DNA from: an uncultured Dehalococcoidia bacterium
Lineage (GTDB): Bacteria > Chloroflexota > Dehalococcoidia > Lucifugimonadales > Lucifugimonadaceae
Length of the DNA: 41,389 bases
Direction: 5' to 3'
Assembly: GCA_913048295.1 (NCBI GenBank)
Contig: CAJWWK010000017.1
Coordinates: 1-41,389 of the forward strand
The notes under the pieces are model-generated. The model ran no database searches, was not told the DNA's origin, and saw nothing but the letters and a program-made list of their open reading frames with translations. The stretch's first letter is position 1, and each line of letters begins with the position of its first letter. A program made the position numbers and the translations under genes. Below are positions 1 to 41,389 of the stretch, piece after piece.

Positions 1-81
1 GTTGCACTTTCATCAGGGGCATCATTGGTTTCGGAGGTCAGTTGACTGTTGACCATCGGGCCCCGTGCCGCGGTTATTCCG

Positions 82-111
82 TTGACGCTTTCGCGGGCGC
101 ATTGCTAAATT
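82..111 (+). promoter_or_regulatory. Sigma70-type promoter of the MBL-fold gene
   Basis: A -35 box TTGACG (82-87) and a -10 box TAAATT (106-111) are separated by 18 nt. Transcription would start near 118, about 85 nt before the chosen start codon. A 12-bp sequence AGGTCAGTTGAC occurs on both sides (35-46 and 155-166), so the promoter may be flanked by operator sites. Confidence 0.5.
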
Positions 112-202
112 TAAAATGAACCGTCCCGGGTCGGAGAACCTCTCCAATTTTGAAAGGTCAGTTGACCGGGCGACAACAATGTATGAATTGAGGAACGTGC
201 GA

Positions 203-823
203 ATGGAAATCCGCTGGCTGGGCAACTCCACTTTTGAAATTCGGTCTTCGGCAGGAATGGTTGTAGTTGATCACCAGGGAACTCTCCCTAAACCCGCTGA
301 TATCGAAGACGATAATACGATCTTCGTGTTTAGTCAGGGAGACCATGCCAGCCACCCTGCGGGCAAGCACCAGGTATTGACCGGGCCCGGCGAATATGAA
401 ATTGGCGGTCTGAGCGTGCGCGGCGTCGCCACCCCGGCCGATGATCCGGCGATCTCACGCGACACAAATACGGTTTACATCGTCGATGCCGACGGCATGC
501 AGGTTGCGACACTCGGTAATCCCGGCTCCCAACCATCCGCGCAATCGGTTCAGCAGATCAGCAAAGTCGATGTTCTCATCATCAACACGGAAGCCCAGGG
601 ACTCGAAACCGAAGAGTTATCGACAGTCATCAGGAGCCTTGAGCCAAAGATGATCGTGCCATCTGGCTACGATTCTGAAGCGGGCAAGCCAAGTGCGGCG
701 ATGTCGAGGTTGCTGACAGAACTCGGGGTCAAAGAAGTTGAGCCGACCCCGCGGCTGAACATCAGCCGGAGCGGACTGCCCGACGAGCGCACCGTCGTCG
801 TTCTGCAATCGCGCACCAGTTAG
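203..823 (+). CDS. Metallo-beta-lactamase-fold protein, degenerate metal site
   Basis: This 206-residue protein has the look of the small UPF0173-like branch of the metallo-beta-lactamase fold: it opens with MEIRWLGNSTFEI, continues with a strand ending in VVDH, and carries a TGPGEYEIGG stretch after residue 60. The family normally binds two metals through HxHxDH; here the equivalent stretch reads SQGDHASH (about residues 44-51), so only part of the motif survives and hydrolase activity is doubtful. ATG 203 is chosen because AGGA lies 8 nt upstream (191-194); in-frame ATGs at 116 and 179 lack a comparable site. No signal peptide is seen, so it is probably cytoplasmic. It is transcribed alone and ends at a strong terminator. 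Its substrate is unknown. Confidence 0.75.
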   Translation: MEIRWLGNSTFEIRSSAGMVVVDHQGTLPKPADIEDDNTIFVFSQGDHASHPAGKHQVLTGPGEYEIGGLSVRGVATPADDPAISRDTNTVYIVDADGMQVATLGNPGSQPSAQSVQQISKVDVLIINTEAQGLETEELSTVIRSLEPKMIVPSGYDSEAGKPSAAMSRLLTELGVKEVEPTPRLNISRSGLPDERTVVVLQSRTS

Positions 824-856
824 AGCACATTCCAACACTGAAAAGGCTCGCAAACC

Positions 857-885
857 GAAAGCCCCTGCACACTGCAGGGGCTTTC
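857..885. terminator. Perfect 13-bp stem-loop, probably bidirectional
   Basis: GAAAGCCCCTGCA (857-869) pairs perfectly with TGCAGGGGCTTTC (873-885) around a 3-nt CAC loop. It lies between the ends of two convergent genes and has A/T-containing ends on both strands, so it can serve both the MBL-fold gene and the minus-strand surface protein. Confidence 0.85.
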
Positions 886-907
886 CTGTTGATTCGTAAC
901 CGCGTTT

Positions 908-2134
908 CTATCTGCGTACCTCGCGCTCGAACCGTCGCCACGCGAATAGCGCCAGAGGTGCCAGGAGCAGCGCAATATTGCCCAGGCCCGCAGGGCCGCC
1001 CTCACGGATGCTGCAAGCGCCCCCTTCAGCTTCCTTCGCCGCCACACCTTCCGCTATCGCAGTCTCTAATGCCGCGGCCGTCGCTGTTAAGTTGGCGATG
1101 GGCGTGGGCGTGGGCGTAGCAGTCGGCACCACAGTTGGCGTCGGCGTCGGCGTTGGCGTCCGGGTCGGCTCCGGAGTCGGCGTAGGCGTGCTAGTCGGCA
1201 CAGGCGTGCTAGTCGGCACAGGCGTGCTAGTCGGCACAGGCGGCACAGTCGGCACAGGCGTGCTAGTCGGCACAGGCGTGTTCGTTGGAGTTGGCGTCTC
1301 GGTCGGCACCGGGGTGGCCGTGGGCGCAACAGTAGGTGTTGGTGTCGGCAGGGGCGGGAACACCAGCAGGAAGTTCTCCTTGTGGGTCCCGTCTTCGAAC
1401 ATGTCAGACTGCAAAGCCTTGACTTCGCCAATAAAGAATTCCACCGTACCGCCATCATATTTCTCCAGCGATGGGTCTACGGTCAGGAAATACTCGCCAC
1501 CGAACACCTGTGCGAATGTGGTCACATAGTCGTCGATAACCGCGTAAATAAGGGTTCCGTCGGGTGGCGGGATCGATCCGGTCCGAACACGGCCTTCATA
1601 GAATGTCGCCCCGAGAACGACAGGGGTGCTCGTGGGAGTTGGCGGTACAGGGGTAGGCGTTGCCGTGGCGATCGGTGCAGACGGGAAACGGAGGTGATGT
1701 TGCCGCTGCTGGTTAAGCTGCCAGTTCAGTCTTTTACTCAGTTGCCCGTTTATATATATGAACTGTTCGATCCCGGCCGCATCTTTGATCGTGGGCAAGA
1801 ATGCGAAAATCGATTTCTCGTCGGCCTGCACCTGGTCATCCAGCCAGAAAACTATCTCGTTGCCCACCAGCTCTAACGGGGCATCGATAAATATGAACTG
1901 ATAACTACCTTCAAGTGGATTGCCGACAACGATTGGCTTCGATTCCCAATCGTCGATCCGGGCAGTAATCACCATGCCGTCGGGGTCCGTACCGCCAGAT
2001 ATCAAGACTTCACCATAAAACGTGAGGGTCTGATTCGGAGGGAACTCCTGCCCGCTGGCCGGCCTGCCGAGCCCCGCGAACAGACTGGCCAGAACGGCGG
2101 TCACTACAAACATCCCTGCCAGTCTGGCTTTCAT
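908..2134 (-). CDS. Exported TP-repeat surface protein with C-terminal anchor
   Basis: A 408-residue exported protein. The start ATG at 2134 has an ideal AGGAGGA (2141-2147) and gives a signal peptide ([21 protein letters not shown], probable cleavage after ASG). Two beta-rich domains follow, roughly residues 30-145 ([12 protein letters not shown]...) and 170-265 ([12 protein letters not shown]...), which resemble each other and the lipoprotein at 11.6-12.2 kb. A long Pro/Thr/Val linker follows, encoded in part by 18-bp tandem repeats. The C-terminus has GGACS, then a Gly-rich turn, a hydrophobic helix ([11 protein letters not shown]) and an Arg cluster, the layout of a sorting or anchoring signal. 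It follows the S-layer-like gene on the same strand, separated by a hairpin, so both probably act at the cell surface. Precise function unknown. Confidence 0.8.
1185..1274. repeat. 18-bp tandem repeat, five units
   Basis: The unit GGCGTGCTAGTCGGCACA is repeated at 1185-1202, 1203-1220, 1221-1238 and 1257-1274; the fourth unit (1239-1256) is degenerate. On the minus strand the array encodes repeated (V)PTST(P) hexapeptides in the linker of the surface protein. The identity at DNA level suggests recent expansion or contraction by slippage without frame change. Confidence 0.9.
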
Positions 2135-2201
2135 TTTCAGTCCTCCTCTATCCGTAATACGGCACCAGCCGCAGTTGGATGTGCCCTCTGTATTAGCAGA
2201 A

Positions 2202-2233
2202 CGCCCCCCTCCCGAATTACCAGGAGGGGGGCG
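2202..2233 (-). terminator. GC-rich hairpin between the two surface-protein genes
   Basis: CGCCCCCCTCC (2202-2212) pairs perfectly with GGAGGGGGGCG (2223-2233), an 11-bp stem with a 10-nt loop. It sits just after the S-layer-like gene and before the ribosome site of the next gene. The run after the stem on the minus strand is only moderately T-rich, so it may be a partial terminator that sets relative expression of the two genes. Confidence 0.65.
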
Positions 2234-2267
2234 CCCGTTATTAGCGTTCTTACCCGAGTAACCGTCT

Positions 2268-5200
2268 TTACGGGACGATCGGCGGGAAGTTGCCATTCAC
2301 CTGTGCGCTGATGAACACCCAGATACCAGAACCAATGGTTACGGTATCTGCGGATCCAAGTTCGTTGAACTGAGACTGAACGGTGTTGAACACGTACGAT
2401 CGACCGTTATTCACGGTGTTGAAGTACGAAGAAACAGAGACGTTCACCGGCGTAGTACCAGCAGCATCCGGTCGTGTCAGGGTTCCATCCTTGTTGGCTT
2501 TCTGAGTCAGCGTGCGGCTCTGGTCGACCACACCAACCAAGTTCCAACCGCTGCCGGTTGCAATCGTGGTCAGGCTGGGCTGGGCGTCGCCAGGACCAGT
2601 CGGGCCCTCAAGGGCAATGGTCTGGTCTTCGAAGTCAGAAGTCTCAACCCAGTAACCAGGACCAGCCTCGACGCTCGTCAGACCTGGTTCGGTCTGCGAA
2701 CTGTACTCGCCGGTGCCAACCTTCGAAGCAATTCTCCACGGCTGTGAAGGCGTGGTTGCGTCGTAGGCAACAACCTGCTTGATACCTTCGTTCGTCAGTA
2801 CAGAGCCGATTTCAGTGACGAGCGGGTTCGACGGGACGGAAACTGCGTTCCAACCTGCGAACAGGGTGAGCACGAAGTCTTTCCGGTCGGACTTGGTAAA
2901 CGTGGTTGTAGTCGTAAGTTTGTTACCAGCGGCGTCCACGGCCTTCACAACGTAGGTGTACTTGGCGTTGTTGAGCGCGGTCGTCGGCTGTAAGAAGAAG
3001 GTCTTGCTGTCAGCAGAAGCAACGACACTGGCCGTCACGTCTTCCGCCGTGAGCGCGGCCTCCTGGAGCGTGGCAGACGTAATCGTAACCGATGCAGTCT
3101 CACCACCGGCCAGGTAGTCGGTCGTGAGGAACGGGTTCGACTGAGTCGTAGTGCCAGCGGAGACAGGAACACTCGTCGGGGCTTTTACCTCGAGGTCGAG
3201 TTGGTATGCCTTGACAATGTCGCTACCGGTAGTGACCTCGTTACCCGCCGAGTCCTTCGAGACAACCTTTATGGCCCGAGCGCCTGTCACGGCTGTTCCA
3301 GTCTTGGTAAGTACGACGTTGTAGACGTTGCTACCCTGCGAAATGGTAGCAGAACTCAACAGGATGTTACCTGCCACGCCGGTAACGCTGGTTAGGGTTG
3401 ATGTGAGGTCAGTCACAGTGATGGCAGGCGAGGCCTGAAGGGCTTCGTCTGAAGTGATCGTAACGGTCATCTTGTCTTTGGTCAGGCTGTCGGCTGCTTC
3501 AGTGCCGGTCCCAGTGCCAGAACCAAGAGACCGGACGACAGTAATGACCGGCGCCATTTTGTCGAGCGCTGTGATCGACGCCACCTGGCTGGCGGAGTTA
3601 CCCGCGAGGTCCTCGATCGTGCCCACGATCTTTATGACCGGCTTGTTGTCCGACGGGATGGTCGCGGGGAGTTCGAGGAAAACGACCGCGCCCGTCACCG
3701 CGACGGTGTCAGGCACGTAAGTAGCGCCACCCGTACCGCTGAGCGTAACCGAGAAGTCAGCCGGGGCGACCGAGGTTGCCTGGACGTTGCCGTCGAAGGT
3801 GACCTTGATCGAGGTACGGACGTTTGCCTTGTCGATAGCCGGCGTGACGGTCGTGTCCTGACCAATACCGGATTCTGCCAGGCTAAACGACGGGTTTACC
3901 AGGTCGACCTTGATCGTGTGCGGCTGGTTGCCGTGTCGACCAGTTGTCTCACCACCGACAGTAGTGCTGGAATCTGAGTAGCCGAAGTTACCGGCCAGGT
4001 CAGCAACCTGTACCTGGAAGTCAACAATGTTGTTCGGGACGGCAACACCAGTGGGCAGAGTGGTGGCCTGGGTGTGGGTCCACGCTCGCGATTTTTCGGC
4101 ATCAACCCAGGCTGTGGTGCTGATGCTCGCTGCCGTTCCAGTGATTACGAACGCATTAACGGCCCCGCCATCAGCTCGAACTGCACCGGCCGCGATCACC
4201 ATAGTGCCGTTCACCGCATCGGTGGTCTGGTCGACTAACAGTTTGAATGTACTGACGTCGAGACCAGACTCGGTGTCGGTGAGGGTGCCAGCGTACGCCG
4301 GCAGACGGTTCTGCGTCTCTGAAGCAGTCACTGGAGCAGAGATCGAGGCCGTCGGCGGCGTCACGTCAATTGAATACGTCGCGGTCCGAGAAGTATTCGT
4401 CGCCGAGCCAGAGGTCACGGCATCGACGTACTTGATAGTGATCGGACCACCGATTGCAGGAATCGTGGCAGGAACGACCGCCAGGCCGCCGGAAGTCGCG
4501 TGGACAGTGTCGGTGCCCACAGTGAAGTTGGTTTGGCGCTCCTTCACCAAGACGGTGCCTTCGAACCGGCCGCTGTTCCGAGTGGTCTCAGTAAGAGTGA
4601 TAACGGAACCGACGACGTCCACGACGCTCTTGATAGAGGCCGTGATCTGATCTTTGTCCGAAGACGAATAGCGGATGTCTACCCTTCCAGATACGGATGC
4701 AGCATAGCTAGCATCCTGAGCGCCGTCAGTACCGGAGGCGAGAGCAAGTGTGACGATGGGCGCGTTAGTGCCGTCACCCGCGAAGTAAATGCCCACGACA
4801 ACGACGCCGGTTACGACTGTGTTCGTACCAGTTACAAGAACGGCTACTGTGCTGACACCACCGATAATCGGGCTGGCAACTGATTGAGTCAGTGTTACCC
4901 GAACCTGCTCACCGGGTGAGTCAAAGCCGGTGCCAGCGATGTTGAGAACATTCGGGCTTTGGCTTCCGTCGACGATAAATTTGGACGTTACCTTGTAACC
5001 GGTCCCACCCGACGTGACCGTCGTGGTTATGTTCAGGTCTGCGTCGACAACTGTAACGATGAACTTGTCCGAGTTTGTGACGATGTCACGTGCGCTCGTG
5101 CCAGTCGTTGCTAACGACGCATAGGTCCCATACACCGTGGTAGCAAGTTTACGGGCAGGAACGGCCGGACTCCCCGACTCCGTGGTCAGGAGAGACGCCG

Positions 5201-5321
5201 AGTTGGTGACATACACCTTGCCGTCCACTGCCGCACTGGCGGAGTTAGAGAGGCCTATTACAGCTACCGCGACCAGTGCCATGAGCGCCAGTCCGGAAAG
5301 CAATTTCACTGAAAGCTTCAC
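2268..5321 (-). CDS. Large secreted Ig-like, S-layer-type protein
   Basis: A 1017-residue secreted protein. The chosen GTG start at 5321 follows a GGGGG Shine-Dalgarno-like run (5331-5335, 9 nt spacing) and directly begins a signal peptide ([20 protein letters not shown], cleavage near SASA/AVDG). An in-frame GTG at 5357 lacks a ribosome site. The body is rich in Thr, Ser, Val and Gly and poor in Cys, with repeated bacterial Ig-like segments; for example [12 protein letters not shown]...DFSV and the following VEDLAGNS-type segment resemble Big/SbsA-like folds. From about residue 812 to the end, two GWN-containing repeats ([10 protein letters not shown] and [10 protein letters not shown]) form a C-terminal module of the kind found at the ends of large surface proteins. 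No SLH domain or TM anchor is visible. Its size, own promoter and long leader fit an abundant S-layer or envelope protein; that role is inferred. Confidence 0.8.
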
Positions 5322-5675
5322 AGCTTCAGTCCCCCTTACATCCGCGTTTTTACCCACAACAACAGCAGAAGGCAGAAATAATCTTCTTCCGCCATTGCCT
5401 GGTGGTATGAAACCCGGAGATCTCTTATATCTATTTATCCTCTCCGCAAGATGCGGAAAGTTTGCCGGTTCCGTTATTTCGTTTCAGTCCAAATGCACAC
5501 CAACCAGCGAGCGCGGCACCAGACCTCGGGACAAACCCAAGCGATTTAACCATCGCAACGAGTACGATGTCAACCCATTGGGTATAGAGCCTTCGTCGAT
5601 TTTCACGACTATGACGGTGCACACGCATCCGTTACCGGGTATGCGCACCGACGACCTGAAAACCAGTTCTGCTGA

Positions 5676-5705
5676 ACTATAAATAGCCTACAGAGCGAGT
5701 GTCAA
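5676..5705 (-). promoter_or_regulatory. Strong promoter of the S-layer-like gene
   Basis: On the minus strand a consensus -35 TTGACA (5705-5700) and a -10 TATAGT (5681-5676) are 18 nt apart. Transcription would begin near 5669, giving an approximately 350-nt untranslated leader before the GTG at 5321. Long leaders are common for S-layer mRNAs. Nothing else was recognised in the 5322-5809 gap. Confidence 0.7.
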
Positions 5706-5809
5706 TGTGTCCCACGACAATATAAAGCGAATTTGCGTTACCGGAGAATTACACATCTGCAACGAATCGCGCTATGTGTGCCTCTGGCACGCGACGCGCA
5801 CCCGTGCCA

Positions 5810-7219
5810 CTAAACTTTCTCGGGCTTTGTAATCGATGCCAGGAACTCTTCGTTCGTCTGCGTACGTGTCATTCGTTCCAGGATTCGCTCGGCAGCTTCG
5901 GTCGGGCTATTCGAGTCCTGGCCAATTATTCCCATCATCCGGCGAAGTAACCAGATCTGCTTTAGGGTACTTTCGTCCTGAAGCAGTTCCTCGTGACGAG
6001 TACCGCTCCTCTCGATATCGATAGCTGGCCACAGCCTCCGGTCCGCCATCCGGCGGTCGAGGTGCAACTCCATGTTCCCGGTTCCCTTGAACTCTTCATA
6101 AATGAGGTCGTCAAGTCGCGAACCGGTATCGATCAATGCAGTGGCAACAATCGTCAGGCTGCCCGCATCTTCGCAGTTCCTGGCGGCACCGAAGAACCGC
6201 TTCGGAGGGTAAAGGGCGTTGGGGTCCATGCCGCCTGACAGCGTCTTGCCGCTGCTTGGGACCGACAGGTTGTAGGCACGGGCCAACCTGGTGAGACTGT
6301 CTAGAAGCACCACCACGTTCTCGCCACTTTCCACCAGCCGCCGCGCCCTGTCGAGCGCGACCTCTGCCGTCCGACAGTGGTCTTCCACAGGCTCGTCGAA
6401 AGTCGAACTGAACACCTCGCCTTTAATAGTGCGGCGCATGTCAGTAACTTCTTCAGGTCGCTCGCCGATCAGCGAAACGATGATGTAAATCTCAGGATGG
6501 TTCTCCGAAATCCCGGCCGCAATTTGCTTGAGCAGCACCGTCTTGCCGGCCTTTGGCGGCGCCACTATAAGCGCCCTCTGGCCTTTGCCCACCGGTGCCA
6601 CCATGTCGATCATCCGGGTAGACATCATCTTTGGCGTGGTCGCCAGCATGATCTGCTCGTCAGGATAAATGGAGGTGAACTGGTCGAATTTCGGTCGCTT
6701 CATGGCCGACTCAGGGTCGTAACCGTTAACGAGCTCGACGCGTATCAAGCCGAAATACTTTTCCCCCTCGGTCGGGGGCCGTACCTGTCCTGCAATCATG
6801 TCGCCCTGGCGCAGCCCGAACCGACGTACCTGGCTCTGGGAAACATAAATGTCCTCAGTATCGCCCCGTTTGCCGGGCGTCCGTAGAAATCCGTAGCCGT
6901 CGCCAAGCAAGTCCAGGATTCCGGCACCCACCAGTTGATTAGTCTCTTCCGCTACATTCGCCAGGACTTCGATCACCAGCTCGGTCCGTTGAATCGGAAC
7001 TCGCTTGATTCCCTTGTCTATCGCAATCTGACGGAGTTCATCGTTGGTCTTTGCACCCAGATTCCCTAAATCGGGAAGAGTGTTCTCATCGACCTCGAAA
7101 TTGTCCGCTGGCAATCCGGCGGGCCGTCCTCCACCGCCACCACCGCCCCTCGGGCGACGTCGGCCTGGCCTACGACGACCACCACGGGATTGGGATTGGG
7201 ATCGGGTTTGGGTAGTCAG
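5810..7219 (-). CDS. rho: Transcription termination factor Rho, probable CTG start
   Basis: Rho is the hexameric RNA-dependent ATPase that ends transcription. The protein shows the Rho N-terminal helical domain ([20 protein letters not shown]), the RNA-binding cold-shock domain ([15 protein letters not shown]), the Walker A ([10 protein letters not shown]), Walker B ([15 protein letters not shown]) and the Q/R-loop regions through [15 protein letters not shown]. The frame stays open upstream of an in-frame TTG at 7114 that has no ribosome site. The best start is CTG at 7219, with a perfect AGGAGG (7233-7228) 8 nt before it; an in-frame TAA lies a few codons further up. This adds 35 residues ([13 protein letters not shown]..., then Arg/Pro clusters and seven Gly), giving 469 residues. 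Arg/Gly-rich N-terminal insertions are known in Rho of high-GC Gram-positives and may add RNA contacts. Identity is certain; the CTG start is inferred. Confidence 0.95.
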
Positions 7220-7671
7220 CTTAGGTTCCTCCTGCTGCTGTTATTCCTGAAACGAATCATCTGTAGCTGGCACGTTGATTGGGCCTCGATATCGAGACGT
7301 ACCGCGTACTTCAAATACAGAAAATGTTCTTTAAGAAAAAATGGGGTAAGTGAGTGAGACTAGTCGTACTAGGAAATCGACCGTGCATTTTTTCAGCCAG
7401 TCGTCGACGAGTCTGCTATGTGGTTGCTCGACTTGTGGGTCCCGCATCCAGCTTTATCACTGGCAGCGTCACCCGCGTGAGCGGACATCTTGTTTCCTGT
7501 AAAGGGATAGCCCAACCGTGATCTAACGATTCGCAATAATGCTGGGCGAAGTAACCAATTCAGCGAGAATCCGTGATGGACTCATCCGCCTACTACAACC
7601 AATGTTATCAAACTTACGCGAAAGAATTCCAACTCCAGGGGCGATCTCCCCGTTTTCGAACGGCAGCGGCG
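7220..7671. other. rho-pyrG intergenic region with small dyads
   Basis: This 450-nt stretch between the pyrG stop and the rho start has no convincing gene. It contains two short dyads, TTCTTTAAGAA (7327-7337) and CTAGT-CGT-ACTAG (7360-7372), and AT-rich tracts around 7316-7341. It should carry the rho promoter and leader, but I could not identify a convincing -35/-10 pair. Forward frames here are short or continue antisense into pyrG. Confidence 0.4.
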
Positions 7672-9306
7672 CTACTTGCCTTCGAAAAAGTCGTGCTGCC
7701 CACCCTCACGCAATATCGTTTTGGCAACCCTGATAAATTCTCTGAAAAGCGGGTGCGGCCGTTCAGGCCGAGAGGCGAATTCAGGGTGAAACTGACTGCC
7801 GATCATGAACGGATGATCATACACCTCGGTAACTTCTACAAGGTTGCCGTCAGGGGAAGTTCCAGAAGCGATAAGCCCCGCCTCTTCCAACTGAATTCTG
7901 TAATCGTTGTTAAATTCGTAGCGATGACGGTGCCGCTCACTCACCAGCTCTTTACCGTAAGCCTCGCGCACGAGTGTTCCTTCCTTCAGCACACATGGGT
8001 AAACGCCCAGCCGCATGGTGCCACCGGTCGAATGGAGGTCCTCCTGCCCTGGCATGAACGCGATCACCGGATGCTCCGCCTCAGGGTCGATCTCAAGCGA
8101 CGACGCATTTGAAATTCCGAGCTCGTTCCTTGCGTACTCCACAACCATGATTTGCATCCCGAGGCACAGGCCCAGGTACGGGATACCCGAAGTCCTGGCG
8201 TAATTCGCGGTGGCGATCATGCCTTCGAGCCCGCGCTCGCCGAACCCCCCGGGGACAATTATTCCCTGGGCCGAACCCAGCAGCAGCTCCGGACCGTGCT
8301 TTTCCACGTCTTCAGCCGCGATCCACTGGATATTTACCTTTCGGTCGTTGTGCATACCGGCGTGGTGCAGCGCTTCCACGACCGACAGATACGAATCCTT
8401 TAACTCGACATACTTTCCAACCAGGGCGATGTCGATTTCAGGGTGTTCCTCTTCGTCGACCCTGACGATCGACCGCCACGAATCGAGATCTGCAACGGAA
8501 TCTGGCAGACCAAGCTCCCTCATGAGAATATCGCCAAGTCCTTCCGCCTCGAGGTGTAACGGAACCTCGTAAACGCTCGGCAGCGTCGGCAATCCGATCA
8601 CCGCCTCGGTGGCAACGTCGCAGTACAGCGAAATCTTTCTGCGCTCATCATCGCCCACCTCGTGGTCGGCCCGGCACAAGATGGCGTCGGGTTGAATACC
8701 CATGCCGCGCAGAACATGCACGCTGTGCTGGGTCGGCTTGGTTTTCAATTCGCCAGTTGTACCGAGGTATGGGAGCAGGGTCACATGGATATAGAAGGTA
8801 TCCTGCCGACCCACGACGTTCCGGACCTGGCGAATCGCCTCAAGGAACGGCTGTCCCTCAATGTCACCAACCGTTCCGCCAACCTCAACGACCACAATAT
8901 CGGCCTGCGATTTTTCGGCAAGCATCAGGATGCGGTCTTTAATAAGGTTGGTTACGTGGGGCACGGTCTGGATGGTGCCACCGAGATATTCGCCGGCACG
9001 CTCTTTTGCGATCACCTCTGAATAAACCTGACCCGCCGTGACGTTCGAGAGGGCCGTGAGCTCAACATCGATGAACCGTTCATAGTGCCCGAGATCGAGG
9101 TCTGTCTCGCTGCCGTCCACGGTCACGAATACCTCGCCGTGCTGGTAAGGCGACATCGTGCCGGGGTCAACATTCAAATATGGGTCGAGTTTCAATACAG
9201 AAACCGTAAGACCCCGGCTTTTCAGCATCCTCCCGATTGAGGCCACCGCGATACCCTTGCCCAGGGAACTCACAACGCCGCCAGTTACGAAAATGAATTT
9301 GCTCAA
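7672..9306 (-). CDS. pyrG: CTP synthase
   Basis: CTP synthase makes CTP from UTP, ATP and glutamine in the cytoplasm. The 544 residues match the family's usual length. The synthetase domain (1-270) has MSKFIFVTGGVVSSLGKG with its ATP loop, DPYLNVDPGTMSPYQHGEVFV and EVGGTVGDIEG. The C-terminal class I glutaminase domain has the nucleophile Cys381 in GLCLGMQ and the His507/Glu509 pair in FHPEF. The start is TTG at 9306, preceded by GGAG (9317-9314) at 7 nt spacing. It has its own promoter about 240 nt upstream and a structured leader, which fits nucleotide-responsive control. Confidence 0.97.
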   Translation of the reverse strand: MSKFIFVTGGVVSSLGKGIAVASIGRMLKSRGLTVSVLKLDPYLNVDPGTMSPYQHGEVFVTVDGSETDLDLGHYERFIDVELTALSNVTAGQVYSEVIAKERAGEYLGGTIQTVPHVTNLIKDRILMLAEKSQADIVVVEVGGTVGDIEGQPFLEAIRQVRNVVGRQDTFYIHVTLLPYLGTTGELKTKPTQHSVHVLRGMGIQPDAILCRADHEVGDDERRKISLYCDVATEAVIGLPTLPSVYEVPLHLEAEGLGDILMRELGLPDSVADLDSWRSIVRVDEEEHPEIDIALVGKYVELKDSYLSVVEALHHAGMHNDRKVNIQWIAAEDVEKHGPELLLGSAQGIIVPGGFGERGLEGMIATANYARTSGIPYLGLCLGMQIMVVEYARNELGISNASSLEIDPEAEHPVIAFMPGQEDLHSTGGTMRLGVYPCVLKEGTLVREAYGKELVSERHRHRYEFNNDYRIQLEEAGLIASGTSPDGNLVEVTEVYDHPFMIGSQFHPEFASRPERPHPLFREFIRVAKTILREGGQHDFFEGK

Positions 9307-9326
9307 GTGCTGTCTCCACCAGATCC

Positions 9327-9404
9327 GCTGGTCTCGTGGCCAGCCATTACGACAGGCGGTTCAAACAAATAATGTGTCGATGGGGGGATGCGCAACCGCC
9401 TGTC
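9327..9404 (-). promoter_or_regulatory. pyrG leader with two stem-loops
   Basis: In the pyrG leader, GACAGGCGGTT (9351-9361) pairs perfectly with AACCGCCTGTC (9394-9404) over 11 bp around a 32-nt loop that contains a run of six C on the mRNA strand. A second hairpin, GCTGGTC/GGCCAGC (9327-9333/9338-9344, one G-T pair, 4-nt loop), ends 10 nt upstream of the Shine-Dalgarno. The arrangement suggests control of translation or elongation. It does not match the PyrR-binding loop that I know. Confidence 0.45.
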
Positions 9405-9550
9405 GAAGCAGGTAAAAATGGATAACGGAGCTTTTGATTTCAGGTCCGATATCTGGTTCAGGCGGCACTTTGCAGAGATTGCTCGCGTCCTCGGGCAGGG
9501 TTGCTCGCATCAGGAATTGCTAGATACGGAGTAACCCTACACGGGACTCG

Positions 9551-9580
9551 ATTTTAGGCAACCGGAATCGGGCGTGTCAA
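9551..9580 (-). promoter_or_regulatory. pyrG promoter
   Basis: On the minus strand a consensus -35 TTGACA (9580-9575) and -10 TAAAAT (9556-9551) are spaced by 18 nt. Transcription would start near 9544, leaving a leader of about 240 nt. In the remainder of the 9307-9821 gap no clear promoter for gatC on the plus strand was found. Confidence 0.75.
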
Positions 9581-9821
9581 ACATCCAGGTGTTGTGTTCA
9601 GTCCGCTTCGTTAACCCCGCCCGGCGCAGCGGGCCGCTGCTACACTCGATTTAGTACCACGACTTTCCAACTGAATTCTTCCTGTAATCATCTGGCTTCG
9701 GTCACCTGGGATTTGCTTCGACAGGCATTCGTGCGCCTCCAGAAAACACCAAAACGCCGCCACGGCCGGGTGCTACAGATTTGTCGGATTTCACAGACGC
9801 AAGATATCGGCTTGGTAAACA

Positions 9822-10112
9822 ATGGACCCTCTAACTCCTGAAGACGTTTCCCACATCGCTCGACTCGCGTACATCAAACTCTCCGGTTCCGAGGCTGAGA
9901 AAATGCGAGTTCAGCTCACGAACATACTCAGTCAATTTCAAGCGCTCGCCTCTGTGGATACAGAAGGTGTCGAGCCAACCGGCCACACCACCGACGTTCA
10001 CTCAATTATGCGCATAGACGAGCCACACCCGCCTCTGGAACGGGAAGACGTGCTCCAGAACGCTCCCGATCGCGATGGCGAATTTATGAGAGTCCGCCCG
10101 GTTCTGGAATAA
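9822..10112 (+). CDS. gatC: Asp/Glu-tRNA amidotransferase subunit C
   Basis: GatC wraps around and stabilises GatA in the GatCAB complex that converts Glu-tRNA(Gln) and/or Asp-tRNA(Asn) to the amidated forms. The 96 residues are of normal length and show the family pattern: LTPEDVSHIARLAYIKLS near the N-terminus, an amphipathic helix around LTNILSQFQALASVDTEGVEPTGH, and the C-terminal REDVLQNAPDRDGEFMRVRPVLE that contacts GatA. gatA follows after 55 nt. gatB is not in this window. The ribosome site is weak. Confidence 0.95.
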   Translation: MDPLTPEDVSHIARLAYIKLSGSEAEKMRVQLTNILSQFQALASVDTEGVEPTGHTTDVHSIMRIDEPHPPLEREDVLQNAPDRDGEFMRVRPVLE

Positions 10113-10167
10113 CGCCACCCACAAAACAAATTTCTGAATAACTGCCCTCAGGTAACACGAATTTCGA

Positions 10168-11649
10168 ATGACAACACGGTCAACCAACTCCGAACTCCAC
10201 TTTGCCACAGCACGCGAACTCCGATCCAGGTTTGATAGCCGGGAACTTTCATCGGTAGAGGCAACGCACCTGATGATCGATCGCATCGAATCGCTCGAAC
10301 CCGATTTAAACTCGTTCATTACTCTCACGCCAGAACGCGCACTGAAGCAGGCGGAGCTCGCCGATCAACGGCTCAGGGGCAGTGGGCAGGAACCAACCGC
10401 CCTCACCGGTGTCCCGGTAATGGTCAAAGACAACTTCTCTACACAAGGTGTTGAAACCACCGCGGCCTCAAAAATCCTCAAGGGATACATCCCTCCGTAC
10501 GACGGCACCGCAGTTCAACTCTTAAAGGAATCAGGCGCAGTAATTCTGGGCAAGGGCAACCTCGACGAGTTCGCCATGGGCTCTTCAAACGAAAATTCCG
10601 CGTTCGGCCCGGTCCACAACCCCTGGAATACCGACCGCGTTCCCGGCGGGAGCTCGGGCGGACCCGGGGCAGCAGTCGCCGCAGGAGAATGTTTCGTCGG
10701 GTTCGGTTCCGATACCGGGGGCAGCATCAGGCAGCCCGCCGCGCTTTGCGGCGTCGTCGGAATGAAGCCAACATACGGCCTTGTGAGCCGGTACGGTCTG
10801 CTCGCATTCGGAAGCTCCCTCGACCAGATCGGCCCCATGACCCGCAGCGTTGCCGACTGCGCCGACGCGCTTAACGTGATCTCGAATCACGACCACCGCG
10901 ATTCGACATCGGTACCCGCACCGTTTGCTGACTTCGGCCACGACCTGGAGGCTGGGGTATCCGGGATGAACATCGGCGTTCCCAGCGAGTACCTGGTCGA
11001 TGGAATCGAACCGGGCGTACGTTCAGCATTCGAAGCGTCATTGAAAACGCTTGAAGATCTCGGAGCCAATATCTCCGAAACCTCTCTGCCGCTGACGGAC
11101 CACGCACTGGCTGTCTACTACATCATCGCCCCTTCTGAAGCGTCTGCTAATCTTTCGCGATACGATGGCGTCAAATACGGCCTCGGCTCCACGGATTCGA
11201 AAACCTCTGCGGAAGCGACCGAATCGGCGCGGGCAGACGGTTTTGGTGAAGAGGTAAAACGCCGAATCCTTCTCGGCACATACGCCCTCTCGGCCGGATA
11301 CCACGATGCCTACTATAAAAAAGCACAGCAGGTCAGGACGCTTATCAGGCGCGAGTTCACCGACGCTTTCCTGAAGTTCGATGCGCTCGTCACGCCCACC
11401 TCACCAGGTGTTGCTTTCAAGATCGGGGATAAGACCGACGATCCGTTCAGGATGTACATGAACGACGTTTGTACCATCCCCGTGAACATCGCGGGTCTCC
11501 CTGCAATATCGATTCCCGGAGGAATGTCAGAAAGTCTTCCGGTCGGGCTTCAGTTCATCGGCCCGCTGTTTGGTGACACTGTGGTAATACAGGCGGCGGC
11601 AGCATACGAACGTGCCACTACATGGCATACGGAACACCCCCCAGTTTAG
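10168..11649 (+). CDS. gatA: Glu-tRNA(Gln) amidotransferase subunit A
   Basis: GatA is the glutaminase subunit of GatCAB, releasing ammonia from glutamine for tunnelling to GatB. Its 493 residues carry the amidase signature with the Ser-cisSer-Lys triad at the expected spacing: Lys87 (PVMVKDNF), Ser162 (PGGSSGGPG) and Ser186 (GSDTGGSIRQP). GMKPTYGLVSRYGLLAFGSSLDQIGPMTRSV follows as in true GatA, which separates it from the second amidase at 14.8 kb. The usual GGSSGGS is here GGSSGGP, a mild change next to the cis-Ser. It is preceded by gatC; an unrelated lipoprotein frame overlaps its last codons. Confidence 0.96.
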   Translation: MTTRSTNSELHFATARELRSRFDSRELSSVEATHLMIDRIESLEPDLNSFITLTPERALKQAELADQRLRGSGQEPTALTGVPVMVKDNFSTQGVETTAASKILKGYIPPYDGTAVQLLKESGAVILGKGNLDEFAMGSSNENSAFGPVHNPWNTDRVPGGSSGGPGAAVAAGECFVGFGSDTGGSIRQPAALCGVVGMKPTYGLVSRYGLLAFGSSLDQIGPMTRSVADCADALNVISNHDHRDSTSVPAPFADFGHDLEAGVSGMNIGVPSEYLVDGIEPGVRSAFEASLKTLEDLGANISETSLPLTDHALAVYYIIAPSEASANLSRYDGVKYGLGSTDSKTSAEATESARADGFGEEVKRRILLGTYALSAGYHDAYYKKAQQVRTLIRREFTDAFLKFDALVTPTSPGVAFKIGDKTDDPFRMYMNDVCTIPVNIAGLPAISIPGGMSESLPVGLQFIGPLFGDTVVIQAAAAYERATTWHTEHPPV

Positions 11650-12197
11650 ACACATTGAGCCCAATTAACTTGTCTGCACAGTACCCCCACGCGATCTCGA
11701 TTAAAATCAGGTCATCCGATGCAAATTCCAGTTCGAGAGCAACCAGCACGCACCCGGCCTGGCCCAGACTTCGCCCCCATCTGATCCTCATCATCGCCGC
11801 GTTGCTTGTCGCGGTGATCCTCGGGTGCACATCTGATGTAGAGCCAACACCCTACGACCGTGACCTCTTCACCCCGATTACGGGGCCGCCGCCGCTTCCG
11901 ATAATCTTTGCGGGCAAGTTCACCGTTGCCGGTGAACCCGGGCCTGCCGACCAGACGATCTATGCAGAGTTCATTCACGGCGGTTCTGGAAATTCAACGA
12001 CACTTGAAGGCGAATACGTCCAGTTGATTCTTGGCCCGGTAAGCGTCGACGATATCGAGCACGGCGTGATCGGCTTCTACCTCGGCACTCGCGAGGGCGA
12101 TCATGTAAAGGCCGATCAAACCTGGGAATGGAGCGCCATAGCACAACCCACCAACCAGGTCCTCGACCTGTCGTTCCCCCACTTGCCAGATAGCTGA
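11622..12197 (+). CDS. Lipoprotein with a beta-rich domain shared with the 2 kb surface protein
   Basis: The frame encodes a membrane-spanning signal (LRPHLILIIAALLVAVILGC) ending in the lipobox-like VILGC, so Cys69 of the full frame would be lipidated. The mature part of about 120 residues (IIFAGKFTVAGEPGPADQTIYAEFI ... GEYVQLILGP ... GVIGFYLG ... LDLSFPHLP) follows the same order of motifs as the two domains of the protein at 0.9-2.1 kb. The start is uncertain: ATG 11622 overlaps gatA by 28 nt, and in-frame TTG codons at 11655 and 11670 are possible; none has a good ribosome site. A start after gatA would still leave an unusually long N-region. It lies between gatA and the carbonic anhydrase-like gene and is likely co-transcribed. 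Function unknown. Confidence 0.7.
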   Translation: MAYGTPPSLDTLSPINLSAQYPHAISIKIRSSDANSSSRATSTHPAWPRLRPHLILIIAALLVAVILGCTSDVEPTPYDRDLFTPITGPPPLPIIFAGKFTVAGEPGPADQTIYAEFIHGGSGNSTTLEGEYVQLILGPVSVDDIEHGVIGFYLGTREGDHVKADQTWEWSAIAQPTNQVLDLSFPHLPDS

Positions 12198-12215
12198 GAC
12201 CGGAGAGCCGACACA

Positions 12216-12734
12216 TTGATCCGAGCACTTGACGGAATAACCCCAAAAATCCACCCAACAGCATTCGTTTCCGAAGCTGCCTATATCGTTGGCGATGTCG
12301 AACTTGGCCCCAACTCAAGCGTGTGGCCCGGGGTGGTAATTCGCGCCGACTCCGGCAAGATTAAAATCGGGGCCGGAACCAACATCCAGGACAATTCTGT
12401 TTTGCATGCCGACGCCGATGCCGAGATCGGCGATAACGTCACGATAGGGCATGGCGTTGTCTGTCACGCCCGGAATATCGGCGACGGGAGCCTGATTGGG
12501 AACGGTTCGACGCTGAACGACGGCGTCGTTCTTGGAGACAACTGCCTTGTCGCTGCCGGAAGTACTGTTACGGAAAACTCCGTGTTTGAGGCACACTCAC
12601 TGGTGCGGGGCACACCCGGAAAAGCGATCGGGAAAATCCGTACGAGACATGCCGAACTAATGAGCCGCGCTGCCGCGTCGTATGTCAACCGAATCGCCCG
12701 CTACACGGCTTCCGGCCTCGCTCACGCCGATTGA
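12216..12734 (+). CDS. Gamma-carbonic anhydrase-like left-handed beta-helix protein
   Basis: A 172-residue protein made of hexapeptide repeats (for example VGDVELGPNSSVWPGVVIRAD, IGDNVTIGHG, VVLGDNCLVAAGSTV) as in the trimeric gamma-carbonic anhydrase family (CamH/YrdA type). The three metal ligands expected at subunit interfaces are present: His64 (VLHADAD), His79 and His84 (IGHGVVCH); Arg43 and Asp45 (IRAD) and Gln58 also match. The start is TTG at 12216 with CGGAG and 8-9 nt spacing. A role in CO2/bicarbonate interconversion is possible, but many members are inactive or act in other ways. It is cytoplasmic and probably in the gatC-gatA transcript. Confidence 0.88.
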   Translation: MIRALDGITPKIHPTAFVSEAAYIVGDVELGPNSSVWPGVVIRADSGKIKIGAGTNIQDNSVLHADADAEIGDNVTIGHGVVCHARNIGDGSLIGNGSTLNDGVVLGDNCLVAAGSTVTENSVFEAHSLVRGTPGKAIGKIRTRHAELMSRAAASYVNRIARYTASGLAHAD

Positions 12735-12762
12735 ACTTAACGCCAGCAAGGAGAACAACCCG

Positions 12763-14436
12763 CTACATCCGCTCCGGCGCGGTCATTCCCATGAGCCCCA
12801 GCGTCCGCCCAAGCACCACTCTAGCCGCGTCGACCAACTGCAGGCGTGCGCGAGAAATTTCAAGTTCCTCGGGTTCGGACGACACGACCCTGCAAGATTC
12901 GTAGAACCTTTGCAGCGACTTCGCCAGATCCATCGCGAAGTGGGGCAGATGATGCGGCTCCAACCTCTCGGCCGAACGCTCCACCACCGCTGGCAACTCG
13001 ATCAACCTGCGGATCAAATCCAGCTCACGCTCGTGGATCAACAGTGAAAGGTCGGCGGAATCGAACCCGATCTTGCGCTCGTCGGCAACCCTGACGATTG
13101 AACACATGCGTGCGTGCGCGTACTGGACGTAATAGACGGGATTCTCGGATGACTGTGACTTTGCCAGCCCGAGGTCGAACTCCATGTGCGATTCGGGAGA
13201 CCGGCTCAGGAAAATAAACCGGCACGCGTCCGCACCAACCTCGTCGAGCAATTCCTCGATCGTCACCATAACGTTGTTGCGTTTGCTGAACTTGACCGAT
13301 TCGCCATCGTCTTTGAAATTGACGATCTGGTTGATGATGATCCTGAGCCGATCGGGGTCGATGCCAAAAGCCTGCATGAGCGCATTCATCCTGGCGACAT
13401 GACCGTGGTGGTCAGCACCCCAAACGTTGATGACCCGATCGAACTTGCGCTCGAAAAACTTCTGGTGGTGATAAGCAATATCCGTCCCAAAATATGTTGG
13501 ACCGCCGCCCCCGCTGCGAATAACAACGATGTCTTCCTCAAGACCCAGCTTTGTTGCCGCGAACCACTTGGCCCCATCGCGCTCAACAATTAACTCGGAA
13601 TCTTCAAGTAGTTCCAGCACCTGCTCGAATCGTCCCGTCCTGAAAAGTTCGCCCTCGTAAAACCACTGGTCATAAGTGACCCCAAGCAATTCGAGCACGC
13701 GGCGAATATCAGCCAGCGTCCGCTTCAATCCCTCGGGCGCAAGTTCGGCTGTCGCATCGGCCCTGTCTTTCGAAACCGCGTTGTCACCCAGGTCATTAAG
13801 TAAATCGGCTGCAAGTTCTTGCAAATACTCGCCCGGGTAAGCTGGGTCGGGAAGTGGAACGTCGTGCCCGGCCGCCTGCATGTACCGGGAATACAGGGTG
13901 TCGTAAAACACCCTCATCTGATTCCCTGCGTCGTTAACGTAGTACTCCCGCTGTACGTCATATCCGGCAGCCTCAAGCACGTTTGCCAGGCTGCTTCCGA
14001 TTACTGCGCCCCGGGCGTGCCCCACGTGGAGCGGCCCGGTCGGGTTCACGCTTACGAATTCAACCTGAACGTTCTTGCCACTACCGACCTCCACCGAACC
14101 GAAGGCGCCGCCGACCTTCCTAACTACATCGACCTGCGACTGAAGCCAGGCAGTCGAAAGCGTGAAGTTCACAAAACCCGGCGCTGCGTGTTCGACTTTG
14201 CCGACCATTTCGTGCTCGGGAACCGCTCCCGATATCGCCTCGGCAATCTGAATCGGGGCCATCCGCATCGTCCGAGCCAACACCAGTGGCAGGCTCGTGC
14301 TGAAATCGCCGTGCTCGGCAAGTTTTGGCCGCTCGATCTTGATTGCAACATCGCCGGCAGCGGGAAGCGCGCCCGATGTCTGGACCGATTCCAGCGCCTC
14401 GGCAACGAGCCTCGCCAGTGTCTCTGTGATCTGCAT
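12763..14436 (-). CDS. argS: Arginyl-tRNA synthetase
   Basis: Class I arginyl-tRNA synthetase, 557 residues. It shows the N-terminal Add-1 domain, the HIGH signature as HVGH (137-140 in NPTGPLHVGHARGAVIG), the WGADHHGH segment, the KMSKS-like loop as KFSKR near residue 380, and the C-terminal DALR anticodon-binding domain ending in the typical LGLMGMTAPERM. The KMSKS Lys that many ArgRS lack is replaced in the usual way. ATG 14436 is the clear start, although no strong Shine-Dalgarno precedes it. It converges with the gamma-CA-like gene with only 28 nt between stops, and diverges from the small gene at 14517. Confidence 0.97.
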   Translation of the reverse strand: MQITETLARLVAEALESVQTSGALPAAGDVAIKIERPKLAEHGDFSTSLPLVLARTMRMAPIQIAEAISGAVPEHEMVGKVEHAAPGFVNFTLSTAWLQSQVDVVRKVGGAFGSVEVGSGKNVQVEFVSVNPTGPLHVGHARGAVIGSSLANVLEAAGYDVQREYYVNDAGNQMRVFYDTLYSRYMQAAGHDVPLPDPAYPGEYLQELAADLLNDLGDNAVSKDRADATAELAPEGLKRTLADIRRVLELLGVTYDQWFYEGELFRTGRFEQVLELLEDSELIVERDGAKWFAATKLGLEEDIVVIRSGGGGPTYFGTDIAYHHQKFFERKFDRVINVWGADHHGHVARMNALMQAFGIDPDRLRIIINQIVNFKDDGESVKFSKRNNVMVTIEELLDEVGADACRFIFLSRSPESHMEFDLGLAKSQSSENPVYYVQYAHARMCSIVRVADERKIGFDSADLSLLIHERELDLIRRLIELPAVVERSAERLEPHHLPHFAMDLAKSLQRFYESCRVVSSEPEELEISRARLQLVDAARVVLGRTLGLMGMTAPERM

Positions 14437-14516
14437 GGAACGATCAGACTAGCACGACCTAAAGAGCACAGGTCTATACTGCCGTGCAACTGAAAAACGT
14501 TTTTTGAGGTCTGCAA

Positions 14517-14765
14517 ATGGCAACGAGTAACGACGCCCAACAATTCGACGAACGCGCACAAGAAAATCGGTTGCATATTTCAATGAGTGACGCCGCTGAA
14601 ATCGGCGGGTTCGCAGAGGCTGTCGCGGCCGCGATTTCGACTATTCGCGGGATCGACACGACAGGGTTTGAGGCTGCGGCTATTTTCGTGCCGACACCTT
14701 CGGGCGGTGGCACCCCAAAAATATTCGGTCACCCACAGGAGCGAGTCGGGCGAGATTCTGACTGA
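14517..14765 (+). CDS. Small GatC/AtzG-like protein preceding an amidase
   Basis: An 82-residue protein with a good ribosome site (GAGG 14506-14509, 7 nt before ATG). Its middle follows the GatC pattern: LHISMSDAAEIGGFAEAV resembles the LxLSxxExxxFAxxL helix, and IRGIDTTGFEAAAIFVPTP resembles the VDTxGVEPTxHxxP segment of GatC. The C-terminal REDxV/FRVPRVL part is not evident, as in AtzG, a short GatC relative that pairs with the amidase AtzE. It ends 2 nt before an amidase gene, just as gatC precedes gatA. I therefore infer a small subunit that stabilises this amidase. The resemblance is by eye, and a lineage-specific unrelated protein remains possible. Confidence 0.65.
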   Translation: MATSNDAQQFDERAQENRLHISMSDAAEIGGFAEAVAAAISTIRGIDTTGFEAAAIFVPTPSGGGTPKIFGHPQERVGRDSD

Positions 14766-14767
14766 AC

Positions 14768-16231
14768 ATGTCGAACATTGAACCAGCTCCGGCACCAGCC
14801 ACTGAACCAGTGTCCACCTACGACTCGATCACCCAGATCGCCCCGAAAATCGAACGTGGGGAACTATCGCCAGTCGAGCTTGTCGAAGCATCACTCAGCC
14901 GAATCTCACAGCACGATTCCGGACCACATGGACTGAACGCCTTTCTCGGTGTCTGGTCCGATCAGGCAATTGCCGACGCTCGTGCAGCCGAAAAAGCCAT
15001 CTCATCCGGCGGCTATCTGGGGCCGCTGCACGGGATTCCAGTCGGACTTAAAGACCTGATCGACGTCGCGGGTCGTGAAACAACAGGTGGTTCGAAAGTC
15101 CTCGCCGGCAATATCGCGAAATCCGATTCAAGGGTCGCCAAAAAACTTCGCGCGGCCGGGGCGATCCTCATCGGAAAGCTCAACCTGGTCGAGTTTGCTA
15201 TCGGAACCACGGGACTGAACCCCACGACCGGCGACGTGAAAAACCCCTGGGACAGAACGCATATCACAGCCGGTTCCAGTTCTGGCTCGGCCGCGGCGGT
15301 CGCATCCGGGATGATCCCCGCCGCGCTGGGTACCGATACTGGCGGCTCCGTGCGTATGCCAGCGTCACTCTGCGGAATTTCCGGGCTCAAACCAACGTAT
15401 GGTCGTGTTTCCAGGTCGGGAGTCCTTGACCTGTCGTGGAGCATGGACCATATCGGCCCCATGACCCGCACGACCGCTGACTGTGCCTTGATGATGAACG
15501 TGCTGGCGGGTCACGATGCAAGTGACCCGGCCTCTTCGCACGAGCCAGTTCCGGATTTCACCTCGGGGCTCACGGAGGGCCTGGAAAGTTTGAAAATCGG
15601 CGTGCCGACCGACTACTTTTTCAGTGATTCGGTCGACTCTGAAGTCCTCGCGTTGGTCCGTACTGCCATCGACCTCATGTCCCGCAACGGTGCCGAAATC
15701 GTTGAACTGCCCATGCCGTGGGCCGAAAAAGGTCGTGCGATAAATCTGGGCGTGATCATCTGCGAGGTTGTTGCAGTTCACGAAAAAATAATCTCCGAGC
15801 ACGCCGATCTGTACACACCCGCCGTGCGGAGCCGAATTCAATCGGGGTTCAATGTCTCGGCAATCGACTACATCAGGGCGCAGCGCGCGCGTCAATGGTT
15901 CAATCATCACATGGCAGAATCGATGCACCAGGTCGATGTCCTGATCACTCCGACAGTGCCAATTCAGACACCCACCATCGCCGATTGCACGCCGTCACCG
16001 GGCAATCCTGGTGGCGGGCTTGAGCTTCCATTGTTTACAGGTGTTTTCGATGTGACCGGCCAGCCGTCACACTCAGTTCCCTGCGGTTTCAGCACCGGCG
16101 GAATGCCGATCGGCATGATGATCACCGGTCACCCGTTTGACGAAGTGACCGTCCTCAGAGTCGGTAGTGCCTACGAAACCCTGACCGACTGGCACCAACG
16201 ACCGCCGGCCGATATTCCGGATGCGACATGA
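14768..16231 (+). CDS. Amidase-signature hydrolase (second GatA paralogue)
   Basis: A 487-residue amidase-signature enzyme. The Ser-cisSer-Lys triad is complete with canonical spacing: Lys95 (PVGLKDLID), Ser170 (TAGSSSGSAAAV) and Ser194 (GTDTGGSVRMPAS). It differs from the GatA in this window in the downstream GRVSRSGVLDLSWSMDHIGPM segment and in its C-terminal half, so a small-molecule amide is a likelier substrate than glutamine for tRNA amidation; the substrate cannot be read from sequence. It follows the GatC-like gene by 2 nt (translational coupling) and overlaps the next gene by the ATGA tetranucleotide. The MFS transporter in the same cluster may import the substrate, which is an inference from linkage. 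Confidence 0.88.
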   Translation: MSNIEPAPAPATEPVSTYDSITQIAPKIERGELSPVELVEASLSRISQHDSGPHGLNAFLGVWSDQAIADARAAEKAISSGGYLGPLHGIPVGLKDLIDVAGRETTGGSKVLAGNIAKSDSRVAKKLRAAGAILIGKLNLVEFAIGTTGLNPTTGDVKNPWDRTHITAGSSSGSAAAVASGMIPAALGTDTGGSVRMPASLCGISGLKPTYGRVSRSGVLDLSWSMDHIGPMTRTTADCALMMNVLAGHDASDPASSHEPVPDFTSGLTEGLESLKIGVPTDYFFSDSVDSEVLALVRTAIDLMSRNGAEIVELPMPWAEKGRAINLGVIICEVVAVHEKIISEHADLYTPAVRSRIQSGFNVSAIDYIRAQRARQWFNHHMAESMHQVDVLITPTVPIQTPTIADCTPSPGNPGGGLELPLFTGVFDVTGQPSHSVPCGFSTGGMPIGMMITGHPFDEVTVLRVGSAYETLTDWHQRPPADIPDAT

Positions 16232-16800
16232 CTCATAACACCCCGGAACAACATACGAAATCAGCGACTGATGGCGGTGAGTCCGGTGAGCCTCCGACCA
16301 AAAAGAGGTTCGAAAGACGAGTAGAGCGAACATCGAGCCTCACCGAGCGCGGTTTCGCCTGTATCGCGCTCGACCGACCAACCGATGGCGTCAATGTCGG
16401 CCATACGCTCAGGGCCGCCCTCGGTTTTGGCGCCCGAATGGTCATCCTCGGGGGTGCGGACCCGAAGATCAACGTGCAGAAACTCTCGACTGACCCTGGC
16501 CGTGCCTACAGGCATGTCCCGGTGCTAGAAGTAGATGAAATTTTCGATGCCATGCCGAACGACTGCACCCCGGTCGCCGTTGAAATAACCGATAACGCTA
16601 CCAACCTGGTCAACTTCGTCCACCCCGAGCGCGCCTGCTATATATTCGGGCCTGAAAACGGCTCTATAAGCTCCAAAATTTTGAACAAATGCCAGTTCAT
16701 CGTGAAAATACCGACAACCATGTCACTGAACCTGGGAATGACGGTCAACATCGTCATGTACGACCGTCTCGCCAAAGCGACCAGAAGTAACGAAGCGTGA
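16228..16800 (+). CDS. SPOUT-family RNA 2'-O-methyltransferase (TrmH/SpoU type)
   Basis: A 190-residue protein with the SpoU/TrmH trefoil-knot motifs: ALDRPTDGVNVGHTLRAALGFGA near residue 47 (motif 1), YIFGPENGSIS (motif 2, cofactor-binding knot) and IPTTMSLNLGMTVNIVMYDRL (motif 3). These enzymes transfer a methyl group from S-adenosylmethionine to a ribose 2'-OH in tRNA or rRNA; the target nucleotide is not evident. The first 35 residues are charged and probably disordered. It overlaps the amidase stop (ATGA at 16228-16231) and the MFS start, so it is part of a tightly coupled operon, although its link with amide metabolism is not obvious. Confidence 0.85.
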   Translation: MTHNTPEQHTKSATDGGESGEPPTKKRFERRVERTSSLTERGFACIALDRPTDGVNVGHTLRAALGFGARMVILGGADPKINVQKLSTDPGRAYRHVPVLEVDEIFDAMPNDCTPVAVEITDNATNLVNFVHPERACYIFGPENGSISSKILNKCQFIVKIPTTMSLNLGMTVNIVMYDRLAKATRSNEA

Positions 16801-18107
16801 AAACTTCCGGAGCCGAAACAGTCGCTGCAGATACGAAACCACGCACCAGGAAAAGGTTCTACGGCTGGAACATCCTTGCAGCCTCGGCGCTTACGAACGG
16901 GTTCGGCGGTTCTCTCCACTGGCAGGGATTCACCGTATTTTTTATCCCCATATCGCAGAGCCTGGGGCTGACCTCGGCCCAAACCGCGATGCCGTTCGCA
17001 CTTTCAAGGGCCGAAAACGGACTGATAGGGCCGCTCACCGGCTGGCTGATCGACCGGTACGGCGTCCGTCGCCTCATGTTTATCGGCACGCTTATGACCG
17101 GAATCGGTTACGTCTGGCTTGCGCAGACCAACACTTTCCTGGCTTTCCTGCTGGTCTACCTGTTCGTAATCTCTATAGGTGCGTCGTCGAGCTTCATGCA
17201 GGCTTCGACCTCTGCGCTTAACACATGGTTCGCCCGCCGTCGCGGAATGGTGATGTCGATCAACAGCGCAGCCTTCCGGTTGGGCGGTGCATTCATGGTT
17301 CCGCTCCTCTCAGTAGCAGTGCTCCGCTGGGGCTGGCAGACGGCTGCATTGTGGGTAGGTGTGGGGATGATCGTATTCATCACGCCACTCGCATTTGTAT
17401 ATAAACGTTCGCCAGAGTCGATGGGGATCGGACCCGATGGTGACCCGCTGAAAAGAAATCCAACCCGGTCGACCGGAACCGCGCCTGAAGACACCGAAAT
17501 CGAGGTTGACGATGACGAGTGGACACCGCGAGACGCGATTCGCACCCGGGCTTTCTGGACGCTCGCTGCGGGAACTGTCCTGAGGATGTCCGTGCACGGC
17601 ACGATCTTCGTGCATTTCGTGCCAATCCTCGTTTGGAAGGGCGAATCACAACAATCTGCCGCCAACCTCATCGGGCTGCTCGCACTGTGCTCCGTCCCGC
17701 TTATCATCCTCTTCGGATGGCTCAGTGACCGCCTGGGCCGCCAGCGACTTCTTGCAGGTTGCTACACCTCTGCCGCGGCATCGCTCATGTTGCTGAACGT
17801 GGTCGACGGTCCGTGGCCAATATTTGCCGCGTTACTTCTCTTTACGGGTACCGAAATCGGGTCGGGACTGAACTGGGCGCTGGTTGGCGATCTGTTCGGA
17901 CGAAGGCGCTTTGCCACCATCCGGGGCATGCTCTCACCTATTTACAATGCCGCGCTGTTCATTACCCCGGTGGCTGCCGGGTGGGTCAAAGACGAAACGG
18001 GTTCATACGAACTCGTTTTATGGACGGGATCCGGGCTGCTCATCGCCGCGGCCCTGGTGTTCCTGTCGGTCAGAAAACCAACGCACCAGCTCCGGTCGGC
18101 CGCCTGA
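16797..18107 (+). CDS. MFS transporter, OFA/monocarboxylate-like
   Basis: A 436-residue protein with about twelve hydrophobic segments and a charged central loop (roughly residues 205-245, with EDTEIEVDDDEW) between halves. The MFS loop 2-3 motif appears as GWLIDRYGVRRLM and again as GWLSDRLGRQRLL. The QGFTVFFIPISQSLGLTSAQ start and the FW after the central loop resemble the oxalate/formate antiporter-like branch that carries organic anions. The start is GTG 16797, overlapping the methyltransferase stop by 4 nt. Substrate unknown; linkage with the amidase suggests an organic acid or amide. Confidence 0.85.
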   Translation: MKTSGAETVAADTKPRTRKRFYGWNILAASALTNGFGGSLHWQGFTVFFIPISQSLGLTSAQTAMPFALSRAENGLIGPLTGWLIDRYGVRRLMFIGTLMTGIGYVWLAQTNTFLAFLLVYLFVISIGASSSFMQASTSALNTWFARRRGMVMSINSAAFRLGGAFMVPLLSVAVLRWGWQTAALWVGVGMIVFITPLAFVYKRSPESMGIGPDGDPLKRNPTRSTGTAPEDTEIEVDDDEWTPRDAIRTRAFWTLAAGTVLRMSVHGTIFVHFVPILVWKGESQQSAANLIGLLALCSVPLIILFGWLSDRLGRQRLLAGCYTSAAASLMLLNVVDGPWPIFAALLLFTGTEIGSGLNWALVGDLFGRRRFATIRGMLSPIYNAALFITPVAAGWVKDETGSYELVLWTGSGLLIAAALVFLSVRKPTHQLRSAA

Positions 18108-18160
18108 TTTCGCAATGAAAAAACCCGCCAGTTGTGACGGGTCATTTCGGTTTTTCCTTA

Positions 18161-18237
18161 TGGTCGGGGCGACAGGATTTGAACCTGTGACCTTTGCACC
18201 CCCAGTGCAATGCGCTACCGGACTGCGCCACGCCCCG
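18161..18237 (-). tRNA. tRNA-Pro (GGG)
   Basis: On the minus strand a full cloverleaf starts at 18237 with acceptor CGGGGCG paired to CGCCCCG, a D-arm GCGCAGTCCGGTAGCGC, an anticodon stem TTGCA/TGCAA enclosing loop CTGGGGG (anticodon GGG), a T-arm with GGTTCAAATCC, discriminator A at 18164 and an encoded CCA (18161-18163). Confidence 0.95.
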
Positions 18238-18327
18238 ATGAGCCAAAGATAACATCGAACTACGCCACATGGCCCACAATATGGGCATTTGTGACCTAAA
18301 AAATCCAGTCGATGTCAATTCGCCAGT

Positions 18328-18336
18328 TGCTATAAT
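18328..18336 (+). promoter_or_regulatory. Extended -10 promoter of prfB
   Basis: TGCTATAAT at 18328-18336 is a consensus extended -10 element. No good -35 box is seen, as is allowed for extended -10 promoters. Transcription would start near 18343, just upstream of the candidate prfB start codons. Confidence 0.55.
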
Positions 18337-18442
18337 TCAGCGGTTGCATCCGCATAAAATCGGCATGGAACAGAAGCAAACCGCCCTGGATTACAAATCG
18401 ACTCCTGCAGCAATGGCGAAACACGAACCAACAACTTCGAAT

Positions 18443-19568
18443 ATGCGAACGCTCCTCAGCAACGCTGAAGAGCTGAAATCTCGCGTCGGCGAGATCGTGA
18501 GGCGACTTTGACTTGCCTGCACTCCAACGCAGGGCCGATTCGCTCGAAAAAGAGGCGACCGCTCCTGGATTCTGGGATAACCCGCAACACGCTCAGTCAA
18601 TGATGCGTGATCTGGCGGCAGTGCGAGGCGAATTCGAGACCTGGACCGACCTCGAAGGCGATATTGCCAACACGGCCGAACTGCTGGCGCTCGCCCTCGA
18701 AGAAGACGACGACACGCTGGGGACTCAATTGGCCGCCGAGTTGAAAAACTACTCGAACATCGTGGCTTCACTCGAATTTGAACTCCAACTCAGTGGCGAA
18801 TACGACACGCGCCCGGCAATCCTCTACGTCAAGCAAGGCGCAGGTGGTGTCGACGCCCAGGACTGGTCCGAAATGCTGGTGCGCATGTACACCCGCTGGG
18901 CAGAACGGCGCGGGTTCGGGGTAGAGGTGATGGACCTGACTCCGGGCGACGAAGCCGGTATTAAAAGCGCCACCATCAAGATAGATGGCAAGTACGCCTA
19001 CGGCTACCTGCGCTCGGAACGCGGCGTCCACCGGCTTGTCAGACTCTCACCCTTCGACGCCGACCACCGACGCCACACGAGTTTTGCTCTCGTCGAAGTC
19101 CTGCCCGAGGCCGACGAAACTGAAGAGATCAAAATCAATCCCGACGATCTCAGAGTCGATGTCTTCCGCGCAAGTGGCAACGGTGGCCAGAACGTGCAGA
19201 AAAACTCGACTGCCATCAGGCTTACTCACCTGCCCACTAATCTTGTCGTAGCGGTTCAAAACGAAAGATCGCAAGCCCAGAACCGTGAAGTCGCCATGAA
19301 AATACTACTGGCCCGCCTGGTGGATCTCGATTTACGGAAGAAGGCCGAAGAACGGGCCAAGTTGAAGGGTGAGCATGTATCGGCCGAATTCGGCAGGCAG
19401 GTGCGGAGCTACGTGCAGCACCCATACCAGATGGTCAAAGACCACCGAACCGACTTCCAGACCGGCGATGCGCAGGCCGTCCTCGATGGCGACCTCGATG
19501 AGCTGCTGAAGTCGTACCTCAGTTCCCAAATGGAATCTGCATCAGCAGCGGCCGAAGCAACATCCTAA
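18443..19568 (+). CDS. prfB: Peptide chain release factor 2 with programmed +1 frameshift
   Basis: RF2 recognises UAA and UGA and triggers peptide release. The gene is split: a 5' frame ends at TGA 18509-18511, and the rest continues in the +1 frame. The junction is the classical RF2 site, CTT TGA C (18506-18512), with GAGG (18499-18502) exactly 3 nt before CTT. Reading CTT, skipping T18509 and continuing with GAC gives RRLDLPALQRRADSL, which aligns with other RF2 proteins and yields about 374 residues. The SPF anticodon-like tripeptide is at 19047-19055 and GGQ at 19182-19190, in the context SGNGGQNVQKNS rather than the commoner SGAGGQHVN. The start is uncertain: ATG 18443 fits RF2 length best, ATG 18413 and 18365 are alternatives, and none has a ribosome site. 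Low RF2 levels favour frameshifting, so synthesis is autoregulated. Confidence 0.95.
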
Positions 19569-19674
19569 TCCCGAGTTAGTCTCAACAACAAGATAAATAT
19601 CGAAAAGCCCAAAACCATTACACAAAAATTACCGTAAGAGTTACCTAGTAGACAGAAGTGAACGGGACAGAATC

Positions 19675-21408
19675 TTGATTTCAGGCTCGAATTTGACACG
19701 AAAACTGATTGCCGGCGCAGTACTGAGCTTGGGCCTCATGGCAGCGGTCGCCTGCAGCGGCGATGCGGGATCCCCCACCGAGGCCCCGGCGCTACCGACT
19801 TCAACAGCACCCGCAGCGAGGGCGACCCAGCCGGCGATTGCGCCCGACTTGAAGCAGGCTGGCGATAGCTCCGCCAGCGCCAATGACTCGGGCCCGAAAC
19901 AGGGCGGTATTTTCAACACCCTGTGGAGCGACCCCCCGACACTTGACCCGCATCTGGTGACAGACGGCACATCGTACGGAATCGTCATCGAGATATTCTC
20001 GGGACTGGTGCGCCTTGGCCCCAACACGTTGAATCCGTTCGAACCCGACCTCGCCGAATCCTGGTCGATCTCAAACGGTGGCACGGTTTATGAGTTCAAA
20101 CTCCGAAACAACCTGAAATTCTCCGACGGTGACCCCGTCACCGCACAGGACTTCAAATGGTCGTTCGAGCGTGCAGCCCACCCGGACACCGCATCGACAG
20201 TTGCCGAAGAGTTCCTCGGGGATATCGTAGGTATTCAGGACATTGTGGATGGAAATGCCACCTCGGCGTCTGGCATCGAGGTAATCGATGAGCGGACCCT
20301 CCGACTGACGATCGACGCCCCGAAGGCATACTTCATTGCCAAGCTGACCTATCCGACCGCGTTCGTGCTCAACCGCAATAATGTCGAATCTCTCGGTAAG
20401 AACTGGACAGACGACCCGGTAAGCACCGGCGCGTTCCGGTTGAAAGAATACCGAATCGGCCAGCGGATCAGGCTTGCACGAAACGAAAATTACTGGGACC
20501 GTATGGCATACCTCGACGAAGTCGTCTTCAACCTTGCCGGCGGTGTCGCAATGGCGATGTACGAAAACGACGAAATCGATACGACAGGCGTCGGCCTTGC
20601 CGACCTTGAGCGTGTACAGGATCCCACCGAAGAGATCAACAAAGACCTCGTCGAAGTGCCGCCGAATTTCGCGGTTTCCTATGTCGGTTTCAACATCAAA
20701 GAAGCACCATTCGATGACCCCGCATTCCGTCAGGCCCTGAATCACGCAGTCGACAAACAACTCATCGCCGATCAGGTCTTCTCAAATCTCGTGAAGCCCG
20801 CGTATGGCATTATTCCGCCCGGATTCCCCGGTTACTCGCCTGAAATCAAGGGTCTACAGTTCGATCCTGAACTCGCAAGGGACCTGCTCGCCCAATCTGC
20901 CTACGCCGATGCCTCAACACGTCCCCGCATCGTCCTTACCGTGCCTGGCACCGGTGGCTCGCCCGGTCTGACTACCGAGGTAGTTGCCGATATGTGGCGA
21001 CAGAACCTCGGGATCGAAATCGAGATCCAGCAGGTTGAATGGGCGACCTACATCCAGGACCTCCACAGGGGCAGACTTCAGGCTTGGAGTGGACTGTCAT
21101 GGCAGGCCGACTACCCCGATCCCCAGACGTTCATTGACGTACTGTTCCGTTCGGACAGCGCCATTAACTACGGTGGCTACGCGAACCCGATGGTGGACGA
21201 ATATGTGGTCTCGGCACAGACCGAGCAGGATGCCACGCGGCGGGTTGGATTCTACAACGACGCAGAACAGATAATCGTTTCGGATGCAGCGTGGCTGCCA
21301 CTGTGGTGGGGTGTCGATTCGAAGGCACTTATCAAGCCCTGGGTAAAGGGCTACAGGTTCTCATCGCTGACGATCGCCAAGTTAAAAGATGTCTGGATCG
21401 ACAAATAA
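19675..21408 (+). CDS. ABC peptide-type substrate-binding lipoprotein
   Basis: A 577-residue family 5 solute-binding protein (DppA/OppA/GsiB type). A signal sequence (TRKLIAGAVLSLGLMAAVAC) ends in a lipobox with Cys27, followed by a Thr/Pro/Ala linker and the domain start QGGIFNTLWSDPPTLDPHL, then LAESWSISNGGTVYEFKLRNNLKFSDGDPVTAQDFKWSFER, the family hallmark. It would capture peptides or similar solutes outside the membrane and pass them to the two permeases downstream. TTG 19675 and TTG 19693 are both possible starts, each with a weak Shine-Dalgarno 7 nt upstream. The first permease begins 180 nt later after a stem-loop, compatible with higher expression of the binding protein. Confidence 0.92.
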   Translation: MISGSNLTRKLIAGAVLSLGLMAAVACSGDAGSPTEAPALPTSTAPAARATQPAIAPDLKQAGDSSASANDSGPKQGGIFNTLWSDPPTLDPHLVTDGTSYGIVIEIFSGLVRLGPNTLNPFEPDLAESWSISNGGTVYEFKLRNNLKFSDGDPVTAQDFKWSFERAAHPDTASTVAEEFLGDIVGIQDIVDGNATSASGIEVIDERTLRLTIDAPKAYFIAKLTYPTAFVLNRNNVESLGKNWTDDPVSTGAFRLKEYRIGQRIRLARNENYWDRMAYLDEVVFNLAGGVAMAMYENDEIDTTGVGLADLERVQDPTEEINKDLVEVPPNFAVSYVGFNIKEAPFDDPAFRQALNHAVDKQLIADQVFSNLVKPAYGIIPPGFPGYSPEIKGLQFDPELARDLLAQSAYADASTRPRIVLTVPGTGGSPGLTTEVVADMWRQNLGIEIEIQQVEWATYIQDLHRGRLQAWSGLSWQADYPDPQTFIDVLFRSDSAINYGGYANPMVDEYVVSAQTEQDATRRVGFYNDAEQIIVSDAAWLPLWWGVDSKALIKPWVKGYRFSSLTIAKLKDVWIDK

Positions 21409-21510
21409 CCCCTAACCCAGGCGATCCACTCGGCTGGCACGGTGAGAGTTGCCCCGGAAATTCGGCGGTATATGTAACATGCCTTAGCCGGAGTGTTTTG
21501 GCCTTTCGGT

Positions 21511-21536
21511 GCTGGAGACGGATTTGCTTCTCCAGC
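21511..21536 (+). promoter_or_regulatory. Intercistronic stem-loop in the ABC transporter operon
   Basis: GCTGGAG (21511-21517) pairs with CTCCAGC (21530-21536) across a 12-nt loop in the 180-nt gap between the binding protein and the first permease. No T-run follows, so it is more likely to stabilise the upstream mRNA or reduce read-through than to terminate fully. Confidence 0.4.
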
Positions 21537-21588
21537 GGCTAATTGTCCGATCTAAGTTTCAGGCGATTCTGGAGGACTGCGACCGCCA

Positions 21589-22518
21589 ATGCTGGCATAC
21601 ATCCTCAGACGCCTGCTCTGGACGCCCATCCTGTTGCTGCTGGCGGCTTTCTTTGTGTTTTTCATGGGCACAGTGGCACCGGGCGACCCGGCCGAACTTC
21701 AACTGAAGAATCGCGCGACGCCGGAGCGAATCGAGAAGTTGCGCGAGCAACTCGGCCTGAACGACCCCTTGCCGATCCGGTATATCCGGTTCATAGGAAA
21801 CGCCCTTCAGGGTGATCTGGGTGAGAGCTACACCTACCTCGGAAAGTCGGTCACTTCTCTCATCGGCCCGCGGCTCTGGGTTTCCGTGCAACTCAACATC
21901 GTTGCATCGGTTATCGCCCTGACTATCGGACTGCCGCTCGGGTTCTACGCTGCTAAACGGCAGGGTACGAGTCGCGATCCAGCCATTGTCATAACAATGC
22001 TGGTTCTCTACGCAATGCCGGTTTTCTTCACCGCCCCTTTGTTGATCCTGTTTTTCGCAGTGCAACTCCACTGGGTACCAGCCGCCGGGTGGGGTGGGAT
22101 GTTCTCAACGCAGGTCATCCTCCCTGCGCTGACGATCGGTATTCCAGGGGCTGCGATCTTCGTGCGGCATATGCGGGCGAGTACGCTCGAAGTGATCGGA
22201 CAGGAGTACGTCCGAACTGCCTACTCGAAGGGGATGTCTGATTTTGTGGTCAATTACCGGCACATCACCCGCAATGCACTACTGCCTATTCTGACTCTTC
22301 TCGGATTCACAATGGCCGGTATCCTGGGCGGCTCGCTGATCGTAGAGTTGATATACGGCATCCCCGGTGTGTCCAGGCTTGCGCTGGATGCCATCTTTCA
22401 GCGTGATTTTCCTGTGATGACGGCGTTTGTGCTGATCGGCGCTGTGATGCTCGTGTTGGCAAACCTGGTAATCGATATCGCATACACCATCATCGACCCG
22501 CGAATCAGGTTGAACTAG
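21589..22518 (+). CDS. ABC peptide-type permease (DppB-like)
   Basis: A 309-residue inner membrane permease with about six transmembrane segments. The N-terminus MLAYILRRLLWTPILLLLAAFFVFFMGTVAPGDPA is typical of DppB/GsiC, and the cytoplasmic EAA loop is seen as YVRTAYSKGMSDFVVNYRHITRNALLPILT. It forms a heterodimer with the next gene product. GGAGG at 21571-21575 is a ribosome site with a rather long 13-nt spacer. The stop is 4 nt before the second permease gene. Confidence 0.93.
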   Translation: MLAYILRRLLWTPILLLLAAFFVFFMGTVAPGDPAELQLKNRATPERIEKLREQLGLNDPLPIRYIRFIGNALQGDLGESYTYLGKSVTSLIGPRLWVSVQLNIVASVIALTIGLPLGFYAAKRQGTSRDPAIVITMLVLYAMPVFFTAPLLILFFAVQLHWVPAAGWGGMFSTQVILPALTIGIPGAAIFVRHMRASTLEVIGQEYVRTAYSKGMSDFVVNYRHITRNALLPILTLLGFTMAGILGGSLIVELIYGIPGVSRLALDAIFQRDFPVMTAFVLIGAVMLVLANLVIDIAYTIIDPRIRLN

Positions 22519-22522
22519 GCGC

Positions 22523-23527
22523 ATGACGACTTCCACATCCGGCACCGATTCCGGCACCGGAGACTCTGAACCGACTGCACCATCGCTTCCCCACCGGGGT
22601 CACTGGCGAAACGTCTGGGCGCGTTTCCGCAAGCGCAAACTCGCAGTTGTGAGCCTGACCATTGTGGCGATCATCTACCTGCTCGGAATCCTCGCCCCGG
22701 TCATCCAGACCCACGATTACCAGGAAACGAACCTGTTCAAAACCCAGCATGGACCCGACTCCGAAAACTGGCTCGGTACCGACCGCCTCGGCCGTGATAT
22801 CTATACAAGAGTCGTCTGGGGCATCCAGACCACTGTCATCATCACGATCACCACGTTCATTACCGGCAGTCTGTTCCTGGGTGTGACGATGGGTCTGGTA
22901 GCAGGATATTTCCGCGGCAAGATCGACGCCGTCATCTCTCGAATCGGGGAAGTGATTTCGGCATTTCCAGATATCCTTTTAATTATTCTTCTCGCTGCCA
23001 CTTTGCGACCGCGAATTGTTGAAATTGCGCGCAACATCGAAGATTCAACTGGAATTTCTGGACTGGTCAGTTCTGGCATCGTCGATTATCTGGTCATCGG
23101 AATAGCCCTGCTGCCCCTGAGCTGGTTCGGGATGATGCGGCTGGTGCGGGGGCAGGTGCTGGCGCTGCGCGAGGCAGAATATGTGGAAGCAGCCCGCGCA
23201 ATGGGCACATCAACCCCCAGGATTCTGTTTCGCCACATACTGCCGAACGTCGTCAGCCCCGTAATCGTGGCGGTCAGCTTCGGTATCGGATCCATCGCCC
23301 TGTCCGAAGTCATCCTGAGTTTCTTCGGACTCGGTGTGCAACCCCCGCGACCGAGCCTGGGTGTCATGATCGGGGAGGTCACGGCCCGCGGCAATACCAG
23401 CGTGTCGGTCCTGCGCGATCACCCGGAACAGTTACTTGCGCCGATCGCAGTCGTGTGGCTGATGATCTTCTGCTGGAACATCATCGGCGATGCACTCAAC
23501 GACGTGCTCAACCCGCGCGCACGCTGA
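22523..23527 (+). CDS. ABC peptide-type permease (DppC-like)
   Basis: A 334-residue permease with the DppC/GsiD layout: a cytoplasmic N-terminus with HWRNVWARFRKRKLAVVSL before the first TM, the family signature HGPDSENWLGTDRLGRDIYTRVVWG, and the EAA loop EYVEAARAMGTSTPRILFRHILPNVVSPVIV. It pairs with the DppB-like permease. No ATPase genes (DppD/DppF type) follow, so the system must use ATPases encoded elsewhere. Confidence 0.93.
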   Translation: MTTSTSGTDSGTGDSEPTAPSLPHRGHWRNVWARFRKRKLAVVSLTIVAIIYLLGILAPVIQTHDYQETNLFKTQHGPDSENWLGTDRLGRDIYTRVVWGIQTTVIITITTFITGSLFLGVTMGLVAGYFRGKIDAVISRIGEVISAFPDILLIILLAATLRPRIVEIARNIEDSTGISGLVSSGIVDYLVIGIALLPLSWFGMMRLVRGQVLALREAEYVEAARAMGTSTPRILFRHILPNVVSPVIVAVSFGIGSIALSEVILSFFGLGVQPPRPSLGVMIGEVTARGNTSVSVLRDHPEQLLAPIAVVWLMIFCWNIIGDALNDVLNPRAR

Positions 23528-23556
23528 CCCGCGGGGCGCCCCTGCGATTTCCGTTT

Positions 23557-23653
23557 CCGTGTCGACTACACGGTATAGCGACCCCTCTCAATACGTTCTC
23601 ACGGCCACCCGGAGCCCACACGGTATCGATACCCCCGGTAGCGGTTTCCGTGT
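23557..23653. repeat. Cluster of ACACGG/CCGTGT dyads
   Basis: In the gap between the DppC-like gene and the gamma-glutamyltransferase gene, CCGTGT (23557-23562) pairs with ACACGG (23568-23573) over a 5-nt loop, and a second ACACGG (23618-23623) can pair with CCGTGT (23648-23653). TATCGATA lies within the second dyad. They may form mRNA hairpins or be operator half-sites. Confidence 0.35.
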
Positions 23654-23713
23654 AACCCCGTTTTCGTTACCTTGTACGCCCGTTGGCAGTGGCAGACCAG
23701 AGGCGGTGCTACT

Positions 23714-25399
23714 ATGGCCCGAGCCGACTTACCAACTCGCAATGAATATGCGAACGCCATCCCCTTTGGAGCATCCTCGATGAGTTATTTCCAGTCCAGA
23801 AGGTCTGCAGTTATCGCTCGAAAAGGCGCGGTAGCAACCAGTCAGCCACTCGCCGCGCAGGCCGGATTGCAGATGCTCAAAGATGGCGGAAACGCAGTCG
23901 ATGCGGCCGTTGCAACGGCCGCCGTTCTCAATGTTGTCGAGCCAATGTCAACCGGCATTGGCGGTGACATGTTCGCGTTGATCTGGGACAAGAACGAACG
24001 AAAAGTTATCGCCCTGAATGGCTCGGGCCGCCAGGCCGCTGCTGCCAACGTCGATGATGTTCGCAAAGCCGGATACGACTCGATCCCTAATAACGGCCCG
24101 GGTAGCCATTTTGCGGTGAGCGTGCCCGGCACTGTGGACGGTTGGGAGACCGCGCTGAACCGATACGGCCGAATGACGCTTCGCGAAGTGCTGCAACCTG
24201 CCATCGATTACGCGCTGAACGGTTACGCGGTCTCCGAGGTTATCGCCAACGGCTGGCAAAGTGCCGAAAGTGCCGAAAAACTGGGCCACCGACCCTCCGG
24301 CGCGCAAATGCTCCCCGGCGGCAAGGCTCCACAGTACGGCGACGTTGTTCGCCTACCCGAATTGGGTCGTACCTTGCAGATGATCGCCGAGGGTGGGAGC
24401 GAAGCTTTCTACAAGGGCGAAATCGCAAAAAAGACCGCCGATTTTATCCAGTCGGAAGGCGGCTGGCTTACTACGGAAGACCTCGCCGCCCACCACTCCG
24501 ACTGGGACGAAGCCATCAGTGTCAACTACCGCGGCGTCGACATCTGGGAATGCCCGCCGAACGGACAGGGAATCGCAGCGCTGATCGCCCTGAATCTCGC
24601 CGAGGGATTTGATCTTCCATCGATGGGACCACAATCGACAGACCGGTATCACTACCTGATCGAGTCGATGCGACGCGGCTACGCAGATGCGCTCCAGTAC
24701 GTTGCAGACCCACGCGTCGCCGAAGTGCCGATCGGGCCGTTGCTCACCAAGGACTACGCCAACAGGCGCAGGGCGGGGATATCAGGAATCCAGGTAGATC
24801 CAAACGTGTCCTACGGTGACCCGATGGGTGGGGCCGACACGGTATACCTGACTGCCGTCGACGGAGAAGGCACCGCCTGCTCGCTCATCAACAGCCTGTT
24901 CAGTGGCTTCGGAACCGGTCTAGTAGTCCCGAATCTCGGAATGGCACTTCAGAATCGGGGCGCACTGTTCTCATTCGACCCCGACCACCCCAATTACCTT
25001 GAAGGCAACAAGCGGCCTTTCCAAACGATCATCCCGGCGATGGCGACAAGAGACGACGAGATGTGGCTCAGCTTCGGGGTCATGGGCGGATTCCAGCAGC
25101 CACAGGGCCACCTGCAGGTCGTATCGAACATGGTCGACCATGTAATGGACTCGCAGCAGGCGTTGGACGCGCCCAGGTTCAAGATCGATGTCACGGGCAA
25201 CCAGGACGTGGCCGTCGAGGAAGACCTGTCGCCCGTTGTGATCAGGGAGCTTGAATCTCGCGGCCACACCGTTCACGTTGAATCAGGCTACGACCGTACC
25301 GGGTTCGGTGGCGGACAGGTAATCTCTAGGAATCCAGAAACCGGTGTGCTGACTGCAGGTTCTGAGCCGAGAAAAGATGGCCTTGCCGCTGGCTGGTAG
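23714..25399 (+). CDS. ggt: Gamma-glutamyltransferase family protein, no signal peptide
   Basis: A 561-residue Ntn-hydrolase of the gamma-glutamyltranspeptidase family, which cleaves gamma-glutamyl bonds (glutathione or gamma-glutamyl peptides) and self-processes before a catalytic Thr. The fold markers are GGNAVDAAVATAAVLNVVEPMSTGIGGD, SVPGTVDGWE, and LINSLFSGFGTG; the candidate nucleophile is Thr376 (GGADTVYLTAVDG), aligned with the Thr that opens the small subunit of E. coli GGT. The region after it has NKRPFQTIIPAM and GVMGGFQQPQGHLQV. ATG 23714 is chosen because AGAGG (23699-23703) precedes it. The lack of a signal peptide points to a cytoplasmic YwrD-like member. It follows the peptide ABC genes by about 190 nt, suggesting breakdown of imported gamma-glutamyl compounds. 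Confidence 0.9.
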   Translation: MARADLPTRNEYANAIPFGASSMSYFQSRRSAVIARKGAVATSQPLAAQAGLQMLKDGGNAVDAAVATAAVLNVVEPMSTGIGGDMFALIWDKNERKVIALNGSGRQAAAANVDDVRKAGYDSIPNNGPGSHFAVSVPGTVDGWETALNRYGRMTLREVLQPAIDYALNGYAVSEVIANGWQSAESAEKLGHRPSGAQMLPGGKAPQYGDVVRLPELGRTLQMIAEGGSEAFYKGEIAKKTADFIQSEGGWLTTEDLAAHHSDWDEAISVNYRGVDIWECPPNGQGIAALIALNLAEGFDLPSMGPQSTDRYHYLIESMRRGYADALQYVADPRVAEVPIGPLLTKDYANRRRAGISGIQVDPNVSYGDPMGGADTVYLTAVDGEGTACSLINSLFSGFGTGLVVPNLGMALQNRGALFSFDPDHPNYLEGNKRPFQTIIPAMATRDDEMWLSFGVMGGFQQPQGHLQVVSNMVDHVMDSQQALDAPRFKIDVTGNQDVAVEEDLSPVVIRELESRGHTVHVESGYDRTGFGGGQVISRNPETGVLTAGSEPRKDGLAAGW

Positions 25400-25626
25400 C
25401 CCGTCGTCAGTCCCCCCTCCCTGCCCTGGAGAGGATTTAGGCCGTAGGTGAAGCCCTCTGTCGGACACTGACGTCAACGACGACCCCCCCTCCTTCATTA
25501 ACCCGGGGAGTAAGGAATATTCGACGCGTTCAAGATGTCCGCATATAGGAATAAATTACCTTTATACTTACTTTTGTGGAATTATTAGGAGGTATGGTTA
25601 CTAACTAGGTATTGGTTGGAACAGTG

Positions 25627-26559
25627 ATGAACTTGCGAGTCCGTGATGTCGCTGCACAGCTGAACATCAGCGAAAAAACTGTCTACAAGTGGCTTGGGTC
25701 TGGACTAATTCCGGCTGCGCGTATCGGTAAAACGTGGATTATTACCGAGGAATCGATTCAGTCGATCCTCGCTCCGAGACACTCCTATTCAGCGATCTCG
25801 TCACAGGCAATGACACCTGGCGTGACACCGGAACCTGAAACAGCCTTAGGCCCTGCTGGCAGTTCAGATGCCAATGCCTTGAACCGGTTCACTGGCATTA
25901 TTTCGGGCGCGATCAACCAGGGTGTGGAGGGTATCCTCGGGCCCAGAGGCTCCGACCCTGCAACGGCGGAAGCGATTGCCGCTTCGCTCGATTACGCGCG
26001 GGGTGAAGTGTTGCTCCAGGGTATTGGTCTCAGAGAATTCTTTGGAGATCTTGGTCACGCGCGAGTATTGCGGCAGATGGCTTCGGAGGACCGCGCAGTC
26101 CAGGTCAGGGCGATACTGGTCAACCCGGTCAGCGAGTTTGCCAGGGCAAGGGCTGTTGCGGAGGACGGTGCCCAGTTCGCGGATGAGGGGCGTTTCAAAG
26201 GCGGGCCGCTTTACAATGATAGCTGGCGGAGCCTCAACGTGATCGCCGCGATGAAAAAAGAGGCTGAATCTCGCAGACACTTCGGAATCGACGTACGGTT
26301 TGTCGATCACTGGCCCTCGGTTTACCTGGTGATGACGGCCGAGTCGTGTTTCCTCGAGACCTACCACTTTGGCAAACCCGCTTCAGCCCTTGACGGCTCG
26401 TCGATAGATGGGCTGGTCCCCATGCTCCGACTTACCTCGGGCAGTTCTTATGCCGAGATCCTCCGCCAGCACTTTAACTACATCTGGTCCGGCAAAAACC
26501 CCTACATCAAGACGCATTCCCTTGCCGACATCGCCGAAGCGATGCAGGTGACGATTTAG
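25627..26559 (+). CDS. Excisionase-type HTH regulator with unknown C-terminal domain
   Basis: A 310-residue protein. Residues 1-50 (MNLRVRDVAAQLNISEKTVYKWLGSGLIPAARIGKTWIITEESI in short) form a MerR/excisionase-like helix-turn-helix. A Pro/Ser/Thr linker follows, then a domain of about 220 residues beginning near NRFTGIISGAI. The segments ARGEVLLQGIGLREFF, VQVRAILVNPVSEFARARA and SVYLVMTAESCFLETYHFG resemble by eye the core strands of phospholipase D-like folds, but I see no HxK motif, so a sensory rather than enzymatic role is possible. ATG 25627 is preferred to the in-frame TTG at 25612. It stands upstream of ino1 in the same direction and might control the inositol lipid genes. The C-terminal assignment is tentative. 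Confidence 0.75.
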   Translation: MNLRVRDVAAQLNISEKTVYKWLGSGLIPAARIGKTWIITEESIQSILAPRHSYSAISSQAMTPGVTPEPETALGPAGSSDANALNRFTGIISGAINQGVEGILGPRGSDPATAEAIAASLDYARGEVLLQGIGLREFFGDLGHARVLRQMASEDRAVQVRAILVNPVSEFARARAVAEDGAQFADEGRFKGGPLYNDSWRSLNVIAAMKKEAESRRHFGIDVRFVDHWPSVYLVMTAESCFLETYHFGKPASALDGSSIDGLVPMLRLTSGSSYAEILRQHFNYIWSGKNPYIKTHSLADIAEAMQVTI

Positions 26560-26638
26560 TTCCGGAACTGTTGGGAACTTTAATGGGCAATTTGGCGAAA
26601 AACTACCGCTAGAGGGCGCTGCCCAAGAAATATCCTTG

Positions 26639-26683
26639 CCTTCGTTACCGAAGGAGTGAGCTGCCGACTGGCAGCGATCACTC
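26639..26683 (+). promoter_or_regulatory. Tandem hairpins in the ino1 leader
   Basis: CCTTCG-TTAC-CGAAGG (26639-26654) is followed by a 12-bp stem, GAGTGA-GCTGCC / GGCAGC-(GA)-TCACTC (26654-26683), closed by a GACT loop with a 2-nt bulge. The two share one nucleotide and therefore stack or compete. The structure ends 20 nt before the ino1 Shine-Dalgarno. No known riboswitch class was recognised. Confidence 0.5.
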
Positions 26684-26715
26684 AAAATTAGCTCGTAACT
26701 TCCGGAGGTACGGTC

Positions 26716-27804
26716 TTGGGCAAAATCAATGTCGCGATCATCGGCACGGGAAACTGTGCATCGTCACTCGTTCAAGGGCTGTACAAGTACAGCGAAGTCG
26801 ACGAAGGTTCGGCCAAGATCCCCGGCCTTATGAACAACGTCCTCGGCGGATATGCTCTGAGCGACGTCAACATCGTCGCTGCATTCGATGTCGATAAGGA
26901 AAAGGTCGGCCGCGACCTCTCGGAAGCCCTCGTTTCCAGGAACAACAACGCCCTCCAGTTCTACGACGTACCGCACACTGGCGTTAAGGTCGAGCGTGGC
27001 ATGACCCACGACGGCATCGGCATCTACCTTGAAGAAGTGATCGACAAGGCATCGGGCGAGACCGCCGACATTGTCGGAATCCTCCGTGACCGCGAAGTCG
27101 ATGTCGTTATCAACTACCTGCCGGTCGGTTCCGAGCAGGCGACCAAGTGGTATGTCGAACAGGTGCTGGCTGCGGGCTGTGCGTTTGTGAACTGCATCCC
27201 GGTATTTATCGCCAAGGAGCCCTACTGGCAGAAGCGCTTCGCCGACCGCGGCCTGCCGATCGTTGGCGACGACATCAAGTCGCAGGTCGGTGCGACCATC
27301 GTCCACCGTATGCTTGCCCGGTTGTTTGAAGACCGTGGGGTACGGCTGGACAGGACGTACCAGCTGAACTTCGGTGGGAACACTGACTTCTACAACATGC
27401 TCGAGCGTTCCCGCCTGATGTCGAAAAAGATTTCGAAGACCCAGGCCGTCCAGTCACAGCTCGAAAAGGAGCTGCCGACCGACGATGTGCACATCGGCCC
27501 CTCAGACCACGTCCCATGGCTCGAAGACCGCAAGTGGGCCTATATCAGGCTCGAGGGCACTTCGTGGGGCGACCAGCCGCTCAATATCGAGCTGAAGCTT
27601 GAAGTTGAAGACAGTCCGAACTCGGCTGGCGTGGCCATCGACGCCATCCGCAGCGCCAAGATTGCCCTCGACAAGGGTGTGAGCGGGGCGGTTGAACCGG
27701 CCTCTGCATACTTCATGAAGTCACCGCCAATCCAGATGCGTGACGACGACGCTCGCCGTGCAGTCGAGTTGTTTGCAGATGGGAACGACTCCGAAGCTGA
27801 GTAG
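26716..27804 (+). CDS. ino1: Myo-inositol-1-phosphate synthase, actinobacterial type
   Basis: A 362-residue NAD-dependent enzyme that isomerises glucose 6-phosphate to 1L-myo-inositol 1-phosphate, the entry to inositol lipids. It opens with the dinucleotide loop [16 protein letters not shown] and carries family segments such as [45 protein letters not shown] and [13 protein letters not shown], with [10 protein letters not shown] near residue 240. The length matches short actinobacterial Ino1 rather than the eukaryotic form of over 500 residues. The start is TTG 26716 with GGAGG (26704-26708) at 7 nt. It is followed by a terminator and then by a PimA-like gene and a phosphatidyltransferase, which can use its product. 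Confidence 0.94.
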
Positions 27805-27865
27805 CTTTCGTCTCTAAAAAACTGGTGCTCGCCGCTGGTTATCCAATATGATTGCCTCATCTTGG

Positions 27866-27889
27866 ACCGGCGGCAGCGCCCGGTTTTTT
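27866..27889 (+). terminator. Terminator or attenuator after ino1
   Basis: ACCGGCG (27866-27872) pairs with CGCCCGGT (27877-27884, one bulged C) around a GCAG loop and is followed by a run of T (27884-27889). It lies about 60 nt after ino1 and 33 nt before the glycosyltransferase start, so it may tune how far ino1 transcription extends. Confidence 0.7.
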
Positions 27890-27921
27890 ATTCTTCTGTT
27901 TTTACGCACGGGGACGTTGGC

Positions 27922-29079
27922 TTGAGGATTGCGCAGGTTTCGCCCTACGATTTCGCTCACTCCGGTGGTGTGCAGCGCCACATCGCCTCGCTCAGTCGTG
28001 AACTAAAGTCCCGCGGGCACGAAGTTTCCATCCTCGCACCCTGCACCCGCAACGAACCAGCCGTGGACATCGGCGACGTCGACCTGCGGACGTTCGGCAG
28101 GTCTGTGCCGATTCCCAGTGCGGGGTCGATAGCCAGGATCTCGTTTTCCGTCTGGCATGAGTGGCGGCTGAAGACAATGCTCGATGACGAGCAGTTTGAC
28201 ATCGTCCACATTCACGAACCCCTGATGCCGATGTTTGCGCTCACCGCCTCACGTTTCTCACCTTCTCCGACAATCGGCACGTTCCACGCCTATAACGAAG
28301 GCCGGGGCAAGGGCTACATGTTCTGGAAGAAGGTCCTGAACCGGGGAGCCATCCGGTTGAACGGTCGTATCGCGGTATCAGAACCCGCAAAACACTTCGC
28401 AAACCGGTACTTCAAGGGCGACTACCGGGTAATTCCGAACGGTCTGGACGTGGATAAGTTCTCGGCACCGGGCCCGATACCCAGCGTGCTCAAAGACGAT
28501 GCGATGAACCTGGTGTTCGTAGGTCGGGTGAATGAGCCACGAAAGGGCCTTCGCTATGCACTCGGAGCTTATTCGCTACTGAAATGGGAATACCCGAACC
28601 TTCGATTAATCGTGGTGGGAGCAGGTGTTCCCGACAGGGAGTCGTACCGGATCATGGGTGAGCGCTCGCTGGACGATGTGGTATTTGTCGGGCCGGTCTC
28701 CGAGGCAGAGCTGCCGGGTTACTACCAGAATGCCGACATCTTCCTTGCACCGAACACTGGCAAAGAAAGCTTCGGGTTCATCATCATAGAAGCGATGTCG
28801 GCTTCGACCCCGATCATCGCCTCCGATATTCCGGGATTCGCATCGGTCATGACCCACGGGCGAGAAGGCCTGATGGTCCCGCCCAAGGATGAAGCGGCGA
28901 TTGCCGACGCTATCAAGTTGCTTATCGAGAAACCGGCGTTGAGGACACAGTTCGGTGTCGATGGCAGGGCCGCCGTGGAACGGTACCGCTGGGGTCGCGT
29001 TGCCGACGAGGTGCTCGACTTCTACGAAGAGGTCCGAGAAACGCAGCCCGTACCGCCGGCACAGTTCAAGGGCTGGTAG
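27922..29079 (+). CDS. GT4 glycosyltransferase, PimA-like (phosphatidylinositol mannosyltransferase)
   Basis: A 385-residue GT-B glycosyltransferase of family 4, the same length as mycobacterial PimA. The N-terminus LRIAQVSPYDFAHSGGVQRHI matches the PimA pattern (CPYSFDVPGGVQ), DIVHIHEPLMP follows, and the donor-site motif is seen as NTGKESFGFIIIEAMSAS (E-x7-E). PimA transfers mannose from GDP-mannose to the inositol of phosphatidylinositol on the inner membrane face. TTG 27922 is chosen because GGGG (27910-27913) precedes it at a good distance; the in-frame TTG at 27862 lies upstream of the terminator. The neighbours ino1 and a CDP-alcohol phosphatidyltransferase strongly support a PI-mannoside role, though other GT4 acceptors cannot be excluded. 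Confidence 0.85.
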   Translation: MRIAQVSPYDFAHSGGVQRHIASLSRELKSRGHEVSILAPCTRNEPAVDIGDVDLRTFGRSVPIPSAGSIARISFSVWHEWRLKTMLDDEQFDIVHIHEPLMPMFALTASRFSPSPTIGTFHAYNEGRGKGYMFWKKVLNRGAIRLNGRIAVSEPAKHFANRYFKGDYRVIPNGLDVDKFSAPGPIPSVLKDDAMNLVFVGRVNEPRKGLRYALGAYSLLKWEYPNLRLIVVGAGVPDRESYRIMGERSLDDVVFVGPVSEAELPGYYQNADIFLAPNTGKESFGFIIIEAMSASTPIIASDIPGFASVMTHGREGLMVPPKDEAAIADAIKLLIEKPALRTQFGVDGRAAVERYRWGRVADEVLDFYEEVRETQPVPPAQFKGW

Positions 29080-29082
29080 GAC

Positions 29083-29688
29083 TTGCCCGACCTGCAAACG
29101 GTTCGGTACGCGGTCCGCGGATCGATTTCGAGGTGGTTCGAGCGCCCTGCAGTTTCGCTGCTGGTCACCCTGAAGTTCACTCCGTCGAGCGCTACGTTTG
29201 TCGGTCTGCTCATCGCCTTTATCGCGGCCTATTTCGTGAGTGAAGGTGAGTTCCTGGTGGCAGGGTTGCTGGTGCTCGTCGGTTCGGTTTTCGACCTGCT
29301 CGACGGTGGCATCGCCCGATCCACTGGGCGGGTGAGCAAGCGTGGCGCCTTGATGGATTCGGTGTTCGACCGCGTGGCCGAAGTGGCAGTCCTTGTGGGG
29401 TTGGCGATTTATTTCCTGTCTGGGCCCGGGGCCAGTGACACGGGTGTCGTACTTGCCTTCGTTGCTGTGGCGGGTTCGTTGATGGTCAGCTACGTGCGGG
29501 CTAGGGCAGAAGGGATGGGCGTGAAAGGCACGGCCGGCTTTCTCACCCGACCCGAACGGGTGGTCGTCTTGGTGGTGGCCCTCGTGGCCGGGTATCCGTT
29601 AGTCGCGCTGTGGATTCTCGGTGTGGGAACACCACTCAGCGCGACCTGGCGCTTTATCGACGCCTGGCGCGCAATCGGTCCCGAATAG
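29083..29688 (+). CDS. CDP-alcohol phosphatidyltransferase, probable PI(P) synthase
   Basis: A 201-residue membrane protein with about six TM segments and the complete CDP-alcohol phosphotransferase motif: D-LL-DG-GI-AR-(8 residues)-G-ALM-D-SVF-D, beginning at DLLDGGIARSTGR. The following SYVRARAEGMGVKGTAGFLTRPERVV resembles the same region of actinobacterial phosphatidylinositol phosphate synthase. It would join inositol 1-phosphate, the Ino1 product, to CDP-diacylglycerol. The start is TTG 29083, 3 nt after the glycosyltransferase stop, so the two are translationally coupled. A phosphatidylglycerolphosphate synthase role is the main alternative, but gene context favours inositol. Confidence 0.85.
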   Translation: MPDLQTVRYAVRGSISRWFERPAVSLLVTLKFTPSSATFVGLLIAFIAAYFVSEGEFLVAGLLVLVGSVFDLLDGGIARSTGRVSKRGALMDSVFDRVAEVAVLVGLAIYFLSGPGASDTGVVLAFVAVAGSLMVSYVRARAEGMGVKGTAGFLTRPERVVVLVVALVAGYPLVALWILGVGTPLSATWRFIDAWRAIGPE

Positions 29689-29731
29689 TCCAGAAATTGC
29701 ATCCCAATTGCCACGCGATAACGTAAAACGG

Positions 29732-31303
29732 ATGGAACCGGCATTTTCTGGTATTCAGTTGGGAAGCCCGTTGAGTTCGACTCGACTGCATATTTTTAGG
29801 TCGCCCTGCAAGGTCGCCGTAGTTGTGGGGGCATTTTTCGCCGCCATGGCCGTGTTGATTGCCACCCTCTCAACCGAGACGCCTGTTTCAGCGCAATCGA
29901 ATGATGCAATCAGGGTTATTTCAACCAGTGCCACATCGGAGTTCCCTGAGGGGATGCGGTTCAAACTCGAGGTCGAGTCGGATTTCCGGATCGACGATAT
30001 CCGCGTGACCTATGAAATAGGGGCCCGGGGCACAACGCAGTACGCCTATCTTGACATCGATCAGACGACGAGACCGCTTGTGAACGGCGAGCTGTTTCAG
30101 CGGACCAACACCAACAGTCGCTACATCCCACCCGGCACGATGATCGTTTACTGGTTCGAGATCACCGACGAAAACGGTGATTCTATTCTGACCGAGCGAA
30201 ACACATTCCGATTTGATGACGCGCGTTTTGAATGGGAAGAAGTGAACCTCGGGGCGATAACGATCCTCTACCACGGTCCGGTGCGCGTAAGGGCAGAGAG
30301 ACTTGCCGAAGCCGCGGTCGAATCGCTGGAAATCATGGGGCCGGTAACCGGTGCGGAAATCGAAACCCGGATCATCATGACCCTGTACAACAACAACGCC
30401 GAGATGATCAAGGCGGTCGTTGCCAGAAGCCTCGCCACCAGCCGCGAATTGATAACTGAAGGGCAGGCGTTCGATTCGGAAAGTGTTGTCATTGTGCTCG
30501 CCGGCAGGTCGGACATTGGCACTGCGACCCACGAGATGACACACATTCTGACCGCGCGGGCGAGCGGATCCCGCGGTCCGATTCCGCTCTGGCTTAACGA
30601 AGGACTGGCCGAGTACGGCAACCTCGACAAGACCGTTTCGTACCAGCGCTACCTCGAATGGGCTGAGGGAACCGACCGGCTTATCCCTCTTAAGTCCCTG
30701 ATATCGTTCCCCGGCGATCCTAACCTGACTCTTGTGGCTTACGGCCAGGGCCGCAGCGTGGTCGAGTATATGATCGATGAATTCGGTCAAGAGCGGATGC
30801 CCCAACTCCTCGCCACGCTTGGTACGGGCATTGGTATTGATGCATCACTGCGCAATGTTTACGGCTTCGAGCTAGACGGGCTCGAAAATCGCTGGCGCGA
30901 GTCGATTGGCGCCGATCCGTACATCGAGCCGACACCGGGCCCCACACCGACACCGAACGCGGAGCCGACACCGGGATACAAACTGCTCACGCTGCCGCCG
31001 GAGTCGAGTCAGCCAACACCGGAACCGGACGATAGCGCAGATGGCGAGGAAGTGGTCAAAGCGCTGGATCCGGCGGAGATAGCGGAGCCGACTGAAGCCA
31101 TTGAGGCCGAAGTTGCCGTGGATGAAAAGGGTACTGGCGACGAGCCGACCGAATCAGACTCCGGCGATGAAGCCGAAGAGGGTGCGCCGGGTGGTGTGTG
31201 CTCGGCCCCGGTCGCCGGTTCAGTGGATGGCACAGCCGGGATGTGGTTGCTGGCAGTTGTTGGGCTCGTCGCCGGACGGCGCTTCCTCCGCCGTGACGGG
31301 TGA
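29732..31303 (+). CDS. Secreted gluzincin-like metalloprotease with C-terminal anchor
   Basis: A 523-residue exported protein. After a charged N-region comes a signal segment (VAVVVGAFFAAMAVLIATL, probable cleavage at VSAQ). Residues about 60-170 form a beta-rich domain. The catalytic part has HEMTH (His267, Glu268, His271) and the downstream LWLNEGLAEY with Glu290 as the third zinc ligand, the peptidase MA-like/gluzincin arrangement. A TP-rich linker and an acidic stretch follow, ending in GGVCSAPVAGS, a hydrophobic helix (MWLLAVVGLVAG) and RRFLRR. The C-terminus parallels that of the surface protein at 0.9-2.1 kb. It probably acts outside the membrane; the substrate is unknown. ATG 29732 is used although it lacks a clear ribosome site. 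Confidence 0.85.
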   Translation: MEPAFSGIQLGSPLSSTRLHIFRSPCKVAVVVGAFFAAMAVLIATLSTETPVSAQSNDAIRVISTSATSEFPEGMRFKLEVESDFRIDDIRVTYEIGARGTTQYAYLDIDQTTRPLVNGELFQRTNTNSRYIPPGTMIVYWFEITDENGDSILTERNTFRFDDARFEWEEVNLGAITILYHGPVRVRAERLAEAAVESLEIMGPVTGAEIETRIIMTLYNNNAEMIKAVVARSLATSRELITEGQAFDSESVVIVLAGRSDIGTATHEMTHILTARASGSRGPIPLWLNEGLAEYGNLDKTVSYQRYLEWAEGTDRLIPLKSLISFPGDPNLTLVAYGQGRSVVEYMIDEFGQERMPQLLATLGTGIGIDASLRNVYGFELDGLENRWRESIGADPYIEPTPGPTPTPNAEPTPGYKLLTLPPESSQPTPEPDDSADGEEVVKALDPAEIAEPTEAIEAEVAVDEKGTGDEPTESDSGDEAEEGAPGGVCSAPVAGSVDGTAGMWLLAVVGLVAGRRFLRRDG

Positions 31304-31309
31304 ATCCGA

Positions 31310-31862
31310 TCAGGCAGCGACCGCGTTCGGGCCGACTGGTTTTTCTTCGTCTTTTGGGTCTTCTGGCGAATCGGCTTCCAGGTTGTGGATCTCGAAGCTG
31401 AACGTTGTGCCTTCTCCCGGCTCGCTTTCCATCTCCCATCTGGCCGCTATGGATCTCGACGATCCCCTTGGCGATCCCCAGGCCAAGCCCGGTCCCTTCG
31501 ATTGATCGGGTTTCCTCGCTATCGACCCTGAAGAAGGCGTTGAACATCTTCTTCTGATCTTCCTGTGAGATGCAAAAGCCCTCGTCCTTGACTTCGAACG
31601 CAAGATGATCGTCGACCTTTGCCACTCTGAGCCAGACATTTCTTGACTCCGGCGAGTACTTGGAAGCGTTACTTAGCAGGTTGGTAATCACCTGCATAAT
31701 CCGGTTCTTGTCAGCGAAAATCAGCGCCTTGCCAGGGGGAGTGGCGAGATGCAGTTTCTGCGATTTTTGATCGTAGATCGGGGCGAAACTTTCGGCCAGC
31801 TCAGTCACGCACTCGACCATGTCGAACTCGGATGGATCGACCTGCAAATTACCCATGCCCAT
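31310..31862 (-). pseudogene. Truncated, frameshifted histidine-kinase catalytic domain
   Basis: Only the HATPase part of a sensor histidine kinase remains. The upper frame gives NRIMQVITNLLSNASKYSP (N-box), VKDEGFCISQEDQKKMF (degenerate G1 box; DxGxGI is usual) and GTGLGLGIAKGIVEIHSG (G2 box). The homology then continues in another frame as WEMESEPGEGTTFSFEI to a stop at 31310. The switch lies at about 31438-31443 and is explained by one extra base. Upstream of 31862 the frame runs only 17 more codons to a TGA, and no HisKA or sensor domain was seen. It is therefore a remnant, unless both breaks are assembly errors. It converges with the protease gene. Confidence 0.8.
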
Positions 31863-32441
31863 GCGCTTCGAGCCAGTCGCATTGGCGGTTCGGGATTGAG
31901 GTGACCGGCATAGTCATGCCGCGCGCGCACAAAAAAAATTATCGACAGAGGTGAAATCTGTGCCGCCCGGTGAAAGGGTCGGCATCACCGGATTGTTTGA
32001 CATGCCGGCAAACTGAGCGCGGAGAGTTACCGACTGAACCGCGGAGAATTGATCTCCAGAGTAGTCAAGAAATCGCCATAAAGATCGCCAGTCGATTGTT
32101 GTCATATAAACGTGTGCCCAACCTTGCCGCCGGGCATGGATGTACAGTCCTATCTCAATCGAACCGGGTTCGCCAGCTCCGACTTAGTCGTCCTGAATCA
32201 CGCAGCGGCCGATACCTTCTGGTGCTCTCCACACAAAACCACCCGGCATCCAGGCACCGTCAAATGTAAAAATGACGGGCAGGACTTCTACCCACTACTT
32301 TGTACTGGCCGCGGGTTCCGACGACATGGGTGATCTACGAGTAGGCGTAGTACTTATGGCTCATTTCGAATGAACCGTGTAGAGCGAAATGGCGATTTGG
32401 CACCTGGGTGCCCTGTTATCGTGGGGGCCGGGACTGGTTGT
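31863..32441. other. Gap without a recognisable gene
   Basis: This stretch of about 580 nt lies between the kinase remnant and the amidohydrolase stop. All frames are short and interrupted, and none shows a familiar domain or a good ribosome site. A 37-codon stretch on the minus strand near 32200-32310 looks protein-like but lacks a start. The region may hold decayed sequence from the missing front of the kinase gene. Confidence 0.4.
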
Positions 32442-33299
32442 TCACACCTTGTTCACGTTGCGCGAATCAGCCAGCAATCCGTCGAGCGTCCCGCCCAGAA
32501 TTGCATCGCGATCTTCGGAAGTTACGAAATCGCAATGTGTCCTGAAAGCCTCAAGCGCCTGGAGGTGGGTCATCGATTTCTTGACTACCGGAAAATCGGA
32601 ACCCCAGCACATATTCCTGCCAAATGCCTGGTAGCACTCCTCGTACACCCATCTGGTATCTCGATACGGAAAGTTCCACGGGGTGTCGGTAAGGTAGTGG
32701 AATCCCGACAACTTCAGGTAGATGTTCGGTAATTTGCTCGATTCGATCACGTTGTCGACGCTTGCCCGCACGTCGTCACCGTGGGCTCGGAGCCCAGACA
32801 TGTGGTGGCAGAGGATGTTCAGATCGGGATGGCGTTCGGCGACCTTGCGCAACTGCCCCTGGTGGTGCGGTGCCAGGGCGATACTGGCGATCAGGCCAAG
32901 CTGTTCGGCGGTTTTAAAGAAGTCAATCCCGTCGGGTGAATTGAACCAGCTGGCATCGTCTTCGCCTGCCACGTAATGGGTGAACGCCTTCATGGGCCAC
33001 TTTTCGGCGGCCTGTTCAAGCCGGTTCGCAGCACCGGACGTGTGATAGGTGTCGGACCACATCGAATCGACATCGGCGAACTGCTCCAGCCGGTCGGGGT
33101 ACCGCGTAAGTGCGGCGGCAACGTAGTCGTTGTTATCGAAATTTTGAAATATCTGGGCACACACGATGGTCGCCCTGTCGACGCCGTTGGCATCCATCTG
33201 GTGGATCAGCTGCTCGACCGCGCCATGACTTTCGGGGTCGGGAACGGCAGGCAGATATGGCCAGTAGGCCCATGAATGACAGTGTGAATCGATAATCAT
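32442..33299 (-). CDS. Amidohydrolase-2 family TIM-barrel hydrolase
   Basis: A 285-residue metal-dependent hydrolase or decarboxylase of the amidohydrolase-2 family. The N-terminal MIIDSHCHSW supplies the HxH metal ligands (His6, His8), a central His lies in NILCHHMSG, YLKLSGFHYL marks a barrel strand, and CWGSDFPV near residue 235 supplies the conserved Asp at the end of strand 8. Relatives act on lactones, aromatic acids and similar small molecules; the substrate here is unknown. It is a single gene that diverges from the amt operon; the operator array lies in the shared upstream region. Confidence 0.87.
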   Translation of the reverse strand: MIIDSHCHSWAYWPYLPAVPDPESHGAVEQLIHQMDANGVDRATIVCAQIFQNFDNNDYVAAALTRYPDRLEQFADVDSMWSDTYHTSGAANRLEQAAEKWPMKAFTHYVAGEDDASWFNSPDGIDFFKTAEQLGLIASIALAPHHQGQLRKVAERHPDLNILCHHMSGLRAHGDDVRASVDNVIESSKLPNIYLKLSGFHYLTDTPWNFPYRDTRWVYEECYQAFGRNMCWGSDFPVVKKSMTHLQALEAFRTHCDFVTSEDRDAILGGTLDGLLADSRNVNKV

Positions 33300-33382
33300 C
33301 TGTCACGTATGTTTACCGACTTTTGTCCAAAAGACCAGTCTTTCTCGCCAGATAATCCTGAATTTTGCAACTGCATCCAGGT

Positions 33383-33420
33383 GTAACAGGGGCGTCACAC
33401 CCCCGCAACATTCTTGAAAT
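33383..33420 (+). promoter_or_regulatory. Four-unit GlnR-like operator upstream of amt-glnK
   Basis: Four pentamers follow each other with exactly 6 nt between them: GTAAC (33383-33387), GTCAC (33394-33398), GCAAC (33405-33409) and GAAAT (33416-33420). This matches the actinobacterial GlnR box (gTnAC-n6-GnAAC, repeated twice). A TTGAAA -35 candidate (33414-33419) overlaps the last unit. The position, 64-101 nt before the amt start, suits nitrogen control of the operon. Confidence 0.6.
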
Positions 33421-33483
33421 ATTTAGGCCATAACTTTTGATCTGAACTCTTAATGACAGGTTTAAATGGGGGAGAGATTTGTA

Positions 33484-34698
33484 ATGGATTCTGGATCAGT
33501 AGCGTGGATGCTAGTCGCATCTGCACTTGTGCTGTTCATGGTTCCGGGGTTGGCGTTCTTCTACGGCGGTTTAGTCCGCGGTAAGAACGCAATCAACACC
33601 ATCATGTACAGCTTCGTCGCAATGGGAGTTGTCTCGGTCGTTTGGGTGCTCTGGGGTTACAGCCTGGCATTCGGCGAGGGTGGCCCTTTCATCGGAAACT
33701 TTGATTTCCTTGGCCTCAAGGATGTCTCGGCCACAGGAACGGATATTCATGGTGCTGGAGTGCCTGACCTCGGGGTCGCAATATTCCAGATGATGTTCGC
33801 TATCATCACACCGGCCCTGATTACCGGTGCAATTGCTGAACGCTTCAAGTTCACCACGTACCTCATTTTCCTGGTCTTGTGGGTCACATTCGTTTACGCC
33901 CCGATTGCCCACTGGGTATGGGCAGGTGACGGCTGGTTGTTCGAACTTGGTACGCTCGACTTCGCTGGTGGTACGGTCGTTCACATCAACGCCGGTGTAG
34001 CAGCCGTTGCAGCTGCTTGGTTGGTCGGCAAGCGCCGCGGCGTTGACCGTGGCGTCGAGCCTCACAACGTACCGTTTGTGATTCTCGGTGCCAGCATTCT
34101 GTGGTTTGGCTGGTTCGGCTTCAACGCCGGCTCAGGGCTCGCATCAGACGGCTTGGCGATTTCAGCCTTCCTGGTAACCAATACCGCCGCAGCCATGGCG
34201 CTGGTTGTCTGGGTCATACTTGGCCACATCCACACCGGCAAGATGAGCGCGGTTGGCGCTGCCACCGGTGCGGTTGCCGGACTTGTGGCGATAACGCCTG
34301 CGTCTGGTTTCGTTGGCCCGATGGGTGCGATCGCAATCGGTCTTGGCGCTGGAGTGCTTACTTTCTACGCAGTTCGAATTCGACACAAGTTCGGATTTGA
34401 CGATGCGCTTGAAGTAATGGCCGTACACGGAATTGGCGGTATCTGGGGCGCACTTGCAACGGGTATCTTCGTAGTCGGAGGGATTGGCCTTATCGATGGC
34501 GATGCCAAAGTACTGGGCTACAACGCCGTAGCGGTACTCTCAACTATTGCTTACTCGTTCGTCGTGACCTTCGTAATTCTGAAGATTCTTGACGTAATAC
34601 CTGGTCTGGGTCTCCGGGCTGATGATGCTGCCGAAGATGCTGGGCTTGACGTTTCACTCCACGGTGAGCGCGCCTATGTTGGCGATGGAGCCGACTAG
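33484..34698 (+). CDS. amt: Ammonium transporter
   Basis: A 404-residue Amt/MEP/Rh family channel with about eleven TM helices. Family segments include MVPGLAFFYGGLVRGKN near the N-terminus, AHWVWAGDGWL, DFAGGTVVHINAG with the first pore His, and EVMAVHGIGGIWGALATG with the second. It admits ammonium across the cytoplasmic membrane. ATG 33484 is preferred to the in-frame ATG 33466 because GGAG (33471-33474) lies 9 nt upstream, and no cleavable signal is seen. It is followed by a PII gene, whose product normally blocks the channel when nitrogen is plentiful. The upstream GlnR-like array suggests induction under nitrogen limitation. Confidence 0.96.
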   Translation: MDSGSVAWMLVASALVLFMVPGLAFFYGGLVRGKNAINTIMYSFVAMGVVSVVWVLWGYSLAFGEGGPFIGNFDFLGLKDVSATGTDIHGAGVPDLGVAIFQMMFAIITPALITGAIAERFKFTTYLIFLVLWVTFVYAPIAHWVWAGDGWLFELGTLDFAGGTVVHINAGVAAVAAAWLVGKRRGVDRGVEPHNVPFVILGASILWFGWFGFNAGSGLASDGLAISAFLVTNTAAAMALVVWVILGHIHTGKMSAVGAATGAVAGLVAITPASGFVGPMGAIAIGLGAGVLTFYAVRIRHKFGFDDALEVMAVHGIGGIWGALATGIFVVGGIGLIDGDAKVLGYNAVAVLSTIAYSFVVTFVILKILDVIPGLGLRADDAAEDAGLDVSLHGERAYVGDGAD

Positions 34699-34717
34699 CG
34701 TCTATTCGCACTACCAG

Positions 34718-34750
34718 GCTGCGTGATCGACAATAGAACGGTCACGCAGC
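34718..34750 (+). promoter_or_regulatory. Perfect hairpin between amt and glnK
   Basis: GCTGCGTGA (34718-34726) pairs perfectly with TCACGCAGC (34742-34750) around a 15-nt loop. The stem ends directly at the glnK Shine-Dalgarno (AGGAG 34751-34755). No T-run follows, so it is more likely an mRNA processing, stability or translation element than a terminator. Confidence 0.55.
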
Positions 34751-34765
34751 AGGAGAACAGTGATC

Positions 34766-35119
34766 ATGATCAAAATTGAAGCAGTAGTCCGGCCCGAGCG
34801 TGTCAACCCGGTTGTCGACGCCCTGATCGATGCCGGATGCGGCGGTTACCACGTCGCAAACGTATCGGGTAAGGGAACCCAGCAGGGGGTTGAGGTGTTC
34901 ACCGGAAGAGGTGCGACCACTACAACCCGTGCGGCGCTACCGAAGTCGATTATCACGACGGTTGTAAGTGCCAGCATGAAAGATGCAGTGGTGAACGCGA
35001 TAATCGAAGCGGCGAAGTCGGGTGAAGAGGGTCAAATAGGCGATGGCAAGATATTCGTATCTCCCGTTTCCGAAGTGATCCGGGTACGCACCGGCGAGAG
35101 GGACAGCGCGGCGCTGTAG
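34766..35119 (+). CDS. glnK: PII nitrogen regulatory protein with atypical T-loop
   Basis: A 117-residue PII protein. MIKIEAVVRPERVNPVVDALIDAG, the B-loop SGEEGQIGDGKIFV and the C-terminal VIRVRTGERDSAAL are canonical, so ATP/ADP binding in the trimer clefts is expected. The T-loop region reads GKGTQQGVEVFTGRGATTTTRAALPK: the 2-oxoglutarate-linked Gln is kept, but the loop is two residues longer than in E. coli GlnB and lacks Tyr51, the usual uridylylation or adenylylation site, having four consecutive Thr instead. ATG 34766 is chosen at 10 nt from AGGAG; GTG 34760 is too close. Linkage to amt implies control of ammonium uptake. Confidence 0.93.
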   Translation: MIKIEAVVRPERVNPVVDALIDAGCGGYHVANVSGKGTQQGVEVFTGRGATTTTRAALPKSIITTVVSASMKDAVVNAIIEAAKSGEEGQIGDGKIFVSPVSEVIRVRTGERDSAAL

Positions 35120-35169
35120 GCGTTTTCGCAGTCCGACGTAAAACCGAAAAAAACCAGGTGGGCCGCCGT

Positions 35170-35199
35170 TTGTCCGGTCAGCATTCGTCAAGGTATGAT
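35170..35199 (+). promoter_or_regulatory. Promoter of the tRNA cluster
   Basis: TTGTCC (35170-35175) and TATGAT (35194-35199) are separated by 18 nt, and transcription would begin about 50 nt before tRNA-Trp. One promoter appears to serve the three tRNA genes up to the terminator at 35671. Confidence 0.55.
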
Positions 35200-35256
35200 T
35201 GAGTGCTGCGGAGAAGCGGTGGCCCGTGTTTTTAAGGCTGCGTGCTTGCTGCCCGC

Positions 35257-35333
35257 AGGAGCGTAGCTCAGCTGGCTAGAGCACTGGTCTCCAAAACCAG
35301 CGGTCGGGGGTTCGAATCCCTCCGCTCCTGCCA
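35257..35333 (+). tRNA. tRNA-Trp (CCA)
   Basis: A complete cloverleaf: acceptor AGGAGCG/CGCTCCT, D-arm with AGCTCAGCTGGCTAGAGC, anticodon stem CTGGT/ACCAG around loop CTCCAAA (anticodon CCA), T-arm with GGTTCGAATCC, discriminator G (35330) and an encoded CCA. Confidence 0.97.
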
Positions 35334-35381
35334 AATTTGCATATGAATATTGGTATGCGGTTCGCCGCAGCTATCACCCGT

Positions 35382-35468
35382 GCCGGGGTGCTGAAATTGG
35401 TAGACAGGCTACGTTGAGGGCGTAGTGTTCGTAAGGACGTGCGGGTTCGAGTCCCGCCCTCGGCACCA
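35382..35468 (+). tRNA. tRNA-Leu (GAG)
   Basis: A class II tRNA with acceptor GCCGGGG/CCTCGGC (one G-T pair), anticodon stem CTACG/CGTAG around loop TTGAGGG (anticodon GAG), a long variable arm TGTTCGTAAGGACG, T-arm with GGTTCGAGTCC, discriminator A and encoded CCA. Confidence 0.96.
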
Positions 35469-35570
35469 TATATTTTTGTTCGACATGAGGTTTGTTTGTT
35501 GGACCGAACGAACCGCCCTGTTTGGCAAAGGTCTGCAAAACTTATATTTTCCGAATAGATTGATATTTGC

Positions 35571-35647
35571 GGCGACGTAGCCAAGTGGCTTAAGGCGAGG
35601 GTCTGCAAAACCTTTATTCGGCGGTTCGAATCCGCCCGTCGCCTCCA
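35571..35647 (+). tRNA. tRNA-Cys (GCA)
   Basis: Acceptor GGCGACG/CGTCGCC, anticodon stem AGGGT/ACCTT around loop CTGCAAA (anticodon GCA), T-arm with GGTTCGAATCC, discriminator T and encoded CCA. The D-arm contains GCCAAGTGGCTTAAGGC. A partial copy of its anticodon arm lies 40 nt upstream of the gene. Confidence 0.95.
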
Positions 35648-35670
35648 TATTGCAATTGAACTAGAGGAAA

Positions 35671-35688
35671 CCCTGGAGAAATCCGGGG
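35671..35688 (+). terminator. Terminator of the tRNA cluster
   Basis: CCCTGGA (35671-35677) pairs with TCCGGGG (35682-35688, one T-G pair) around a GAAA tetraloop and is followed by a pyrimidine-rich CTTCTT. It lies 23 nt after tRNA-Cys. Confidence 0.65.
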
Positions 35689-35812
35689 CTTCTTCGCGTT
35701 TGACAGCGCTCAGGACCCCCATCAAATTTGGCGACCGAATTAGGCGGCGCTGCTTGCTCGCGCCCTCCACAATGCCCGGACTTTCACCGTTTGTTGAATG
35801 GAGGCTGGAACA

Positions 35813-36076
35813 ATGGCACATCAGTTTGTACTGCACACCGTTGACGACTATGACAGGTGGTGAGCGGCCTACGACGATCATTTGCCGACCCGCCAGGAAT
35901 ACGGACTCAAGGAGCTAGGTGTTCACCGCGGGGCAGATAACTCGAACGATATAACGATTGTGTTTGAGGCCCAAAGTCTCGAGCGGGTGATGGCATTCGC
36001 AGAGTCGTCTGACTTGAAAGAGGCGATGATGGCGGCAGGGGTGCAGGGCATGCCGGATATCTGGTTCACCGACTGA
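35813..36076 (+). pseudogene. Small protein frame interrupted by one in-frame TGA
   Basis: From ATG 35813, preceded by an ideal GGAGG (35800-35804, 8 nt), the frame reads MAHQFVLHTVDDYDRW, then TGA (35861-35863), then AAYDDHLPTRQEYGLKELGVHRGADNSNDITIVFEA and on to a normal stop at 36076, 87 codons in all. The two halves form one coherent small alpha/beta protein of the dimeric ferredoxin-like (ABM/cyclase-type) kind, in which DYxxWKxxYDxH is usual, so the TGA replaces a residue that is normally Lys or Arg. A nonsense mutation, a sequencing error or UGA read-through could explain it. No Sec-insertion element was recognised. A strong terminator follows. Confidence 0.7.
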
Positions 36077-36105
36077 TTCGATCTTCGTATCGACGATGAA
36101 GCTGG

Positions 36106-36134
36106 AAAGCCCCGATTTGTTTCGGGGCTTTTTT
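36106..36134 (+). terminator. Strong intrinsic terminator
   Basis: AAAGCCCCGA (36106-36115) pairs perfectly with TCGGGGCTTT (36122-36131) around a 6-nt loop and runs into six T (36129-36134). It ends the small interrupted gene 30 nt after its stop. The next 240 nt up to the ABC exporter contain no recognisable gene. Confidence 0.9.
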
Positions 36135-36376
36135 GTTTGGCACGTGGTGCAGGAAAGACTTCGGGGAAGCCCGGGGGGTTGTGGAGACATCGGCGCGCGA
36201 CCTGCAAGAAGACGTGCCGTCTGCAAACGGTGTCGAAATGTTTGAAACCGCGCTCGGACGGTTGTAGAGATGGCGGATGGCTTCACCGCCGCACGAAATG
36301 ACAGTGACGGTATTAGTGCCCGGCCACATCGGAAAACATGCCACCGGGCCCGCCACCTCTGCCATAATTGCGCCCG

Positions 36377-39300
36377 ATGTATTTCGACCTTCGACTCTGG
36401 GCGCTCACTCGCGGCGCGCGCCTGCATATTGCGGCCGCGGTCGCGTATGGACTGCTAACCGCCGCGGCTGGAATAGCCCGCCTTGTGCTGCTCGGCGTTC
36501 TGCTTGGCGAAATCCTGAAGGGGGAGCCCCTCGAATCGCTGGTCCCGCTGATCGCAATCGCTGGCGGGATGGTATTGCTGCGGGCCGTACTGCAGTACCA
36601 GAAAGAGATGGTGGCCCACCGGACCGCGGCAACGATTCAGCTGAGGCTGCGGGGCACGATGCACGACCAGATGATACGACTGGGACCATCGCACTTCGGG
36701 CAGCAACGGACTGGCGACGCCATACTGTCGATGGTCGATGGCGTCGAGCAGCTCGAAACCTTTTTCGGCCAGTATCTGCCCCAGCTTTTCACCGCGGTCC
36801 TGACGCCGATCGGAATCTTTGTTTACCTGGCCTACCTCGATCTTCCGCTGGCCCTGATTGCGCTCGGGTTCTCGGTGCTTACCATCTTTGCACCGGCCGC
36901 TTTTCACAGGTGGAATAAACAGGGCTCGATACGCAGGCGAGAGGTGTACGGCGATTTCGCGGCCGAGTTCCTCGATTCGGTGCAGGGGCTTTTCACCCTG
37001 AAGTCGTTCGGGCAGAGCGAGGCGAAAGCGAAAGTTCTGGCCGAAAAGGCACACGCGGTCTTCAAATCAACAATGTGGGTACTGGCAACGAACGCGGGCT
37101 CACTTGGCGTAACGATTGCGGGCGTGGCGATCGGTGCGGCGGTGCTGCTGGTAGTCGGTGCGGACAGGGTCGAGTCGGGGGCGATGGAGTTTGAAACGCT
37201 CCTGATCATCCTGATGCTCGGCATCGAGTTGTTCAGGCCGTTTCGGGAACTCAGCCAGCTGTTTCACCAGGGCATGAACGGCCTTTCGGCGGCCCACGGA
37301 ATCTTTACGTTTCTCGACGCCGAACCGCTGGTTACCGACAACCCTCAGATCGCAGATCATTCGGAACAGGCCACAGAATTAACAAACCCGGAAATCACGT
37401 TCAGCGATGTCTTTTTCTCGTATCCTGGCAGCCGACAACCGGCACTCGAAAACTTCAGCCTGAAGATCAAGGCCGGGGAGACCACGGCGCTAGTCGGCGA
37501 GAGCGGAGCGGGTAAGACATCGGTGGTGCGCCTGTTGCTCAGGTTCTTCGATCCGGGATCCGGTACGATCGAAATCGGGAGTTCGGAATTATCGACCCTG
37601 TCAGCCGACGAACTCAGAAAAAACATCGCTGTCGTATCGCAGGACACCTATCTGTTTCACGGCACAGTGGCCGAAAACCTGCGCTTTGGCGACCAGTCGG
37701 CATCTGACGACGACCTGCGCCGAGTGGCAGAGTTTGCAAATGCCACCGAGTTCATCGACCGTCTGCCAAACGGCTACAACACGCTGATAGGCGAACGGGG
37801 TATCAAGCTTTCGGGCGGTCAGCGCCAGCGAATCGCCATCGCACGGGCCCTGCTGAAGGACGCACCCATACTGGTGCTGGACGAAGCGCTATCGGCGGTC
37901 GATGCCGAGAACGAGCACATCATCCAGCAGGCACTTGAACGGCTGATGGTCGGCAGGACGGTGCTTGTCATCGCTCACCGGCTGTCCAGTGTCAGAAAAG
38001 CTGACCGGATACATGTTCTTCAGGAGGGAATGGTTGTCGAATCGGGGTTGCACGACGATTTGCTGGCTAACGGTGCCGAGTATGCCCGCTTGATGAAGGC
38101 ACAGGCGGCCGCTGAGATTAATAGTCCTTCGTATTCGAGTTCCTCGAACGGCACCGTTGATACCCTGCCCGAATCGCCAGCCGGCGGAATAGGCGAAGAA
38201 GCCAGCATGGAGCCGACCGACGCCATTCTGCGGGCCGAGGGAATGGGATGGATATCGACCTTCGGCGTGTTGATGCGCCTGATTCGGCCCTGGTGGAAGG
38301 AACTATCGGCGAGTTTCTTTCTGGGCTTCAGCAGGTTCCTCACGCTTATCGGAGTCGGCATTCTCAGCGGACTTATCGTCGCCGCAGTTCGATCGGGCGA
38401 TTCCTACGACGGGCTGATCGTGGTCCTGCTCGTGATGGCGCCCCTGACTGCCGTGCTGCACTGGGCTGAATCGTGGGTGTCGCACGACGTGGCGTTCCGT
38501 CTGCTTTCCGAGATGCGGATATCGCTGTTCAGAAAGTTGGACCAGCTGGCTCCGGCGTACCTGGTGCGGAGGCGTACCGGCGATCTGGTCAGCATGGCGA
38601 CGCAGGATGTCGAGACTGTCGAGTACTTCTTCGCCCACATAGTCGCCCCGGCGTTCGTGGCAGTAGTGGTCCCGGTCGGGGTTTTGATTACCGTAGGTCT
38701 TTATGGCTGGCCCCTGGCTGTAACGATCGCACCGTTCCTTGTGGTGACGGCGTTGAGCCCGCTTGTTGCTCGTGACCGGGTGGACCGGCTCGGGGGCAGG
38801 TCACGCGAAAAGCTGGGCGAGATGAACTCGCATACGGTCGATACGGTGCAGGGCCTTCACGAGGTAACTGCCTACAACATGGGTGGGCACCGTCGGGCCG
38901 AGTTCATGGCGATGGCGCAGGACTACGTCGATGTGCGGGTGCCGTTTTTTCGTGAACTGACCTTGCAAAAGATATTCCTCGAAGTAGTGACAGGGCTGGG
39001 CGGGCTGTCGATTGCGGTCGTTGGCGCCCTGCTCGTTTCAAACAACACACTTGATCCCGCAATTCTGCCGCTGATGACGATACTCGCGATGTCGGCCTTC
39101 CTGCCCATCGCTGAGATTTCGACGGTCGGCAGGCTGCTGGCCGACACGATCGGCTCGACGCGCAGGATCTACGCGGTACAACTGGAGCCGGTGCCGGTTA
39201 CCGATGGGAGGATCGGAGAGATCGAGGGCACGGGTATTGGCATGGACGATGTCGGGTTTAGCTACGACTTCACGGATTTCAAGGCGCTCGACGCCGTGTC

Positions 39301-39982
39301 ATTCCCGATCGAGCAGGGGCGAACGGTTGCACTTGTGGGTCCGTCGGGCGCTGGAAAAACGACCACCGCGCACCTGATAATGCGGTTCTGGGACCCTCAG
39401 GCGGGTGAGATCAAGCTGGGTGAGAAAGGGCTGCGCGAGTACGTTCTGTCCGATCTCAGGGAACACCTTGCGCTTGTTGCACAGGACACGTACCTGTTCA
39501 ACACGACGCTCCGCGAGAACCTGCTCATTGCGCGGCCCGATGCTTCCGAGGATCAGATTAATGCGGCGGTTGAAAGCGCGGGTCTTTCCGGGTTTGTTGA
39601 AACGCTTCCCGAGGGTTTGAACACAGTGGTTGGCGAGCGCGGGGCACAGTTGTCGGGCGGGCAACGTCAGCGCATTGCGATAGGCAGGGCTTTTCTGAAG
39701 GATGCCCCGATACTGGTGCTGGACGAAGCGACTTCCCATCTCGATGCTGTGAACGAGCAGATGGTGCGGGGGGCGCTGGACCGGCTTGCGTCGGACCGGA
39801 CGACCCTGGTGATCGCACATCGGCTCTCGACGGTGATGACTGCCGACGTGATCGTGGTTATGGACCGGGGGCGGGTTATGGAATCAGGGACTCACACCGA
39901 GTTGCTTGAGCGGGGCGGGTTGTACGCACAACTCGTTTCACACCAGCTGTCGGGGGCGGGGCGCGCGGAGGGGCGTGCGTGA
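36377..39982 (+). CDS. Fused double ABC exporter (TMD-NBD-TMD-NBD), CydD/CydC-like
   Basis: A 1201-residue protein combining two ABC exporter half-transporters. The first TMD (about 1-310) is followed by an NBD with GESGAGKTS (about 374), LSGGQRQRIAIARALL and ILVLDEALSAVD. A 60-residue linker leads to a second TMD (about 630-930) and an NBD with GPSGAGKTTT (about 987), LSGGQRQRIAIGRAFL and ILVLDEATSHLD. Both ATP sites look complete. FFGQYLPQLFTAVLTPIGIFVYLAYLDLPLALI in the first half and RRRTGDLVSMATQDVETVEYFF with HIVAPAFVAVVVPV in the second resemble CydD and CydC, exporters of glutathione/cysteine or heme-linked cargo needed for cytochrome bd, which here would be fused. No cyd oxidase genes are nearby, so lipid or drug export is possible. 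ATG 36377 has no clear ribosome site. Confidence 0.88.
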   Translation: MYFDLRLWALTRGARLHIAAAVAYGLLTAAAGIARLVLLGVLLGEILKGEPLESLVPLIAIAGGMVLLRAVLQYQKEMVAHRTAATIQLRLRGTMHDQMIRLGPSHFGQQRTGDAILSMVDGVEQLETFFGQYLPQLFTAVLTPIGIFVYLAYLDLPLALIALGFSVLTIFAPAAFHRWNKQGSIRRREVYGDFAAEFLDSVQGLFTLKSFGQSEAKAKVLAEKAHAVFKSTMWVLATNAGSLGVTIAGVAIGAAVLLVVGADRVESGAMEFETLLIILMLGIELFRPFRELSQLFHQGMNGLSAAHGIFTFLDAEPLVTDNPQIADHSEQATELTNPEITFSDVFFSYPGSRQPALENFSLKIKAGETTALVGESGAGKTSVVRLLLRFFDPGSGTIEIGSSELSTLSADELRKNIAVVSQDTYLFHGTVAENLRFGDQSASDDDLRRVAEFANATEFIDRLPNGYNTLIGERGIKLSGGQRQRIAIARALLKDAPILVLDEALSAVDAENEHIIQQALERLMVGRTVLVIAHRLSSVRKADRIHVLQEGMVVESGLHDDLLANGAEYARLMKAQAAAEINSPSYSSSSNGTVDTLPESPAGGIGEEASMEPTDAILRAEGMGWISTFGVLMRLIRPWWKELSASFFLGFSRFLTLIGVGILSGLIVAAVRSGDSYDGLIVVLLVMAPLTAVLHWAESWVSHDVAFRLLSEMRISLFRKLDQLAPAYLVRRRTGDLVSMATQDVETVEYFFAHIVAPAFVAVVVPVGVLITVGLYGWPLAVTIAPFLVVTALSPLVARDRVDRLGGRSREKLGEMNSHTVDTVQGLHEVTAYNMGGHRRAEFMAMAQDYVDVRVPFFRELTLQKIFLEVVTGLGGLSIAVVGALLVSNNTLDPAILPLMTILAMSAFLPIAEISTVGRLLADTIGSTRRIYAVQLEPVPVTDGRIGEIEGTGIGMDDVGFSYDFTDFKALDAVSFPIEQGRTVALVGPSGAGKTTTAHLIMRFWDPQAGEIKLGEKGLREYVLSDLREHLALVAQDTYLFNTTLRENLLIARPDASEDQINAAVESAGLSGFVETLPEGLNTVVGERGAQLSGGQRQRIAIGRAFLKDAPILVLDEATSHLDAVNEQMVRGALDRLASDRTTLVIAHRLSTVMTADVIVVMDRGRVMESGTHTELLERGGLYAQLVSHQLSGAGRAEGRA

Positions 39983-40041
39983 GGTGCTGCGGGCAGGGTG
40001 GGAGTTGGTTTATTTCTGCGGTTGTTCTATTTTGGTCGTAG

Positions 40042-40062
40042 ATCCTGAATCGAGTTCAGGAT
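40042..40062. repeat. REP-like palindrome
   Basis: ATCCTGAA-TCGAG-TTCAGGAT is an inverted repeat with perfect 8-bp arms in the gap between the ABC exporter and the DinB-family gene. The following ATGACA and this type of arm are common in dispersed intergenic repeats of many bacteria. Only one copy is seen in the window, so its repeat nature is unproven. Confidence 0.45.
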
Positions 40063-40122
40063 GACAACACGGACGGTGCGACTGGCCCGATCGTTGGTGA
40101 ATAAAACCTGGAGTTGGAACAG

Positions 40123-40632
40123 TTGGAGACAAAAGAACTATTACTTGATGCTTATTCGCACATTCGGCGGATTGTTCACCAGGCTGCCGACGGGTTGTCG
40201 GTGGAACAGCTGGCGTACCGTCCCGAGGAGGGGTCGAACTCGATTGCATGGCTTGTCTGGCACCTGACCCGGATTGAGGACAGCCACCTTTCGGCAGTGA
40301 CTCAACTTGATGAGGCATGGTCGACCGATGGTTGGGATGACCGGTTTGGTCTGGGAGGGACGACTTCGATCGGATTCGGCGACGGCCCCGAACAGGTGGC
40401 TGCCTTGCGGCCTAAAGGCGACTTTCTCCTTGGTTATCACGACTATGTGAATGGGCGGGTGCTGTCTTATATGGATCGCGTCGACGCGGTCGAACTGGAC
40501 CGGATTGTCGACACAAATTACGATCCGCATGTAAAAGCTGGGGTTCGCCTTGTCAGCGTGATTTCGGACAATCTGCAGCACGCTGGCCAGGCACGCTACC
40601 TGCGCGGGATAATTGAGCGGCTCGGGGTGTAG
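40123..40632 (+). CDS. DinB/DUF664-family four-helix protein
   Basis: A 169-residue protein of the DinB-like fold, often metal-dependent thiol transferases. WLVWHLTRIEDSHLSAV near residue 45 and ISDNLQHAGQARYLRGI near the C-terminus carry the His residues that usually bind metal. TTG 40123 is chosen because TGGAG (40109-40113) lies 9 nt upstream; TTG 40114 would sit directly on that site. No signal peptide is present. The cofactor and substrate are unknown; related actinobacterial members use mycothiol, whose synthesis also needs inositol phosphate, an interesting but untested link with ino1 in this window. Confidence 0.8.
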   Translation: METKELLLDAYSHIRRIVHQAADGLSVEQLAYRPEEGSNSIAWLVWHLTRIEDSHLSAVTQLDEAWSTDGWDDRFGLGGTTSIGFGDGPEQVAALRPKGDFLLGYHDYVNGRVLSYMDRVDAVELDRIVDTNYDPHVKAGVRLVSVISDNLQHAGQARYLRGIIERLGV

Positions 40633-40857
40633 CGCGAGCCCCGAATCGCCGGTGACTTACCCGATCAACGGCTGCCGTAAGACTCAGATTTACTGCCGGG
40701 TTAACTAACCGCCCGGCCGCCGTACGAAGCCGGAAAACCGCGTGTACTTCGGTTCGATTAACGAAGCCCGTTCAAAGGGTTTCAGAGCATGCAGGGTTTG
40801 TACGCCCGGCCTTCCTGACGATGGCAAGCCGTGGGTGCCGAAGGTGGGGCGTTAACC
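40633..40857. other. Convergent intergenic gap
   Basis: This 225-nt gap separates the DinB-family gene from the end of the SDR remnant. No gene, clear terminator or promoter was recognised. Confidence 0.35.
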
Positions 40858-41389
40858 TCAGCTCATGACCGCTCCACCGTTGACATTCAGCGCCTGCCCT
40901 GTGATTTCCGACGCGTCTTCGGAGGCAAGAAACGCAACGGCGCTGCCGACATCCACCGCCGTCGGAGCACGCTGTAGCGGGATGTTAGCTTTAAACAGTC
41001 CGTGCGAAGAATTCCGGGGGCTCGAGACCGGCCAGCTCTGGGTTAACTACTGCGTGGTTCGCGGCGATCTTTTCCCACATTGGGGTCCACAACGTCCCGG
41101 GACAAACTGCTTTGACGTTAACGTTGAATGGGCCCATTTCGATCGCCAGATGGTGCATGTACTGAATCAAGGCCGATTTCGAGATGAGAAATGTCTGTTG
41201 GACGGTCCCGCCCCACATCCCAGCACTACCGGCCGGGGGTCGTCCACCCTGTGACGAAACTATTATGATTTTCCCGTGGCGCTGTTCTTGCATGTGATCA
41301 CGCACGGCCGAAATAGTGTTGACGGTGCCCAGGACGTTGACATTCCAGGTGGCATTCCAGTCAGCTTCCATATGGCCGATCCTGCTCTC
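40858..41389 (-). pseudogene. Frameshifted short-chain dehydrogenase, cut by the window edge
   Basis: The minus strand enters the window inside an SDR: WNVNVLGTVNTISAVRDHM, GKIIIVSSQGG with the catalytic Ser, and VNVKAVCPGTLWTPM. The frame stops at TAA after FFARTV (40991), but the family sequence continues in the next frame as KANIPLQRAPTAVDVGSAVAFLASEDASEITGQALNVNGGAVMS to a stop at 40858. Removing one T from GTTTAAA near 40994-41000 joins them exactly. The active-site YxxxK reads FLISK, so the catalytic Tyr is Phe. The Rossmann N-terminus lies beyond the window. Decay, or an assembly error plus a natural Tyr loss, would explain this. Confidence 0.82.

Follow-up and report, generated by a model that had tools for sequence, protein, structure and literature searches.

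The closest described counterpart of the system considered here is GlnR, which a review treats, in the portion available, as an actinomycete regulator (PMC10704036). The Streptomyces coelicolor GlnR consensus given there is gTnAc-n6-GaAAc-n6-GtnAC-n6-GAAAc, and the A at the fourth position of the pentamer is described as important (PMC10704036, in part). In the activation complex, as set out in the same portion, four sites are occupied by DNA-binding domains arranged head to tail with a receiver tetramer bridging RNA polymerase, and the counterpart of Asp50 is needed in M. smegmatis GlnR (PMC10704036). S. coelicolor amtB is described as having three boxes (six sites), of which site a2 is atypical and occupies the -35 position (PMC5826061).

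We have analyzed here a comparable arrangement in a 41,389-nucleotide stretch of DNA (the window) from a member of the Dehalococcoidia, Chloroflexota, the host lineage having been taken for non-actinobacterial, correctly, in a sequence-only reading. That reading gave GTAAC, GTCAC, GCAAC and GAAAT with 6-nt spacers and an 11-nt period at 33383-33420, and direct reading agrees with it exactly. The features to which we refer are as follows.

33383..33420, + strand: candidate four-unit GlnR-type operator (a1-b1-a2-b2) with an 11-nt period, from pattern, conservation and consensus scores
33383..33387, + strand: unit 1, GTAAC (genus orthologues including the window: GTAAC in 11/12, TTAAC in 1/12)
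33394..33398, + strand: unit 2, GTCAC (genus orthologues including the window: GTCAC in 11/12, GTCAT in 1/12)
33405..33409, + strand: unit 3, GCAAC (genus orthologues including the window: GCAAC in 9/12, GAAAT in 3/12)
33416..33420, + strand: unit 4, GAAAT (GAAAC in the remaining 11/12 genus orthologues)
33429..33435, + strand: putative -10 element CATAACT, starting 8 nt past unit 4, from an alignment of 14 genus sequences
33468..33476, + strand: ribosome-binding-site-like GGGGGAGAG, read in the sequence, role putative
33484..34698, + strand: amt, ammonium transporter (TIGR00836, 437.7 bits, cut-off 343.3)
34760..35119, + strand: PII-family signal protein gene, 3' of amt (PF00543, 81.5 bits)
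32442..33299, - strand: divergent 285-aa ORF that limits the intergenic region upstream of the array

The spacers between the four pentamers are exactly 6 nt each, and the array ends 63 nt 5' of amt, whose ATG at 33484 is consistent with the starts in relatives. The proposal that the array follows the actinobacterial architecture, GTnAC-n6-GnAAC twice over, holds for the 5-nt units, the 6-nt spacers and the two boxes in a row, but not for the literal unit sequences: unit 2 is GTCAC rather than GnAAC, unit 3 is GCAAC rather than GTnAC, and unit 4 ends in T. Position four of the pentamer is A in all 12 genus sequences in each of the four units. On the S. coelicolor consensus, which is independent of the Dehalococcoidia genomes scored, the array reaches 14/18 and is the sole 14 among the 82,704 38-mers of the window (both strands), with one other at 13. 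It scores 19/20 on the consensus of its own relatives, with a runner-up in the window of 14, and when the upstream region is shuffled 2000 times with dinucleotides kept, the top score is 16/20 on that consensus, which is not independent of the array. Throughout the genome assembly (2.43 Mb, 89% complete) the relatives' four-unit pattern with at most three mismatches has one match, at 33383-33420, and the reversed control has none.

The position of the array relative to the promoter is likewise suggestive. The -10-like element is CATAGAT in 8/14 genus sequences, and the usual spacer between -35 and -10 is 17 nt; from the conserved -10-like element and a spacer of that length we place the -35 at 33406-33411, so that unit 3 would overlap it and unit 4 would lie within the -35/-10 spacer. 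Because the four units fall on one helix face, at a fitting -35 position if the -10 assignment is right, the array is probably an activator site overlapping the -35. In the DNA 3' of the PII gene we also note three tRNA genes (Trp cca, Leu gag and Cys gca) at 35257-35647 and, at 35813-36000, a small ORF starting MAHQFVLHTVDDYDRW with an in-frame TGA that by eye seems open beyond it and is possibly a broken gene. The T-loop of the PII protein (34760-35119) seems by eye to be without the tyrosine uridylylated in enteric PII.

The array is well conserved among close relatives. We searched for amt in 60 genomes (the window's own and 59 relatives), with matches in 52/60, and took 30 loci for study. 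In a pattern-blind alignment of 14 genus sequences, the mean majority-base fraction in the 13 other than the window, of which L094 and L095 had been recruited via the pattern search, is 0.96 in the pentamers (20 columns), 0.82 in the spacers (18) and 0.67 elsewhere (122); the pentamer contrasts have Mann-Whitney p values of 6e-4 and 1e-8 with columns treated as independent. A blind best-period search on the same conservation profile was uninformative. Outside the orthologue set, comparison with 500 dinucleotide shuffles gives an array at p <= 0.016 in 12/18 amt upstream regions, and L027, L029, L030, L035, L036 and L037 are without a significant one by this comparison. Three of these (L029, L030 and L035) are genus amt copies with 66-69% identity and have no array; in L027 the start is misplaced, and a site with three mismatches was located by the pattern search and is visible in L110.

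Over the 60 genomes the four-unit pattern matches 37 times, in 29 of them, and its reversed control 6 times, and 28 of the 37 sit no more than about 215 nt 5' of an amt match, as judged by coordinates. One of the remainder lies just 5' of glnA in an order-level relative (L083), two stand before a B12-binding-like gene (L090 and L091), and six are elsewhere, with no nitrogen gene identified adjoining them. The arrays in L090 (at 1171) and L091 (at 1501), two genus members, are near-perfect four-unit arrays with one mismatch, and by eye the gene that follows has a B12-binding-like domain and is succeeded by an SRPBCC-like gene. At the level of the class, an array is found at p<0.05 against shuffles in 18/30 amt loci and is not found at that threshold in 12/30, although the test is conservative for remote motifs because it uses the genus consensus. 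In six class loci (L276, L284, L286, L291, L292 and L293) glnR stands beside amt and yet there is no array at p<0.05, which may reflect motif drift or use of a different site. Thus the four pentamers, whose conservation before amt in close relatives had been suggested as a check on the array, are conserved in the genus and looser in many family, order and class loci. The best 38-mers in 19 actinobacterial amt upstream loci from 14 genomes score 10-15/20 on the Dehalococcoidia consensus, and units spaced by 11 nt are readable in several of these loci, not all.

A GlnR-type OmpR regulator, which the sequence-only reading had expected the genome to encode, is present. The genome has seven Trans_reg_C matches, and the gene at G000:C1:28987-29727 encodes the GlnR-type protein (P0001), whose best sequence matches in the PDB are 8hig (2.2e-38), 8hih (1.2e-37) and 8hml (2.8e-31), with VicR behind at 1.2e-26; by their titles 8hig and 8hml are Saccharopolyspora GlnR and 8hih is M. 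tuberculosis GlnR. In each of three actinobacterial genomes the top match to P0001 scores 136-148 bits, at least 55 bits more than the runner-up, which never exceeds 80.2, and P0001 has a match at 1e-25 in 50/60 genomes. The recognition-helix region GGTRTVDVH[IV]RRLR is nearly identical to that of actinobacterial GlnR, whereas two other OmpR-type proteins of the genome, L001 (SGDTRTVDVHVRWLR) and L003 (SGYDRTVDTHVSNLR), differ in it. In Foldseek alignments the winged helix is 54-55% identical to that of GlnR (55% over about 100 columns for 8hig) and the receiver region aligns to the GlnR structures at low identity; Pfam recognizes the DNA-binding domain and gives no match for the receiver. The predicted model of P0001 (pLDDT 82, pTM 0.55) has an N-terminal domain with alternating strands and helices, and with it PhoP and PrrA are the top full-length Foldseek matches, GlnR 8hih ranks eighth and TM is about 0.4 throughout. 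The model itself therefore does not single out GlnR, and it is identity alone that does so (37% over 8hih and 55% over the 8hig domain). Among the 25 NCBIfam families listed of the 40 that P0001 matches, there is no GlnR model.

In a tree, a branch with an SH-aLRT of 100 separates 15 OmpR paralogues from a side that holds 41 Dehalococcoidia rows, 14 actinobacterial GlnR and the three rows labelled Omnitrophota; the tree was made by a quick method without bootstrap, with long branches flagged, rows chosen by hand and VicR left out. The named rows had been recruited by patterns that include GGTRTVDVH. Branching among the groups is too weakly resolved to tell in which direction the glnR gene may have moved; L116, a SAR202 record, is paired in the tree with the order-level relative G041. 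The contigs labelled Candidatus Omnitrophota (L125, L150 and L151) encode a GlnR-type protein and may be mislabelled bins or instances of transfer, and L150 has amt, PII and glnA about 4 kb 3' of its GlnR-type gene.

The best reason to think that this regulator reads the array is that glnR is linked, in two arrangements, to nitrogen genes. The window genome has glnR, glnA and gltB in that order, all on one strand, and glnR lies directly 5' of glnA on the same strand in 18/18 genus loci. The gene directly 3' of glnR is glnA in 8/12 further family loci (L056-L067), two of the eight being a remote glutamine synthetase, and in 3/11 more family and order loci (L072-L082), one of which is again remote. 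In two genomes from other families of the order (L069 and L070) glnR precedes amt, and 15/26 class genomes outside the order have it no more than 1 kb 5' of amt and on the same strand, by coordinates and among the matches listed. In a sample of the phylum, and likewise among the matches listed, there is a match at 1e-26 in 31/38 class genomes; 10 genomes outside the class have matches listed at 2e-30 to 3e-27 that are indistinguishable from other OmpR-type proteins. Searches in the 11 kb around glnR identified glnA and gltB and no other ORF; the opposite flank appears by eye to hold translation genes, and no kinase was recognized on inspection.

The receiver domain of the genus proteins is non-canonical. 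The position of GlnR Asp50 is Trp in 18/18 genus proteins, and for this reason we use the term GlnR-type rather than GlnR proper; in the tree alignment, Asp50 is kept in 11/26 family and order rows, 5/9 class rows, 14/14 actinobacterial GlnR proteins and 15/15 paralogues. At position 52 the protein of the window genome has Arg, as in GlnR, and the other five aligned genus rows have Ala, Thr or Gly. With Asp50 lost in the genus, phosphate is a less likely signal, and a Trp-bearing receiver may differ in signaling or in dimerization. Actinobacterial GlnR is also reported to be unphosphorylated at Asp50, so the genus and actinobacterial GlnR would differ in signaling by degree. Asp50 does matter there for dimerization, and it follows that receiver contacts in the genus must have changed.

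We consider it very probable that a GlnR-type nitrogen regulator of the OmpR family uses the array as its operator in the Dehalococcoidia, and we infer binding, activation and a nitrogen cue from the comparisons above. The proposal that a non-actinobacterial lineage uses a nitrogen regulator of the GlnR/OmpR type gains support, at the level of sequence, from both the regulator gene and the conservation of the array before amt. We propose that the regulator from G000:C1:28987-29727 would act on the amt array, with each 11-nt unit bound by one of four winged-helix domains, arranged head to tail along a single face of the helix, and with unit 3 at the -35 and unit 4 between the -35 and the -10, and that RNA polymerase would thereby be recruited to amt-PII at nitrogen shortage, as in the actinobacterial GlnR activation complex. 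Since Trp stands at the usual Asp, the signal in the genus would not be phosphate on that residue, and might reach the regulator via a partner protein, another modification or its level of expression. A broader scheme, to which we give distinctly less than even weight, is that nitrogen control throughout the Dehalococcoidia relies on a GlnR-type tetrameric activator, that in the genus the activator has lost the acidic receiver residue and probably shares a transcript with glnA and gltB, that its activity is set by a partner such as glutamine synthetase or the PII protein in place of phosphorylation, and that the GlnR circuit either predates the Chloroflexota and Actinomycetota or moved between them.

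There are other readings of the array to consider. Binding by a different OmpR-family regulator (PhoB/MtrA/VicR-like, for example L001 or L003), with an incidental link to nitrogen, strikes us as improbable: Pho boxes also have an 11-nt period, and the seven Trans_reg_C matches of the genome include two full-length canonical regulators with the phospho-Asp, but no other site in the window fits the GlnR consensus as well as the array, P0001 has the GGTRTVDVH[IV]RRLR recognition-helix region of GlnR where L001 and L003 have others, and in many class genomes glnA or amt lies close to the GlnR-type gene, the one OmpR-type gene whose neighborhoods were compared. At units 1-2 most genus sequences have a near-match to the dyad GTGTAAC-n6-GTCACAC and, GTnAC being self-complementary, any GTnAC-n6-GTnAC resembles an inverted repeat; units 1-2 could accordingly be read as GGTGTAAC-n6-GTCACACC, the site of a dimeric CRP/FNR/NtcA-type regulator, with units 3-4 mere promoter sequence. 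We regard this as slightly less probable again, in that the units that are not self-complementary are conserved as well (unit 4 as GAAAC in 11/12, unit 3 as GCAAC in 9/12) and the remoter L034, L271 and L083 show direct repeats, GTAAC/GAAAY, past units 1-2. The conservation of units 1-2 upstream of the -35, and the clustering of pattern matches at amt (28/37) rather than at promoters generally, make it least probable of all, and very unlikely, that the resemblance stems from a conserved core promoter with no dedicated operator, even though units 3-4 overlap the putative -35 and spacer and the -10-like element is conserved too.

With the array taken as the operator of the GlnR-type regulator, the extent of the regulon can be considered. 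The classic target of GlnR is glnA, and the hint of a regulon extending to it and to nir and ure genes is not borne out in this genome, where the strict pattern occurs at amt alone and is absent from the glnR-glnA junction. No wider regulon emerged in the window genome, the four-unit pattern (at most three mismatches) matching the window site alone; the exact three-unit pattern also occurs there only at the window site, with one match for the reversed control. Autoregulation was considered and rejected, since in 18 genus loci the 260 nt 5' of glnR contain no array (at best 9-12/20), and an array at the glnR-glnA junction is similarly absent from 18 genus loci (best 10-12/20). A conserved palindrome-like element, TTGTGAAATTCACCACAAACTAATA, is seen 5' of glnR in many of the genus rows L038-L055, where there is no GlnR array, and may belong to a promoter or be bound by another regulator. 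A strict rule that the regulator and the array occur together is not supported, given the class loci with glnR-amt and no array and given G195, which has a clear array (L271), yet a best match to the regulator alignment model of just 92 bits. The label of global regulator is not supported in the window genome, in which the array is found once, before amt.

The Dehalococcoidia include abundant deep-ocean and subsurface bacteria and organohalide respirers. Within the titles and abstract starts of the open-access literature, with subscription literature mostly outside this scope, we found no account of a GlnR system in Chloroflexi, Chloroflexota or Dehalococcoides, and our comparisons suggest that nitrogen control of the GlnR type extends beyond its described range. 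If so, the Dehalococcoidia would gain a testable nitrogen regulator, operator and target, and the natural receiver variants (Asp to Trp) would be of use in probing how GlnR switches, which is unsettled even in actinobacteria.

Firmicutes GlnR/TnrA are of the MerR type and have only the name and nitrogen role in common with this system, the protein family and the operator being different. PhoB, MtrA and VicR bind tandem sites and have the OmpR-family fold in common, but the 15 OmpR paralogues fall on a separate branch of the tree, from which VicR is absent. The closest likeness is to the actinobacterial GlnR box (S. coelicolor glnA and amtB, M. smegmatis), with which the array shares four 5-nt units, an 11-nt period, A at the fourth position throughout, a last unit that is GAAAC in most relatives, amt-PII downstream and one unit at the putative -35; it departs from that box in that the genus of the window has GTCAC rather than GaAAC at unit 2 and GCAAC rather than GTnAC at unit 3. 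The protein compares with actinobacterial GlnR (8hig, 8hml and 8hih) in the same way, with an OmpR-type winged helix and a near-identical recognition-helix region, but with Trp in the genus for Asp50, and with an Arg52 that is present in the window's protein and in none of the five other genus rows. The gene order also sets the Dehalococcoidia apart, as glnR there precedes glnA-gltB or amt, an arrangement that the flanks of the actinobacterial loci examined did not show.
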